Shown here: one piece after another, positions 1 through 64,000 of the stretch | Numbering within the stretch: position 1 is the stretch's first letter | How the letters are laid out: each line of letters starts with the position of its first letter | Notes under the pieces: generated by a model | Told to the model about the DNA's origin: nothing | The model's database searches: none | Seen by the model: only the letters and a program-made list of their open reading frames with translations | Made by a program: the position numbers and the translations under genes | Assembly: GCF_014050225.1 (NCBI RefSeq) | Contig: NZ_JACFXV010000043.1 | Location: forward strand, 372,001-436,000 | Source of the DNA: Stappia albiluteola | GTDB lineage: Bacteria > Pseudomonadota > Alphaproteobacteria > Rhizobiales > Stappiaceae | Direction: 5' to 3' | Length of the DNA stretch: 64,000 nt

Positions 1-840
1 GGCGGCGGGTCCGGCCACGAGCCGCTGCATGCCGGCCTGGTGGGGCGCGGCATGCTGGATGCCGCCTGTCCGGGTCAGATCTTCACCTCGCCGACGCCGG
101 ACCAGATGCTGGCGGCGGCCGAAGCCGTCGACACCGGCGCCGGCGTGCTGCTGATCGTGAAGAACTACGAAGGCGACGTCATGAATTTCGACATGGCGTC
201 GGAAATGAGTTCCGGTTCGGTTGCCAGCGTCATCACCAACGACGATGTCGCGGTGGAAGATTCCCTTTACACGACCGGCCGGCGCGGCGTGGCCGGGACG
301 CTCGTGGTGGAGAAGATCGTCGGTGCCGCTGCAGAAGAGGGCGGCGACCTGGCATCCCTGAAGGCGCTTGGAGAGCGGGTGAACGGCGCGACGCGGTCGA
401 TGGGCGTGGCGCTGACGAGCTGCACGGTGCCGGCGGCCGGCAAGCCGATGTTCGAGATCGGTGACGACGAGATGGAAATGGGGGTCGGCATCCACGGCGA
501 ACCGGGGCGGCGCAGGGTGAAGCTGGCGTCGGCCGACAAGATCGCCGAGGAAATGATCGCCGCGATCGTCAATGATTTCGGCGAGCGCCCGAAAGGCGAT
601 GTCCTGTTGTTCGTCAATGGATTCGGCGCCACTCCTGCGATGGAACTTTATCTGATGTACGATTCCGCGGCGCGCGAATTGCAGAAGCACGGCATTCGTA
701 TCGCGCGTTCACTCGTCGGCTCCTACGTGACTTCCCTCGATATGGCGGGCTGCTCGCTGACGGTCACTTTCCTCGATGAGGAAATGCTGCGGCTCTGGGA
801 CGCGCCCGTGCATACGGCGGCCCTTCGCTGGGGATGCTGA
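1..840 (+). CDS. dhaK: Dihydroxyacetone kinase subunit DhaK, 5' end outside window
   Basis: The reading frame is open from base 1, so the gene starts before the window and 279 residues are visible. DhaK binds dihydroxyacetone (or a related short ketose) covalently and presents it for phosphorylation by a DhaL-type domain. The visible start GGGSGHEP is the conserved substrate loop. The hydrated-substrate histidine lies in GIHGEPG near base 510, the known covalent site of the family. The end (LWDAPVHT) matches the usual DhaK C terminus, so it is a K domain alone, with no fused L or ATP domain. No dhaL or dhaM follows; a partner could lie upstream. The next gene encodes a sugar isomerase-like protein, so the substrate may be a tetrose or ketose other than dihydroxyacetone (inference). 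Confidence 0.9.
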   Translation, partial: GGGSGHEPLHAGLVGRGMLDAACPGQIFTSPTPDQMLAAAEAVDTGAGVLLIVKNYEGDVMNFDMASEMSSGSVASVITNDDVAVEDSLYTTGRRGVAGTLVVEKIVGAAAEEGGDLASLKALGERVNGATRSMGVALTSCTVPAAGKPMFEIGDDEMEMGVGIHGEPGRRRVKLASADKIAEEMIAAIVNDFGERPKGDVLLFVNGFGATPAMELYLMYDSAARELQKHGIRIARSLVGSYVTSLDMAGCSLTVTFLDEEMLRLWDAPVHTAALRWGC

Positions 841-942
841 AAAACGCCCGGCCATAGCTTTGCCGGATAAGTTAATTGACGCCGCCTCGGAAGCCTGCCT
901 GTCTTGGTGCAACTGAAGTCGGCTTGCGATCCGGAGAGTGAC

Positions 943-1788
943 GTGGTGACTGGCAATATTGCCGCGGCGGGAAGGTTCTCGCTCAATCATATGTGCGTGC
1001 CGGGATTCGGGTTCCCGGAATTCATGGACCTCGCTGTCCTGCTCGGCGTGGTCGCCGTCGAAATCCGCAACGACCTGGAAGGTGGGGCGCATATCGACGG
1101 CATCCTGCCCGCGACGCTGCGGTCCGCCGCAGCTGTCAGGGGCCTGCGGATCGCCTCGATCAATGCGTTGCAGCGCTTCAATCGATGGGACGCTGTGCGG
1201 GCCGACGAGGCGAAGGCGCTTGCAGGTTACGCCGCCGAATGCGGCGCCGAGGCGCTGGTTCTGGTGCCGACCAATGACGGGACAGGCCTCGGCATGGAAG
1301 AGCGCCGCAAGGCTCTGCGTCTCGCGCTGGAACGGCTCGACCCCATCCTTGAAGATGCCGGCATTATCGGACTGGTGGAGCCGCTCGGCTTTGCAAGCTG
1401 CTCGCTGCGCTCGAAAACCGAAGCGGTGGAGGCAATCCGCGAACTGGGGATGGGTGCGCGTTTCCAGCTCGTGCACGACACGTTTCACCATCATCTGGCG
1501 GGAGAGGCCGCACTCTTTCCGCAGGAAACCGGACTGGTTCATATTTCGGGCGTAGTGGATGGCGGGCTTGCCGTCGACGGCATGCGGGACGAGCACCGGG
1601 TGCTGGTCGATGAGGATGACCGGCTCGACAGTATCGGCCAGATCGGTGCCTTGCTGGCCTCTGGCCTCGATGTCCCGCTGTCTTTCGAACCGTTCGCTCC
1701 GTCCGTGCACGATCTCGCCGATCCGCGCAGGGAGATCTCCCGGTCGATCGCCTTCATCGAGGCGGGCCTAGCGGCGCGGGCGGCCTGA
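943..1788 (+). CDS. TIM-barrel sugar isomerase, IolI (2-keto-myo-inositol isomerase)-like
   Basis: A 281-residue AP-endonuclease-2/xylose-isomerase-like TIM barrel. The chain shows VEIRNDLEG, SINALQRFNRW, LVEPLGF, VHDTFHHH, VHISGV and LSFEPFAPS, in the order expected for IolI/MocC-like isomerases, where Glu, Asp and His side chains hold a divalent metal. The start is the GTG preceded by GGAGAG; TTG at 904 and ATG at 990 are alternatives. It lies 102 bases downstream of dhaK on the same strand, so the two may serve one sugar pathway, isomerising a keto-sugar or keto-inositol. The exact substrate cannot be read from sequence. Confidence 0.75.
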   Translation: MVTGNIAAAGRFSLNHMCVPGFGFPEFMDLAVLLGVVAVEIRNDLEGGAHIDGILPATLRSAAAVRGLRIASINALQRFNRWDAVRADEAKALAGYAAECGAEALVLVPTNDGTGLGMEERRKALRLALERLDPILEDAGIIGLVEPLGFASCSLRSKTEAVEAIRELGMGARFQLVHDTFHHHLAGEAALFPQETGLVHISGVVDGGLAVDGMRDEHRVLVDEDDRLDSIGQIGALLASGLDVPLSFEPFAPSVHDLADPRREISRSIAFIEAGLAARAA

Positions 1789-2029
1789 GGCGAAGCGGCT
1801 CTTGCGGACGGGAGGGTGCGAGGCTATACCCTGCGCGCAACCGGACACGCCCCCGACGACCGGCCCGACGGGTCCACGCAGGGATGTCATCCGGGATCGA
1901 TAGATTCAGGACAGCCGGCTGCCGCGGACGAACGCAATCGCAGCCGGCCTGTCTTTATCGGCCACCCAATCTCAAGGCCTGCGCCGGCTGTCGCCGCGCG
2001 GCCGAGCAGCAGGAAGACGGAACGAAACC

Positions 2030-2452
2030 ATGGCGATTGAACGCACCTTTTCGATGATCAAGCCGGATGCCACCAAGCGCAACCTCACCGGCGCCATCAC
2101 GGCGAAGCTGGAGGCCGCCGGCCTGCGCGTTGTCGCATCCAAGCGCGTGTGGATGTCGCGCCGCGAAGCCGAAGGTTTCTACGCGGTGCACAAGGAACGT
2201 CCCTTCTTCGGCGAGCTGGTCGACTTCATGTCCTCCGGCCCGACGGTCGTACAGGTGCTGGAAGGCGAGAACGCCATCGCCAGGAACCGCGAAGTGATGG
2301 GCGCGACCAATCCGGCCCAGGCCGAGGAAGGCACGATCCGCAAGGAATTCGCCCTGTCCATCGGCGAAAACTCGGTTCATGGCTCCGACGCTGCGGAAAC
2401 CGCCGCTCAGGAAATCGCCTACTGGTTCTCGGAGACCGAGATCGTCGGCTGA
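2030..2452 (+). CDS. ndk: Nucleoside diphosphate kinase
   Basis: A 140-residue enzyme of normal length that moves the terminal phosphate of ATP to other NDPs through a phosphohistidine. It begins [13 protein letters not shown], the family N terminus. The phospho-acceptor His is in the signature NSVHGSD near residue 117. The [15 protein letters not shown] segment precedes it as usual. It is a free-standing cytoplasmic gene with its own 240-base upstream gap and a strong terminator just downstream, so it is probably a single-gene transcript. Confidence 0.97.
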
Positions 2453-2480
2453 TCTGCGGAATTTCAGAGGCGAGCCTTCC

Positions 2481-2513
2481 GAAAGCCGGCCTTGTGCCGG
2501 CTTTCGTGTTTTC
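2481..2513 (+). terminator. Rho-independent terminator after ndk
   Basis: A perfect 10-bp stem (GAAAGCCGGC paired with GCCGGCTTTC) with a CTTGT loop, followed by GTGTTTT. It starts 28 bases after the ndk stop codon and ends about 65 bases before the next gene. Confidence 0.85.
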
Positions 2514-2577
2514 GGCTACCCTTGACAGCGGCAGGGGCGAGGCCGAGAAACGAGCATCCTCCACTTGCGAGCACGCC

Positions 2578-4659
2578 ATGAACGCACCAGTGATCCGCCA
2601 TTCCGCCTGCCCACACGATTGCCCGTCGACCTGCGCGCTGGACGTGGAGGTGCTGGAGGACGGCCGGATCGGGCGAGTGCGCGGTTCGAGCGACAATCTC
2701 TATACGGCCGGCGTCATCTGCGCGAAGGTCGCCCGCTATGCCGAGCGGCTCTACCATCCCGACCGGGTGCTCCATCCGCTGAAGCGGGTGGGCAGGAAGG
2801 GTGAGGGGCGTTTCGAGCGGGTGTCCTGGGACGAGGCGCTGGATATCGTCGCGAAGAAATTTCTGGAAGCGGAAGAGCGCCACGGCGCCCAGTCGGTCTG
2901 GCCCTATCATTTCGCCGGAACCATGGGGCTGGTGCAGCGCGACTCCCTGCAGCGGTTGCGCCATGCCAAGGGCTATTCGCGCGAATTCGAGACGATCTGC
3001 ACCAACATGGCCTGGACGGGCTTCATCGCCGGCACCGGTCGGCTGGCGGGTCCCGATCCTCGTGAGATTGCGGTTTCCGACCAGGTGGTGATCTGGGGCA
3101 CGAACCCGGTCAACACGCAGGTCAACGTGATGACGCATGCGATCACCGCCCGCAAGACGCGGGGCGCGAAGATCATCGTCGTCGATGTCTATCCGACCGA
3201 CACGCTGAAGCAGGCGGATCTGGGCCTGGTGCTCAAGCCGGGCACCGACGCGGCACTTGCCTGTGCGGTGATGCATGTGCTGTTCCGCGACGGCTATGCC
3301 GACCGGCTCTATCTGGAGAAATACACCGATTGTCCGGGCGAACTGGAAGCGCATGTGGCGACCCGCACGCCGGAATGGGCGGCAGCGATCACCGGCCTGA
3401 CTGTCGAGGAGATCGAGACCTTCGCCCGCATGGTGGGTGAAACGAAGCGCACCTTCTTCCGCCTCGGCTACGGCTTCACCCGCTCGCGCAACGGCACCGT
3501 TTCCATGCATGCGGCCTCCTGCATTGCGGCAGTGACCGGCGCCTGGCAACTGGAAGGCGGCGGCGCGTTCCACAACAATGGCTGGATCTACAAGCTCGAC
3601 AAGTCGATGGTGGAAGGTCACGACCTGCGCGATCCCGCGACCCGCCGTCTCGACCAGTGTCTGATCGGCCGCATCCTGACCGGCGACCGCGAGGCCTTGC
3701 AGGACGGGCCGCCTGTGACGGCCATGCTGATCCAGAACACCAATCCGGTCTCCGTCGCGCCCGAACAGGCGCTGGTGAAGCAGGGTTTCGCGCGCGAAGA
3801 CCTCTTCGTCTGCGTGCACGAGCAGTTCATGACCGAGACGGCGTTGATGGCCGATATCGTGCTGCCGGCAACCCAGTTCCTGGAGCATGACGACATCTAC
3901 AAGGGCGGCGGGCACCAGTATCTGATGTTCGGGCCGAAGCTGACCGAAGCTCCGGGCGAGGCGCGCGAGAACCTCTATGTGCAGAACGAGATCGCCCGGC
4001 GTACCGGCGCGCCGGACCATCCCGGCTTCCACATGACGGCACGCGAGCACATCGACTGGATGCTGCGGAAATCGGGCTATGGCACGCTTGAGGAATTCGA
4101 GCAAAAGCGCTGGCTCGACCTGCAGCCCGAATTCGAGGACGCCCACTATCTCAACGGTTTCGCCTATCCGGACGGCAAATTCCGCTTCAAGCCGGACTGG
4201 GCGCACATCCCGGCCGACAATAACGGCCCGATGGGGCCGTGGGCCGACCTGCCGGCTCTGCCCGACTACTGGCCGGTGATCGAGGAAGCGGACGAGACGC
4301 ATCCCTTCCGGCTGGCGACGTCGCCGGCGCGCTCCTTCCTGAACACGACGTTCAACGAGACGCGCAGTTCACGCAAGAAGGAGGGCAGGCCCGAGGTGAT
4401 GATCTCGCCGAAGGATGCCGCGCGTTTCGGCATCGCCGACGGCGACCTGGTGGTGCTTGGCAACAGGCGCGGCACGGTGACGCTGCATGCCCGCTTCACG
4501 GACGGGTTGAAGCCCGGCGTGGTCATCGCGGAAGGCATCTGGCCGAACGAGGCCTATCCGGACGGCAACGGCATCAACACGCTGACGGGCGCCGAGCCCG
4601 TGGCGCCTTATGGCGGCGCCGCGTTCCACGACACCGCCATCTGGATTCGCAAGGGCTGA
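2578..4659 (+). CDS. Molybdopterin oxidoreductase (DMSO reductase family), soluble
   Basis: A 693-residue molybdopterin-dependent oxidoreductase. A [4Fe-4S] motif lies at the N terminus (CPHDCPSTC, with a fourth Cys in GVICAKV). The large catalytic domain includes LVLKPGTDAALA and IVLPATQFLEHDD. The C-terminal MopB dinucleotide-binding domain contains FLNTTFNE and NRRGTVTLHA. There is no twin-arginine signal or membrane segment, so it should be cytoplasmic. No electron-transfer subunit or maturation chaperone is adjacent, so substrate and redox partner are unknown. The open frame extends upstream into ndk, but the Cys motif and family length support the ATG at 2578. The fusion-like upstream extension is a chance open frame. 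Confidence 0.88.
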   Translation: MNAPVIRHSACPHDCPSTCALDVEVLEDGRIGRVRGSSDNLYTAGVICAKVARYAERLYHPDRVLHPLKRVGRKGEGRFERVSWDEALDIVAKKFLEAEERHGAQSVWPYHFAGTMGLVQRDSLQRLRHAKGYSREFETICTNMAWTGFIAGTGRLAGPDPREIAVSDQVVIWGTNPVNTQVNVMTHAITARKTRGAKIIVVDVYPTDTLKQADLGLVLKPGTDAALACAVMHVLFRDGYADRLYLEKYTDCPGELEAHVATRTPEWAAAITGLTVEEIETFARMVGETKRTFFRLGYGFTRSRNGTVSMHAASCIAAVTGAWQLEGGGAFHNNGWIYKLDKSMVEGHDLRDPATRRLDQCLIGRILTGDREALQDGPPVTAMLIQNTNPVSVAPEQALVKQGFAREDLFVCVHEQFMTETALMADIVLPATQFLEHDDIYKGGGHQYLMFGPKLTEAPGEARENLYVQNEIARRTGAPDHPGFHMTAREHIDWMLRKSGYGTLEEFEQKRWLDLQPEFEDAHYLNGFAYPDGKFRFKPDWAHIPADNNGPMGPWADLPALPDYWPVIEEADETHPFRLATSPARSFLNTTFNETRSSRKKEGRPEVMISPKDAARFGIADGDLVVLGNRRGTVTLHARFTDGLKPGVVIAEGIWPNEAYPDGNGINTLTGAEPVAPYGGAAFHDTAIWIRKG

Positions 4660-4661
4660 AA

Positions 4662-5387
4662 TTATGCCGCTGCGGGCAGGATCGCCTTGTCCTTGAAGAC
4701 GGCCTCCTCGAAGCGGGCGACATAATCGGCAAGCGGCGGAATGGCGTCTGCGAAAGTGCGGAGCGGCGACGTGAAGGCCGGTTGCAGGATGTTGGCGATC
4801 AGCCCGACCAGCGAGGCATCGATTGTCGTCGGCTCGTCACCGAGGAAGAAGGTCTTGTCGTCGAGATAGGCGGCGATGGCCTCGATATCGCGGCGGCCGA
4901 ATTCGTAGATCGCTTCCGGATCGTGCAGGCCGATGCCCTGGGCGGCGAGCTTCTCCACCACCGACCGGCGGATGTCGAGGAACGCCGGTTCGCGCTGCGC
5001 CTCGGGCAGGGCCCCGAGCACGCCGTTGATCATGGTGCCTTCGTTCACCGGATCGACCCAGCGGCTATAGACGACAGTGAAGTAAAGATGTTCCTCGCCC
5101 ATGCGGCGGAAGGCTTCCGCTACCGCGTATTCATGCGCGTTGAGGTGGCGGTCGGCGTCGAGACCGTGATGACGTTCCAGATGCGCCTGGATCAGGCTGC
5201 TGTCGGGAATGACAAGGTCGCCGTCGCGCAGCACCGGTACCTTTCCGCGCGGCGTCAGCGACAGATCGACTATGTATTCCGAGGCATAGGGCTTGCCGGT
5301 CATGGCCAGCAGGGCTTCCGCCTTGTAGGAGAAGGAGCTCAGGTTGCGCGTACCCGGGATGGTGGGGAAGGCGATCAGGGTCAGCAT
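4662..5387 (-). CDS. Glutathione S-transferase family protein
   Basis: A 241-residue cytosolic GST-like protein. The N-terminal thioredoxin-like domain shows SFSYKAEALLAMTG, the cis-proline motif RGKVPVL, and the glutathione-binding pair DSSLIQAHLE. An all-helical domain ending FFLGDEPTTIDASLVG follows, the usual N-capping/hydrophobic staple segment. The ATG at 5387 is preceded by GGAG; a longer frame upstream lacks this support. It converges with the molybdoenzyme gene and is divergent from a YafY/WYL regulator, which suggests it is that regulator's target (inference). The substrate is unknown. Confidence 0.9.
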   Translation of the reverse strand: MLTLIAFPTIPGTRNLSSFSYKAEALLAMTGKPYASEYIVDLSLTPRGKVPVLRDGDLVIPDSSLIQAHLERHHGLDADRHLNAHEYAVAEAFRRMGEEHLYFTVVYSRWVDPVNEGTMINGVLGALPEAQREPAFLDIRRSVVEKLAAQGIGLHDPEAIYEFGRRDIEAIAAYLDDKTFFLGDEPTTIDASLVGLIANILQPAFTSPLRTFADAIPPLADYVARFEEAVFKDKAILPAAA

Positions 5388-5500
5388 CGTCGTATCTCCG
5401 TTTGTCCAGATGAAGCCTTGATACGCCCCGCCTGCTGACAGCATAGTGTCAGCATGATATCGGCCATCAGACAGTTGAGCGCGCAGCGTCAGGAGGGATG
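5388..5500. promoter_or_regulatory. Divergent promoter region between GST and YafY-type genes
   Basis: A 113-base gap holding the start signals of both genes. Ribosome binding sites are visible at both edges (GGAG for the GST gene, AGGAGG at 5491-5496 for the regulator). The sequence GTGTCAGCATGATATC near 5446 is AT-richer and could hold promoter elements, but no clear -35/-10 pair is assigned. Confidence 0.4.
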
Positions 5501-6229
5501 ATGCGGAGAGCAGACAGGCTGTTGCAGATCATCCAGATCCTGCGGCGCGAGCGCGCGCCCGTGAGCGGCGGGGCGATTGCCGGCGAGCTGGAAGTGTCCC
5601 TCCGCACTGTCTATCGCGACATGGTGGCGCTGGAGGCGAGCGGCGTGCCGATACGGGGCGAAGCCGGCGTGGGCTATGTGCTGGAGGCGGGATTCGACCT
5701 GCCGCCGTTGATGTTCAGCACCGACGAGCTGGAAGCGGTGATGCTGGGCCTGCGCATGGTGGAAGGCCGGGGCGACGCCGTCTTGTCGCGCGCGGCACGG
5801 GATACGGTCGCCAAGATCGCTGCCGTGCTGCCGGGTTCGCTGAAGGACGAGTTCATCGAGGTGCCGCTGTTTGCGCCGGTCTACGAGCCGTTTCCGCGCG
5901 AGCATATCGAACTGCCCGAACTGCGCGCCGCTCTGCGAGCGGGGCAGGTGGTGGAGATCACATATCAGGTACCGGGGCGTCCGGCCGAGCGGCGTTCCAT
6001 CTGGCCCTGCGTGCTCGGCTTCTTCCAGCAGTCGCGGGTGCTGGGTGCATGGTGCGAGTTGAGACAGGATTTCCGCAATTTTCGCACCGACCGCATCCTG
6101 GATATGACCGTCACGGAGCGGATGATCCCGAAGCCGCGGCGCCAGCTTTTCGCCGAATGGCGTCGGCATCAACAGGCCGAAATGGAAAGATGCGAGGCGG
6201 AGCAGGCGATCGTGGGCGGTCAGGCCTGA
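5501..6229 (+). CDS. YafY-type transcriptional regulator (HTH_11 + WYL domain)
   Basis: A 242-residue DeoR-like regulator. An N-terminal winged helix (RRADRLLQIIQILRRER, then ELEVSLRTVYRDM as recognition helix) is followed by a C-terminal WYL domain (RRSIWPCVLGFFQQSRVLGA, ending with FRTDRI). WYL domains are ligand-sensing modules. There are two ATGs in tandem; the second is 4 bases from AGGAGG and is preferred over the first, which is only 1 base away. The adjacent divergent GST gene suggests local control. The 3' end overlaps the convergent purN by 10 bases. Confidence 0.88.
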   Translation: MRRADRLLQIIQILRRERAPVSGGAIAGELEVSLRTVYRDMVALEASGVPIRGEAGVGYVLEAGFDLPPLMFSTDELEAVMLGLRMVEGRGDAVLSRAARDTVAKIAAVLPGSLKDEFIEVPLFAPVYEPFPREHIELPELRAALRAGQVVEITYQVPGRPAERRSIWPCVLGFFQQSRVLGAWCELRQDFRNFRTDRILDMTVTERMIPKPRRQLFAEWRRHQQAEMERCEAEQAIVGGQA

Positions 6230-6879
6230 GGAGAAATCAGGGCTTCGGCTGTCGCTTCCGACACCTCGCCGTCGAGAAACACGCGCATGCCATCGACGCG
6301 AACCCTGCCGGAGGCAACGAGGGCGAGCGCCTGCGGATAGATGCGGTGTTCGACGGCGAGCACTCGCGCTGCAAGGGCGGCTTCGTCGTCACCGTCCAGA
6401 ACCGGAATCGCGCCCTGCACGATGATCGGGCCGGCATCCATTTCCGCCCGCACGAAATGGACCGTGGCGCCGTGGATGCGGCAGCCTTCCGCGAGGGCGC
6501 GAGCGTGGGTGTCGAGGCCCTTGAAGGAGGGAAGCAGGGCCGGATGGATGTTGATCAGCCGGTCGTTCCAGCGGTTCACGAACCAGGGCGTCAGCAGGCG
6601 CATGAAGCCGGCCAGACAGACAATCTCGATGCCCGCCTCCCGCAGTCTGGCGTCGAGTTCTTCCTCGAAGACCTGCCGTGAGCCCTTGCCCTTGTGATCG
6701 ACGACGGCGGTCGGCACACCGGCTTGCGCGGCACGTTTAAGGCCGCCGGCATCGGGGCGATTGGAAACGACAAGCGCGATTTCCGCCGGGTAGTCCGGCC
6801 TGGCGGCGGCCTCCAGCAGGCTCGCCATGTTGCTGCCACGGCCGGAAATGAGCACCGCGACGCGGCTGCGCTGGCCCAT
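6220..6879 (-). CDS. purN: Phosphoribosylglycinamide formyltransferase
   Basis: A 219-residue enzyme that transfers the formyl group of 10-formyl-THF to GAR in de novo purine synthesis. It has the phosphate-binding loop ISGRGSNM near the N terminus and the catalytic Asn-His pair in INIHPALLPSFKGL. The catalytic Asp is in EMDAGPII. Four bases separate it from purM upstream, so the two form a purMN operon, catalysing neighbouring parts of the same pathway. Confidence 0.97.
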   Translation of the reverse strand: MGQRSRVAVLISGRGSNMASLLEAAARPDYPAEIALVVSNRPDAGGLKRAAQAGVPTAVVDHKGKGSRQVFEEELDARLREAGIEIVCLAGFMRLLTPWFVNRWNDRLINIHPALLPSFKGLDTHARALAEGCRIHGATVHFVRAEMDAGPIIVQGAIPVLDGDDEAALAARVLAVEHRIYPQALALVASGRVRVDGMRVFLDGEVSEATAEALISPQA

Positions 6880-6883
6880 TGCT

Positions 6884-7960
6884 TCAGATCTCCAGCGCGC
6901 CGTCGAAGACTACCGTTGCGCCGGTGCGTGCCTCGATACGGCCAAGTTCGGCGACGGTCTCGCCTTCCGTCTCAAGCACCGCCCGCACGGCCGACGCTTC
7001 CTCCTCGGCGACCACCATGACCATGCCGATGCCGCAATTGAAGGTGCGCAGCATTTCGGTTTCGGCAACGCCGCCTTCGCGGGCAAGCCAGCGGAAGACG
7101 GGGGGCAGGGAAATCGCACCGAGATCGATGCGTGCCGCCGAGCCTTCGGGAAGCACGCGAGGCAGGTTTTCCGGCAACCCGCCGCCGGTGATATGGGCAA
7201 GCGCCTTGATGCCGCCCGTGGCACGCAGCGCCTTCAGCAGGGGTTTGACATAGATGCGGGTCGGCGTCATCAGCACATCGGCCAGCGCCTGGCCGGAGGC
7301 GAAGGGCGCTTCCGCCTCGAAGGCAACGCTGGAACGCTCGACGATGCGGCGCACCAGCGAATAGCCGTTGGAATGCACGCCCGAGGAGGCAAGGCCGAGG
7401 AGCACGTCGCCCTGCTTCACGTCGCCGCGCGGCAGCAGCCGGTCGCGATTGACGGCGCCGACGGCGAAGCCCGCGAGATCGTAGTCGTCCTTATCGTACA
7501 TGCCTGGCATCTCGGCCGTCTCGCCGCCGATCAGGGCGCAGCCGGCGATGCGGCAGCCTTCCGCGATCCCCTTGACGACGCTCGCCGCCGTTTCGACATC
7601 AAGGGCGCCGCAGGCGTAATAGTCGAGGAAAAACAGGGGTTCGGCGCCTTGAACGATCAGATCGTTGACGCACATGGCGACAAGATCGATGCCGACCGTG
7701 TCGTGTCGGCCCGTGTCGATGGCGACTTTCAGCTTGGTGCCGACACCGTCGTTGGCGGCGACCAGGATCGGATCGTCATAACCGGCCGCCTTGAGGTCGA
7801 AAAGGCCGCCGAAGCCGCCGATCTCGCTGTCGGCTCCCGGACGCGCCGTCGCCTTCACGAATGGCTTGATCCGCCGCACCAGTTCGTTGCCCGCGTCGAT
7901 ATCCACCCCGACCGCAGCGTAGGTGAGGCCGTTTTGCTGGCCAGGGTTACGATCGCTCAT
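6884..7960 (-). CDS. purM: Phosphoribosylformylglycinamidine cyclo-ligase (AIR synthetase)
   Basis: A 358-residue ATP-dependent enzyme closing the imidazole ring (FGAM to AIR). Family motifs: [13 protein letters not shown] near the N terminus, [30 protein letters not shown], and [16 protein letters not shown] 7960 has GGAG 7 bases upstream and gives the usual MSDRN-like start; an ATG 21 bases further up is less likely. It leads the purMN operon and is divergent from the phospholipid synthase gene. Confidence 0.97.
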
Positions 7961-8158
7961 CGCAAGTCTCCAGTTTTCCATGGCCCGCGTCTACAATAGT
8001 GCGTGCCGCGAGGGCAAGCGGAAGCGTGCGGGAACGTGCCATATATCGTTTGCGACCGGCCGTTATCGGAGCCGCCGGGCAATGCCGACAATTGTATCGC
8101 GCCGCCGTTGCGCTATGACAGGAAACAGCTTCCCGCCGATCCAGCTTCGGGGAAATCC

Positions 8159-8752
8159 GTGACGCTGCCCAATTTCATTACCCTTGCGCGCCTCATCGCC
8201 GTGCCGTTCTTCGTGTGGCTGGTGATCGACGAACGGCCGGCGACAGCCTTCTGGGTGTTCCTGGCAGCCGGACTGTCGGACGCTGCCGACGGCTATATCG
8301 CCCGCCGCTACGATCTCGGCAGCGAGATCGGCGCCTATCTCGACCCGATCGCCGACAAGGCATTGCTGGTCGCGGCCTTCGTCTCGCTCGGCGTCGCGGG
8401 GCTCATTCCGAGCTGGCTGGTGATTGCAGCGGTCGCGCGCGACCTGCTGATCATCGGCGCGGTGGTGTTTTCCTGGATGCTGGATCAGCCGGTGGCGATG
8501 CGCCCCCTCTTTGTCAGCAAGGCCAATACGCTGATGCAGATCACGCTGGTCTGCGTGGTTCTGGGGCAACGCGCCTTCGGTGTCAGCGTGGATATCTTGG
8601 AAGGACTGCTGGTGTGGGCGACAGGTGCCTTGACGCTCGCTTCCGCGGGTGCCTATCTCATAACCTGGCTCAGGCACATGTCCGGCGATCAAACGAACGT
8701 GATCCCCCGGGCGGACGGAAACGCTAAGCGGAGCGGGGGCGAAGAACCGTGA
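8159..8752 (+). CDS. CDP-alcohol phosphatidyltransferase (cardiolipin/PGP synthase-like)
   Basis: A 197-residue integral membrane enzyme exchanging CMP of CDP-diacylglycerol for an alcohol. The family signature is complete: D-x2-D-G-x2-A-R-x8-G-x3-D-x3-D, seen as DAADGYIARR followed by GAYLDPIADK. Several hydrophobic helices follow. The GTG start at 8159 (TLPNFITLARL) fits the family; a longer upstream frame is compositionally unlike a protein. The acceptor alcohol (glycerol-3-phosphate or phosphatidylglycerol) cannot be settled from this. It overlaps the next gene by 4 bases (GTGA). Confidence 0.88.
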   Translation: MTLPNFITLARLIAVPFFVWLVIDERPATAFWVFLAAGLSDAADGYIARRYDLGSEIGAYLDPIADKALLVAAFVSLGVAGLIPSWLVIAAVARDLLIIGAVVFSWMLDQPVAMRPLFVSKANTLMQITLVCVVLGQRAFGVSVDILEGLLVWATGALTLASAGAYLITWLRHMSGDQTNVIPRADGNAKRSGGEEP

Positions 8753-9837
8753 CCTTGCAGCGTCAGATCTCATTCTGGCTCGTCGCGCTCGCGGCCTTTA
8801 TAGCCTTTCTCTATATTTTCAGTCCGATCCTGCTGCCCTTCGTGGCCGGCATGGCGCTGGCCTATCTGCTCGACCCCGTGGCCGACAGGCTGGAAAAGCT
8901 GGGGTTTGGCCGACTTGCGGCGACCGTGACGATCCTTGTCCTCTTCGTGATCGTCTTCGTGCTGGCGCTGATCCTGATCCTGCCGATCCTCGGCGGACAG
9001 CTCACGGGTTTCATTGCCAATCTGCCCGGCCTGATCGGCAAGTTGCAGCACATCCTCACCGAGCTGATCGGAGACCGGCTGCCTTCGGTCACAGGCGTGA
9101 GCGTCAAGGACCTTCAGGCCAATCTCGGCAATATCCTGGGGCAGGGGGCGAGCTGGCTTGGCGGGCTGCTGCGCTCTCTGTGGAGCGGCGGACAGGCGAT
9201 CCTGTCGATCGTCTCGCTGTTCATCGTCACCCCGGTCGTGGCCTTTTACCTGCTGCTCGACTGGGACCGGATGATCGCCAATATCGATGCCTGGCTGCCC
9301 AGGGACCATCGGGAAACGATCTGCAAGCTCGCGGGGGAGATGAACCTGGCGGTGGCGGGTTTCGTGCGCGGCCAGGTGAGCGTCTGCCTCATCCTTGGTA
9401 CTTTCTATGCCGTCGGACTGGCACTCGTTGGCCTCAATTTCGGCCTGCTGATCGGCCTCGGCGCAGGCGTGATCAGCTTCATTCCCTATGTTGGTGCGAC
9501 GGTTGGTCTGGTGGTGTCGCTGGGTGTCGCCGTCGTTCAGTTCTGGCCTGACTGGCATTGGATCCTGGCGGTACTGGTGGTCTTCGGGATCGGCCAGTTC
9601 CTTGAGGGCAACGTCCTGCAGCCGCGGCTCGTCGGCCGCAGCGTCGGCCTGCACCCCGTCTGGCTGATGTTCGCGCTGTTCGCCTTCGGTTACCTGTTCG
9701 GCTTCGTCGGCCTGCTCATTGCGGTGCCTGCCGCGGCGATGGTCGGCGTGCTGGCCCGTTTTTCCCTGGCGCGGTATCTGGCAAGCCGGCTCTATACTGG
9801 TACCGAGCCAAGAATAGATGGTGCGAACGATGCCTGA
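8749..9837 (+). CDS. AI-2E/PerM family transporter
   Basis: A 362-residue polytopic inner-membrane protein. It starts with the paired N-terminal helices of the family (FSPILLPFVAGMALAYLLDP) and shows the PVVAFYLLLDWDRM and GLNFGLLIGLGAGVISFIPY segments of the AI-2E/PerM fold. The closing motif is GHPVW-like (GLHPVWLMFALFAFGYLFGF). Members export small solutes; the substrate here is unknown. GTG start overlapping the previous stop codon (GTGA) indicates translational coupling. The 3' end overlaps the hdaA start. Confidence 0.88.
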   Translation: MTLQRQISFWLVALAAFIAFLYIFSPILLPFVAGMALAYLLDPVADRLEKLGFGRLAATVTILVLFVIVFVLALILILPILGGQLTGFIANLPGLIGKLQHILTELIGDRLPSVTGVSVKDLQANLGNILGQGASWLGGLLRSLWSGGQAILSIVSLFIVTPVVAFYLLLDWDRMIANIDAWLPRDHRETICKLAGEMNLAVAGFVRGQVSVCLILGTFYAVGLALVGLNFGLLIGLGAGVISFIPYVGATVGLVVSLGVAVVQFWPDWHWILAVLVVFGIGQFLEGNVLQPRLVGRSVGLHPVWLMFALFAFGYLFGFVGLLIAVPAAAMVGVLARFSLARYLASRLYTGTEPRIDGANDA

Positions 9838-10519
9838 TCCCGTCGGCGCCCGGCAATTGCCGCTCGTCCTGCCGCATGAAGCGGCGCTGGGACGGGATGA
9901 TTTCCTGATCGGCGGCTCCAACCGCGACGCCTTCGCCCTGGTCGACGGCTGGCCGGACTGGCCGTCGCCGGTTGTGGTACTGGCCGGGCCGATCGGCTCC
10001 GGCAAGACGCATCTGGTCGAGATCTGGCGCGCGATTTCCGGTGCGGCAATTGTCGATGCGGGCGATCTCGGCAGCGTCGATGTTGCGGCCCTTGCCGCGC
10101 AGGGCGCGGTCGCCGTGGAAGATGCCCATCTCGGCTTCGACGAGACCGCGCTGTTCCATCTGCTCAACGCCGCGCGCCAGAGTGGGACAAGCGTGCTGAT
10201 CACCAGCCGCACCTGGCCGCAGGCCTGGCAGTTGTCGCTGCCCGATCTTGCCTCGCGCCTTCGCGCGGCGACGCCGCTGGAAATTCTCGAACCGGACGAC
10301 GACCTGCTGCGGCGGGTGCTGGTGAAGCTTTTTTCCGACCGCCAGATCATGGTGGAACCGTCTGTCGTCGATTTCCTGGTCACGCGTATGGAGCGCTCGT
10401 TGTTCGCCGCCGGACGGGCAGTGGACTCGCTCGATCGCAAGTCCTTGGCCGAAGGTCGGCGGATCACCCGCCCTCTGGCCGCCCGCTGTCTCGAAAGCGC
10501 CGACCCGCAAGCCGAATGA
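9818..10519 (+). CDS. hdaA: HdaA, DnaA-related regulatory inactivator of DnaA
   Basis: A 233-residue short AAA+ protein related to DnaA but lacking its N-terminal and DNA-binding domains. It shows Walker A GPIGSGKTHL, a degenerate Walker B (AVAVEDAHLG), and the sensor-type SVLITSRTWPQAW. N-terminal QLPLVLP is a clamp-binding-like motif (Q-L-x-L), the way Hda proteins bind DnaN. Hda proteins promote ATP hydrolysis by DnaA after initiation. The PerM-HdaA-PPK order is common in Rhizobiales. ATG 9830 is an alternative start; neither has a strong ribosome binding site. Confidence 0.88.
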   Translation: MVRTMPDPVGARQLPLVLPHEAALGRDDFLIGGSNRDAFALVDGWPDWPSPVVVLAGPIGSGKTHLVEIWRAISGAAIVDAGDLGSVDVAALAAQGAVAVEDAHLGFDETALFHLLNAARQSGTSVLITSRTWPQAWQLSLPDLASRLRAATPLEILEPDDDLLRRVLVKLFSDRQIMVEPSVVDFLVTRMERSLFAAGRAVDSLDRKSLAEGRRITRPLAARCLESADPQAE

Positions 10520-10637
10520 CGGTTTCGCCGCGCCCCGGCACGGCCAAGCCCCGTATGGCTAAGGCATGAAAAATCCGTCACATTAAACGGATAAGTACAT
10601 GGGTTCGGCAAACCGGATCCAGCCTGTGGGGATTGAA

Positions 10638-12866
10638 ATGGACGATACGAGTGAACTGGCCGAGGGCATCGTTCAGGCGGAAGAGGCGGCAACCGACGCA
10701 ATAGCGCCGCGACTGGATGCGGCCGAAGCGCTGGCCGGCCATCCCGAACGCTTCATGAACCGCGAGCTGTCCTGGCTCCAGTTCAACCTGCGCGTTCTGG
10801 AGGAATCCGAAAACGAACACCATCCGCTGCTGGAAAGGCTGCGGTTTCTGTCGATATCGGCCAACAATCTCGACGAGTTCTTCATGGTTCGCGTCGCGGG
10901 CCTGCTGGGCCAGCAGCGGCTTGGCGTCGGCACCCGCTCCGATGACGGGCTGACACCGACGGGCCAGCTGGAAAAGATCACCCAGGCCGTGCAGAAGCTG
11001 CAGAGCGAGCAGCAACGCTGCTGGCGCGACATGCGTGGACGGCTTGCCGAAGACGGCATCATGATCGTCGACGGGCCGGACTTGTCGGCTGAAGACCGAT
11101 CATGGCTGGAGGATTATTTCCTCTCCCACATCTTCCCTGTGCTGACGCCGCTTGCCATCGATCCGGCGCATCCCTTCCCGTTCATTCCCAATCTCGGGTT
11201 CTCGCTGGTGCTGGAGCTCGCCGCCGCAAAGGGCGGTCGGGGAATGACCGCGCTGCTGCGCATTCCCTCCCAGATCGACCGTTTCGTGCAATTGCCGGCA
11301 CGCGACGGAGACGACAGGAAGGTGTTCCGCTTCATTACGATCGAGAATGCTATCGGCCTGTTCACGGGCAAGCTCTTCCCGGGCTACGAGGTGCGAGGCA
11401 AGGGTGCCTTCAGGGTGATCCGCGATTCCGACCTTGAAATCGAGGAGGAGGCGGAGGATCTGGTGCGCCTGTTCGAGACAGCGTTGAAGCGGCGGCGGCG
11501 CGGCTCGGTTATCCGTCTCGAAATCGAGGAGGCGACGCCGGCCGGCCTGCGCGACTTCGTGGCCGAAGCGCTGCATGTCGAAGAGGAGGAATGCTTCCTG
11601 GTCGACGGGCTGCTGGCGCTGAACAATCTGTCGCAGCTGGTGGGGATCGATCGGGAGGACCTGAAGTTCCATCCCTTCACGGCGCGCTTTCCCGAGCGCA
11701 TCCGCGAACATGGCGGCGATTGCTTCTCCGCGATCCAGCAGAAGGACATCGTCGTCCATCACCCCTATGAATCCTTCGACGTCGTGGTGCAGTTCCTGCG
11801 TCAGGCGGCGCAGGATCCCGATGTGGTGGCGATCAAGCAGACGCTCTACCGCACCTCCAACGATTCCCCGATCGTGCGCGCGCTCGGGGAAGCCGCGGAA
11901 GCCGGAAAATCGGTGACGGCACTGGTGGAGCTTAAGGCGCGTTTCGACGAGGAAGCCAATATTCGCTGGGCGCGCGACCTTGAACGCGCCGGCGTACAGG
12001 TAGTCTTTGGCTTCATCGAGCTGAAGACCCATTCGAAGCTTTCCATGGTGGTGCGGCGCGAGCACGGCGAATTGCGCACCTATTGCCATATCGGAACGGG
12101 CAACTATCACCCGATCACCGCGCGCATATACACCGACCTGTCCTATTTCACCGCCGACCCGGCGATCGGCCGCGACGTGGCGAAGATCTTCAACTACATC
12201 ACCGGCTACGCTGAACCCGTCGAACTTGAGCGGCTGTCGATTTCGCCGGTGAAGCTGCGCTCGGACATCCTCAAGCTCATCAAGGACGAGATCGAGCATG
12301 CCAGGGCGGGGCGCCCAGCGCAGATCTGGATGAAGATGAACTCGCTGGTCGATCCCGGCATCATCGACGCGCTCTACGAAGCGAGCCAGGAGGGTGTGGA
12401 AATCGATCTGGTGGTGCGCGGCATCTGCTGTTTGCGGCCAGGGATTCCGGGCTTTTCCGAGAATATCCGCGCCAAGTCGATCGTGGGTCGATTCCTCGAG
12501 CACAGCCGCATCTTCTGCTTCGGCAACGGCCATGGGCTTCCCTCGCCAAAAGCGATTGTCTATATCGGCTCCGCCGATCTGATGCCGCGCAACATCGACC
12601 GGCGCGTCGAGGTGCTGGCACCCCTGCTGACACCGACGGTGCATGAGCAGGTGCTTGGGCAGATCATGGTGGCCAACCTGAGGGACAACCAGCAAAGCTG
12701 GCGGCTCCTGCCGGACGGCGGCCATGAGCGCGTCAAGCCGAGGAAAGGCGAAGAGCCGTTCAACGCGCATGAGTACTTCATGACGAACCCGTCGCTGTCG
12801 GGACGCGGCAAGTCGCTGAAGAGCCATTCGCCGAAATCCTTCGTGGAGCGAAGAAAGCGTGGCTGA
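10638..12866 (+). CDS. ppk1: Polyphosphate kinase 1
   Basis: A 742-residue enzyme making polyphosphate from ATP. The N-terminal domain has [31 protein letters not shown]; the catalytic phospholipase-D-like halves have [11 protein letters not shown] and the phospho-His region [13 protein letters not shown], then LYTDL-like [12 protein letters not shown]-terminal [19 protein letters not shown] is typical. GGGGATTG precedes the ATG at 10638; an ATG 39 bases earlier lacks a site. It overlaps ppx by 8 bases, a synthesis/degradation pair for polyphosphate. Confidence 0.97.
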
Positions 12867-14388
12867 CGCCAAGAAACGAAAGCCCCTGGTCCGTGGTCGC
12901 TTCAACGGCGATGGGCCGATCGCCATCATAGACATCGGTTCGAATTCCATCCGTCTGGTCGTCTACGAGCGCTACGCACGCGCGCCGACCGGGCTTTTCA
13001 ACGAAAAGGTACTGGCCGGGCTCGGCCGCGGGATCGGTGCGACGGGACGGCTTGCATCCGAGACGGTCACGGTTGCGCTTTCCGCGCTCGCCCGCTTTCG
13101 CCGCATCTGCGACCAGTGCGACGTGAAGGAACTGCACGTGCTGGCGACCGCCGCCGTGCGCGATGCCTCAAACGGCGCAGATTTCATCGAGGATGTGGAG
13201 GACATCTGCCGGGTGCCGGTGCGCGTCCTGTCCGGCAAGGACGAGGCACGGCTTTCGGCCCTTGGCATTATTTCGGGTATCTGGAAGCCGAACGGCGTGG
13301 TCGGCGACCTGGGCGGCGGCAGCCTGGAACTGGTCGAGGTGACAGGCACGGATATAGGCCGCGGGCAGACGCTGCCGCTCGGCGGTATCCGCCTGCAGGA
13401 GGATGCCGACGGCAAGCCGGCGAAGGCGCTGAAGATCGCCGACGACATGCTTGCCAATGTCGGTTGGCTGCCGGAATCGGCAGGCAGGGATTTCTATGCG
13501 GTCGGCGGCACCTGGCGTTCGCTCGGCCGGCTGCATCTCTTCCAGGAAGGCTATCCGCTGCATGTGATGCACGAATACGACATCGCCACGGACGAGGCGA
13601 TCGAGTTCTGCCAGATGGTGGCCCGGCGGGATATCGAATCGATCGACAGCATCGAGACCGTTTCCAAGGCACGCCGGCCGCTGCTGCCCTATGGTGCGGC
13701 GGTGATGGAGAAGGTTCTGCGGCGAATGAAGCCGAAGCGCGTCGTCATGTCGGCGCTTGGCGTGCGCGAGGGCCTGCTCTTCGATCTGTTGCCGAAGAAG
13801 ACGCAGCGCCTCGATCCGCTGGTCGATGCGGCGCGCGAGCTGTCCGAACTCAGATCACGCTCTCCCGATTATGCGGAAGAGCTGATCGACTGGACCGGTC
13901 AGGTTTTCGAGAAGGTGGGCATCGACGAGACCGATGACGAGAAGCGCCTGCGCCATGCCAGCTGCCTGCTGTCGGATATTGGCTGGCGCGCCCATCCCGA
14001 CTATCGCGGCGAGCAGAGCCTCAACATCATCTCCAATGCCGGTTTCGTCGGCGTCGACCACGCGGGCCGGGCCTATCTGGCGCTAGCGGTCTATTACCGT
14101 CACCAGGGCCTGATCGACGACGCGCTGAGCCCGCGCATCCGCGAATTGGCGAATTCAAGGCTGAAGGAGAGGGCGCGTATCCTCGGCGCGGTGCTGCGCG
14201 TCGCTTCGGTGATCAGCGCCTCGGTGGAGGGTATCTTGCCGAATTCAAGCTGGGACGTTGACGGGGATTGCGCGGTGCTGCGCCTGCCGGGCGAACTTGC
14301 CATGCTGGATGGCGAGCGCCTGCGCAAGCGTGTCGGCCAGTTCGGCAAGCTCGTCGGCCTGAAGGGGATCGTGCTGCCCCTGCCGTGA
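12859..14388 (+). CDS. ppx: Exopolyphosphatase / pppGpp phosphohydrolase family (Ppx/GppA)
   Basis: A 509-residue ASKHA-fold phosphatase. Phosphate-binding loops: [15 protein letters not shown] near the N terminus and [13 protein letters not shown] around residue 155. [13 protein letters not shown] and [13 protein letters not shown] are also family segments. The C-terminal half contains an HD-like helical domain ([21 protein letters not shown]). Members remove terminal phosphate from polyphosphate or pppGpp. GTG start lies inside the end of ppk1, so the two are translationally coupled. It converges with rnd, 16 bases apart. Confidence 0.93.
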
Positions 14389-14404
14389 CAGGGGCGCGGG
14401 ACGC

Positions 14405-15628
14405 TTATTCGGCGGCCATTGGAGCCTTTTTGCCGCCCTTGCGGGACTTTCGATGCTCCACATGGCGGATGAGCGGTTCGCCCTGATTGATGACGGCGAC
14501 CTTGCGTCCGTCGAAGGCGAGCGAGATCTCGCCGCGTTTGAGCTTGAGGGCGGTCTCGCCGAACAGTTCGCGGCGCCACCCCTTGAGCGCATCGACGTCG
14601 GCCTCGTCATCGGCGGCGATCTGCTCAAGGTCCTCGACCGTCGCGATCACTTTTGCCGCAACACCCTGATCTTCGCTGACGAGTTTCAACAGAACCTTCA
14701 GCAGATCGACTGCAGCGCCCGAACCATCCGGCGCCGGCCGGCCCTTCGGGATGCTGGGCAACTGGTCCTTCGGCAGCGACAGGGCGCGATTGACCGCAGC
14801 CAGGATCTCATCGGCCGCACGTGAGCGCTCGAAGCCGCGCGGCATCGTGCGCAGCGATCCGAGGGCGGCCGAATTTCGGGGTTGTTGTGCTGCGATTTCG
14901 TAGATCGCATCGTCCTTCAGCACCCTGTTGCGCGGCACGTCGCGGCCCTGGGCCTCCCGCTCGCGCCATGCGGCGACCTCCTGCAGCACGGCGAGTTCGG
15001 CGGGTTTGCGCACCCGCAGCTTCAGCCGTTGCCAGGCGCGTTCGGGATCGGTGCGATAGGTCGCTTCCGAGGTCAGCACTTCCATCTCGTCGGCCACCCA
15101 GTGCGAGCGGTCCTGTTCGGCCAGGTTGGCTTTGAGGAAGCCGTACACGTCGCGCAGATGGGTGACATCGGCCAGTGCATAGTCAAGCTGCTTGTCGGAA
15201 AGCGGGCGGCGCGACCAGTCGGTGAAGCGCGATGACTTGTCGATCCGCGCGCCGGTTATCTTGCCAACGAGTTGGTCGTAGGAGATCGAATCGCCGAAGC
15301 CGCACACCATCGCCGCAACCTGGGTATCGAAGACAGGATGCGGGATGAAGCCGCCGAGATGATAGACGATCTCGATGTCCTGCCGCGCCGCGTGGAAGAC
15401 CTTGATCACGCTCTCGTCGCGCATCAGGGCGAAGAAGGGCGCGAGTTCCAGTTCGCCCGACAGCGCATCCACAATGACGGCCTCCTCGGGCGAGGCCATC
15501 TGGATGACGCAAAGCTTCGGCCAGAAGGTCGTTTCCCGAAGGAATTCGGTGTCGACCGTCACAAAGTCATGCTTGGCAAGACGGGTGCAGGCGGCGGTGA
15601 GTTCGGCGGTTTTCGTTATGACTTTCAT
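14405..15628 (-). CDS. rnd: Ribonuclease D
   Basis: A 407-residue 3'-5' exoribonuclease trimming tRNA precursors. DEDD-type catalytic residues: [11 protein letters not shown] (first Asp and Glu), [12 protein letters not shown] (second Asp) and [13 protein letters not shown] (third Asp with Tyr). One HRDC domain follows ([16 protein letters not shown]... [11 protein letters not shown]). The start at 15628 ([10 protein letters not shown]) fits the family; the upstream in-frame extension is not conserved-looking. It is transcribed convergently to ppx and divergently from aspS. Confidence 0.94.
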
Positions 15629-16001
15629 GGTGATCGCGAGATATAGCGCAGCTTCGCCGCTTTGTCGCCACGAAACCGCCAAAGCAATTGCACGATCATC
15701 CCAATTGCCTATACCTCCGTCCGGCAGGGCCCAAGCGGTTCCGCGTTGCGAGGCGAGGCGTCGCGAGTGTGACCCGCATCAATGGCGGGGGCGTTCTTTT
15801 CGCGCAAATCTTGACTTTGCCGGCGCGGCATGGCTTGTCCACCCGGCGCGCCGCGACGGTGCAACAACGAATTTCCTGCCGGAGGCGGCCGGGCCCGAAA
15901 GAAGAGGTCCGGCGGTCTCGGGTGGATCTGAACTCATGTGTTTTCGGGGCCGGCACCAGCCGGGCATCGGTCCCGTCCAGTTATCCGGTGTCGAGGTCAA
16001 T
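15629..16001. promoter_or_regulatory. 373-base divergent gap between rnd and aspS
   Basis: No gene was recognised. It should hold the promoters of both rnd (leftward) and aspS (rightward). A possible sigma-70-like element rightward is TTGCAC at 15688 with CTATAC at 15709, spacing 15, which is short of the usual 17; it is weak evidence. A second weak candidate is CTTGAC near 15809. The GAGG just before 16002 is the aspS ribosome binding site. Confidence 0.35.
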
Positions 16002-17786
16002 ATGCATCGCTATCGCAGTCACACTTGCGGAGAATTGCGGGAAAGCCACGTTGGCGAAACGGCCCGCCTGTCGGGCTGGGTGCACCGCGTGCGCGATCAT
16101 GGCGGTCTGCTCTTCATCGACCTGCGCGATCACTATGGCGTGACGCAATGCGTGGTCGATCCGGATTCTGCGGCCTTCGCGGCCGCCGAAAAAGTGCGTG
16201 CCGAATGGTGCGTGCGAATCGACGGCGAGGTGAAGAAGCGCTCGGACGAGACGATCAATCCGAACCTGCCAACCGGCGCGATCGAGCTTTTCATCCGCGA
16301 TATCGAGGTGCTGGGCGCTTCGAAGGAGCTCCCGCTGCCGGTGTTCGGCGAGCCGGATTATCCCGAGGACGTGCGCCTGACCTATCGTTTCCTCGATCTA
16401 CGGCGAGAGACTTTGCACCGCAACATCATGACGCGCACCAAGGTGATCGCCTCGATCCGCCGCCGCATGATGGAAGCCGGCTTCAACGAGTTCCAGACGC
16501 CGATCCTGACGGCCTCCTCGCCGGAGGGCGCGCGCGACTTCCTGGTGCCCTCGCGCATTCATCCTGGCAAGTTCTACGCGCTGCCGCAGGCGCCCCAGCA
16601 GTTCAAGCAGCTGCTGATGATGTCCGGCTTCGACCGCTACTTCCAGGTCGCTCCCTGCTTCCGCGATGAAGACCCGCGCGCCGATCGCCTGCCGGGCGAG
16701 TTCTACCAGCTCGACCTGGAAATGAGCTTCGTCGAACAGGAGGACGTGTTCCAGGCCATGGAACCGGTCTTGCGCAACCTGTTCGTGGAATTCGCCGCGG
16801 GTAAACCGGTGACCGAGCAGTTGCCGCGCATTCCCTACGCAGAAGCGTTGCGAAAATACGGCACCGACAAACCGGATTTGCGTAATCCTATCGTCATGCA
16901 GGACGTCAGCGAGCATTTCGCGGGATCGGGCTTCAAGATCTTCGCCCGCATGCTGGAAGACGGCAGCGGCAACGAGGTTTGGGCCGTGCCCGCGCCGAAA
17001 GGCGGCAGCCGCGCGTTCTGCGACCGGATGAATTCCTGGGCGCAGAGCGAAGGGCAGCCGGGTCTCGGTTATATTTTCTGGCGCAAGGAAGGCGATGTGC
17101 TGGAAGGCGCCGGCCCGATCGCCAAGAATATTGGCCCGGAGCGAACGGACGCGATCCGCCGCCAGCTCGGTCTCGATGATGGCGATGCCGTGTTTTTCAT
17201 CGCCGGCGACCCCAGGAAATTCTTCGATTTCGCAGGCAAGGCGCGCACCAAGGCGGGCGAGGATCTCGACCTGGTCGACCGCGACCGTTTCGAGCTGGCC
17301 TGGATCGTCGACTTTCCGATGTACGAGTGGGACGAGGACGAGAAAAAGATCGAGTTCTCGCACAATCCCTTCTCTATGCCACAGGGCGGTCTGGAAGGGC
17401 TGGAGACGGTCGATCCTCTGAAACTCAATGCCTATCAGTACGATATGGTCTGCAATGGTTTCGAGATCGCCTCGGGCGCTATCCGTAACCACAAGCCGGA
17501 AATCATGAAGAAGGCCTTTGCGATTGCCGGCTACGACGAGGCGGTGCTGGAAGAAAAGTTTGGCGGCATGTATCGCGCGTTCCAATATGGCGCCCCTCCG
17601 CATGGCGGCATGGCGGCGGGTATCGATCGCATCGTGATGCTTGTGGTCGGTGCCAAGAACCTGCGCGAAGTGACGCTCTTCCCGATGAACCAGCAGGCCA
17701 ATGACCTGCTGATGGGTGCGCCTTCCGAAGCAACGCCCAAGCAGCTCCGCGAGTTGCATATCCGTCTCAATCTGCCGGAAAGCTGA
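16002..17786 (+). CDS. aspS: Aspartyl-tRNA synthetase
   Basis: A 594-residue class II synthetase of bacterial type. It has the N-terminal OB-fold anticodon domain ([21 protein letters not shown]), motif 2 ([11 protein letters not shown]), the bacterial GAD insertion between motifs 2 and 3, and motif 3 ([17 protein letters not shown]). GAGGT lies just before the ATG, and the frame upstream has no family similarity. It may charge tRNA-Asp alone or also tRNA-Asn; which cannot be decided by eye. A strong terminator follows. Confidence 0.97.
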
Positions 17787-17831
17787 GGCGAATTCTCACT
17801 CGGCAATTGCGCGGGAAGCGAAAAACGCGAT

Positions 17832-17867
17832 AAGGGCGACTGTCAGCGAATGGCAGTCGCCCTTTTT
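17832..17867 (+). terminator. Rho-independent terminator after aspS
   Basis: An 11-bp stem, AAGGGCGACTG paired with CAGTCGCCCTT, with an 11-base loop and a T5 run directly after it. It lies 45 bases after the aspS stop codon. Confidence 0.88.
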
Positions 17868-17870
17868 CTA

Positions 17871-17897
17871 GAGCGCTTTCGTGGCAGGAAACCGCTC
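17871..17897. repeat. Intergenic palindrome, GAGCGCTTTC type
   Basis: Inverted repeat with arms GAGCGCTTTC and GAAACCGCTC (one mismatch) and a 7-base spacer, directly after the aspS terminator. It resembles the short TCTAGAGCG-type palindromes common between genes in Rhizobiales. With only one copy noticed here, repeat status is not proven. Confidence 0.45.
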
Positions 17898-17985
17898 CAG
17901 GATCAATCTCTTGAGCATATCCTTGCAGCCAAGTCCGATACAGATTTGACGGGATTTGCTCCAGGCGACGGTGCGGGGTAATGCG

Positions 17986-19770
17986 GTGTTGAAACGACTG
18001 GAGAATTGGCTCTTTGGCGATGCCGACAGCGCGCTCGCCCTAATCCGCCGGCTCGTCCAGGAGAATGCGCGCGCCTATCTTCGCCAGTACATGCTGGCCT
18101 TTTTCTTCATGGGGCTGGTAGCCACCTCGACCGCGGCCAGCGCCTGGATCATGAAGGACGTCATCAACGAGGTCTTCATCGATCGCGACAAAACCAAGGT
18201 CTATGCGATCGCACTTGCCGTGTTGGTGATCTTCGCCGTGAAGGGCGGCGCGACCTACGGCCAGATGATCGTGATGAGCCGGATCGGCAACAATATCGTT
18301 GCCTCCGCCCAACGCCGCCTTTTCGACCGCATCACGCATCAAAGCCTGGCCTTCTTCGATCGCATGCCGCTTGGCGATCTCGGTACCAGAATCTCGCACA
18401 ACACCAATGCCGCGCGCGCGGCACTTGAAATGGTCATCACCAGCATCGGGCGCGACCTGCTGACGGTGATCGGGCTCATCGCGGTCATGGTGGTGCAGGA
18501 CCCGGTGATGAGCCTGATCGCCTTCGTCATCATGCCGCCGGCGATCATCGCAGTGTCGGCGCTCGTGCGTCGCGTTCGGCGGATCGCCAAGTCGCAGTTC
18601 GTCTCGCTGTCGCAGATCCTGTCGATCATGCAGGAAACGGCCATCGGCATCCGGATCGTCAAGGCTTTTTCCGCGGAAGAATGGTTGCGTCAACGCATGA
18701 ACGCCGCGGTCGACGACGTGGAGCGGCAGGCCAACAAGATCGCCCGGCTCACGGCAAGGACCTCGCCGATCATGGAGACGCTCGGCGGCTTCGCGATTGC
18801 CGGTATCATTCTCTACGGCGGCTACAGCGTCATCGAGATGGGGCGTGATCCTGGCGGTTTCTTCGCCTTCATCACCGCGCTGTTGCTTGCCTACGATCCC
18901 GCGAAACGCCTTGCACGGCTCAATGTCAATCTTGGCAATTCGCTCGTCGGCGTGCGCCTGATGTACGATCTGCTCGACCGCCCGATCGTGCTGGGCGACA
19001 AGGCGGGCGCGCACGACCTCCCCAAGGGCCCGGGCGAGGTGAGCCTCAAGGATGTAAGGTTCCAGTATGGCGAGGCGCCGGCGCTGAACGGTGTGAGCTT
19101 CACTGCCAGGGCCGGCAATGTCACGGCTCTGGTCGGCCCCTCGGGGGCGGGCAAGTCGACGATCTTTTCGCTGCTTGAGCGCTTCTACGATGTCGCCTCG
19201 GGCCGGATCGAGATCGACGGCAACGACATCCGCGACCTGACGCTCGCGTCTCTGCGCGGCAACCTGGCGCTCGTATCGCAGGATACGTTCCTGTTCGACC
19301 TGTCGGTGAGGGAGAACATCGCACTCGGCCGGCCGGGTGCCAGCGATGCGGAAATCGTCGAAGCCGCCAGGGCAGCCAACGCGCATGATTTCATCATGGC
19401 GATGCCGGAAGGCTACGAGACATCGGTCGGTGAGGGCGGCAACAGGTTGTCAGGCGGCCAGCGTCAGCGCATTGCCATTGCGCGGGCGATGCTGAAGGAC
19501 GCTCGCATCCTCCTGCTGGACGAGGCGACGTCGGCACTCGACTCGGAATCGGAGGCCAAGATCCAGACGGCTCTCGAGCGTCTGATGCAGGGGCGCACGA
19601 CACTCGTCATTGCGCACCGGCTCTCAACGGTGCGTGACGCGAACCGCATTCTCGTCTTCGACAAGGGGATGCTGGTCGAGGAGGGAAGCCACCACGAACT
19701 CTTCGCCCGTGACGGCCTTTATCGTCGCCTCTGCGACTTGCAGTTCCGCGAGCCGGACGCGGCCGCATAG
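17986..19770 (+). CDS. ABC exporter, fused permease and ATPase (MsbA-like)
   Basis: A 594-residue half-transporter: six N-terminal membrane helices (ABC_membrane, about residues 40-310) and a C-terminal ATPase. The ATPase has Walker A GPSGAGKST, Q-loop SQDTFLFD, signature LSGGQRQR, Walker B ILLLDEATSALD and H-loop IAHRLST. It would act as a homodimer exporting a lipid or peptide-like compound; lipid A flipping is possible but unproven. The GTG start is preceded by GGGGT; TTG 17956 is an alternative. It is convergent with the exported unknown protein. Confidence 0.88.
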   Translation: MLKRLENWLFGDADSALALIRRLVQENARAYLRQYMLAFFFMGLVATSTAASAWIMKDVINEVFIDRDKTKVYAIALAVLVIFAVKGGATYGQMIVMSRIGNNIVASAQRRLFDRITHQSLAFFDRMPLGDLGTRISHNTNAARAALEMVITSIGRDLLTVIGLIAVMVVQDPVMSLIAFVIMPPAIIAVSALVRRVRRIAKSQFVSLSQILSIMQETAIGIRIVKAFSAEEWLRQRMNAAVDDVERQANKIARLTARTSPIMETLGGFAIAGIILYGGYSVIEMGRDPGGFFAFITALLLAYDPAKRLARLNVNLGNSLVGVRLMYDLLDRPIVLGDKAGAHDLPKGPGEVSLKDVRFQYGEAPALNGVSFTARAGNVTALVGPSGAGKSTIFSLLERFYDVASGRIEIDGNDIRDLTLASLRGNLALVSQDTFLFDLSVRENIALGRPGASDAEIVEAARAANAHDFIMAMPEGYETSVGEGGNRLSGGQRQRIAIARAMLKDARILLLDEATSALDSESEAKIQTALERLMQGRTTLVIAHRLSTVRDANRILVFDKGMLVEEGSHHELFARDGLYRRLCDLQFREPDAAA

Positions 19771-19794
19771 AGCCGCTGCGCCGCCAGCATTCGC

Positions 19795-20973
19795 CTATTC
19801 GCTATTGGCCCTGATCTCGACGGCCAGCACGTCCGGGAGCGTCTGGGGCGCGATCATCGCGGTGCCGATGAGCTGGGCAATCGGAACCGGGTTGGCTGGC
19901 GTGGCCACGGCTCGAAGCGACTTCGGATCCTTGAGGAACGTCGTCAGGGCACCGGCAACCTTGTTCTGGAATTCCGGGTTGCCGATTACCGAAAGCATAA
20001 GCGGCAATGCTCCAGTGATCTGCTCAACGAAAGTGGCTCGATCAGTGCCGACCTCCTGCGCCTGACGGTCGAGGACGCGCTCCACGATGGAGCTGTTTTC
20101 AAGGTCGATGGCTAGGTGTTCGACGCCAAGGCCCTGAAGGAGCCCCAGCGCCTTTTCCGGGTCGCCCTGGGCCTGCTCCAGGCGGGCAACGACTTCACGG
20201 GTTACTCCATTGATGCGGGCCGCGAAGGCGAGATTGCCGACCTCCTTGCCTGCGATGGCGAGTTTCTCGAGGTTGAGAATGCCTTCGTCGGGCAGCCATT
20301 TGCCTGTGCCCTCGACGGAAAGGGTCATGTCCTCATAGCCGAGGTCGGTCAGCATCTTCTGGCCTTCCTCATCGAGGTCCGCCTTGGAAAGCCTGATGCC
20401 TTCGATCTGGAACGAGCCTGCGGTCGGCGTGTCGCCGTCAAGTGCATCGACGGTCGCCGCCACGCGCTCGATCGGCACGGCGCCGCGGCCCTCTGCCTTC
20501 AGCATGATGCCGAGCAGTTCCGCGCTCTTGTAAAGGGGAGCGACGGCATTGTCCTTGCCGGCCTTGCCGACTTCCTCGGGAGAGGGGAACACGGTGCCGA
20601 CCGTATGGAGGCTGTCGACGGTCACACCGCCGTCTTCGGCAGTCACGCTGATGTCGTTCAACCTGAAATCGGCAACCGTGAGCCGCTTGCTTTCAAGCAC
20701 TTCGGCACCCTCGAGCCGGGCTTCGCCGATCTCAAGCTTTGAGACCTTGCCGTCGGCGGCGACATCCGCCGTTATTGCGTCGATGGAGATCACGCCGCCA
20801 ACGTCCGAAACGGTCCCGATGGAGGTTACGGTCGCGCCGCCGGCCTCGATCGTGGTCAGGAAATGATCCGCTGTCGCATTGCCGGTGGTCTCGAAGGCGG
20901 ATGCCGGGGCTGCCAGCGCGAGCCCACAGGCAAGCGCCAAGGAGAAGGAGGTCAATGAGACCCGCGATGTCAT
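19795..20973 (-). CDS. Conserved-looking exported protein of unknown function
   Basis: A 392-residue protein with a clear Sec signal peptide (basic start, hydrophobic core LALACGLALAAP, cleavage after ASA around residue 26). The mature part has repeated beta-rich stretches (SIDAITADV, VSKLEIGEARLEGAEV, RLTVADFRLNDISV) and no cysteine or membrane segment, so it is probably periplasmic or surface-associated. GGGAG precedes the ATG. I do not recognise the family. Its gene follows the PfkB kinase gene on the same strand, 115 bases apart, so co-transcription is possible but no functional link is evident. Confidence 0.7.
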   Translation of the reverse strand: MTSRVSLTSFSLALACGLALAAPASAFETTGNATADHFLTTIEAGGATVTSIGTVSDVGGVISIDAITADVAADGKVSKLEIGEARLEGAEVLESKRLTVADFRLNDISVTAEDGGVTVDSLHTVGTVFPSPEEVGKAGKDNAVAPLYKSAELLGIMLKAEGRGAVPIERVAATVDALDGDTPTAGSFQIEGIRLSKADLDEEGQKMLTDLGYEDMTLSVEGTGKWLPDEGILNLEKLAIAGKEVGNLAFAARINGVTREVVARLEQAQGDPEKALGLLQGLGVEHLAIDLENSSIVERVLDRQAQEVGTDRATFVEQITGALPLMLSVIGNPEFQNKVAGALTTFLKDPKSLRAVATPANPVPIAQLIGTAMIAPQTLPDVLAVEIRANSE

Positions 20974-21088
20974 GTCGATGCTCCCTGTGATGGATTGGGA
21001 CGTCGGGGCGTGCCTCCCGGCGACCTTACGATGCGCCCGTATCGGTGTCGCGGCAAGCCGGGTACGGGCATCGGCAGGCCCGCGAGCT

Positions 21089-22000
21089 TCACGACGCGCC
21101 CGCCGCATTTAGCAAGTCGGACCAGCGCCGCCTGGCCGCCTCGACGTCAGCGATTGTCGGCAGGCTCGCCTCGTTGCCGAGATGACGGATGGAGTGGGCG
21201 GAGGCCGTCCGGGCAAAATCGAGATGCTCGATCCAGGGCCTGTCGGGCGCACTCATGTAGGAATAGAGATAGGCACCGTGAAAGATGTCCCCGGCGCCAC
21301 TTGTGTCCACGACTTCGTCCGCCGGCACGGGAAGTGCTGGAAGATGGGCAATCGGCGCGGCGTCATGGTACCAGTAGACGCCACGCTCGCCGAGTGTCAC
21401 CGCGCCGACCTTGCAGCCTTTGGTGCGCAGAAATTCGAGCGTTTCCGCAGGCGAGAGCGACAGTTTAGCGCAGAAGAGCTCCGAAACCACGGCAACGTCG
21501 ATGAACGGCAGCAACTCCATCGTGTCCTCGCGCACCGTGCCTCCGTCGAGCGAGGTGAGAATTCCGGCCTGCCGGCAGGTCCGCGCATAGTGGATCGCCG
21601 CGTCCGGCATGTGGCCGTCGACGTGGAGAGCACGGCAGTTGCCCAGGTTGAGCGGCTGGAAGGGATGAATGAAGGCGTTGTCCCGGCAGCGGACGATCGC
21701 GCGCTTGCCGTCATTCGGCATGATGAAGGAAATCGAGGATTCCCTGACTTTCCGGCCATGAACTGAAATGCCGTATTGCGCAGCCATGTCCAGGAACATG
21801 CGCGCGAGCCAGTCGTCCGCCTGCTGGCACATGAGGTCCGGCACGATGCCGAGTTTGGCGCAGGCAAACGCGGCAGTCACGGCATTGCCGCCGAAACTCA
21901 CTGCGTAGTCGCGGGCAATCGTCTTCTCGTCACCGGTCGGCAGGTCATCCGTCAGGAACGTTACGTCTATGTAGGCCTGGCCGATGAATAGCGCCTGCAT
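21089..22000 (-). CDS. PfkB-family carbohydrate kinase
   Basis: A 303-residue ribokinase-fold kinase. The N-terminal substrate motif FGGNAVTAAFACAKLG and the C-terminal anion-hole/catalytic motif DTSGAGDIFHGAYL, with its catalytic Asp, are intact. The start MQALFIGQAYIDVTF is typical. An upstream in-frame ATG at 22033 is less likely. The sugar or nucleoside substrate is not evident from context; neighbours are an exported unknown protein and a divergent c-di-GMP phosphodiesterase gene. Confidence 0.88.
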   Translation of the reverse strand: MQALFIGQAYIDVTFLTDDLPTGDEKTIARDYAVSFGGNAVTAAFACAKLGIVPDLMCQQADDWLARMFLDMAAQYGISVHGRKVRESSISFIMPNDGKRAIVRCRDNAFIHPFQPLNLGNCRALHVDGHMPDAAIHYARTCRQAGILTSLDGGTVREDTMELLPFIDVAVVSELFCAKLSLSPAETLEFLRTKGCKVGAVTLGERGVYWYHDAAPIAHLPALPVPADEVVDTSGAGDIFHGAYLYSYMSAPDRPWIEHLDFARTASAHSIRHLGNEASLPTIADVEAARRRWSDLLNAAGAS

Positions 22001-22185
22001 CGCATGCCAATCCCGTTGAATAGGATACTGCAAGTAGCTCTAGCCGCTTCGTCCGACCGCGTCCAGAAGGACGGGGCAAGCAGCGGTTGCGGCTCGCTGA
22101 TATTCCGCATTTTGGATGTGATTCAGATACCGTTTACCAAACTCATTCATAAACTGAGGCTGATGCTGCTTGCCAGGTTCAGCCC

Positions 22186-23790
22186 GTGTCGCGACGCTAT
22201 TCCACATTCTTGAAATCGCTTGCTATCGCGATCGTGCTCGCGGTTGCGCCTTTGGTTGCCGCGAATTTCATACTCGACAACTACGCCGAGACACAGGCGC
22301 GCGCAGAAATGAAGGCGATCGGTTCGCGTTATGTCGCCCGCGCCGAAAAAGCGATCGAGAATGCCGTTACGACGCTCCAGAAGCTGCACCGCAACGGCGT
22401 CACCACGTGCGCTGCACAGGACCGGGCCAGGTTCAGGGCGGTCATCGGCGAGGCGCCTTTCATCCAGAAGATCGGCCTTGTAGATGCCACGGGCATTCGT
22501 ATGTGCATCGTGCCCGATCAGCCGATCGACGGCGAGGCAATCCTGCCGCCCTTGCGTGAGGATGCGCCGCTCGTCGGCATCGGCATGCTGAAGGCGGGCT
22601 TCGAGGGGACGCGGGTCGCCCTGGTCAGCTGGCGTCTGGAAAATGGCGTTCGCTTGTTTGCCGAACTGCCGCCGGCGGCGATTTCAATCGATCCGGGTCC
22701 CGACTACCTGCGGGCCTATCGGCATGTGGAACTCAGGCTTTCCAGCGACGTCGTGTGGCTCACTTCCGGCGAGGCAGAGTCCACGCAGCGTCTCGGCAGC
22801 GACATGCCGATGGTGGAGATCTCGTCGTCGAAGCAGTATCCGCTGCAGGCTATCGTCACGGCGCCGCGGTCGGCGTCCGGAACGCTGGTCCGGGACCTGA
22901 AGGTGATCACGGCGATCGCAAGCGCCGGTTTCGCGCTACTCTTCGTGATGGGCGGCGTCTGGATATCCTGGCGGCCCGACAACGAAGCGGAAGATGAATT
23001 CGTCCAGGCGATCCGCAACGGAGAGTTCATCCCCTACTACCAGCCGGTGATGGATATCGAGACCGGCAAGCTGCGCGGCTGCGAAGTGCTGATGCGCTGG
23101 CAGCGGCCGGACGGTTCGGTGATTTCGCCGGGCCAGTTCATGACCTTCGCCGAGACCTCGGGCCACATTTTCGAGATGACCCGGCAGGTCATGCGCAAGA
23201 CCCGCGCCGAAATGGCCGATCTCTATCACGAGAATCCGGAGCTGAAGCTTTCGGTCAACTTGTTTGCCGGGCATTTCGAGGATCGCCAGATCGTCGAGGA
23301 TATCGTGCAGGTCTACGGCGATTCCCGCATCGCCTATCAGCAGATCGTTCTGGAGGTGACCGAGCGCCAACCGCTCGGAAACATGGATCTGGCCCGCAAG
23401 ATCATCGCGGAATTGCAGGCGCTCGGCGTTCGTGTCGCGCTGGATGATGTGGGCACGGGCCACGGCGGCCTTGCTTATCTGCAGCGGCTTGGCATCGATA
23501 TCATCAAGATCGACAAGATGTTCATCGACTATCTCGGCACGGACGACAATTCGACGACCATCGTCGATACGCTTGTCGAGCTCGCCGACAACCTTGGCAT
23601 GGGCATCATCGCCGAGGGCGTGGAAACCATGGAACAGATCGAGCGATTGCGCGCGCTCGGCGTCTCCGCCGCGCAGGGCTATATCTTCGCGCCGCCCTTG
23701 CCGGCGAAGCTTTTCATCGATCTGGCCAAAGCACTGGCCGCCAAGCCGGACGCCACCTTTGGCGAAGACTCGATCAAGCTTGTTGGCTAG
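22186..23790 (+). CDS. c-di-GMP phosphodiesterase with periplasmic CSS-type sensor (EAL)
   Basis: A 534-residue membrane protein. One N-terminal helix, a periplasmic CSS-motif-like domain (Cys in GVTTCAA and RMCIVPD), and a second helix (AGFALLFVMGGVW) precede a cytoplasmic EAL domain. Catalytic residues look intact: EVL in place of EAL, SVNLFAGHF, VLEVTERQ, ALDDVGTGHG, IIKIDK, IAEGVET and AAQGYIF. It should hydrolyse c-di-GMP in response to periplasmic redox state, as known for CSS-EAL proteins. GTG start. It sits directly upstream of the YcaO-TfuA region, but a 384-base gap separates them. Confidence 0.9.
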   Translation: MSRRYSTFLKSLAIAIVLAVAPLVAANFILDNYAETQARAEMKAIGSRYVARAEKAIENAVTTLQKLHRNGVTTCAAQDRARFRAVIGEAPFIQKIGLVDATGIRMCIVPDQPIDGEAILPPLREDAPLVGIGMLKAGFEGTRVALVSWRLENGVRLFAELPPAAISIDPGPDYLRAYRHVELRLSSDVVWLTSGEAESTQRLGSDMPMVEISSSKQYPLQAIVTAPRSASGTLVRDLKVITAIASAGFALLFVMGGVWISWRPDNEAEDEFVQAIRNGEFIPYYQPVMDIETGKLRGCEVLMRWQRPDGSVISPGQFMTFAETSGHIFEMTRQVMRKTRAEMADLYHENPELKLSVNLFAGHFEDRQIVEDIVQVYGDSRIAYQQIVLEVTERQPLGNMDLARKIIAELQALGVRVALDDVGTGHGGLAYLQRLGIDIIKIDKMFIDYLGTDDNSTTIVDTLVELADNLGMGIIAEGVETMEQIERLRALGVSAAQGYIFAPPLPAKLFIDLAKALAAKPDATFGEDSIKLVG

Positions 23791-24174
23791 GGCTCCGACC
23801 CTAGGGGAAATTACTTATCGGAAATTCCGCGAGAATTCCGAAATATTTCCGGGATTACCCGCTTGTCATCCAATGCCTTAAGAGGCACGATTGCACGGTT
23901 CGGCGAGTGAGGTGAGTATTCGCAATTTGCCCGTGCAGATCTCCCTGTTGCGGGAGCGTACGGCAACAAAAAAGCCTTCCGGCATTTTGCGCGATGCTTT
24001 CCGATGCATACCTTCCTTTCAGGGAAATGCCGTTTCGCGCACCATCGGGAGAGCCGGTATGCCTGAGCAGTTTCAGGTGCGAATGGCAAGGTGGCGCAAG
24101 GCGTTACGGAGGTGTCGCCTTGCCGTACATGCAGAGCCGGGGTGTTTGGTCCAATAGTCGGGAAGGCGGTAGCA
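23791..24174. promoter_or_regulatory. 384-base regulatory gap before the cyclase-ycaO-tfuA genes
   Basis: No convincing gene. A 6-bp inverted repeat (CTAGGG and CCCTAG, 23787-23804) spans the end of the EAL gene, without a T-run. Right after it, TTCCG occurs at 23825, 23836 and 23847, exactly 11 bp apart. It overlaps two palindromes, CGGAA-N-TTCCG (23819-23829) and GAAATATTTC (23840-23849). A weak TTGCAC at 23891 has no convincing -10 partner. A basic 81-codon open frame (GTG 23912 to 24157) is possible but has little support. GGAAGG at about 24161 is the binding site for the cyclase gene. Confidence 0.5.
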
Positions 24175-27100
24175 ATGTCGTTTGGCGAGCGACGTGAAGT
24201 CACCGCGTTATTCTACGATCTCATAGATTCTACAAAGCTGCTTACGCATTCCGACCTGGAGGAGTTCCAGGACGTGATTGCGGCTTTCCACGAGAAGACG
24301 AGCCGTGCCGTCCAGTCCCAGGGCGGATCCATCGGCGAGACTTTCGGCGATGGCGGCATGGCGTTCTTCGGGCATCCGGAACCGCTGGAGGATACGGCGA
24401 CGGCGGCGATCCAGGCCGGGCTCGATATCGTGCAGGCCTGCCGCAGGCTTGCAGCCGAGGCGGGCCGCGACGATCTTCACGTTCGCATCGGCATTGCCAC
24501 ATCGGAGGTCGTCGTTCAGCTTGGCGAGGCCAAGATCGGGGCGGGCGTAACGGGTCTCGCGCCGACGCTTGCCTCGCGCCTGCAGGGGTTGGCCGAGCCG
24601 GACACCGTCGTGGTTGGCGAACGCACGAGAGAGCTGGCGAGGCGACACTTTTCCTACACGTATCTTGGCGCGCACAAGCTGAAGGGCCTCGATGAGGAAC
24701 TCAATCTCTGGAGTGTCAAGCCGCGCGCCATCAGGGCGAGCCGTTTTCTTGCATCGGGTCGCCTGAGCACGCACCTGGTCGGGCGAAAGCGTGAGCTTGA
24801 GACGGCATTGGGTCTATGGAAGAAAGCGGCGTCAGGGCAGGGACAGACGCTGGTGCTGACAGGCGAGGCAGGGATCGGCAAGTCCCGCTTTGCCTACGAA
24901 GTCTTCCGTCGGACGCGTGCGGGACGATCCCGCTTGACCGTCCTACAATGCGATCCGCGAAGCTCCAACATTTCCATGTTTCCGCTGGCCGAACTCGTCA
25001 GGGCTTCCTCGGGCCTTGGCGAAGATATCGGGGCCCACGGCCTGGGTGCCGTGGCGGATCTGATGCAGGGCGAAGGGATCAGCGATCCCGAAGTCATCGA
25101 GACGATCGCATTTGCGGCCGGTGTCGCACCTGCACCCAACGGGCTCGCTGCCGAGGTGAACCCCCAGCGGGTGCGCGATCGCATCGTCTGGGCGATACAT
25201 GAGGTTCTGGCCGCCTGGGCACAGGCCGGGCCTGTCATCATCGCGGTGGAAGACCTGCATTGGATCGACCCGACTTCGCTCGACCTTCTCAAGGATCTGA
25301 CTGACTGGATAGCCGACAAGCCTATCCTTCTGGTGCTGACGATGCGTGACGCGCAGGGCTGGCTGGAGAGCCGAAAGGATGTCACGCATATTGCCTTAAA
25401 CAGACTGCAGGCAGACGAGATCGGCGATTTCGTTGCAAAGCTCATCCCTGGCGACGATCAGGATGGCGGGCGGGAGGCGGCCTTGCCGCTGATCTATCAG
25501 CGGACGAACGGAATCCCGCTTTTCCTTGAAGAACTTCTGCAATGGCTGAAGAACGAACCTGGAAACGGGGATGTGGATACGCTGACGAAGCTTTCCAACG
25601 CCCGGATATTCAGCTTCGAGAACCTGCTTTCGGCAAGGCTCGGCGCAAGCCGGCTAGCCAAGAGCGTGGCGCAGGCGGCTTCCGTGATCGGCCATGCCTT
25701 CGACGAAGAGACGCTCTGGTCGATCCTTCCCGACGTCGCCGCGAATGACATAACCCACGCGCTGGACGACCTGGTGGAAGCCAAGCTGCTGGTACGAAGA
25801 CGTGACGGAAGCGGCGGAACCTACGATTTTCGCCATGCGATGATCGAGGAAACGCTCTACGGCACCTTGCTGCGCAAGTCCCGCAGCGCACTGCACGAGA
25901 AGATCTATCTTGCCGCAAGCGCGGGCACGGCGCGCACGAAACTGGGTCCGGCGCGGCTCGCCGAGCATGCGGAACGGGCCGGCCTGTCGAAAGAGGCGGT
26001 GCGGAATTTCATTGCTGCGGCAAAGGAAAGTTCCATTCGTTCGGCGGTCGTCGAGGCACGGCATTTTCTGGAGCGGGCATCCAGGTTGCTGGAGGCTATC
26101 AATCCGGACGACGAACGCGAAAAGCTTGAACTGACGGCGTTGGCCGCGCTTGGGCCGATCCTCACCAGCACGCAGGGAACGCGCTCTCCGGAAGCCTGTC
26201 GGCTTTATGAAAGGGCGGTCGAGATTGCCCGCCGCCGTCCGATTCATGAGCAGGCCCAGTGGTTCCCGATCTATTGGGGCTGGTGGTATACGGGGGCCGA
26301 TTTCGGCATTCAGCGCGAACGGGCGGAAACGGTCATGTCTGACCTCAGGCAGGTCGCCGATCCGGAAGTGCAATTGCAGGTCCAGCATTGCGTCTGGGCG
26401 ATCGATTTCAACATGGGGCGGCACGACACTTGCGTAGCGGCGGTTGATGCAGGCCTTGAGCTCTATCAGGCCGGCCGCGGCCGCGAAAGCCTGACGCTTT
26501 ATGGCGGCCACGACCCCCGCGTCTGCGGACTCGGACAAAAGGGCCTGTCGCTCTGGTTCAAGGGTTTTCCCTCCCGGGCCCTCGCTTCTGTCGAGGAGTC
26601 TCTTCGATGGGCGCGTGAGATCAGGCATATGGGCAGTGAATGCCATGCCTGCGACATCGCCGCGATGCTGCATCGATATCGCAGGGATTACGGGTCATTG
26701 CGGGAAGTTATTGGCAATATGCGCGAGTTGGCGCGCAAGCACGATCTGCCGTCCCTGGACGCCAAAAGCATGATCTTTGAAGGCTGGTGCATGGCGGAGC
26801 TTGGCGACCCGGCCGCCGGTGGGACGGCTGCGGAAGAAGGTGCGGCAATCCTTGCGGGGATTGGAACGCGAGAGGACTTCCCCGTTTATTCCGAGATGCG
26901 GGCGGAAATCCTCGCCATGCAGGGGGAAACGGCCGCCGCGCTAAGCCTGCTGAACGAAGCGCTGGCGGAAGCCGAGGCGACCGGCCATCGCTATTGGCTG
27001 GCAGAGCTTTACCGTCGCCGGGCGCTGGTTCTTGATCAGCGCGGCGAGGGGAAGACCGAAGTGGTGGACGCCCTCAACCGGGCGCTTGCGGTGGCGCAGG

Positions 27101-27288
27101 ACCAGGGAGCGAAGCTGCTCTTCCTTATGGCCTATCATACCGCACTGGAGCTTGGGGTTGCCGACGAGATCGAGCCCGAGTTCCATCAACAGGCTCTGGC
27201 GGCGGCGAAAACGGTCGAACAATCCACCGAGATGGCAGCGTTGCTGGCCTCGATTGCAGCGAAGGCTGGCGCGGCTTTCCCGGGATGA
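24175..27288 (+). CDS. Class III cyclase-like domain / AAA ATPase / helical-repeat signalling protein
   Basis: A 1037-residue cytoplasmic protein. Residues 1-180 are a class III nucleotide cyclase homology domain with both metal-binding Asp (D15 in FYDLIDST, D59 in FGDGG) and the Arg (R135 in ASRLQ). The usual substrate Lys is Glu (E55), the adenine-binding Asp is Gly (G124), and the transition-state Asn is Thr (T131). An AAA_16 ATPase follows (Walker A GEAGIGKS near 230-237, Walker B VIIAVEDLHWID). A long helical C terminus with TPR-like repeats completes it. This is the layout of bacterial cyclase-AAA regulators. The start at 24175 has GGAAGG upstream; an in-frame extension of 28 codons is unlikely. 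It overlaps ycaO by 4 bases (ATGA), so it probably senses or regulates for that system (inference). Confidence 0.88.
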   Translation: MSFGERREVTALFYDLIDSTKLLTHSDLEEFQDVIAAFHEKTSRAVQSQGGSIGETFGDGGMAFFGHPEPLEDTATAAIQAGLDIVQACRRLAAEAGRDDLHVRIGIATSEVVVQLGEAKIGAGVTGLAPTLASRLQGLAEPDTVVVGERTRELARRHFSYTYLGAHKLKGLDEELNLWSVKPRAIRASRFLASGRLSTHLVGRKRELETALGLWKKAASGQGQTLVLTGEAGIGKSRFAYEVFRRTRAGRSRLTVLQCDPRSSNISMFPLAELVRASSGLGEDIGAHGLGAVADLMQGEGISDPEVIETIAFAAGVAPAPNGLAAEVNPQRVRDRIVWAIHEVLAAWAQAGPVIIAVEDLHWIDPTSLDLLKDLTDWIADKPILLVLTMRDAQGWLESRKDVTHIALNRLQADEIGDFVAKLIPGDDQDGGREAALPLIYQRTNGIPLFLEELLQWLKNEPGNGDVDTLTKLSNARIFSFENLLSARLGASRLAKSVAQAASVIGHAFDEETLWSILPDVAANDITHALDDLVEAKLLVRRRDGSGGTYDFRHAMIEETLYGTLLRKSRSALHEKIYLAASAGTARTKLGPARLAEHAERAGLSKEAVRNFIAAAKESSIRSAVVEARHFLERASRLLEAINPDDEREKLELTALAALGPILTSTQGTRSPEACRLYERAVEIARRRPIHEQAQWFPIYWGWWYTGADFGIQRERAETVMSDLRQVADPEVQLQVQHCVWAIDFNMGRHDTCVAAVDAGLELYQAGRGRESLTLYGGHDPRVCGLGQKGLSLWFKGFPSRALASVEESLRWAREIRHMGSECHACDIAAMLHRYRRDYGSLREVIGNMRELARKHDLPSLDAKSMIFEGWCMAELGDPAAGGTAAEEGAAILAGIGTREDFPVYSEMRAEILAMQGETAAALSLLNEALAEAEATGHRYWLAELYRRRALVLDQRGEGKTEVVDALNRALAVAQDQGAKLLFLMAYHTALELGVADEIEPEFHQQALAAAKTVEQSTEMAALLASIAAKAGAAFPG

Positions 27289-28415
27289 CGGGACTCCCCA
27301 CCAGCGACGCGCTGAAGCGCCTGCTGCCGCTGGCGCCGAGGCTCGGCATCACCCGGATCGGAGACCTTACCGGTCTAGACCGGATCGGTATTCCGGTTGT
27401 CCAGGCCGTAAGACCGCTCGGTCTTGCAAATTCCGTCACCCAGGGAAAGGGGACGAGCCTGGATGCGGCAGCCGTTTCCGCGATCATGGAAGCTGCCGAG
27501 CAGTTTTTTGCAGAACGCGTTGACGTCATGGACCCAGTGATGGCTACAGCCCTGGAGTTGGGTGCCGATACCGCATCCTTCGGGCTTCACCTGCTGGAAG
27601 GTGTTGCTGAGGATTGGCATCGACGATCGCTGGCCTGGTTGCCGGCGGAAGACCTGCTGGGCGGCCCTGGCGGCTGGTTGCCGATGGAACTGGTGCACAC
27701 CGCCTATATAGATCCGCCACTGGCATCGGACGGAGTATTTGAGGCTTCGACCACGGGCCTTGCCTGCGGCTTCTGTCGGCAGCAGGCACAGCTGCACGGG
27801 CTTCTGGAATGTATCGAACGCGACGCCATCGCCCGGGCGCAGCAAACGCACGGTTTCTTCCATCGCTTCCGGTTCGAGCCCCAAACGCTCGAAGACGAGA
27901 CGCTGACTTTGCTGATCGAAATGCTCCAGGCAGCGGGGCTGATTGCCGCATTCTGGGCAGCAGATGCGGCGGGGAATGTGCCGACCGTCTGGTGCCAGAT
28001 CATGGAAGATGAAGGCGCGGTGCCGTTGATGCCGTTGCCCGCCGAAGGATTTGCATCTGCGCTCGACTTCAAACGGGCGTCGCGTGGGGCCCTGCTGGAG
28101 GCCGCGCAGTCTCGGCTTGCGGCGATATCCGGCGCAAGGGACGATATCAGCCGGCTTGCATTCCCCGCCCGCTTCGACTGGGAGGCGATCGACACCCATC
28201 GCCGCTTCCTGCGCGAGGGAAAAAAGTCGTTTTGCTATGAGGATCTCGCGAACCGGGAAATCAGCGGTGGCTCGGCGCTCGACCCAGTCGTGGAACGCCT
28301 TGCTGCCGACGGAATTACCTCGGTCCTGCATGTTGCGCTCGACAACACACCGTGCCCAGAGATTTTGGCGAGCCGCATATTCGTGCCCCAATTCTTGCCG
28401 CTGCGGGAGGCATGA
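27285..28415 (+). CDS. YcaO-domain ATP-dependent amide-modifying enzyme
   Basis: A 376-residue YcaO protein. YcaO enzymes phosphorylate a backbone amide with ATP so that a nucleophile can form an azoline, amidine or thioamide. Visible family features: QGKGTSLDAAAVSAIMEAAE (residues 53-72), a STTGLACG loop (155-162), LLECIERD (173-180) supplying metal/ATP-binding Glu, and a late ALLEAAQSRLAAISGARDD segment. The C terminus (FVPQFLPLREA) lacks the PxPxP tail common in azoline-forming members. It is paired with tfuA 4 bases downstream, as in thioamide-forming systems. No RRE leader-binding domain is present. Start codon overlaps the cyclase stop. Confidence 0.93.
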   Translation: MTGLPTSDALKRLLPLAPRLGITRIGDLTGLDRIGIPVVQAVRPLGLANSVTQGKGTSLDAAAVSAIMEAAEQFFAERVDVMDPVMATALELGADTASFGLHLLEGVAEDWHRRSLAWLPAEDLLGGPGGWLPMELVHTAYIDPPLASDGVFEASTTGLACGFCRQQAQLHGLLECIERDAIARAQQTHGFFHRFRFEPQTLEDETLTLLIEMLQAAGLIAAFWAADAAGNVPTVWCQIMEDEGAVPLMPLPAEGFASALDFKRASRGALLEAAQSRLAAISGARDDISRLAFPARFDWEAIDTHRRFLREGKKSFCYEDLANREISGGSALDPVVERLAADGITSVLHVALDNTPCPEILASRIFVPQFLPLREA

Positions 28416-28419
28416 AGCG

Positions 28420-29184
28420 ATGGCGGCTAATTCGGCGAACGATTTGCCCGTTGTCTTTCTCGGTCCCTCATTGCCGCGCATCGAGGCGGAGCAGGCCCTT
28501 GCCGCTCATTACCTTCCGCCTGCCTCACAAGGTTCGGTGGTGAGGGCAGTCCTTGACTATCGTCCACCGGCCATCGTGCTGATCGACGGCGCATTCCAGG
28601 GAGAGCCGGCGGTCAGGCACAAGGAAATCCTTTGGGCGCTTTCGCAGGGTATCCCGGTATTCGGAGCTTCCAGCATGGGCGCGCTCCGCGCGGCGGAACT
28701 GGCGCCTTTTGGAATGACGGGCATCGGTTTGATCTATCGCTGGTACAGGCGCTTTCCTTTGCTGGCCGACGATGCGGTGGCGGTGCTGCATGGCCCGGCC
28801 GAACTTGGCTCCATGCCACTCACCACCTCGCTGGTCGATTTGAGGCGGACCTTTCGCCGGGCGGAACGAGAGGGGGTCATCGATGCACAGCAGTCGGCAA
28901 GGCTGTGTGATGTGGCCGCCATGCTGAATTTCCGCGACAGGACGATCCTGCGCGCGGTGGAAAGAGCGGTCGGGCTCAAGGGAGATAGTTCGCGGGCGTT
29001 GGAAATAGTCGCGAGCCTGACGCACTGTATCGTCATGCAAAAGAAGGGCGATGCCCTGGCTGCGCTTCGATTGGTTGCAAAACTTATCGATAAGGGCGGC
29101 CTTCCCAAGCCGAATCCCATTGAGTTCGTAACAACGACAACCTTTATTAGAGACCTCGTTCACAGCGGCATAAGGCTGACATGA
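28420..29184 (+). CDS. tfuA: TfuA-like protein, YcaO partner
   Basis: A 254-residue TfuA-domain protein. Motifs VFLGPSLPRIEA at the start, then VLIDGAFQGEP, RHKEILWAL and VFGASSMGALRAAELAPFGM, are the core of the family. TfuA proteins accompany YcaO enzymes; in thioviridamide-type clusters and in methyl-coenzyme M reductase modification the pair installs thioamides, with TfuA thought to help deliver sulfide. The name comes from trifolitoxin clusters of rhizobia. GGGAGG in the end of ycaO is 8 bases upstream. The frame is open further upstream through ycaO, but the ATG at 28420 gives the family N terminus. Confidence 0.93.
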   Translation: MAANSANDLPVVFLGPSLPRIEAEQALAAHYLPPASQGSVVRAVLDYRPPAIVLIDGAFQGEPAVRHKEILWALSQGIPVFGASSMGALRAAELAPFGMTGIGLIYRWYRRFPLLADDAVAVLHGPAELGSMPLTTSLVDLRRTFRRAEREGVIDAQQSARLCDVAAMLNFRDRTILRAVERAVGLKGDSSRALEIVASLTHCIVMQKKGDALAALRLVAKLIDKGGLPKPNPIEFVTTTTFIRDLVHSGIRLT

Positions 29185-29261
29185 GGTAATATGTTGCTCA
29201 TCGCGGCCTTTTAAGGGCAAGAAGAAGGTAGTAACGTTGCGGCATCGTTAGGGAGCTGCAT

Positions 29262-30440
29262 ATGCTGTCCGCCCCTCCGACGAGCAATCCTGCGAGCTTG
29301 GGCACTCGATTTCTGATCTATCCGCAGGCACCGCATGTGCCGGGATACGGCACGCCCGAAACCGTGTGGATCTCGACCGACCCGGCCTCTCTGCAGCCTG
29401 GCCCTGCGGATCGCCGCATCTATGTGCGCGATCCGGCGCTGCAGAAAGATCCTTACGAGTTTCCCTATCTGCCACCGTTCACAGGCGAGACGTTCGAGCC
29501 GGCGACGGCCGGGCCCGACGGGCACTTCGATACCATTCCCACATCGTCACGCGCGTTTGTTTCCGCACATGCCTTTGCCTGCGTGAGCCGTGTGCTTGAT
29601 ATCTGGGAAAGTTACCTTGGAAGGCCCATCGACTGGCATTTCGCCGAAACGTACGAGCGGCTTGAAATCATTCCGTGGCTCGATTGGGAGAACGCCCAGT
29701 CGGGCTACGGCTTTTTGGAACTCGGCATCGAGCGCGATGCGTCAGGTGAACCTTTTCCCTTCGCGCTGAATTTCGACACCATCGCCCATGAAGTCGGGCA
29801 TTCGATCCTGTTTTCGCTGATGGGCGTGCCGGAGGACGGGCGCTATACGCCGGACTTCGGGGCGTTCCATGAAGCGTCCGCCGATCTCGTATCTCTGATC
29901 TCCTTCCTGCATTTCGACAGTGGGCTTGACCGCCTGCTGCGGGGTTCGCAAGGCAACCTGCTGACGCTGAACGAGTTGAACCGGATCGCCGAACTTGCCG
30001 GCGAACGGCAGATCCGCCTCGCCAGCAATTCCCGCCGCATGTCGGAAGTAACCGGCGAGATCCACGATCGCTCGCGTCCCTTTACCGGGGCCATTTTCGA
30101 TACGATCGCGGATACGTTCCACGGCTTGCTCGTAGCCGACGGATTGGTCGACGAGCGCCTGCTCGACCTGGACATCCGGGAGTTCGACGAGGCTCTGCTC
30201 GAGCATATCAACGCCTTCACCGCAGATGCCTATCGCGCGCGGCCTTTCCTCTTCAAGGCCGCACTGACCGAGGCGCGGGACTTTGTCGGCATTTCGCTGG
30301 CACGTGCCTGGGATCGATTGCTGCCGGACGGGCTGAATGTCGAAGACGCGGGGCTTGCGGTGATCGAGGCCGCCGACGAACTGAGGCCGGGGCTTGCCCG
30401 GCAATTCGAGATCAATTTCCGCTGGCGGGAGATCGTATGA
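29262..30440 (+). CDS. M4-like zinc metallopeptidase without signal peptide
   Basis: A 392-residue protein with HEVGH at residues 176-180 and a second-ligand motif FHEASADL with Glu at 204, 24 residues downstream. This is the gluzincin pattern seen in thermolysin (M4)-like peptidases (HExxH, then NEAxSD). A His-containing segment EIHDRSRPFTGAIF near residue 270 resembles the HxNSG region that holds the transition-state His. No signal peptide, propeptide or membrane segment is seen, unlike most M4 enzymes, so it probably acts in the cytoplasm. AGGGAG precedes the start. It lies 77 bases after tfuA on the same strand, so it could process the product of the YcaO-TfuA pair (inference). Confidence 0.75.
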   Translation: MLSAPPTSNPASLGTRFLIYPQAPHVPGYGTPETVWISTDPASLQPGPADRRIYVRDPALQKDPYEFPYLPPFTGETFEPATAGPDGHFDTIPTSSRAFVSAHAFACVSRVLDIWESYLGRPIDWHFAETYERLEIIPWLDWENAQSGYGFLELGIERDASGEPFPFALNFDTIAHEVGHSILFSLMGVPEDGRYTPDFGAFHEASADLVSLISFLHFDSGLDRLLRGSQGNLLTLNELNRIAELAGERQIRLASNSRRMSEVTGEIHDRSRPFTGAIFDTIADTFHGLLVADGLVDERLLDLDIREFDEALLEHINAFTADAYRARPFLFKAALTEARDFVGISLARAWDRLLPDGLNVEDAGLAVIEAADELRPGLARQFEINFRWREIV

Positions 30441-30471
30441 CGGCGGAGAACCTTCGAGGGGAGATTGGAAT

Positions 30472-31083
30472 ATGAGCGATTTTCACAAGCCGACCTATTC
30501 TTTGAAAAATCCGGACGGAAGTTCCAAGGCGTACAATCCTACGGAAGTGCGCCTGTACGGCCTATCGGGAAGTCAGAGTATTTTGGCGAAAGGCGCGAAC
30601 TCATTTGAAGTCAGCTCCGGAGGCAACAGGTTTAATATCTCCGTAAATGCAGGGGCGTCAGGAGCGAAAAAGGGTGGTTCGCCGGCTTCGATACCGGGAA
30701 TTTCTCTGATAAATATCTCAAATACATCTTTGGGATCGATTGTTGCCCTTCTTTGCCTGAACTCCTCTCCCGACGATGAGCTCGAGGCGGGTGTGATTTT
30801 CGGCTATTCGTATGAAGGGCACTGCTATGACCTGCCGAAGCCGAAAGTGATGCTGATCCCGGCGCAGGGTGTCGACATTCCAGCCGACGATTGCGGATAT
30901 CACAACAAGCCGGATTACAAGGTCTGGGTGGTCGACAAGCTCGACCAGTGTATCGAAATCGAGGTGAATCAGGGCTTTATCGAACAGGTGGTTCTTGAAG
31001 CGAACCTGCCTGGCAAGCGTTCTCCCTCAACCTACCGGGCAACGATGGCGCTAAGCCACAGGAGCGGGCGCCTGACCGAATAG
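30472..31083 (+). CDS. Unknown 203-residue protein in AT-richer DNA
   Basis: Family not recognised. About residues 35-80 are rich in Ser, Gly and Asn (NSFEVSSGGNRFNISVN, then SLINISNTSLGS). The remainder is more ordinary, with four Cys (in ALLCLN, EGHCYD, DDCGYH and DQCIEIEV) and an acidic SPDDELEAG stretch. There is no signal peptide or membrane helix. By hand count the first 300 coding bases are about 49% GC, far below neighbouring genes. AGGGGAG lies 8 bases before the ATG. It is 31 bases after the metallopeptidase gene and 127 before the amidase gene, so it belongs to the same strand and probably the same unit. It may be the substrate or a partner of the modifying enzymes, but nothing in the sequence proves this. 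Confidence 0.7.
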   Translation: MSDFHKPTYSLKNPDGSSKAYNPTEVRLYGLSGSQSILAKGANSFEVSSGGNRFNISVNAGASGAKKGGSPASIPGISLINISNTSLGSIVALLCLNSSPDDELEAGVIFGYSYEGHCYDLPKPKVMLIPAQGVDIPADDCGYHNKPDYKVWVVDKLDQCIEIEVNQGFIEQVVLEANLPGKRSPSTYRATMALSHRSGRLTE

Positions 31084-31210
31084 GTTTGCGCCGCCGTCGA
31101 GAAGCCCAGGCTCAGTGCCTCGAGCATAGTCTTGTCGTTCTGGTTGGCTCGATCTGAACGGAATATGCTCCGGCCGGAAGAAGGGTGATTCCGGCGGCAA
31201 GAGGCGGCAG

Positions 31211-32491
31211 ATGGGAACGATCGTCGAAAAGGCAAGAAGCGCAATTGCCCGCGTTGAAAGCATGGGCGATCGGGCGACCGGCATTTTCACGGAATTCGAC
31301 CCGCAGCGAATCCTCGATGATGCAGCAAGAGCCGAAACGGCGGTGGAGGGCAGTAGCAGGGCCCTTCCGCTCGCCGGCATGCTCGTGTCCGTGAAGGACC
31401 TCTTCGACGAGGCGGGATATCGGACCACGGCGGGCTCAAGGCTTCTTGCCGACCAACCGCCGGCAGGGGCCGACAGCGATGTCGTGGCCCGCATGAAAGC
31501 GGCCGGTGCCGTGATGTTCGGCCGAACCGCGATGAGCGAATTCGCTTATTCCGGCGTTGGCTTAAACCCACACCATGGAACGCCCGGCAATGCACTGGAC
31601 GCCAGCCGCATTCCTGGTGGATCGACGTCGGGAGGCGCGCTGACGGTCGCGCTTGGCATCTGCGATATCGCGCTTGGCACTGACACCGGCGGTTCCGTTC
31701 GTATCCCCGCTGCAGCGAACGGCATTTACGGTTTCAAGCCCAGCCAATCGGCCGTTTCAAGACAGGGCGTGCATCCGCTGTCGCAGACGCTGGACAGCGT
31801 TGGGCCGCTGGCGGGCGACCTGACAACGACGATTGACGCATTCGAGGTGATGAGCGGGGGGCGGCGGCCGAGCGCCAAATCGCGTCGCGAGCCGCTTCGA
31901 CTCGCAAAGCCCCGCGGGGCTCTCACCAACGAACTGGACGAACCGATTGCCGATGCGTTCGACGATGCCTGTGAGAACATTGCCAAGCATGGTCACGAGA
32001 TACGGGAGATCGAACTCGGCTTCCTGCAAGATGCGCTTTTCGTCAACAAGATCATCGTTTCCGTCGAAGCGCATGCGATCTATGCGGGCTCGCTCCACAG
32101 GCTGGAGGAAGTCGGCGACCCTCGCGTGCTGAAGCGCATACGTTTTGCCGAAACTTTGTCGAAAACGGAGATACAGGACGCCTACCGGCTGCGCGCCGAC
32201 ACCGTGCGCCGATTTGGCGAAGTCCTGACCGGCTTCGACGGGCTTCTGGCCCCGACCCTGCAGATCCTCACGCCGACGATTGCGGATACCGAAGCGGATT
32301 TCGACCGGCTCAATGCCGCCATGCTGCGTAATCCGTCGCTGATCAATCTGGCGGATGGCTGCGCGATTACAATGCCAGTGGGTGGGGGAGGCGGTGGCCA
32401 GGCTCACGCCTTGATGATCGCCGGGTCTTCGGGAACGGACTGGCGAATCCTCGATATCGCCGAAACCTTGAGACCGATGCTTCCCGCCTGA
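31211..32491 (+). CDS. Amidase-signature family hydrolase
   Basis: A 426-residue amidase-signature enzyme. The Ser-cisSer-Lys triad is visible: Lys in LVSVKDLFDE (about residue 60), the cis-Ser in IPGGSTSGGA, and the nucleophilic Ser in DTGGSVRIPAA. LVSVKDLF and GRTAMSEFAYSG match the family core. There is no signal peptide, so it acts in the cytoplasm. The family hydrolyses amides or forms part of Glu-tRNA amidotransferases; no GatB or GatC is nearby, so GatA is unlikely. It ends the cluster, 9 bases from the convergent ksgA, and may act on an amide made or released by the YcaO system (inference). Confidence 0.9.
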   Translation: MGTIVEKARSAIARVESMGDRATGIFTEFDPQRILDDAARAETAVEGSSRALPLAGMLVSVKDLFDEAGYRTTAGSRLLADQPPAGADSDVVARMKAAGAVMFGRTAMSEFAYSGVGLNPHHGTPGNALDASRIPGGSTSGGALTVALGICDIALGTDTGGSVRIPAAANGIYGFKPSQSAVSRQGVHPLSQTLDSVGPLAGDLTTTIDAFEVMSGGRRPSAKSRREPLRLAKPRGALTNELDEPIADAFDDACENIAKHGHEIREIELGFLQDALFVNKIIVSVEAHAIYAGSLHRLEEVGDPRVLKRIRFAETLSKTEIQDAYRLRADTVRRFGEVLTGFDGLLAPTLQILTPTIADTEADFDRLNAAMLRNPSLINLADGCAITMPVGGGGGGQAHALMIAGSSGTDWRILDIAETLRPMLPA

Positions 32492-32500
32492 AGGCAGGTA

Positions 32501-33349
32501 TCATCCCGCTTCCGCGCGAAAGGCTTTCGCAAGTTCGACGAAGCCTTCGACCGATATTTCCTCAGCCCGGCGTGTCGGTTCCAGTCCGGCGGCCACGATC
32601 CTGTCCTCGGCATCCGGGCACAGGCTTTTCAGGCTTGCCCGCAGCATTTTGCGCCGCTGTCCGAAGGCAGCGGCAGTGACCTGTTCCAAGGCCTTGAGCG
32701 GACAGGCGAGGGGCTCGACCCTTGGCGTCAGATGGACTATCGCGGAGGTGACCTTCGGCGGCGGTGTGAAGGCCTTCGGGCTGATGTCGAACAGCAACTC
32801 CGCATTGGTGCGCCAACCCGCCAGAACGCCGAGACGGCCGTAGGCCTTGGATCCGGGGGAGGCAACAATTCGCTCGGCGACCTCCTTCTGGAACATCAGC
32901 GTCAGGGAGGACCATACCGGCGGCCACTCGCTGCTGGCGATCCACTGCAGCAGAAGCTGCGTTCCGACGTTGTAAGGCAGGTTTGCCACGATCTTCAGCG
33001 GTTCGCCGGCAGCGATTGCCGTCAGGTCGACCTCCAGCGCGTCGCCTTCAATGATTTCCAGCCGGCCGGGATAGCGTGCCGCGATTTCGGCCAGAACAGG
33101 CAGGCAGCGCCGGTCTTTCTCGACGGCGACGACCTTCTTTGCGCCGGCGACGAGGAGCGCGCGCGTAAGCCCGCCTGGTCCAGGCCCGACTTCGAGAACA
33201 GTCGCGTCGGTGAGATCGCCGGCGGCGCGGGCGATCTTCAGCGTCAGATTCAGGTCGAGCAGGAAATTCTGCCCAAGCGACTTGCGCGCATCGAGGCCGT
33301 GTTCCCGGATCACGTCGCGCAGCGGGGGAAGGTCATCGATTTGCGCCAT
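32501..33349 (-). CDS. rsmA: 16S rRNA dimethyladenosine transferase
   Basis: A 282-residue methyltransferase (KsgA/RsmA) that dimethylates two adjacent adenosines near the 3' end of 16S rRNA. N-terminal [10 protein letters not shown] and the SAM-binding [15 protein letters not shown] are typical, followed by [14 protein letters not shown], the catalytic NLPY motif. The C-terminal domain with [13 protein letters not shown] closes the enzyme. It starts the conserved leftward ksgA-pdxA-surA-lptDGF block; pdxA is 12 bases upstream. Confidence 0.97.
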
Positions 33350-33361
33350 GCGGTTCCGGCC

Positions 33362-34381
33362 TCAATCCACCGAATGCGGATCTGAAAGTGCGGCTGCAAG
33401 GCGCAACGCGGCTTCCAGACTGTCCGGTCGCGCCTTGCCGGTCCCGGCGAGTGAAAGCGCGGTGCCGTGGTCGGGTGACGTGCGCACGAAAGGCAGGCCG
33501 AGCGTGACGTTGACCGCGCTGTCAAAGGCAATGGTCTTGATCGGGATGAGCGCCTGATCGTGATACATCGCGAGCGCGCAGTCATACGTTGTCCGCGCCC
33601 GGGCGTGAAAGAGCGTATCGGCAGAATAGGGACCGCTCGCGTCTATCCCTTCCGCCCGCAGGTCAGCCACTGCCGGAGCGATGATCTCCATATCCTCGCG
33701 CCCGATGGTGCCGCCTTCGCCGGCATGTGGATTGAGACCGCACAAGGCCAGGCGCGGTGCCTCTATACCGAATCTTTTCTTCAGGTCGGCAGCGACGATA
33801 CGCCCGGTTTCAGCAATCAGTTCCCGACTGAGTGTGCCTGGAACATCCTTCAGCGGGATATGCACGGTTACCGGAACTACGTGAAGGTCCGGACCGGCGA
33901 GGAGCATGACCGGGCGTGCGCTGGCAATGCCGAAGCGCGCTGACAGTGCGCCCAGATACTCCGTGTGGCCGGGATAGTCGAACCCGGCATCATAAAGCGC
34001 CTTCTTGTGGATTGGGTTGGTGACGACAGCCGCTGCCTTGCCTTGTCGGATATCGTCCACGGCGCGGTCGATCGACGCGATGACGGCTGGGCCGTTGGCA
34101 CTGCGAAGTTCGCCCGGCTCATCGCTGATTTCGCGGTCGAGCGGGACGACGGGGAGGGCATTACTGAATACGCTCAGCGCCTCGTCGGCTGTGCAGACCC
34201 GGATCGGCACTTGCAGCTTGAGGCGTTCGGCGCGCGCAGCCAGCAATCCGGGATCGGCAATGACGTAGAATGCCGGCAGCGTCTCATCGAAGCGGCGCAG
34301 CCAGCTGGCAAGAGTGATATCCGGGCCGATACCGCCCGGCTCGCCCATTGTGAGGGCGACCGGAAGAGAGAGTGAGCGCAT
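33362..34381 (-). CDS. pdxA: 4-hydroxythreonine-4-phosphate dehydrogenase
   Basis: A 339-residue NAD-dependent, zinc-containing enzyme of the DXP-dependent PLP pathway. Motifs: MGEPGGIGPDI at the N terminus, NPIHKKALYDAGFDYPGHTE with a metal-binding His, and MYHDQALIPIK with another. The order (pdxA next to ksgA and surA/lptD) is the classical one in Proteobacteria. It overlaps nothing, but gaps of 12-21 bases to ksgA and the SurA-like gene indicate one operon. Confidence 0.96.
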   Translation of the reverse strand: MRSLSLPVALTMGEPGGIGPDITLASWLRRFDETLPAFYVIADPGLLAARAERLKLQVPIRVCTADEALSVFSNALPVVPLDREISDEPGELRSANGPAVIASIDRAVDDIRQGKAAAVVTNPIHKKALYDAGFDYPGHTEYLGALSARFGIASARPVMLLAGPDLHVVPVTVHIPLKDVPGTLSRELIAETGRIVAADLKKRFGIEAPRLALCGLNPHAGEGGTIGREDMEIIAPAVADLRAEGIDASGPYSADTLFHARARTTYDCALAMYHDQALIPIKTIAFDSAVNVTLGLPFVRTSPDHGTALSLAGTGKARPDSLEAALRLAAALSDPHSVD

Positions 34382-34402
34382 GGAGCAGCTTTCGGATTCG
34401 CG

Positions 34403-35329
34403 TCAGCGATAATCGATCAGCGCTCTCTGCCTCAATTCGCGCAGATATTGGCGAGACAACGCTTCGCCTTCCTTGTTGCGCAGCTCCGCTTCCTTTGCAA
34501 CGCGCGCGTCGACGTCTCCGTCGATTTCGCGCTTGTCACAAACCGCAAAAAACTCAAAGCCTTTGGCGCCAAGTGTCGGCTCAGTGGTTCGCCCGACGGA
34601 AACCTTCTGGACCGCGTCCTTCAAATTGCCGGGCAATTCCGCCTCGAGGCGGCGGCGCGCAGGCTGGGCGACGACCTCATTGAGCCCCTTCGCGGTCTTC
34701 TCGCCTTCCTCGCATGAGGTGAACTGGGCGCGAAACTGGTCGACTTCTCGCTTGCGCTTTGCCTTGAAGTCGTTCGATGCCTTGGACGGAACGACGAAAA
34801 CATAGGATTGAAGCGTATATTCCACGCTCTTCGCGTTCTCGGTGCCGCCGTCCTTGCGCAAGGCTGCGATAACGTCGGAATCCGTGATCTTCACCGTGGC
34901 GCGGAAACGGTTTCGCACGGCCTGGCTCCACGCAAGCTCTGCCTTGAGCCGATCGCGCAACGTTCCGGGATTGACGCCCGATTGTTTGAGAGCGGCTTCC
35001 AGGCGGCTCGGCGTCAGCTTCACATTCTGCGCGATGTTGCCGAAAGCTTCGTCCACCTGCCCCTTGGAGACGGATATGCGCAGTCTTTCCGCTTCCTGCA
35101 GTTTGAGTGTTTCGTCGACAAGTTCTTCCAGCGCCGCTTTCTGCGCGGCGGCTGCCGACCGTCGCGTGGTCAGGCGAAGCAGTTTGGCCCGCTGATCGAC
35201 GTCGTAGCTGGTAATAGCCTTGTCGTTGACGATGACTTCGATCGACGTGGCGGATACGGCTGGAGTGGCGCCTGTCAGAGCTATCGCTGCCAGCAGGAGA
35301 GCCGCGCGGAGGCCATGACACAGTTTCAT
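34403..35329 (-). CDS. SurA-like periplasmic chaperone/peptidyl-prolyl isomerase
   Basis: A 308-residue exported protein with a signal peptide (LLLAAIALTGATPAVSA). The N-terminal SurA chaperone domain includes IEVIVNDKAITSYDVDQRAK and LVDETLKLQEAERL. The parvulin-like segment is poor: only one short region (SVEYTLQSYVFVV and following), so isomerase activity is doubtful. SurA carries outer-membrane proteins to BAM; here it sits beside lptD, whose product is a known SurA client. Confidence 0.82.
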   Translation of the reverse strand: MKLCHGLRAALLLAAIALTGATPAVSATSIEVIVNDKAITSYDVDQRAKLLRLTTRRSAAAAQKAALEELVDETLKLQEAERLRISVSKGQVDEAFGNIAQNVKLTPSRLEAALKQSGVNPGTLRDRLKAELAWSQAVRNRFRATVKITDSDVIAALRKDGGTENAKSVEYTLQSYVFVVPSKASNDFKAKRKREVDQFRAQFTSCEEGEKTAKGLNEVVAQPARRRLEAELPGNLKDAVQKVSVGRTTEPTLGAKGFEFFAVCDKREIDGDVDARVAKEAELRNKEGEALSRQYLRELRQRALIDYR

Positions 35330-35519
35330 AATTCCGCTCCGTTCAATTCCGCCCTGAATCCTGCACGGGCGGTATCCTCGAATATTGCGAGAATTGCCGC
35401 AAGGATTTGCGAGTAGCCGGGCACTTCGCCTTTCGAGCGATGCCGGCCAGCGCTTTCTGCGGGGAAATTCAGCCTAAACAGTGGCAAGTAATTCCTGCAT
35501 TGCCATGTCGGCCTCTCCC

Positions 35520-37964
35520 CTATTGACCTACTCCCGAGGAAACCTGCGTATCACCCAGGGTTCGGAATCCGACCCTCAGGAAGAACAGCCGGTCCACCGG
35601 CTCACCGTTGTTGCGGCTGCGGTCTTCCGAATAGGAGAAGGAGATGGAGAAGCCTTCGTCGTCGTAACCAACGCCGACAGTGTCCTGAACAACGTTGTCG
35701 TTGACGAGATCGTAGCGAAGGGCTCCGAAAAGCCGCCAGTTTTCTTCAAGCCGCAGACTTGAGGAACCGAGGATTTCCTCGCGCGAATCCTCGATGCCGA
35801 GATCGGGTTGAGAATCCAAGAACGCATAGGCGAGTGTGCCGACGACAGGACCGTAGATTCCCGATGCCTGCACCTGCGCGCGCCGCACACCGAGGTCGCT
35901 GCCATCGAATCGCGCCTGAGCACCCAGACGGAAGCCATGGCTCGTATCGAAATAGACGCTGCTGACGTAGTCGGACTGCGTGGAGTCGAGACCCGAATCG
36001 CCTGTAGCATCGAGAATGTCGGGTTTGATGTAGGAATTGAGGCCCGCAAGCTGATAGGAGCGGCCGAACAACGCGCTCACATAGCTGCCTTCCTCAAGTT
36101 GCACCTTGTACTTGACGCCGAGATTGGCTCTGGTGCCGCCTTCGCTACGGTCGAAACCGGAGAATTTGTCCCATTCGAACAGCGTCGTGGAATCGAACAC
36201 GATGCTCTGCGCATCCTCGTTCGGCAACTGCCCGATCCGCTGCTCGTCGGGGCGCACGATGATCTGCGCGACCGGCTCGAACACGTGGTTGCCGCCTTCG
36301 AAGGTGGCAATGATTGGATACCGGTATTCGAGGCCGACCGCGGGCATGCCGTTCGCCACAACGGCGTCGCCGGTCAGTGCGGTCACGTTCTGATCGGCTG
36401 ATGCCAGGAAGAACAGGTCGCCCTTCACATAGGCAAACGGCGTGAAGACCTGACCAAGCGGATCGATCAGCGACCGCCGCCAACTGGCCTCCAGGGTCGT
36501 ACGGGTGAACGTGCCTTCCACGCCGCGGAAGCGGTCCACCGTATTCACGTTGATCGCATCCGTCGTGTCACGCGTCAGGCTGGTCAGGTTGCCGACGAAA
36601 GAGAGTTCGCCTCCGGCAATCGGTTCGCCGTAGATATAGCTGTAGTCGACCACCGGATGAACATAGGGCTGCTTGTCCTGTAGCTGGGATCCGACAGGCG
36701 CAAACCCGGCCGCGTTCAGCGAGGGTGGGCTGGTAACATAGTCTTCCTGGGATATGCGAAATGCATAGGCGTTGGCTTCGAAGCGGTTCTGCTCGGTATT
36801 TCCCTCAAGAAAGATGCGGGAAATGTCATTCGCGGAGCCGAACTCGGTAAACGAATAATCCTTCAGGAAGGCGCGATCGGAGCGGTAGGAAACATCCCAG
36901 CCCCAATTCCAGCGCTCGTTGATGTCGAACTTGCCCTCGGAGCCGATGACGCCCCGGAAACGGCGGTCGCCGCTCGATCCGGCAAATTCGCCCGGCTGGG
37001 CCTGAAGGATCGCACCGCCAAAAATCGAATAGCTGCCGGTATCCAGTCGCTGGCGCCATTCCGCCTGACCGAGTACGCCCTGCTTGGTCAGCGGCGTTGC
37101 CTGCAGCAGGAGATCGTAGGTCGGATCGAGGGCAACTTCGTAAGGAATGGTGAGGCCGGCGCCGACACGACTGCCGACCACTGCCGAGGGGATGAGGAAA
37201 CCGGACTTGTTTCGTACGGTCGGATCCGGCATCGACAGGTAGGGCAGGTAGATGATCGGCTTGCCGAAGAATTCCAGCGACGCATCCTCGTAATAGATCG
37301 TGCGCTCCTGCTGGTCGTGCACGATCTTGGCGGCACGAACACGCCACAGCGGTGGCTTGTTCGGAGGTGTCGTCGGCCGGGTGTAGACCGTGTAGAGCCC
37401 GTTCTCGAATGTCGTCTTGTTGCCGGCTTCCCGCTTCGCGGTATCTGCGATGAACCGTGTACGCTGTGGCGTATCGAGTTGCAGGGCTTCGGCGAAACCG
37501 TCCCTCAGATTGTCCGAAAGCGTGATCGACTGTGTTGTCAGCACATTGCCATCCGGCTCGGTCAGCCGAACGTTGCCGCTGGCCTTGAGTGTGCTGTTGC
37601 GACGGTCGTAGTCCACCCGATCCGCTTCGACCGCATAGTTGTCGTAGTAGATCTGGACGTCGCCGACGGCCGAAATCACATCCCGATCGAAATCGTAGCG
37701 AAGCTCGGTCGCCTCCAGAAGAAGCGGTGTGTTTGAGTCGGCCGGTTTCTGCAGTGCGCCGAGAAGAGAACTCGCCGGATCTTGCTGCGCAAGCGCCGGG
37801 GAGGCGTGAATGGCACTTATGCCGATGAGAATTCCTGCAAGCCCTGCGAGGCAGGTCGTGCGCAGAAGCCACGAGGATGCGGGGCGCAAAACGCCCTCCG
37901 CATCCGCAGCCTGCTGGCTACGGGCGTCTTTCGCCGGTTGCGGGAAGACGAAACGCATACTCAT
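35520..37964 (-). CDS. lptD: LPS-assembly protein LptD
   Basis: An 814-residue outer-membrane beta-barrel protein that inserts LPS into the outer leaflet. A signal-like segment (AGLAGILIGISAIHASPALAQ) follows a longer basic N terminus. The periplasmic LptA-like OstA domain has ATELRYDFDRDVISAVGDV and repeats of the jellyroll; the barrel ends near the C terminus in FFLRVGFRTLG. Two Met codons are close together at the start, 37964 and 37958. It is 190 bases downstream of the SurA-like gene's start region and directly follows lptG, in an operon with lptF. Confidence 0.94.
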   Translation of the reverse strand: MSMRFVFPQPAKDARSQQAADAEGVLRPASSWLLRTTCLAGLAGILIGISAIHASPALAQQDPASSLLGALQKPADSNTPLLLEATELRYDFDRDVISAVGDVQIYYDNYAVEADRVDYDRRNSTLKASGNVRLTEPDGNVLTTQSITLSDNLRDGFAEALQLDTPQRTRFIADTAKREAGNKTTFENGLYTVYTRPTTPPNKPPLWRVRAAKIVHDQQERTIYYEDASLEFFGKPIIYLPYLSMPDPTVRNKSGFLIPSAVVGSRVGAGLTIPYEVALDPTYDLLLQATPLTKQGVLGQAEWRQRLDTGSYSIFGGAILQAQPGEFAGSSGDRRFRGVIGSEGKFDINERWNWGWDVSYRSDRAFLKDYSFTEFGSANDISRIFLEGNTEQNRFEANAYAFRISQEDYVTSPPSLNAAGFAPVGSQLQDKQPYVHPVVDYSYIYGEPIAGGELSFVGNLTSLTRDTTDAINVNTVDRFRGVEGTFTRTTLEASWRRSLIDPLGQVFTPFAYVKGDLFFLASADQNVTALTGDAVVANGMPAVGLEYRYPIIATFEGGNHVFEPVAQIIVRPDEQRIGQLPNEDAQSIVFDSTTLFEWDKFSGFDRSEGGTRANLGVKYKVQLEEGSYVSALFGRSYQLAGLNSYIKPDILDATGDSGLDSTQSDYVSSVYFDTSHGFRLGAQARFDGSDLGVRRAQVQASGIYGPVVGTLAYAFLDSQPDLGIEDSREEILGSSSLRLEENWRLFGALRYDLVNDNVVQDTVGVGYDDEGFSISFSYSEDRSRNNGEPVDRLFFLRVGFRTLGDTQVSSGVGQ

Positions 37965-37968
37965 AAAC

Positions 37969-39066
37969 TCAACCGTCTTCCTGATGCAGAAGGATCGTTG
38001 ATCCCATCAAGATTCCCAAAATTCCAGGCGCCCAAGCTGCGATGACGGGCGGCACGATTCCGGCCCCGCCGAAATCCTTCGCCAGTTCCGACAGAACGTA
38101 AAGCACGAACCCGGCTACGATTCCACCCAGAATCAGCCTCCCGATACCACCCATCCTGGAAACTCTAAGTGAAACCGACGCTGCAATCAGCACCATAGCG
38201 GCCAGAAGCAGTGGACGGGCGAGAAGTACCTGATATTGAAGCGAGTATCGATAAGCCGGTAATCCCGCGCGTTGTGACAATTCGATCACGCGCGGGAGAT
38301 CCCAGAAGGGGACCGATTCGGGTGCGGCGATGCTGTTCTGGATCTCGGTCGGCGTGAGGTAGGTGCTTACCGAATAGGACCGGAATTGCTGCGGATCGCC
38401 CTCGGTCGTGTATACGGTGGCATTGATGAGGTTCCAGCGACCCGACGAAAGCCTCGCTTCATCGGCTTCGATGCGCTCCATGAACAGGCCTTCGCGATTG
38501 AAGGCGAGGATGGTGAGGCCAACGAGCCGCTGACCGCGATCGGCCAGCTGGCGTGCATGCAGGATCGATTCTCCATCCTCGCCGTCCTGGCGCAGCCAGA
38601 TGTCCTCCTGGGTATCGATCAGGAAATTCTGCTCGTGGCTGAACAGCCCGACCGCCATATCGTCGGACCAGGTCCGCAAATGGACCGCCAGCGGATTGTA
38701 GACGGTAATAGCCAGGGCGCCGATGACGAGACCGATGAAGAAGCCCGGCGCCACGAACTGCCAGACCGAAACGCCCGCAGCCCGCGTGACCACCAGCTCC
38801 AGCGATCGGCTGAGCGAAAGAAAGGCGCCGATCGAGCCGAAGAGCACGGCGAACGGCAGCACCTGTTCCATCAGTTGCGGAACGCGCAACAGCGAGATGA
38901 GGCCGACGCGCAGCAGGGAGAAGCCTTCGCGATCGCCGCCGCGCCTTACCAGCTCGAGCAGATCGAACACGAAGATCAGCACAGCAGCCAGCAGGAAGAG
39001 GCCTGCGATTGCGGCGATGAAGCGAAGCGAGAAATAGCTGGCGAGCGTGCGTCCCTTGACCTGCAT
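37969..39066 (-). CDS. lptG: LPS export permease LptG
   Basis: A 365-residue inner-membrane permease of the LptBFG transporter. Three N-terminal helices, a large periplasmic jellyroll domain (residues about 110-270, e.g. AVHLRTWSDDMAVG), and three C-terminal helices (VLIAASVSLRVSRMGGIGR) match YjgP/YjgQ. LptF/LptG power LPS transport across the periplasm with ATPase LptB, which is not in the window. It is one base from lptF and four from lptD, so co-translated. Confidence 0.92.
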   Translation of the reverse strand: MQVKGRTLASYFSLRFIAAIAGLFLLAAVLIFVFDLLELVRRGGDREGFSLLRVGLISLLRVPQLMEQVLPFAVLFGSIGAFLSLSRSLELVVTRAAGVSVWQFVAPGFFIGLVIGALAITVYNPLAVHLRTWSDDMAVGLFSHEQNFLIDTQEDIWLRQDGEDGESILHARQLADRGQRLVGLTILAFNREGLFMERIEADEARLSSGRWNLINATVYTTEGDPQQFRSYSVSTYLTPTEIQNSIAAPESVPFWDLPRVIELSQRAGLPAYRYSLQYQVLLARPLLLAAMVLIAASVSLRVSRMGGIGRLILGGIVAGFVLYVLSELAKDFGGAGIVPPVIAAWAPGILGILMGSTILLHQEDG

Positions 39067-39067
39067 G

Positions 39068-40255
39068 TCAGACCGCCCCGCCCGTAGGGCCTGCGCTCCG
39101 GCGGGAAAGGAACGATTCCAGCCGCTCAGTCACCTGCTCCAGTCTGTCGTGGATGCGTTCAAGCCATGCGGGATGCGACGATGCGAGGTTAAACCAGACG
39201 GCGATCAGAAACCCTGCGACCGGCACGGCATAGAGCGCGAAACGAGCTGAAGGAACGGACGAAATCAGGGTGAGCGCTCCGAAGCCTGCCGTCCTGAGCA
39301 AGATCGGCACGATGATCGCCGCCAGCAGGGCGAGATTTCGGCTTTGACGGGTCGTGCGGGCATTGCCGAGAAAGGCGAAGACGATCATGCCGAAAGCCAG
39401 CGGATAAAGTGGCTGACTCAGTCGATCGTGCAGCTCGGCGACGAAACGTTCTCTTTTCTCCGCGGCGTATCGATCATCCGGCGATGGCCACATCAATTCG
39501 GCCATCGAGCGTTCGCTCGGCTTGTAGACCGGTGCGCTTGCCTCGGGGATGAGGTTCGACAGGTCGAAGGCATAAGACTGGAAGCGGATGATGGAAATGG
39601 CGCCACTGCCGCGCGATCGGCGCTGGATGGTACCATCCTGCATGACGAGCAAGGTTCGATCTGCCGCCTCGATGATGTGACCGCGCGCTGCCTCATAGGT
39701 GAAGATCGTATCTTCCGCCCGCTCGTCATGCAGCATCAGGCCGTCGAGCTGCCCGTCGCCGGAGCGGTTGCGGATATGGAACGTGAGGCCGTCCTCAACA
39801 CCGATGAAGCGGCCGGGTTTCACGATATTTGCGACGAGATCGACGCGAACGCGTGCGACTTCATTGCGGAGCAAGGCCAGGCTGGCCGGGGAGATATAGG
39901 TCGAAAGGACTGCGCAAAGCAGCGAAACGGCTGCCGAGAACACGATCACGGGGCGCAGGAGGATGGAGCGGGAGGCGCCGGAAGCGCTTATGACGATCAA
40001 CTCGCTGTCCTGCGATAACGCGTTCAGCACCAGAATCAGCGCGATGAGCAAGGCGAAGGGCGCGACGATAAGCAGCAGAAACGGCATCGCCAGCATGGTA
40101 ATGCCGATGAACTGCACAATCGTCTGGCCTTTGGAGGTGACCAGGTCCAGTTCGCGTAGTGCCTGCGTGGCCCACACCACGCCCGCCAAGGCGGCCAGCG
40201 ACGCCATGAATGTAAATGTCAGGCGGCGCAGCACATATCGCTCAAAGGTTTTCAT
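39068..40255 (-). CDS. lptF: LPS export permease LptF
   Basis: A 395-residue YjgP-type permease with the same layout as LptG: three helices, periplasmic jellyroll (LVANIVKPGRFIGVEDGLTFHI), three helices (LYPLAFGMIVFAFLGNAR). ATG 40255 (MKTFERYVLRR) matches the family start; an extension 13 codons longer is unlikely. It is first in the leftward lpt operon, divergent from pepA across a 313-base gap. Confidence 0.92.
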   Translation of the reverse strand: MKTFERYVLRRLTFTFMASLAALAGVVWATQALRELDLVTSKGQTIVQFIGITMLAMPFLLLIVAPFALLIALILVLNALSQDSELIVISASGASRSILLRPVIVFSAAVSLLCAVLSTYISPASLALLRNEVARVRVDLVANIVKPGRFIGVEDGLTFHIRNRSGDGQLDGLMLHDERAEDTIFTYEAARGHIIEAADRTLLVMQDGTIQRRSRGSGAISIIRFQSYAFDLSNLIPEASAPVYKPSERSMAELMWPSPDDRYAAEKRERFVAELHDRLSQPLYPLAFGMIVFAFLGNARTTRQSRNLALLAAIIVPILLRTAGFGALTLISSVPSARFALYAVPVAGFLIAVWFNLASSHPAWLERIHDRLEQVTERLESFLSRRSAGPTGGAV

Positions 40256-40568
40256 AAGCTGGCCTGACGGACGGGTTTTCGTGCACAAGCGCAAGCCATT
40301 CCGCGGGGCGGGGGCGCGCGATGGGATTTAGCGCGAATTTAGGTAAAGAATCGCGGAAGAAAAAGGGTTAGCAAATTGTAAAGTGCTCCGCCGCTTGCCG
40401 GATTGCGGTTGGCGCGCCATTGTTTGGCATTCGAAGTCTGCGCATGCGCGGCTGCCGAAGCATCGCAAATGGGGCGGGAACGTTCCTCCTGACGCTTCGT
40501 TTGCAATACGGTAGCACTCATCGAACCGAAGCATTCAACGATAAGCATCACCAAAAAAGGACCGCACC
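40256..40568. promoter_or_regulatory. 313-base divergent gap between lptF and pepA
   Basis: No gene seen. It should hold promoters for the leftward lpt operon and rightward pepA. Part near 40330-40380 is AT-rich. CTGACG at about 40489 with TAGCAC 17 bases on is a weak candidate for pepA. AAAGGA at about 40555-40560 lies 7-8 bases before the TTG start of pepA. Confidence 0.35.
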
Positions 40569-42071
40569 TTGTTTCCTGAAATTTTCTTTGCAAAACCGGC
40601 GGCACCCAAGAAGGGCGCGGCTGTGGTGTTCGTCGACGAAAACCTGGTTGCCGGACCGGCGGCATCGGAGTTCCTGGCCGCTTCACCGGGGTTGATCGAG
40701 AAGGCGGCGAAAGCCGCCTCCTTCAGCGGGAAGCAAAGCAAGATCCTCGATATCGTGGCGCCTGCCGGGCTTTCCTGCGACCGCGTCTTCCTGGTTGGGC
40801 TCGGCAAGGTTTCCGACCTCGGGGAAAACGATTGGTCCAAACTCGGGGGTACGGTCATGGGCACCCTCAAGTCTGCTCGTGCCGACCATGCGGCAATATT
40901 TCTGGAAACACCGGAGGGCGAAGTTTCGGCCGGTGCTGCCGCCGGCTTTGCCGCCGGCATCAAGCTGCGCAGCTACGTTTTCGACAAATACAAGTCGAAG
41001 AAGAACGACGACGAGAACGGCGAGCCGAAAAAACCGATCAAGATCGCGATTGGCATCGAGAACACCAAGGAGGCAAAAAAGGCCTGGAGCGATGCCGAAG
41101 GCGTTGCGGACGGCGTGATCCTGGCCAGGGATCTCGTCAATGAGCCGGCCAATGTGCTGGGGCCGGAGGAGTTCGCAAAACGGGCGAAGGAGCTGGAAAA
41201 GCTCGGCGTCGAGATCGAAATCCTCGAAGAGAAGGACATGAAGAAGCTCAAGATGCATGCGCTTCTTGGTGTTGCTCAAGGGTCCGTGCGTCCGCCCCGC
41301 ATGGTGATCATGCGCTGGAATGGTGGAGCGAAGGATGCCAAGCCACTGGCCTTTGTCGGCAAGGGCGTCGTCTTCGATACCGGCGGCATCTCGATCAAGC
41401 CGGCCGGCGGCATGGAGGACATGAAGGGCGATATGGGCGGCGCCGCCGCCGTGACCGGTCTGATCCACGCGCTTGCAGCGCGAAAGGCGAAGGTCAACGC
41501 CATCGGCGTCATCGGGCTCGTGGAAAACATGCCGGACGGCAATGCACAGCGCCCCGGCGACATTGTCACCGCGATGTCAGGTGCGACGATCGAGGTGATC
41601 AACACCGACGCGGAAGGCCGCCTCGTTCTTGCCGATGCGCTCTGGTATACGCAGGAGCGGTTCAAGCCGGCCTTCATGATCAACCTCGCCACGCTAACCG
41701 GCGCGATTATCATCGCCCTCGGTCACCACCATGCCGGCATCTTCTCCAACAATGACGAACTGGCGGAGCGTTTGACCAAGGCCGGCCTCGATGCGGATGA
41801 AAAGGTCTGGCGGCTGCCCTTGTCGAAGGACTACGACAAGATCATCGATACACCGAATGCGGACATGAAGAATACCGGCGGCCGCGCGGCAGGCTCGATC
41901 ACCGCGGCCCAGTTTCTGCAGCGCTTCGTCAACGACGTGCCCTGGGTTCACATCGATGTTGCCGGCACGGCGATGGGCAGCCCCAAGACAGAGCTGAGCC
42001 AGGGCTGGGCGTCCGGTTACGGTGTCAGGTTGCTGGAGCGATTGGTAGCGGGTTTCTACGAAGGCAAATAG
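40569..42071 (+). CDS. pepA: Leucyl aminopeptidase (M17)
   Basis: A 500-residue cytosolic dizinc aminopeptidase. The C-terminal catalytic domain has [14 protein letters not shown] (metal-binding Lys and Asp), [13 protein letters not shown], and the signature [14 protein letters not shown]. The [16 protein letters not shown] region is also typical. The start is TTG, with AAAGGA 7-8 bases upstream; no ATG or GTG closer fits the N-terminal domain. Monocistronic: a strong terminator follows. PepA proteins in some species also bind DNA; no evidence of that here. Confidence 0.95.
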
Positions 42072-42100
42072 GGGACCCGCACGCAGGCTTGCTAAAAAAT

Positions 42101-42130
42101 AAAAACCCGCCGGAAACGACGGGTTTTTTC
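42101..42130 (+). terminator. Rho-independent terminator after pepA
   Basis: Stem AAAACCCG(C)CG paired with CG(A)CGGGTTTT around a GGAAA-type loop, ending in a T6 run, 30 bases after the pepA stop. The A-run on the left makes it possibly bidirectional, and it could also serve the small leftward gene that ends at 42153. Confidence 0.85.
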
Positions 42131-42152
42131 TTTCGGAAAAATCGAGGTTGCC

Positions 42153-42272
42153 TCAGCAGGTCTTGTAGGCCTGACAAGTGCTGTTTGCTTCGCTGACGAC
42201 CGTGCCCATGGCAATCGTCGCGCCGGCAAGGCCCATGACCAGTCCGAAGAAAAGGGCAATTCGCACAGCCAT
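42153..42272 (-). CDS. 39-residue single-helix membrane peptide with C-terminal Cys pair
   Basis: A short gene with a good ribosome binding site (GGAG, 8 bases before the ATG). One hydrophobic helix (ALFFGLVMGLAGATIAMG) follows a short basic start (MAVRI), and a short polar tail ends with Cys-x4-Cys as the last residue (STCQAYKTC). It may span the membrane with the Cys pair outside, or the helix may be a signal. It is not a known family to me. A longer frame upstream exists but lacks a binding site. Confidence 0.6.
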   Translation of the reverse strand: MAVRIALFFGLVMGLAGATIAMGTVVSEANSTCQAYKTC

Positions 42273-42621
42273 AAAAAACACTCCAGTTAACCCGTGCCAG
42301 GCTCCGGCGTAGACCGAATTCGCTTTAGAGGCTGTGACGCAGAGCACGAAACATCCCCATCCCCGGAACCGAGAATCTCCCGGGCACGTTGGGAAAGCGT
42401 TAATGACAAAAGGATTGGCGAAGTAAAGGCGAAGGAATGGCGCGGATCAGGGCACGGACTTCACCGCCCTGGCCGGAAGATCATGTGTAAGCTATTGAGA
42501 AGGCGTATGAATTGATGCCGCGACGCAGAGCAGGTAGGTAGTATGCGGAAAAATGAGGCTGGAATGGTGTTGCCGGAAAGCCGCACTTGCGCCGACCGGC
42601 CTGTGGATTGAAAGTTCCTTC
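42273..42621. other. 349-base gap between the small membrane peptide gene and holC
   Basis: No convincing gene. It contains an 11-bp direct repeat GACGCAGAGCA at 42336-42346 and 42532-42542. No promoter is assigned with confidence for either flanking gene. No tRNA-like folding was seen by eye. Confidence 0.35.
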
Positions 42622-43071
42622 ATGGCCGAAGTCCTGTTCTACCACCTGACATTACGTCCGCTCGAATCGGTGCTGCCCGAGTTGCTCGAGAAATGCCTTG
42701 AGCGCGGTTGGCGTGCCACCGTGCAGACCGGTTCGCCCGAGCGCTGCGCTCATCTCGACGCGCATTTGTGGACCTATCGCGACGAGGCCTTTTTGCCGCA
42801 TGGAACTTCTGCGGACGGACCTGCGGAAAATCAGCCTGTCTATCTCACGGCGGGCTCCGACAATCCGAATCGGTCGGACGTCCGTTTTCTTGTCGATCGT
42901 GCCGAACCGCCAGATCTGTCGCCCTATCAGCGCGCTGTCTTTCTGTTCGACGGCCACGATCCGGAGGCCGTCTTGGAAGCGCGCAGCCACTGGACGGCAG
43001 CGAAGGATGCCGGCCACCAGATCACTTATTGGCAGCAGACGGAGCAGGGTGGCTGGGAGCGCAAGGCATGA
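42622..43071 (+). CDS. holC: DNA polymerase III chi subunit
   Basis: A 149-residue chi subunit that links the clamp loader with SSB. MAEVLFYHLTLRPLE, the LLEKCLERGWRATVQTG segment and the DAHLWTYRDEAFLPHG motif match the family. An in-frame extension of 23 codons is possible but the ATG at 42622 gives the normal start; its ribosome binding site is weak. It overlaps the methyltransferase gene by 4 bases (ATGA). Position after pepA is common in alphaproteobacteria. Confidence 0.92.
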   Translation: MAEVLFYHLTLRPLESVLPELLEKCLERGWRATVQTGSPERCAHLDAHLWTYRDEAFLPHGTSADGPAENQPVYLTAGSDNPNRSDVRFLVDRAEPPDLSPYQRAVFLFDGHDPEAVLEARSHWTAAKDAGHQITYWQQTEQGGWERKA

Positions 43072-43778
43072 GCGGTACCGATGACGATACGGACGCTGAC
43101 TTCATGGCCCGTCGCGATGCTGCCCGCGCGCGCCTCGATCTCCTGTTCGGGTCGAAAGGCGGCGATGGGGATGCACGCGCATCCTGGTTCGAGGCGGTGT
43201 ACGAGCAAGCCGCAGGCGACCCTGCCGCCGTGCCCTGGGCCGATCTGAAACCGAAGGCGGCACTTTGCGACTGGCTGACAACGCATCCTGGCAATGGAAA
43301 GCGGGCTGTCGACATTGCCTGCGGGCTTGGCGACAACGCGGAAGCGATTGCCGCCTCCGGATATGTGACCACCGCCTTCGATCTTTCGAAAGGCGCGATC
43401 GAGTGGGCGCGCCGCCGCTTCCCGGAAAGCAAGGTCGATTATCGTCAGGCGGACCTTTTCGATCTGCCAACGGAATGGCACCGATCGTTCGATCTCGTGC
43501 ACGAATGCTACACCGTTCAGGCGCTTCACGGCCAACTGAGGAATCAGGCGTTTGCTGCGATCGCCGAACTCGTCACGCCTGGCGGCACGCTCCTTGTGAT
43601 CACGCGGGTGCGGGAGGAAGGCGAAGAGGTCAACGGTCCGCCTTGGCCACTTGAGCCTTCGGAGCTGTCTCGCTTCGAGGCTGCGGGTCTCGGTCTCGTC
43701 GCCGAGAAAGCCTATGACGTTAGTCGGGCCGATCGTGTGATCCCGCACAAGATGCTGGAATTCCGGCGTCCCGAATAG
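43068..43778 (+). CDS. Class I SAM-dependent methyltransferase
   Basis: A 236-residue protein with Rossmann-type SAM-binding motif AVDIACGLGDNAEAIA and following acidic TTAFDLS (motif II), then QADLFDLP and TPGGTLLVITRV. Substrate unknown. It starts in the holC stop codon (ATGA), so it is co-translated with the chi subunit. Confidence 0.88.
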   Translation: MSGTDDDTDADFMARRDAARARLDLLFGSKGGDGDARASWFEAVYEQAAGDPAAVPWADLKPKAALCDWLTTHPGNGKRAVDIACGLGDNAEAIAASGYVTTAFDLSKGAIEWARRRFPESKVDYRQADLFDLPTEWHRSFDLVHECYTVQALHGQLRNQAFAAIAELVTPGGTLLVITRVREEGEEVNGPPWPLEPSELSRFEAAGLGLVAEKAYDVSRADRVIPHKMLEFRRPE

Positions 43779-43955
43779 GGTCGTACGAGCAAGGAAGCCC
43801 TTATCTGACCCAATTTCCGAAGGCGTAAAGCCGTTACCGATTGGCGTCCGCCTGAAAATGATATACGTACCTCAAAAATCGGATCAGGGCGGATGCCGAC
43901 TGCTGATTGGGGCGTTCGACTGACCAGTTGATGTCGTTCGCGAGGGAGTTCTGGC

Positions 43956-45416
43956 GTGTATCTAGGCATTGATGTCGGTACATCCGGCGTGAAAGCCGTA
44001 TTGATCGACGAGGCGCAGAAGGTGGTCGGCTCGGCGACCGCGGCGCTGGTCGTATCCCGGCCGAAACCCGGCTGGTCGGAACAGGACCCGGCTGACTGGT
44101 GGCAAGCGACCCGGTCGGCCCTGGACGAGCTTGCCCGCGACCATTCGCGGCCAATGTCGGCTGTCGTTGCTATCGGCCTTTCGGGTCAGATGCACGGCGC
44201 AACCCTGCTTGACGACGAAGATCGGGTGCTACGGCCGGCAATTCTATGGAACGATGGACGCTCGGCCACCGAATGCGCGGAGCTCGATGCACGCGCCGAT
44301 TTTCGCGGCATTGGCGGCAATCTGGTCATGCCCGGCTTCACCGCGCCGAAGCTCGAATGGGTGCGCAAGCATGAGGCCGATATCTTCGGTCGCATCGCCA
44401 AGGTCCTTTTGCCGAAGGATTATATCCGCCTGATGCTGACGGGTGCCCATGTCTCGGACATGTCCGATTCCGCCGGCACGCTCTGGCTCGACGTTGAGGG
44501 GCGCAAATGGTCGGATGCGCTGCTGGCGGCCTGCGGGCTACAGCGGTCGCAAATGCCGGATCTCGTCGAAGGCAGTGACGCTTCGGCGGAACTGAAGGTC
44601 GAACTGGCCAGTCGCTGGGGCATGGCAAAAAGACCGGTGGTTGCCGGAGGTGCCGGCGATAATGCGGCCAGCGCCTGCGGCATTGGGGCCGTGTCACCAG
44701 GAGGCGCGTTCCTTTCCATCGGAACATCCGGGGTGCTCTTCGTGTCCACGGACCGTTTTCGTCCCAATACGGAGAGTGCCGTTCACGCCTTTTGCCATGC
44801 CATTCCGGATACCTGGCACCAGATGGGTGTTATCCTCTCGGCAACCGACAGCCTGAACTGGCTGTCGCGCATGACCGGTAGCGACCCTGCGGCCCTTGTG
44901 GAAGAGGCGGAGGCCGCTGCCTTAAACGGGGCAGGGCCATCGCCGGTTACCTTCCTGCCCTATCTCTCAGGCGAGCGGACGCCGCATAACGATGCGTCGG
45001 CACGCGGCGCGTTTGCCGGGCTTGCACAAGCGCAGGAGCGGGCAGACCTCACGCAAGCGGTGCTCGACGGCGTGGCTTTTGCCTTCCGCGATTGCCTCGA
45101 TGCACTGCTCGCGGCGGGAACCGATGTCAACCGCATGACTGCGGTCGGTGGCGGCGCAAGATCCCGGCTCTGGCTGAAGATCATGGCCAGCGTGCTGGAG
45201 CGAAATGTCGATGTTCCGGACAACGGCGACTACGGCGCGGCCTTCGGCGCGGCGCGTCTCGGCATGGCGGCGGCCGGCGAGTCGCATGAGACTATATTTG
45301 GGCCCCCCGCCATCACGGAAACGATCGAACCCGACGCGCGGCTAATCGCGGCCTACGGCGAACGCCTGCAGCGCTACCGCGCCCTTTATCCTTCCTTGAA
45401 AGAGGTGTTCTCATGA
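43956..45416 (+). CDS. xylB: Xylulokinase
   Basis: A 486-residue FGGY kinase converting D-xylulose to its 5-phosphate. N-terminal [29 protein letters not shown], and the C-terminal [11 protein letters not shown] and [18 protein letters not shown] segments are typical. GTG start with GGGAG upstream. Its stop overlaps the xylA start (ATGA), so the two are co-translated. No xylose transporter or XylR is in the window. Confidence 0.95.
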
Positions 45417-46723
45417 CGACCGGCTTTTTCGGCGACCTCCAATCCGTCCGCTACGAGGGACCTGACAGCGACAATCCGCTGGCCTACCGCTGGTACGATC
45501 CGGATCGGCTGGTGCTCGGCAAGCGGATGGAAGACCATCTGCGCTTCGCCATCTGCTACTGGCACAATTTCTGCTGGCCGGGCGGCGATCCGTTCGGCGG
45601 CCAGACGTTCGAACGCCCCTGGTTCGGAGAAGCCCTGGATCAGGCCAAGCTGAAGGCAGATGTCGCCTTCGAGATGTTCGAGATCCTCGGCGCTCCCTAT
45701 TTCTGCTTCCACGACCGCGATATCGCCCCGGAAGGTGCAAGCCTCGCGGAATCGAACCGCAATGTTCGCGAGATTGCCGACTATTTCCGCCCGAAGATGG
45801 AAAAAAGCGGTACGAAGCTGCTGTGGGGCACGGCCAATCTCTTCTCCAACCGCCGTTACATGGCGGGTGCGGCGACCAATCCGGATCCGGACGTTTTCGC
45901 CTATGCGGCGGCGCAGGTGAAGAACTGCATCGACGTGACCCATGAACTCGGCGGCGAGAACTACGTGCTGTGGGGCGGGCGCGAGGGTTATGAAACCCTG
46001 CTCAACACGAACCTGAAGCAGGAGCTTGATCAGCTTGGCCGTTTCCTGTCCTTGGTTGTCGAGTACAAGCACAAGATCGGCTTTTCCGGCACGATCCTGA
46101 TCGAGCCGAAGCCGCAGGAGCCGACCAAGCACCAGTACGATTTCGATGTCGGCACGGTCTACGGCTTCCTGAAGTCCTACGGGCTCGAAAAGGACGTGAA
46201 GGTCAATATCGAAGTTGGCCACGCGGTGCTTGCCGGCCATTCCTTCGAGCACGAATTGGCGCTGGCTGCCGCGCTCGGTATTTTTGGCTCCGTGGACATG
46301 AACCGCAACGACTATCAGTCTGGCTGGGATACCGACCAGTTCCCGATGAACGTGCCGGAGCTCGGGCTCGCCATCTACGAGATCCTGAAGGCGGGCGGCT
46401 TCACCACGGGCGGCATGAATTTCGATGCCAAGCTCCGCCGCCAGTCGATCGATCCGGAGGACCTGATCCACGCCCATGTCGGCGGCTTCGACGCCTGCGC
46501 GCGAGGTCTTCTGGTCGCAGCCGATCTGATCGAGAAGGGCGAATTGTCCAAGGCGCTCTCGGACCGCTATGCGGGCTGGGAGGCGCCCCGTGGCAAGTCG
46601 ATGCTTTCCGGGGCCTTGGACCTTGCCGAGATTGCGTCGGCGGTGGAACGGGAGAACCTCGATCCGCAGCCGAGGTCCGGGCGCCAGGAGCGTCTGGAAA
46701 ATATCGTCAATCGCAGCCTGTGA
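45413..46723 (+). CDS. xylA: Xylose isomerase
   Basis: A 436-residue metal-dependent enzyme converting D-xylose to D-xylulose. Family signatures: [12 protein letters not shown] with the catalytic His and [15 protein letters not shown] with metal-binding Glu, then [18 protein letters not shown], and [11 protein letters not shown]. Overlaps xylB, forming the two enzymes of the isomerase pathway in one message. Confidence 0.97.
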
Positions 46724-46732
46724 TGACAACGG

Positions 46733-46755
46733 CCGGCAGGGGTGGGCCCTGCCGG
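46733..46755 (+). terminator. Possible stem-loop after xylA
   Basis: A perfect 9-bp stem, CCGGCAGGG with CCCTGCCGG, and a 5-base loop, beginning 10 bases after the xylA stop. No T-run follows, so factor-independent termination is doubtful; it may stabilise the mRNA 3' end. Confidence 0.5.
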
Positions 46756-46818
46756 TACAGCCACTGCTACGCTCAGTTTGGGTTCGGTGGTCAGGCAGAG
46801 TGATGACCGGGGCTGTTC

Positions 46819-46942
46819 ACCTCTCTCCTCAAAGGGAGAGGTTGGTGCACCAGCGCCGGGTGTGGGCGAATAAGAAGCCCTGAAACTTCAACAATTCAAA
46901 ATGACCCCTCACCCTAACCCTCTCCGAAAGGGAGAGGGGACG
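46819..46942. repeat. Two intergenic palindromes of the GGGAGAGG type
   Basis: First palindrome: ACCTCTC with GAGAGGT (46819-46842). Second: CCCTCTCC-GAAA-GGGAGAGGG at 46918-46938, preceded by ACCCCTCACCCTAA. This pair lies in the 286-base gap between xylA and the SLAC1 gene, which holds no gene. Such elements are widespread intergenic repeats in proteobacteria. Confidence 0.65.
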
Positions 46943-47009
46943 GCGCCTACACACGGTCTGTACTTCACCATCAAACTGAAATCGGGCAGCAATGTAAGGC
47001 CGGTCTGCC

Positions 47010-48002
47010 TCACTCCGGGCGGCAGATTTCCCCGCGCAGCGCAGCGAGCGTCGTTCGCGCGAGCAGTACGAAGATGACGAGAGCCAGCGTGGCATATGCG
47101 GCAATCCCGGCGAGAATGCCTCCCTGCGTGTGATGGGCCGCATCGACATAGATGAAGGTCGCGACCGTGAAACCTGCAAGCGGGAAGGAATAAGCCCACC
47201 AGGCGATCGAAAACGGTAGCCGGACCAGCTTGCGTATCTGCAGCAGGATGACCGCTGCAAAAAAGACCGCGCTGAAATAGAGGATGCGGCCGAAGGCGTC
47301 GAGTTCGGGGCTCAGTTGCATCCATGCGATGAAGGCGACGGATGGCGGAGCGATCAGGATCACCAGTGTCGGCAGCAAGCGCTCCGGGATCGGATTGTGG
47401 AAGACCAGTCGGTTGAAAATGAGCGTCAGCAAAACGATCCAGAAGACGATGCCAACCGAGAAAAAGAACCAGGACAGTTCCACATAGCCGAAGGAAACGC
47501 CGGCAATCGGTACGAGCACGTTGCCGACGGCGGGGATGAACCAGGCTGGCGTCAGATGCACCGACTCAAATGGCCGGTGACTGATCCATGCCGAAACCAC
47601 GCCAAGCGTGAAGACGAAATGCAGGAATGCCCCCGTCGCCCAGACGGTTTTCGCGGGCAGAGGCCAAAGCACGGACATCGCAGACCCTGTAAGGATCAGT
47701 CCGATGCTGATGGCAGGAAAGAAGGCGATTTTCACCGGATGGTGCCAGTCGGCGGCGACGGCCTTTGGATAGCGTAATGCCTTCAGGCCGTAGAGCATGA
47801 GGCTCCCGGCCAACACGCCCACGGTAATTGCGAGAAACGTACTGCTTGCCGCGTGCGTCAGGTGTGCGGCGCCTTCCAGGCGCAACGTGGCGAGCGTCAT
47901 GCCGCTCAAGCCCATCACCGTGGCAAAGAAATTGACCGGAAAATATTCGAGCCAGGCGCCAGCCGTGCGGTCCACCGCGCTTCCCGGGCTCTGCGCGTCC
48001 AT
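47010..48002 (-). CDS. SLAC1/TehA-family anion channel (TDT family)
   Basis: A 330-residue protein with about ten membrane helices and no large soluble domain. FPVNFFATVMGLSGMTLA at the start and WFIPAVGNVLVPIAG with SVGIVFWIVLL match the TDT/SLAC1 fold, known for passive anion or dicarboxylate flux and tellurite resistance (TehA). The substrate cannot be predicted. It lies alone between the xylA palindromes and a small secreted-protein gene. Confidence 0.88.
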   Translation of the reverse strand: MDAQSPGSAVDRTAGAWLEYFPVNFFATVMGLSGMTLATLRLEGAAHLTHAASSTFLAITVGVLAGSLMLYGLKALRYPKAVAADWHHPVKIAFFPAISIGLILTGSAMSVLWPLPAKTVWATGAFLHFVFTLGVVSAWISHRPFESVHLTPAWFIPAVGNVLVPIAGVSFGYVELSWFFFSVGIVFWIVLLTLIFNRLVFHNPIPERLLPTLVILIAPPSVAFIAWMQLSPELDAFGRILYFSAVFFAAVILLQIRKLVRLPFSIAWWAYSFPLAGFTVATFIYVDAAHHTQGGILAGIAAYATLALVIFVLLARTTLAALRGEICRPE

Positions 48003-48146
48003 TCCAGTCTCCCGAATTCAGGCAACATAAGAGGCGCAAGTCTGCTCATTGCAGCATGCGACCCGTGTATATACCTCTATTCGCGGAATTCGGGAGGAAC
48101 GTTTTTGAGAAAGGTGTTTTTCCTGAAATAACAAAAGCGTGCAAAA

Positions 48147-48476
48147 TCAGGATTGCTGGTTCAACCGAGCTTCGATTGGGAGGATTACGGGGCTGAAGGC
48201 GGGAGTCTCATTCGCGTCAAGCGGGACCGGCGCTTCGAGTTCGCCCACCGGGCATTGCTCGGACAGGAATTTCCATGACGTGTTATTGAGCACCATCTGG
48301 CACTGCGCAAGTTCCAGACCGTTTGCGGTCTTCAGGCAGACGGTGTCGCCAAGATTGTAGTCTGAGCCCCGGAAGCGGCAGGTGCAATCGACCGCGCTTG
48401 CCGCTGCGGCTGCGAAGGTGGTCATCGCGCCGGTGAGCAGGAGGAGAGCGATCTTGCCTGTCGTTCCCGTACTCAT
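48147..48476 (-). CDS. Small Cys-containing exported protein, unknown function
   Basis: A 109-residue protein. A signal peptide (LLLLTGAMTTFAAAAASA, cleaved about residue 28) precedes a short mature chain with five Cys (DCTCRFRG, DTVCLKT, LAQCQM, SEQCPVG), suggesting disulfide bonds in the periplasm. I do not recognise the family. The mature part starts VDCTCRFRGSDYNLGDTVCL. It follows a 144-base gap after the SLAC1 gene's start region. Confidence 0.72.
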   Translation of the reverse strand: MSTGTTGKIALLLLTGAMTTFAAAAASAVDCTCRFRGSDYNLGDTVCLKTANGLELAQCQMVLNNTSWKFLSEQCPVGELEAPVPLDANETPAFSPVILPIEARLNQQS

Positions 48477-48511
48477 AGCAAAAGCATAGCACGGGAAACC
48501 GGCCCTGACGA

Positions 48512-49660
48512 TCAGGGAGTGTAAAGGCTCCAGCCGTTCACGCGGGGCCAGACCTCGGCAATGTGGCCGTCCGCTTCGGCGACGTGATAGGCATCATAGG
48601 CCGCCGCGGTCATGCAGGCGTGGTTCGGCAGCACCCGCAAAAGGCTGCCGACCGGAAAGCGGTTGAGATCGAGCGGCGACCCGTCCCGCGTCGTGACATA
48701 GCCATGCTCTTGGCTGACGCCGTTCACGTAGAGGCCGGGAATGAGCCTGCCGACCTCGTCGGTCAGAAAGCCATAGCCGCAGTCGTTTTCCTGGATCGCG
48801 CATGACCGGTCTTTGGAGAGCGCCATGCCGCCTGCATCGATGACAAGCCGGTTCAGGTGGGGAGCGTGGCTGACGACGGAGGTCAGCACGCTGAGCGCAA
48901 TGGCGTCTGGCGGACAAACACCAAGGTTGGACTGGAAGACGTCCTGGAACATGTAGACGCCGGCGCGAACCTCATCGACCCCTTCATAGGAGGTGCCGAA
49001 GCGCGCGGTTGGCGTGGATCCGACACTGACGGTCGGGCAGGGGATACCGTCGGCGCGTATCGCCTCGGCAGCGGCGACCGTGATGCGCCGTTCCTGTTCC
49101 GCCATCGCTTCGATTTCGGCGAGGGAGCGAGAGGCGTAGCTTTCCCCGCCGTGGGCCATGACCCCGGCAAGGACCAGCCGCTCTGTCGAGTGGATCCTCG
49201 TGGCGATATCGATCAGTCGCGTTTCGCCAGGCTGCAAACCGGTGCGGTGATGGTCGACATCGATTTCGAGAAACACCCTCAGTGGCGGACCTTCGGGCAA
49301 GGCGGCCGCCAAAGCATCGGCGCCCTCCATCGTGTCGAGGCAGACGGCCACGTTGGCGCCGGTTCGGTTCAACGCCATCACCCGGTCGATCTTCGCTGGA
49401 ACGATCGAAACGGCGTAAAGCATGTCGCTCAGACCGTGCGACGCGAAATATTCCGCCTCGCGCAGGGTGGAAACCGTCCATCGGTCGGCACCATGGGCCT
49501 GGCAGAGACGAGCGACATCGATCGATTTCGCGGTCTTCAGATGCGGGCGCAATGGCACACCGATGGTGCGGAAGCGAGCGGCCATCGACGCTATATTGGC
49601 AGCAAGCTTCGCACGGTCGAGAAGAAGGCAAGGGGTTTCGAAAGCGCCTTGAGGCATCAC
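48512..49660 (-). CDS. D-threonine aldolase / D-serine dehydratase-like PLP enzyme
   Basis: A 382-residue fold-type III PLP enzyme. The PLP Lys is in RPHLKTAK near residue 42. The C terminus has NHAC, matching the His and Cys metal ligands of D-serine dehydratase (DSD1) and D-threonine aldolase. VMAHGGESY and VGSTPTA are also family segments. It should cleave or dehydrate a D-hydroxy amino acid; which cannot be decided. Two adjacent ATGs are present. It converges with nothing; xthA lies 12 bases upstream on the same strand. Confidence 0.87.
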   Translation of the reverse strand: MMPQGAFETPCLLLDRAKLAANIASMAARFRTIGVPLRPHLKTAKSIDVARLCQAHGADRWTVSTLREAEYFASHGLSDMLYAVSIVPAKIDRVMALNRTGANVAVCLDTMEGADALAAALPEGPPLRVFLEIDVDHHRTGLQPGETRLIDIATRIHSTERLVLAGVMAHGGESYASRSLAEIEAMAEQERRITVAAAEAIRADGIPCPTVSVGSTPTARFGTSYEGVDEVRAGVYMFQDVFQSNLGVCPPDAIALSVLTSVVSHAPHLNRLVIDAGGMALSKDRSCAIQENDCGYGFLTDEVGRLIPGLYVNGVSQEHGYVTTRDGSPLDLNRFPVGSLLRVLPNHACMTAAAYDAYHVAEADGHIAEVWPRVNGWSLYTP

Positions 49661-49672
49661 CGATATTGCTCC

Positions 49673-50455
49673 TCAGGCGGCGAGCCGCACCCACACCGGA
49701 ACATGATCGGACGGCTTTTCCCATCCGCGCACGAAACGGTCGATGCCGCAGCTCTCGAAGCGGTCGGCGGCCTGCGGTGACATGAGGATGTGGTCGATGC
49801 GAATGCCTTCGTCCTTCTGCCAGGCGCCGGCCTGATAATCCCAGAAGGTAAAGACTCCGGCGTCATCGTTCACCGAACGCACTGCCTCCGTGAAACCCAG
49901 ATTGGCGAGGGCGCGGAAGGCGCGGCGGCTCTCCGGCCTGAAAAGGGCGTCGCCAACCCATCTTTCGGGGCTTTTCGCGTCGATTGGATCCGGGATCACG
50001 TTGTAGTCGCCAACGAGCAGGAAGGCTTCCTCCAGATCAAGGCGTTGCCTTGCATGCGCGTGCAGCCGCTCCATCCACGCCAGCTTGTAGGGAAACTTTT
50101 CAGACTCCACCGGATTGCCGTTCGGCAGGTAGAGGCAACCAACGCGGACGACACCGCTCTCCGTCGACATGACGCCTTCGATGTAACGGGCCTGCTCGTC
50201 GTTTTCGTCGCCCGGCAGGCGGGTCAGTACCTCGTCGAAAGGCCTCTTCGACAACAGGGCGACGCCATTGAAGCCTTTCTGGCCGTGGGTCGCGACGTTG
50301 TAACCGAGATCCTCGAAGGGCTCGCGCGGGAAATTCTCGTCGACCGACTTGATCTCCTGGAAGCAGGCGATATCCGGGCTCTCGCTCTTCAGCCAGTCGA
50401 GCACGGTGTCGATACGGGCCTTCACCCCGTTGATATTCCAGGTCGCGATCTTCAA
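49673..50455 (-). CDS. xthA: Exodeoxyribonuclease III
   Basis: A 260-residue AP endonuclease/3' exonuclease of DNase I fold. KIATWNINGVKAR at the start, CFQEIKSVDENFP (catalytic Glu), VGCLYLPNGNP, LVGDYNVIPDP and a C-terminal IDHILMS with SDHVPVWVRL give the active-site set. The start is TTG, preceded by GGAG 6 bases upstream; no ATG fits the N terminus. Next gene is 12 bases downstream, so it may share a message with the PLP enzyme. Confidence 0.94.
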   Translation of the reverse strand: MKIATWNINGVKARIDTVLDWLKSESPDIACFQEIKSVDENFPREPFEDLGYNVATHGQKGFNGVALLSKRPFDEVLTRLPGDENDEQARYIEGVMSTESGVVRVGCLYLPNGNPVESEKFPYKLAWMERLHAHARQRLDLEEAFLLVGDYNVIPDPIDAKSPERWVGDALFRPESRRAFRALANLGFTEAVRSVNDDAGVFTFWDYQAGAWQKDEGIRIDHILMSPQAADRFESCGIDRFVRGWEKPSDHVPVWVRLAA

Positions 50456-50486
50456 GGGAGGCTCCAAGCAGCGTTCGTCGGATGAT

Positions 50487-50828
50487 TCAGATCGAGAAGC
50501 TGGTGCCGCAGCCGCACCCTGCGGTGGCATTCGGGTTCTTGATCTGGAAGGACTGGCCTATCAGGTCATCGACGAAGTCGATCTCCGAACCTGCCATATA
50601 TTGCAGGGAAACGGCGTCGATCAGTACGGTCGCGCCGCCTTGCTCGATGACGAAATCATCCGGCTCGCGCTCCTGCACGAGGTCGTATTTGTACTGGAAA
50701 CCGGAGCAACCGCCGCCCTCGACGCTGATGCGCAGCATCGTCTGCGCGGGCTCGGCTGCAAGGATGCGCGAAACCCGCTTTGCGGCTCTCTCGCTGATTG
50801 TCACGTTGTCGGAAACTGCCTGGTCCAT
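50487..50828 (-). CDS. erpA: Iron-sulfur cluster insertion protein ErpA
   Basis: A 113-residue A-type scaffold/carrier. The three conserved Cys are present: GGGCSGFQY and the GCGCG pair near the C terminus. It passes Fe-S clusters to apo-enzymes. ATG 50828 (MDQAVSDNV) is preferred; a 25-codon extension looks non-coding. The pair with dgt, divergent across 285 bases, is conserved in alphaproteobacteria. Confidence 0.92.
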   Translation of the reverse strand: MDQAVSDNVTISERAAKRVSRILAAEPAQTMLRISVEGGGCSGFQYKYDLVQEREPDDFVIEQGGATVLIDAVSLQYMAGSEIDFVDDLIGQSFQIKNPNATAGCGCGTSFSI

Positions 50829-51113
50829 CTTCTTCCCATGGCTTTCTCGATCCGCCGCAACGGGACGGCGCAATATCGATTCGAAGCAGGCTGTCGGCCT
50901 CATGCGGTGGCACGATCTGCTGCATTCATGTTACCAGAATAGGTATGGATGCGGGCCTGCTGCGTCAACACTCCATGCGCGCAGGCAGTTGAGCCGGCAT
51001 TTGCGCCCGCATCGGCAGCGGAGCGTGGACAAGCGTTGCGGCGTGGTGGAAAAAGAGCCGCTTTTCGAAAATCACGCCAGAAGCAGGCAAGCAGCGGACG
51101 AGCCGGAGTGAAG
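50829..51113. promoter_or_regulatory. 285-base divergent gap between erpA and dgt
   Basis: No gene recognised. It should hold promoters for both flanking genes. GGAG just before 51114 is the dgt ribosome binding site. No promoter element is assigned. Confidence 0.3.
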
Positions 51114-52331
51114 ATGGTCGCAACCCTTGGCTATGGCGCCCAGCCGCGCGCTGTTTACGCCGTCGACCCGGACCGGAGCCGGGGCAGGCTCTTCGATGAG
51201 GCGGAAAGCCCGACGCGCACTCCGTTTCAGCGCGACCGCGACCGCATCATCCATTCCTCCGCCTTCCGCAGGCTCAAGCACAAGACGCAGGTCTTCGTCT
51301 ATCACGAGGGCGATCATTACCGCACGCGCCTGACGCATACGATCGAGGTGTCGCAGATCGCGCGGGCCCTGTCGCGGGCGCTCCGTCTCGACGAGGATCT
51401 GGCCGAGTGTCTGGCGCTGGCCCACGACCTCGGCCATACGCCTTTCGGCCACGAAGGCGAGGACGTGATGCATGACTGCATGGCGCCCTTTGGCGGCTTC
51501 GACCATAACGCGCAGTCGCTCCGCGTCGTCGTGAAGCTGGAGCGCCGCTATGCGGAATTCGACGGGCTGAACCTTTCCTGGGAGACGCTCGAAGGCCTCG
51601 TCAAGCACAATGGCCCCCTGATAACCCGCGATGGCAGGCCGCTCGGCAAATTCAAGGGTAGCGAGTTGCCCTTCGCCATCCGGCGATATGGCGAGCAGCA
51701 GGATCTCGAGCTCTGGTCCTGGCCGAGCGCGGAGGCGCAGGCAGCGGCGATCGCCGACGATATCGCCTACGATGCCCATGATCTCGACGACGGGCTGCGT
51801 GCCGGCCTGTTTCGCATAGAGGATATGGCCAGCGTCCCGTTTCTTGCCTCGATCCTCGCCGAGGTGGATGGCCGTTATCCCGGACTGGAGACATCCCGCC
51901 GCATCCACGAGATCGTGCGGCGCTGCATCACGCGTATGGTCGAGGACGTCATCGGGGAATCAATCCGCCGGCTGGCAGAGCTTGATCCGCGAAGTGCAGG
52001 GGATGTCCGGAATGCCGGGCGGGCAGTCGTCGGCTTCTCGCCCGCCATGCAGGCCGCGGAGCGGGAGGTGAAGGCCTTCCTGTTCGCGCATGTCTATCGC
52101 CACGAGAACGTCTTGTCCGTTCGCCGCAAGGTGGCGCGGATCGTACGGGAATTGTTCGACTTCTATCTCACCCGACCGGACAGGATGCCGGATGAATGGG
52201 CGAGTGGGCTCGATAATGCGGCTCAGGCACAGATCGCGCGCCGCGTCTGCGATTATATCGCCGGAATGACCGACCGCTATGCGGTCGACGAACATCGCCG
52301 ATGGTTTGACGATACCCCCGATTTGGGATAG
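51114..52331 (+). CDS. dgt: Deoxyguanosinetriphosphate triphosphohydrolase-like protein
   Basis: A 405-residue HD-domain phosphohydrolase. [21 protein letters not shown] and the metal-binding HD segment (HTIEV, then [16 protein letters not shown]) match the family; [11 protein letters not shown] follows. It splits dNTPs into nucleoside and triphosphate, affecting dNTP pools. GGAG lies 6 bases before the ATG. A longer upstream frame has no family support. argS follows 85 bases later. Confidence 0.93.
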
Positions 52332-52416
52332 GCCCCGCGAAGTTCTCTTTTGCGACAGGGGTCGCCAGGCTGCGGAAAAGCTGCAGCGCGACGCCGATCG
52401 AGCTTCGAGTGGATCC

Positions 52417-54183
52417 ATGAACATCTTCGCAGACTTCACGAGCCGCATTCGTTCAATCGTGGAAGCGCTTGATCTCGCAACGGAAGATGGAAATCTGGAC
52501 CTCTCCCGCATTGTTGTGGAGCCGCCGCGCGATTCCGCGCATGGCGATCTTGCGACCAATGCGGCCATGGTGCTCGCCAAGCCCTTGAAGCGCAATCCAA
52601 GGGAGCTTGCGGGCGCAATCGCGGAAGGCCTGCAAAAGGACGGCGACGTTCTTTCGGTCGAGATCGCAGGTCCCGGCTTCATCAATATCCGACTGCATCC
52701 ACGCATGCTGGAACGTGTGCTCGCGGCGGTGCTTCAGGACGGACGGAACTTCGGCCGCTCGAAGCTTGGCGGCGGCAAGAAGGTCAATGTCGAATACGTT
52801 TCGGCAAACCCGACCGGGCCTATGCATGTCGGCCACTGCCGCGGGGCGGTCGTCGGCGATGCTCTTGCGAGCCTTCTCGATTTCGCCGGCTACGACGTCA
52901 CGCGCGAGTACTACATCAACGATGCAGGCGCCCAGATCGAGGTTTTGGCCCGCTCTGCGTTTCTGCGCTATCGCGAGGCATTGGGACACGACATCGGCGA
53001 AATCCCCTCCGGCCTCTATCCGGGCGACTACCTCGTCCCGGTCGGCAAGGCCCTGGCGGAAAAATACGGCGCCTCGCTCGATTCCATGCCGGAGGCTGAG
53101 TGGCTGCCGATCGTCAAGCAGGCCGCCATCGATGCGATGATGGACCTGATCCGCGAGGATCTAGCGCTCCTCAACGTCCACCATGACGTCTTCTTCTCCG
53201 AAAAGACGCTGCATGAACGCGTGGATGGTTCCGCCTCGCAAATCGATGAGATGCTTGCGGACCTTCGCGGGCGCAACCTGGTCTACGAAGGCACGCTGCC
53301 GCCGCCGAAGGGGCAGCTGCCGGAAGACTGGGAAGATCGCGAGCAGACGCTGTTTCGCGCGATGGACTTTGGCGACGATATCGACCGCCCGCTGAAGAAA
53401 TCCGACGGTTCCTATACCTACTTTGCCGCCGACGTAGCGTATTTTCGCTCCAAGTATCTGCGCGGCTTCAAAGAGATGATCTATATCCTGGGGGCCGATC
53501 ACGGAGGATACGTGAAGCGCCTGGAGGCCGTCGGGCGTGCGATTTCCGGCGGAGAGGCGGAAGTCATCGTCCGTCTGTGCCAGCTCGTTAAGCTCTTCCG
53601 GGCCGGCGAACCGGTCCGCATGTCGAAGCGCTCCGGAGACTTCATCACCTTGCGGGACGTGGTGGAGGAGGTCGGCCGCGATCCCGTCCGCTTCATGATG
53701 CTGTTTCGCAAGAACGATGCGCCGCTCGACTTCGACTTCCAGAAGGTTACGGAGCAGTCGAAAGACAATCCCGTATTCTATGTGCAATACGGCCATGCAC
53801 GCTGTCGCTCGGTGCTGCGGCAGGCGCGTGAGGACCTCGGTGGCGCCGATTTGTCGACTTCGGTCTTGTCGGGGGCTGATTTTTCGCTATTGACTGATTC
53901 GGGCGAAAAGCAATTGCTGGCCCTGCTTGCCGCCTGGCCGAGACAAGTTGAGGCGGCTGCCGAAGCGCATGAGCCTCACAGGATTGCTTTCTTCCTGCAC
54001 GAACTGGCTAGCGCTTTGCATTCACACTGGAATCGCGGAAAGGATCTGCCCCAATTACGCTTTATTAACCCTGAAGATCGACAAATGACCTTAGCGCGCC
54101 TGGCAATGGTTCATGCGATCTCTTTGGTGCTTTCTGCAGGGCTTGGTATTCTTGGCGTTGCTGCCCCAGAGGAGATGCGCTGA
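52417..54183 (+). CDS. argS: Arginyl-tRNA synthetase
   Basis: A 588-residue class I synthetase. The HIGH-type motif is HVGHCRG in [11 protein letters not shown]; the KMSKS-type motif is MSKRSGD. An N-terminal additional domain ([17 protein letters not shown]) and a C-terminal anticodon-binding helical domain ([20 protein letters not shown]) are in place. An earlier in-frame ATG exists at 52279, overlapping dgt, but the family start is at 52417. Confidence 0.96.
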
Positions 54184-54245
54184 CGACGGGCGACCCTTGT
54201 CTCCCCCGCCAAGGCCAGCGCGGGAATACGGGAAACCGGTAAAAC

Positions 54246-56432
54246 ATGCCCAGTCGCTCGAATTTTCCAATGCCTGAGAATGACCGCTCGGACGAGCGGA
54301 TGCGGCAGGGTGACCCCTATGAGGACTTCGACGAGGATCCGCTCGTCGAACTGGCCCGTATTGTCAGCGAAGGCAGCAATGCCAGGCTGCCGACCGTCGC
54401 GCCTCAACAATACGACGAACAGCAGTATCAGGCTGACGACCAGCCCGCCGAATACGATGAAGTCGAGTCGTCTGCCGAAGGTGAGGCGGAAGACTGGGGT
54501 CTCGAAGAGCAGGGTTTGCCCTACAATCCCGAATACTCGGAGGAAGAGGCCGACTATCAGTACCGGGCAGCAGAGGAGGCAGAGCCTTCGCCCGGTTATG
54601 AGCAGGCCGACGTCTTTGAGCCCGACGAAGCCGTCTATGCCGCTCCGGTCGCACCCTATGGACAGCAGCACTATGTGACCGAAGGCTTCGTCGCTGGGCA
54701 GCCCACCGAGTCTTATGAAGAAGAGCCCCAGCCGCAGTACCAGTCTCGTGAAGAGCCTTATGAGGACGACGCCGTCTATGAAGGTGCTCCCGAGGCGATG
54801 GCCGAAGAGGAATACGAGACTGTACCGGCGCAATCTCCGGACACCGATTTTGCCGAGCAACTGATGGCCGGGTTCGAGGACGAGCTTCGTTCGGCCTTCG
54901 ATCAGAAATTCGGCGCGCCTGCTGCGCAGGACGCAGGAACCGACGCGGAGGACTATCCGCAGCCTTATGGGGAAGAGACGGCCGGCCGCGCCGAGGCAAC
55001 CTCTTCCGATGAGGAAATCTATGACGATCTTTTCTCCGAGGAGGCTGAAGTCGAAGCTCGTGAGCAGGCGCGCCGCTCCTCCGAGGCGTCGGCGGGAAGG
55101 GGACTGACAACTGCTGGCGTTGCGCCTGTCGTCGCCGCTGCTGCCTTTACGCCTGCAAGGCAGGTCCGGTCGCAGGCAACGCCGATCGCGGCTCCCGCTG
55201 CGGCTCCGGCTCAGCAGCAGTCCCAGCCCCAGTCATTCTCCGCCGTCGAAGACGACTACGACGACGACCTGTACGAAGACCTTCCGCCGGCGCAGGGCTA
55301 CGACATCGAGGCGGTAGCCCGCGCGATGAAGGAAAGCGATCCCGCGCTGTCTGGGCATGGCGTGCTGCCACCACATTCTCCGGCCGAGGAACTTGCGACC
55401 CCGGAAGGACGCAGCCGGCGTGGCCTTGCAGTGGCGGTTGCGATCCTTGGCCTTGCGGTGATCGGCGGGGCAGTATTCGCCCTGGTCGATTTCGGCGAGA
55501 GCGGCGTAGATATCGGCCCCCCGCAGGTGATTGCCGCCCAGGAGGGACCATTGAAGGTCTATCCGGAGCAGGATTCGGAAGAAAAGCCGTCTCAAAGCAA
55601 GCTGATCTACGATCGTGTCGGTGGAAACGCCGGGGGAACGGAAGAAAGGCTGATCGTCCAGGAGGAAACCCCTGTTGCGTCGCTCCCGCCGGCGCCCGCG
55701 ACGGAAGAGCAACTCAGTCCCTCGACCGGCCTCGTGCAGCCATCAGGCCCGCGACGTGTCCGGACGGTGATCGTTCGCCCGGACGGCACAATCATTTCGG
55801 AAGACGAAGCAGAGGCCGCCGCGACCGGTGTCACGCCGCCGGCTGTTGAGCCAACCCCTGCTGCCGAGCCTCGCGACGTAACGGCTGCCGTGGAGCCGGC
55901 ATCTCCTGTCAGTGTGCCTGAAACGGCGGCCGAAGAGGCTGATCCGGTTGAAGCCGTCACGCCGGAGGCTGCCGCTCCCGTGGAAGGGGCTGCTTCCCCT
56001 GTACCTGCGGGCCAGCCCGGCATTCTGCCGCGTCCGAAGCCGGAGGGTGCGGCAGTGCGTGTGGCAAGCGCGCCGGCAACTTCCGCCCCCGCGGCCAATA
56101 CGTCCCAGCCACTCGATCTGACAACGAACGAGCCGGCGCAGGCCGCACCCAGCGCTCCCGCTGTTCAGACGGCATCGGTTCCGCGCGGGTCTTACGTGGT
56201 TCAGATTTCATCACAGCGGTCGGAGGAGCAGGCGAGAACCTCTTTCGCCGACTTGCAGAAGCGCTATCCCGACGTGCTGGCTTCGATCCAGCCCGTTATC
56301 GAGAAGGCGGAACTGGGCGATCGCGGGATCTTCTACCGGGTGCGCATCCCCTATGGATCTCGTGACGAGGCGATCAGCCTTTGCGAGAACCTGAAGGCGG
56401 CGGGCGGCGACTGCTTCGTTCGGCAGAACTAG
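54246..56432 (+). CDS. SPOR-domain protein with long acidic N terminus
   Basis: A 728-residue protein of single-pass type. About residues 1-390 are acidic and low-complexity (many Glu, Tyr, Gln, Pro). A helix (RGLAVAVAILGLAVIGGAVFALV) then spans the membrane. A Pro/Ala/Glu-rich linker leads to a C-terminal SPOR domain (SYVVQISSQRSEEQARTSFADLQ ... YRVRIPYGSRDEAISLCENL), which binds denuded peptidoglycan glycan at septa. Hence the N terminus is cytoplasmic and the SPOR domain periplasmic. Adjacent nagZ recycles peptidoglycan and scpAB condense chromosomes, so a division-related role is plausible. Confidence 0.86.
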   Translation: MPSRSNFPMPENDRSDERMRQGDPYEDFDEDPLVELARIVSEGSNARLPTVAPQQYDEQQYQADDQPAEYDEVESSAEGEAEDWGLEEQGLPYNPEYSEEEADYQYRAAEEAEPSPGYEQADVFEPDEAVYAAPVAPYGQQHYVTEGFVAGQPTESYEEEPQPQYQSREEPYEDDAVYEGAPEAMAEEEYETVPAQSPDTDFAEQLMAGFEDELRSAFDQKFGAPAAQDAGTDAEDYPQPYGEETAGRAEATSSDEEIYDDLFSEEAEVEAREQARRSSEASAGRGLTTAGVAPVVAAAAFTPARQVRSQATPIAAPAAAPAQQQSQPQSFSAVEDDYDDDLYEDLPPAQGYDIEAVARAMKESDPALSGHGVLPPHSPAEELATPEGRSRRGLAVAVAILGLAVIGGAVFALVDFGESGVDIGPPQVIAAQEGPLKVYPEQDSEEKPSQSKLIYDRVGGNAGGTEERLIVQEETPVASLPPAPATEEQLSPSTGLVQPSGPRRVRTVIVRPDGTIISEDEAEAAATGVTPPAVEPTPAAEPRDVTAAVEPASPVSVPETAAEEADPVEAVTPEAAAPVEGAASPVPAGQPGILPRPKPEGAAVRVASAPATSAPAANTSQPLDLTTNEPAQAAPSAPAVQTASVPRGSYVVQISSQRSEEQARTSFADLQKRYPDVLASIQPVIEKAELGDRGIFYRVRIPYGSRDEAISLCENLKAAGGDCFVRQN

Positions 56433-56491
56433 TTTCCCCCGTTCATGTCCAAGCGGGCGGTGTGATCCGCCCGCGGCATCTGGAAACAATC

Positions 56492-57511
56492 ATGGTAAAG
56501 GCCTTCATCGCCGGCTGTTCCTCGACATCGCTTACAAATGAGGAACAGTCCTTCTTCGCCAGCGAGCAACCGGTCGGCCTCATTCTGTTTGCACGCAACT
56601 GCCGGGAACCGGACCAGATCCGCGAACTTGTCGCGTCTTATCGCGAAGCGGTCGGCGATCCCGAAGCCTTCGTGTTGATCGATCAGGAAGGCGGCCGCGT
56701 CAGGCGCCTGCGCCCTCCGCACTGGCCCGATTATCCACCCGGCGAGGTCTATGCGCGGCTCTATGAGCGGGATCGTGATACGGGGCTGCGCGCCGCGTTC
56801 CTGGGTGCGCAGCTCATCGGCTCCGATCTGGCCGCACTCGGCATCAATGTCGATTGTGCGCCGATCCTCGATGTGAGGTTTGCGGAGACCGATGACGTCA
56901 TCGGCGATCGCGCTTACGGAAGCGGGTCTGAGCAGGTGGCGTCCATCGGCCGGGCGGTCGCCGACGGGCTGGAGACGGCTGGCGTCCTGTCGATCATCAA
57001 GCATATACCCGGGCATGGCCGTGCGACAGCGGACAGCCACCTCGAACTGCCGGTGGTCGATGCGTCGCATGAGGCGCTTTCGTCGGTGGACTTTGCGCCA
57101 TTCAAGGCGCTTGCCGATCTGCCGATGGCAATGACCGCGCATATCGTCTATTCCGCGCTGGATGCGGAGCGCTGCGCCACGCTTTCGCCTTCCATCATAG
57201 AAAACGTGATCCGGCAGGAGATCGGCTTTGCCGGTCTGCTGATGAGCGATGACGTTTCGATGAAGGCGCTTGGCGGCCCGATGCGGCAAAGGATAGAGGG
57301 CCTTTTTGCCGCCGGCTGCGATCTGGCCTTGCATTGCAATGGCGATTTTGCCGAAATGCAGGAGGTCGCGGCGGCATCACCGCTTCTTGAAGGCGCGGCA
57401 CTCGACCGCGTTCGGCAGGCCCGGGCACGCTTGCGCGCTCCCGCGCCGATCGATCGGGCTGCGCTAAGGGAAGAGTTCGACGGCCTGATCGCCCAAAACG
57501 CAATCGCGTGA
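56492..57511 (+). CDS. nagZ: Beta-N-acetylhexosaminidase (NagZ, GH3)
   Basis: A 339-residue cytoplasmic GH3 hydrolase that removes GlcNAc from anhydro-muropeptides during cell-wall recycling. It has IKHIPGHGRATADSHLELP with the catalytic His and LLMSDDVSMKALGG with the nucleophilic Asp. An upstream extension overlapping the SPOR gene is spurious. It overlaps scpA by 4 bases (GTGA). Confidence 0.93.
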   Translation: MVKAFIAGCSSTSLTNEEQSFFASEQPVGLILFARNCREPDQIRELVASYREAVGDPEAFVLIDQEGGRVRRLRPPHWPDYPPGEVYARLYERDRDTGLRAAFLGAQLIGSDLAALGINVDCAPILDVRFAETDDVIGDRAYGSGSEQVASIGRAVADGLETAGVLSIIKHIPGHGRATADSHLELPVVDASHEALSSVDFAPFKALADLPMAMTAHIVYSALDAERCATLSPSIIENVIRQEIGFAGLLMSDDVSMKALGGPMRQRIEGLFAAGCDLALHCNGDFAEMQEVAAASPLLEGAALDRVRQARARLRAPAPIDRAALREEFDGLIAQNAIA

Positions 57512-58416
57512 CGAACGGGCAGGGAACGATGCTGCCGCCGGACGAGAGGCCGCCGGTGCAGGACGAATTTGCCAATGACAGCGCGGATGCCGTCCCGGCC
57601 AAGGGGGAGCCCTCCTTCGTCGTCGATGTGGATGGCTTCGAAGGGCCTCTCGATCTCCTGCTGGCGCTCGCGCGAAACCAAAAGGTCGACCTCGCGCGCA
57701 TCTCCATTCTCGCCCTCGTGGAGCAATATCTCGAATTCGTCACCCAGGCCCGGCGCCTGAGGCTCGAACTTGCCGCCGACTATCTGGTGATGGCGGCATG
57801 GCTCGCCTACCTGAAGTCCCGCCTTCTGATCCCTGAACAGAAGAACGACGATGAGCCAACCGGCGAAGAGCTCGCGGCAGCACTTGCCTTTCGTCTCCGT
57901 CGTCTCGAGGCCATGCGGCAGGCGGCAGGCCGGCTGATGAACCGCAACCGGCTAGGCCGGGATATTTTCGCACGCGGCATGGCCGAGACCATGTCGACGG
58001 AGCGCATCGGACGCTACGAGGCAAGCCTCTACGATCTTCTGGTGGCCTATGCCGCGCAGCGCCAGCGCCAGTCCGTTACCTCCGTGCAGGTACGCCGCCG
58101 CACGGTCTGGTCCCTTCAGGAGGCGCGCGATCTCCTGACGCGTCTGATCGGCGCTGCGGTGGAATGGATGCCGATCGATTCCTATCTGATGCGCTATATT
58201 GCCGATCCGGATCAGCGCCCGACGGTGATCGCCAGTTCCTTTTCCGCAAGCCTTGAGCTTGTTCGCGAAGGGGAAATCGAGTTAAGGCAGTCGGGGCCGT
58301 TCCAGCCTCTCTATCTCCGCAGGCGGCAGGGGGAGCGGGACGGGGCCGCAATGCCGGGTGACGATGCAATTCCCAGCCCCGGAAGAGATGACGACAAGGC
58401 CGGTGACAGTGACTGA
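57508..58416 (+). CDS. scpA: Segregation and condensation protein A
   Basis: A 302-residue kleisin that bridges SMC heads with ScpB to condense chromosomes. The N-terminal FVVDVDGFEGPLDLLLALARNQKVDL and ISILALVEQYLEFV are family-defining; the C-terminal winged helix is in QSGPFQPLYL. GTG start overlaps nagZ; ATG 57529 with AGGGA upstream is an alternative. Its 3' end overlaps scpB. Confidence 0.93.
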   Translation: MTNGQGTMLPPDERPPVQDEFANDSADAVPAKGEPSFVVDVDGFEGPLDLLLALARNQKVDLARISILALVEQYLEFVTQARRLRLELAADYLVMAAWLAYLKSRLLIPEQKNDDEPTGEELAAALAFRLRRLEAMRQAAGRLMNRNRLGRDIFARGMAETMSTERIGRYEASLYDLLVAYAAQRQRQSVTSVQVRRRTVWSLQEARDLLTRLIGAAVEWMPIDSYLMRYIADPDQRPTVIASSFSASLELVREGEIELRQSGPFQPLYLRRRQGERDGAAMPGDDAIPSPGRDDDKAGDSD

Positions 58417-59125
58417 CGGTGGCGGCAGCGAGAGGGACGAGGATCGGCAGGTCAATGACCTCGGCGCTGCGTCCGGCGGTTATTCGGGCCTGCGAATGCT
58501 CGAAGCGCTGCTCTTCGCGTCAAGTGATCCGCTCGGCATCGCGGAATTGCGGGATCGTCTGCCGGGAGATCTGGATATCGAAAGCCTGCTTCGCCAGCTC
58601 CAGCGCGACTACGCGACCCGCGGCGTCAATCTCGTCGAGGTTGCTGGCAAATGGGCATTCCGCACGGCCGAGGATCTCGCTTTCCTGCTCAAGCGGGAAA
58701 TGGTCGAGGAACGGAAGCTCTCCCGCGCCGCGCTTGAGACGCTCGCAATTATCGCCTATCACCAGCCGGTCACGCGGGCCGAGATCGAGGAGATCAGGGG
58801 CGTTTCCACGTCCAAGGGCACGCTGGACGTGCTGATGGAAACCGGGTGGGTCCGCATGCGCGGGCGCCGTCGCTCTCCCGGGCGACCGGTAACCTACGGA
58901 ACGACGGAAAATTTCCTCGACCAGTTTTCGCTGGCGGCGATCAACGATCTTCCCGGACTTGAAGAACTCAAGGGTTCGGGGCTGCTCGACAGCGCCATCC
59001 CCGCGAATTTCCAGGTGCCGGTGCCCAATGACTCCTCCGACCTGCAGGAAGACGAAGACCCGCTGGAACAGGCCGTTCTCTTTGACCTGCTTGATGATGA
59101 CGAGGCCGAGGACGCCTCGCGATGA
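58388..59125 (+). CDS. scpB: Segregation and condensation protein B
   Basis: A 245-residue paired winged-helix protein binding ScpA. RMLEALLFASSDPL, LSRAALETLAIIAYHQPVTR and EEIRGVSTSKGTLDVLMETGWVR are diagnostic. The last 50 residues are acidic. Start uncertain: ATG 58388 has GGAAG upstream; GTG 58358 and ATG 58364 are possible. It overlaps scpA and the ABC ATPase gene. Confidence 0.93.
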   Translation: MTTRPVTVTDGGGSERDEDRQVNDLGAASGGYSGLRMLEALLFASSDPLGIAELRDRLPGDLDIESLLRQLQRDYATRGVNLVEVAGKWAFRTAEDLAFLLKREMVEERKLSRAALETLAIIAYHQPVTRAEIEEIRGVSTSKGTLDVLMETGWVRMRGRRRSPGRPVTYGTTENFLDQFSLAAINDLPGLEELKGSGLLDSAIPANFQVPVPNDSSDLQEDEDPLEQAVLFDLLDDDEAEDASR

Positions 59126-60264
59126 CCATGCCGATTGAGACTTTGAAAGCCCCGCCCGCCAACCGGCGCCGTTGGGGGACGCGTGGTACGGCGGCGGCCA
59201 CCATCGCGGCCAGGCTTACCTACGAGAATGTTAGTCACGATTATTCAGGCGTGGCGTCCATCCGGGATGTGTCTCTCGATGTCGCACCGGGAGAGGTCCT
59301 TTGCTTGCTGGGTCATTCCGGCTGCGGCAAGACAACGCTGCTGAGGATTGCCGCCGGCGTGGAACGCCAGAGCCGGGGACGGGTGCTGATCAACGAGCTC
59401 GAGGTTGGCGGACCGCAGCAGTTTCTGCCGCCGGAAAAGCGCGGCGTCGGCCTGATGTTCCAGGATTACGCGCTGTTTCCGCACCTGTCGATCGTCGAAA
59501 ACGTGATGTTCGGCCTGACAACGCTGCCGAAGGACATCGCGAGGCGCGAGGCGCTCGGGGCCTTGGCGCGCGTCGGGTTGGAAGGCTACGCGGAGGACTA
59601 TCCGCATGCCCTCTCCGGCGGCGAGCAGCAGCGTGTGGCCCTGGCACGGGCGATTGCCCCGCGCCCCGGCGTATTGCTGATGGATGAGCCGTTTTCCGGT
59701 CTCGACCGGCGCCTGCGCGACAGCGTGCGCGACGAAACGCTTTCCGTTTTGCGCGAGACGCGGGCGACCTGCATTCTCGTCACGCACGACCCGGAGGAGG
59801 CGATGCGCATGGGTGACCGCATCGCGCTGATGCGCAGGGGCCGGATCGCTCAGCTCGGCACCGCCGACGAGCTCTACAACAGGCCGTCGGACCTGTTCGT
59901 CGCGCGGTTCTTCTCCGAACTGAACGAACTGGAAGGTTCGTCCCATGACGGTCATGTCGAGACGGTTTTCGGCAAGCATCCGGCTCCAGGCGTCAAGGCG
60001 GGCGATACGGTCGAGGTATCGTTGCGCCCGCAGGGAGTCCTGCTCGGAGAGCCGGGTGAGGGTCGGCCGGGCCGCGTCATTGCCCGCCGCTTTGTGGGGG
60101 AAGTTGATCTGATCGATCTGGCCGTGGACGGCATTGAGCACCAGATAAAGGCACGTATACGCGACGGCGGCCGCTTCGCGGTCGGTATGGATGTCGGCGT
60201 CAGGGTCGACGATCGCGACGTTCTCGTCTTCCGGCGCGACGAGGACAGTGACGACGCGTCCTGA
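59122..60264 (+). CDS. Orphan ABC transporter ATPase (FbpC/PotA type)
   Basis: A 380-residue import-type ATPase. Walker A GHSGCGKTT, Q-loop MFQDYALFPHLS, signature LSGGEQQR, Walker B VLLMDEPFSGLD and H-loop VTHDPEEAM are intact. A C-terminal TOBE-like domain (VSLRPQGVLLGEP) senses substrate. No permease or binding-protein gene is adjacent, so its partners must be elsewhere. It starts in the scpB stop codon (ATGA), hence is co-translated with scpB. Confidence 0.9.
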   Translation: MTMPIETLKAPPANRRRWGTRGTAAATIAARLTYENVSHDYSGVASIRDVSLDVAPGEVLCLLGHSGCGKTTLLRIAAGVERQSRGRVLINELEVGGPQQFLPPEKRGVGLMFQDYALFPHLSIVENVMFGLTTLPKDIARREALGALARVGLEGYAEDYPHALSGGEQQRVALARAIAPRPGVLLMDEPFSGLDRRLRDSVRDETLSVLRETRATCILVTHDPEEAMRMGDRIALMRRGRIAQLGTADELYNRPSDLFVARFFSELNELEGSSHDGHVETVFGKHPAPGVKAGDTVEVSLRPQGVLLGEPGEGRPGRVIARRFVGEVDLIDLAVDGIEHQIKARIRDGGRFAVGMDVGVRVDDRDVLVFRRDEDSDDAS

Positions 60265-60382
60265 ACGGCGTCGTCGATATCACGCTTCAAATCGCGAGAG
60301 CGTTGGTTGCGGTTTGACTTTGTTTGCTGCAATAGTGCCGCGCCGGTGAAAAGGCGCAGATAAAGGACGGGGAGTTGGGCGT

Positions 60383-60625
60383 ATGGGTATCAGCATCTGG
60401 CAGCTTCTGATCATCGCGGTGATCGTCGTGCTGCTGTTCGGCCGTGGCAAGATTTCCGAACTGATGGGTGATGTCGCCAAGGGAATCAAGAGCTTCAAGA
60501 AGGGCATGGCGGAAGACGACGACAAGCCCGCCGAAAGCCCGGCGCAATCGCCCAAGACGATCGACCACAAGCCGGCCGATACGGTTGCCATGGAACAGTC
60601 CGAGGACAAGTCCAAGGCGAGCTGA
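60383..60625 (+). CDS. tatA: Sec-independent translocase protein TatA
   Basis: An 80-residue pore-forming Tat subunit: one N-terminal helix ([18 protein letters not shown]), hinge FGRGKI, amphipathic helix [16 protein letters not shown] and a charged tail. It opens the tatABC operon for export of folded proteins with twin-arginine signals. Confidence 0.95.
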
Positions 60626-60699
60626 TTGTGTTGCGGCTGGCCTGACCCGCACGGGTATGGGCTTGGCGCGGTGCGGCGGCGAAGGATCGGCGGCGGCAT

Positions 60700-61137
60700 A
60701 TGTTCGATATTGGCTGGACGGAACTTCTGGTGATAGCCTGCGTGGCGATCATCGTGGTCGGACCGAAGGATCTGCCGAGGATGCTTCGCACCTTCGGGCA
60801 GACGGTGGGCAAGCTCAGGCGGATGGCCGGCGAGTTCCAGTCGACCTTCAACGAGGCTTTGCGCGAAGCGGAACGCCAGGCCGATATCGATGATATGCGC
60901 CGCGAGGTCGAGAAGATCGGCAATTTCGATCCCCTGGGCGATCTGAAGAAGACCATCCAGCCCATCGAGGCCCCCCAGGCCACCAAGCCTGCTGCAGAAA
61001 AGCCCGCAAATGATCCGGTGCCCGAGGCCCCGGCGAAGGCTGCCGACAATGAGGGCGGGACAATCGGCGAGGCGCCCGATTCCGGCCCGGTCGATCGCGA
61101 GAACGAACAAAAGGCCGCTAAAGGCTCCAAGGCATGA
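60700..61137 (+). CDS. tatB: Sec-independent translocase protein TatB
   Basis: A 145-residue Tat receptor subunit. [29 protein letters not shown] is the TatB N terminus with a Glu in the helix and the PKDLP hinge; a long amphipathic helix and an acidic, Ala/Pro-rich tail follow. It overlaps tatC by 4 bases (ATGA). Confidence 0.95.
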
Positions 61138-61922
61138 CGCAAGAAGATATCGATGCCTCCAAGGCGCCGCTGATCGAGCACCTGATCGAGCTGCGTCAGC
61201 GGCTTCTGAAATCGGTGATTGCGATCCTGATCGCCTTTGTCGTCTGCTTTTTCTTCGCGACCGACATCTTCAATATCCTGATCAGGCCATTCGAGGCGGC
61301 AGCCGGCACGGAACGCTCGATCGAGCTGATCTACACCGCTCCTCAGGAATATTTCTTCACCCAGCTCAAGCTCGCGCTGTTCGGTGCGCTTTTCCTGGCT
61401 TTTCCGATTGTGGCCTCGCAGATCTACATGTTCGTTGCGCCCGGCCTCTACAAGCATGAGCGCGGTGCGTTCCTGCCGTTTCTGGTGGCGACGCCGATCC
61501 TGTTTCTGATTGGCGCGGCGCTCGTCTATTTCATGGTGATGCCACTCGCCATGGGCTTCTTCCTGTCGATGGAACAGATCGGCGGAGAGGGCAAGGCGAG
61601 CATCCAGCTGTTGCCGCGGGTAAGCGAGTATCTCGGTCTCATCATGGTCCTGATCTTCGCTTTCGGGCTGGTATTCCAGTTGCCGGTTCTGCTCACGCTG
61701 CTGGGAAGGGCCGGGCTCGTGTCTTCCGCTGCCCTGAAGCAGAAGCGCAAATATGCGATCGTCATCGCCTTCATCATGGCAGCGGTCCTGACGCCGCCTG
61801 ATCCGATCAGTCAGATCGGCCTTGCGATTCCAACGCTGCTTCTCTACGAAGTCTCGATCATTTCCGTCCGGCTCGTCGAAAAGAAGCGCGAGGAGCGGGA
61901 AGCCGAAAAAGCCGGGGCCTGA
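61134..61922 (+). CDS. tatC: Sec-independent translocase protein TatC
   Basis: A 262-residue six-helix membrane core of the Tat receptor that binds twin-arginine signals. [16 protein letters not shown] at the start and [25 protein letters not shown] with the [10 protein letters not shown]-type motif ([22 protein letters not shown]) are diagnostic. The tail [12 protein letters not shown] is basic and cytoplasmic. Confidence 0.96.
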
Positions 61923-62018
61923 TTACCTCGGCGGCGCGCAACGTTTCGCGTGCCGGGGTCCTTCCGCTGCCTGCCGCCCAGCTTCTCCGGCGATCCGGTT
62001 TCCAGCCAGCCGGAGTAG

Positions 62019-63296
<1,278 letters not shown>

Positions 63297-63310
63297 GCGG
63301 GATATCCGGC

Positions 63311-64000
63311 ATGCGTATTCTTCTGACCAATGACGACGGCATCCATGCGGAGGGCTTCGCGGCCCTTCAGCGGATTGCCCACGAGATCTCCGACGATGTC
63401 TGGTCGGTCGCTCCCGAAAGCGATCAGAGCGGCACCGCTCATTCGCTGACCCTGCACGATCCCCTGCGGGTCCGTCGCGTCGAGGAGAAGACATTCGCCG
63501 TTCGCGGAACGCCGACCGATTGCGTGATCATGGGCGTGCGCGAGCTTCTGCCCTCTCCGCCGGACCTCATCCTTTCCGGTATCAATCGCGGGCAAAATGC
63601 CGCCGATGACGTGACCTATTCCGGCACCATCGCGGGCGCCATGGAAGGCACGCTGATGGGCATTCGCTCGATTGCCCTTTCGCAGGCCTATCGCCCCAGG
63701 CATTCGGGATCCGCGGACTACGCGACGGCCATCGCCCATGCACCGGGCCTCATCGATAAGCTGATGCGGATCGACATGCCCGCCGATACGCTCTTCAACG
63801 TCAATTTTCCCGCGGTCGGCCCCGGCGACGTAGCCGGTGTGGACGTCACCCGGCAGGGCAAGCGTGAAATCGGTGCTCTCTACGTCGATGCGCGCACCGA
63901 CGGACGCGGCGTGCCATACTATTGGCTTGGCTTTCGCGGGGAGGAGCAGGATCCGGCCGAACACACCGACCTGTGGGCTCTTCGCGAAGGATATATATCG
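63311..64000 (+). CDS. surE: 5'-nucleotidase SurE, 3' end outside window
   Basis: 230 residues are visible, still open at the last base. SurE is a metal-dependent nucleoside 5'-monophosphatase linked to stationary-phase survival. Metal site: N-terminal LLTNDDG (Asp8, Asp9), Ser in [10 protein letters not shown], and Asn in [13 protein letters not shown]. The usual next gene, pcm or a peptidase, would be outside the window. It may share a transcript with serS. Confidence 0.95.

Follow-up and report, generated by a model that had tools for sequence, protein, structure and literature searches.

The question raised by this locus is whether the small GC-poor ORF at positions 30472..31083 (plus strand) of the window, that is, of the whole 64-kb stretch of DNA analysed here, encodes the substrate of the YcaO and TfuA enzymes specified upstream. 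The initial annotation considered that its product may be the modified protein or, alternatively, a recently acquired partner. The ORF begins with ATG at 30472, preceded by GGGGAG, finishes with the stop codon at 31081-31083 and encodes 203 amino acids; the stop codon of the peptidase gene is located 31 bp upstream. It is the last of a run of five plus-strand genes, where it follows those encoding a cyclase-ATPase-TPR protein, YcaO, TfuA and a zinc peptidase, and it was annotated as a predicted precursor or substrate protein from a conserved family that occupies the last place of the YcaO-TfuA-peptidase run.

Base composition and gene neighbourhood of the ORF

The GC content of the ORF is 0.528, with 0.490 in its first 300 nt and 0.564 in the remainder, versus 0.60-0.65 in the flanking genes and 0.623 in the whole window; the initial estimate of about 49% for the first 300 coding bases, in GC-rich surroundings, agreed exactly with the measured value. 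When the 64 kb were scanned, just 0.16% of the 612-nt segments were as GC-poor as the ORF, the minimum beginning at 30401, and the only 300-nt segments at or below 50% GC were those beginning at 30441-30501. The first 300 nt also have a GC3 of 0.52 vs 0.65-0.83 in the neighbouring genes, so that the comparison with flanking genes suggested in the initial annotation found the ORF lower in both GC and GC3. The idea of a recently acquired partner was contradicted by two observations: in 10 of the 13 homologues measured, the GC content of the gene is 8 to 17 points lower than that of the accompanying peptidase gene (L002, L013 and L014 are the exceptions, with a small dip of 1 to 4 points), and its relatives are found in the same clusters. 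Because these 10 homologues have the same dip, a separate recent acquisition of the ORF is not supported; the low GC has persisted in this gene and does not mark a separate arrival.

Similarity searches did not place the protein in any family, in agreement with the initial annotation. The best Pfam match had an E-value of 0.18 and the best match among PDB sequences, where McrA was not matched either, one of 1.4, while NCBIfam and PADLOC gave zero matches. The curated RiPP leader and precursor models of NCBIfam (NHLP, Nif11 and others) gave no match for the window protein or for the proteins of loci L003 and L009, and the repeat-tail homologues described below had weak unrelated NCBIfam matches only. 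Clear homology to an unrelated enzyme, initially named as evidence against a substrate, did not appear in these searches.

The YcaO gene (27285..28415, plus strand) encodes a full-length PF02624 domain (E 2e-47), and the nearest solved structure to its product is MJ1094 (6pe3, E 4.5e-11); the set E69, E72, E77, E175, E178, R179, E272 and R277 is kept in 33 homologues. The TfuA gene (28420..29184, plus strand) matched PF07812 (E 1e-42) and, below cut-off, NF033432, and its nearest solved structure is 6xp8 (E 1.5e-29). Adjacent ycaO and tfuA genes are one of the marks of a thioamidated RiPP cluster, and this arrangement was found here. Among the curated families and solved structures, both proteins are nearest to the archaeal McrA thioglycine proteins, with scores below the equivalog cut-offs. 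In several of the repeat-tail clusters TfuA has about 450 amino acids (L043, 8971-10356; L079, 7063-8403), including a C-terminal extension without known Pfam family. The first gene of the run (24091..27288, plus strand; start codon uncertain) encodes a protein with class III cyclase, AAA ATPase and TPR parts (PF00211, PF13191), which scored 355 bits against TIGR03903, whose cut-off is 706, and is probably the regulator of the system. A role in anti-phage defence was discarded, as merely the cyclase domain resembles the PycC models.

The other four genes were found in the same order at 13 of the 13 genome loci with the ORF, and this order recurs in further clusters. In the genomes reached by the peptidase profile alone, a member of the ORF family was directly downstream in seven of seven. 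The ORF family was present in every homologous cluster examined; its absence from other copies, which the initial annotation would have held against a substrate role, was not observed. The other genes of the operon are separated by 77 bp at most, which leaves no room between them for a second precursor gene. The initial annotation also placed the ORF between a metallopeptidase and an amidase (31211-32491). This position was confirmed, but the amidase was rejected as a member of the cluster because close homologues are missing from the related clusters, in which only distant matches of 25-27% were obtained.

In evenly drawn samples, the ORF family was present in 10 of the 297 genomes from the order and in 7 of the 385 from the class, both counts including the window's own genome. 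It was found neither in two sampled congeners nor in the sampled members of the other genera of the family (8 of 8 lacking it). The cluster together with the amidase (23790-32501) lies at a synteny breakpoint, because the EAL-domain gene on its left and rsmA on its right are about 50 kb apart in the two congeners; in the one congener examined more closely, the gene next to rsmA is guanylate-kinase-like and not the amidase. The cluster in its entirety may have been either gained, possibly by horizontal transfer, or lost in one piece.

Other arrangements were observed on plasmids. Four Rhizobium plasmids carry a cyclase-TPR gene followed by the peptidase and a precursor with an LSRSGG tail; TfuA is lacking from the entire plasmid in each case, and these loci have no adjacent YcaO/TfuA (L085, 6028-9940, on R. 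etli CFN42 p42c; L090; L091; L093). The enzymes for these pairs may be encoded at another place in the same genome; alternatively, peptidase and precursor may function without them. On a plasmid of Nostoc sp. UHCC 0302 (L086, 7427-17758), the peptidase homologue lies beside genes for two ferritin-like proteins, radical SAM and hypothetical proteins; the stretch examined contains no recognisable precursor of the ORF family, and the same peptidase is possibly used there with other modifying enzymes. Directly 3' of the precursor, some Rhizobium clusters have small ORFs of 112-116 amino acids and no known family (L085, 9974-10312; L087, 9666-10016). At L054/L023 (G187) a short ORF with the C-terminal part of the family only (VLDENLPGNRSPQAYGQSM...) was found, near which no peptidase, YcaO or TfuA was detected, and this is likely a decayed cluster. 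In the plasmid records examined, members of the precursor family were annotated as hypothetical or left unannotated.

Anatomy of the protein and tails of its distant homologues

Residues 33-100 (30568..30771, plus strand) form a hypervariable Ser/Gly/Asn-rich linker, encoded by the lowest-GC part of the gene, with a mean pairwise identity of 0.18 and an indel fraction of 0.41 among 17 homologues; mean identity is 0.48 for residues 101-165 and 0.51 for residues 166-203, where indels are nearly absent. The Ser/Gly/Asn richness of residues 35-80 and the four cysteines mentioned in the initial annotation were both found on hand count from the translation (21 of 46 residues; Cys 95, 118, 141 and 160). 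The Ser/Gly/Asn-rich region is less likely as a core, as it belongs to the hypervariable, indel-rich linker and the constraint sits in the domain and the tail. All four cysteines lie outside the tail, and Cys-based azoline formation was rejected because the tail has no Cys.

The linker is followed by a conserved beta-rich domain, residues 101-165 (30772..30966, plus strand), which contains GYSYEGHCYDLPKP, DDCGY and WVVDK and in which Y112, Y114, E115, G116, H117, C118, Y119, C141 and W152 are invariant among 14 homologues. AlphaFold predicted strands in residues 101-160 (pLDDT about 81-86) and a helix at 167-178, within the segment that joins the domain and the tail (residues 166-178; 30967..31005, plus strand). 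The whole model is beta-rich, with a mean pLDDT of only 64.7; Foldseek gave no match to solved structures (best E 0.46) and the best VIA-align Z was 3.0, in the noise, but this missing fold match says little because the model is weak. L015 and L024/L053 have lost both C118 (30823-30825) and C141 (30892-30894), and this joint loss suggests a paired function of the two conserved cysteines, possibly as a metal site or a disulfide.

The last 25 residues, 179-203 (31006..31080, plus strand; LPGKRSPSTYRATMALSHRSGRLTE), are the predicted C-terminal substrate (core) tail, present in the window protein as one unrepeated copy. P180, G181, R183, P185 and Y188 are invariant in 14 homologues, and dN over these 25 residues was 0 in five close pairs, whereas the linker diverges. 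The position of the tail matches that of tandem repeats in 13 distant homologues. Such copies, 3 to 12 in number and with units of 4-6 residues, occur in 13 of the 14 homologues from divergent clusters: SGANLG x7 (L043), SGARV x7-8 (L044, L047, L078, L079), SGAKV x7 (L080-L082), (V/T)GRSMM x4, a unit also written GRSMMT (L045), VGRSDL x4, also written GRSDLV (L046), (A/T)(S/G)RAVM x12, also written SRAVMA (L050), GMNV x4 (L049) and LSRSGG x3 (L085 and relatives). The tail of L048 is Arg-rich and unrepeated. A small residue precedes Arg, Lys or Asn in most tails (G-K-R, G-R-S, G-A-R, G-A-K, G-A-N, S-R-A). The copies show synonymous codon differences while their residues are fixed and, therefore, selection acts on the peptide. 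A profile built from 17 non-repeat (window-type) sequences and searched against 1,707 ORFs retrieved exactly the 14 divergent-cluster homologues and zero others (E 1e-14 to 2e-4); as the profile held non-repeat sequences only, the homology between the repeat-tail proteins and the window family does not rest on a circular argument. In the YcaO tree, a single branch (support 100/100) separates the clusters with repeat tails from those with single tails.

The peptidase, the proposed maturation and its alternatives

The gene preceding the ORF (29262..30440, plus strand) encodes a zinc peptidase with the thermolysin/M36 fold, and processing of the tail is its predicted role. The HExxH motif (H176, E177, H180), E204 and D208 are present in 25 of 25 peptidase homologues. 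With VIA-align, the model gave a Z of 22.0 against a fungal M36 enzyme (285 residues, rmsd 3.5) and of about 19 against the M4 enzymes thermolysin, LasB and vibriolysin, and a Foldseek match with an E-value of 1.2e-5 was obtained. The Pfam M4 and M36 models stayed below cut-off, the best E-values among 14 homologues being 0.018 (M4) and 0.031 (M36), and did not match the window peptidase. By inspection, no obvious signal peptide was seen at its N-terminus, and the enzyme appears to be cytoplasmic. The P1' site of thermolysin-type enzymes has an established preference for residues such as Val, Leu and Met. One of these three stands at a regular position in every repeat type except LSRSGG x3, which has Leu/Met, and this regularity would suit cleavage of that type.

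Taking into account its fixed-order co-inheritance with the enzymes and the core-like C-terminal repeats of its distant homologues, the ORF is the best candidate for the YcaO-TfuA substrate, and the initial proposal that it may be the modified protein gains support. The tail is likely a substrate of these enzymes in some form, including the case in which the protein stays intact, and if it is modified, a thioamide is likely rather than other YcaO chemistry. We favour, with some reserve, a RiPP-like precursor whose tail is modified by YcaO-TfuA and cut by the peptidase. The case for a leader plus core precursor appears strong for the repeat-tailed homologues, and homology and the constraint on the tail would extend it to the window protein.

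From the gene order, the homology, the tails and the active-site motif and fold of the peptidase, we infer the following course for this RiPP-like precursor. The linker and the beta-rich domain would constitute a large folded leader or recognition part, and the C-terminal tail the part modified by the adjacent YcaO-TfuA. With ATP, and with sulfur supplied via TfuA (for the TfuA/ThiS mechanism, the work cited in PMC13063428), YcaO would probably replace a backbone oxygen of the tail by sulfur, giving a thioamide. As for the site, our best guess falls on the Gly of LPG-K-R-S-P and/or that of S-G-R-L, the Gly of LPGKRSP being by itself a doubtful choice. Afterwards, the thermolysin-fold peptidase would sever the tail from the domain, and in the distant relatives its cleavage between the repeats would free a putative small peptide product in several copies, the cyclase-ATPase-TPR protein probably regulating the whole. 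Several points count against a precursor: the peptidase-precursor pairs that R. etli p42c and three other plasmids of Rhizobium carry without TfuA, a window tail that is conserved and unrepeated, unlike most variable cores, and the absence of a dedicated exporter adjacent to the cluster. Usual RiPP leaders are, moreover, far smaller than the leader part here.

The same Rhizobium pairs, together with the conservation of the folded domain, could be explained if the ORF protein were an accessory or recognition adaptor of YcaO-TfuA or of the peptidase, with the substrate elsewhere and the tail or repeats as a docking element; E. coli YcaO modifies a ribosomal protein and has no precursor gene nearby (PMC13063428). 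However, short tandem repeats with synonymous drift and lineage-switching sequences resemble cores and not a docking site for one enzyme family, and the operon has no room for another candidate substrate gene, so that we regard an adaptor as unlikely. Equally improbable, in our estimate, is that the modified protein stays intact, its tail being thioamidated for its own function, on the model of McrA or uL16, with the peptidase serving quality control or another target. The nearness in sequence of YcaO and TfuA to the archaeal McrA-modifying proteins and the strong conservation of the window-type tail agree with this possibility, but a peptidase with an intact zinc site is always encoded upstream of the gene, and the repeats of the relatives suit the release of copies.

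A structural repeat protein of the pentapeptide-type beta solenoid kind, unrelated to modification, was suggested by the SGARV tails, which match the Pfam Pentapeptide model with E-values of 0.002-0.03, below cut-off. Since a solenoid needs one period and the homologues have periods of 4, 5 and 6, and the window protein has no repeats, this is very improbable. Pfam searches for the A(D/N)LXX-type five-residue repeats of the pentapeptide-repeat proteins gave no match for the window protein and below cut-off or no matches for the homologues. Finally, the low GC of the ORF and the lack of the whole cluster, situated at a synteny breakpoint, in two sampled congeners could point to a recently acquired gene present by chance and unrelated to the cluster. 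This is hardly credible, as the gene recurs at this position in all the homologous YcaO-TfuA-peptidase clusters examined and the GC dip is common to most of the measured homologues.

Relation to known YcaO-TfuA systems

The RiPP-like precursor that we favour can be compared with the thiovarsolins of Streptomyces varsoviensis, in which the YcaO VarY and the TfuA VarT thioamidate short repeated cores of the precursor VarA, the thioamide being between Pro and Arg (PMC6511847). Both clusters have adjacent YcaO and TfuA genes and an Arg within the motif, and in both the short core is repeated in some members of the precursor family and unrepeated in others. Unlike the thiovarsolin repeats, the window tail is single, tandem short cores being found only in distant homologues. 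The N-terminal part here, of about 100-250 amino acids and predicted to be folded, is a further difference from the thiovarsolin system. In addition, a thermolysin-fold peptidase gene is adjacent here, while no specific protease was reported for the var cluster (PMC6511847). The archaeal McrA thioglycine YcaO-TfuA proteins (methan_mark_1, NF033432; MJ1094, 6pe3; PMC5589413), the closest curated families and structures, likewise have a protein and not a short peptide as substrate, but the window proteins score below their equivalog cut-offs and are encoded next to peptidase and cyclase genes. The E. coli protein uL16 shows that recognition of a folded protein surface is within the reach of YcaO enzymes (PMC13063428). 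As in the TOMM kinase/cyclase clusters (TIGR03903), a cyclase-ATPase-TPR protein is encoded beside YcaO; nevertheless, its score is half of the cut-off, the match begins after the first 274 profile positions and leaves the kinase part uncovered, and no NHLP-type precursor was found in the window cluster.

According to main-text passages of a survey of Rhizobium, over 500 YcaO-TfuA clusters exist in this genus, called by antiSMASH as thioamitide-type BGCs, the number of known proteobacterial TfuA-YcaO clusters exceeds a thousand, the characterised TfuA-YcaO thioamidated RiPPs all come from Actinobacteria, and some Rhizobium precursors were assigned to berninamycin-like or Nif11-like peptides (PMC8120280). 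Those BGCs probably include many of the loci studied here, and the same passages do not mention the ORF gene family, its peptidase or the repeat tails. The open-access literature searched contained no description of this precursor-peptidase family or of YcaO/TfuA with a metallopeptidase and repeats. Among systems of the known YcaO-TfuA kind, the ORF family likely constitutes a new family of precursors. More tentatively, it might represent an undescribed class of precursors, with a beta-rich folded carrier domain, an exchangeable single or repeated tail and a dedicated thermolysin-fold peptidase, mostly coupled to YcaO-TfuA, the pair occurring also without TfuA (Rhizobium) and a homologous peptidase beside radical-SAM and ferritin-like proteins (Nostoc).

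With a recognisable precursor family, the YcaO-TfuA clusters gain a substrate that can be tested, together with predictions of the region modified and of the enzyme that processes it. Searches for short-peptide precursors would tend to overlook a protein of 150-300 residues with its product in the last 25-70. The repeat-tailed distant relatives suggest that Alphaproteobacteria possess a so far undescribed family of precursors of modified peptides. If the precursor class is real, plant-associated and other members of this group would have in it a modular chassis on which small modified peptides are built.
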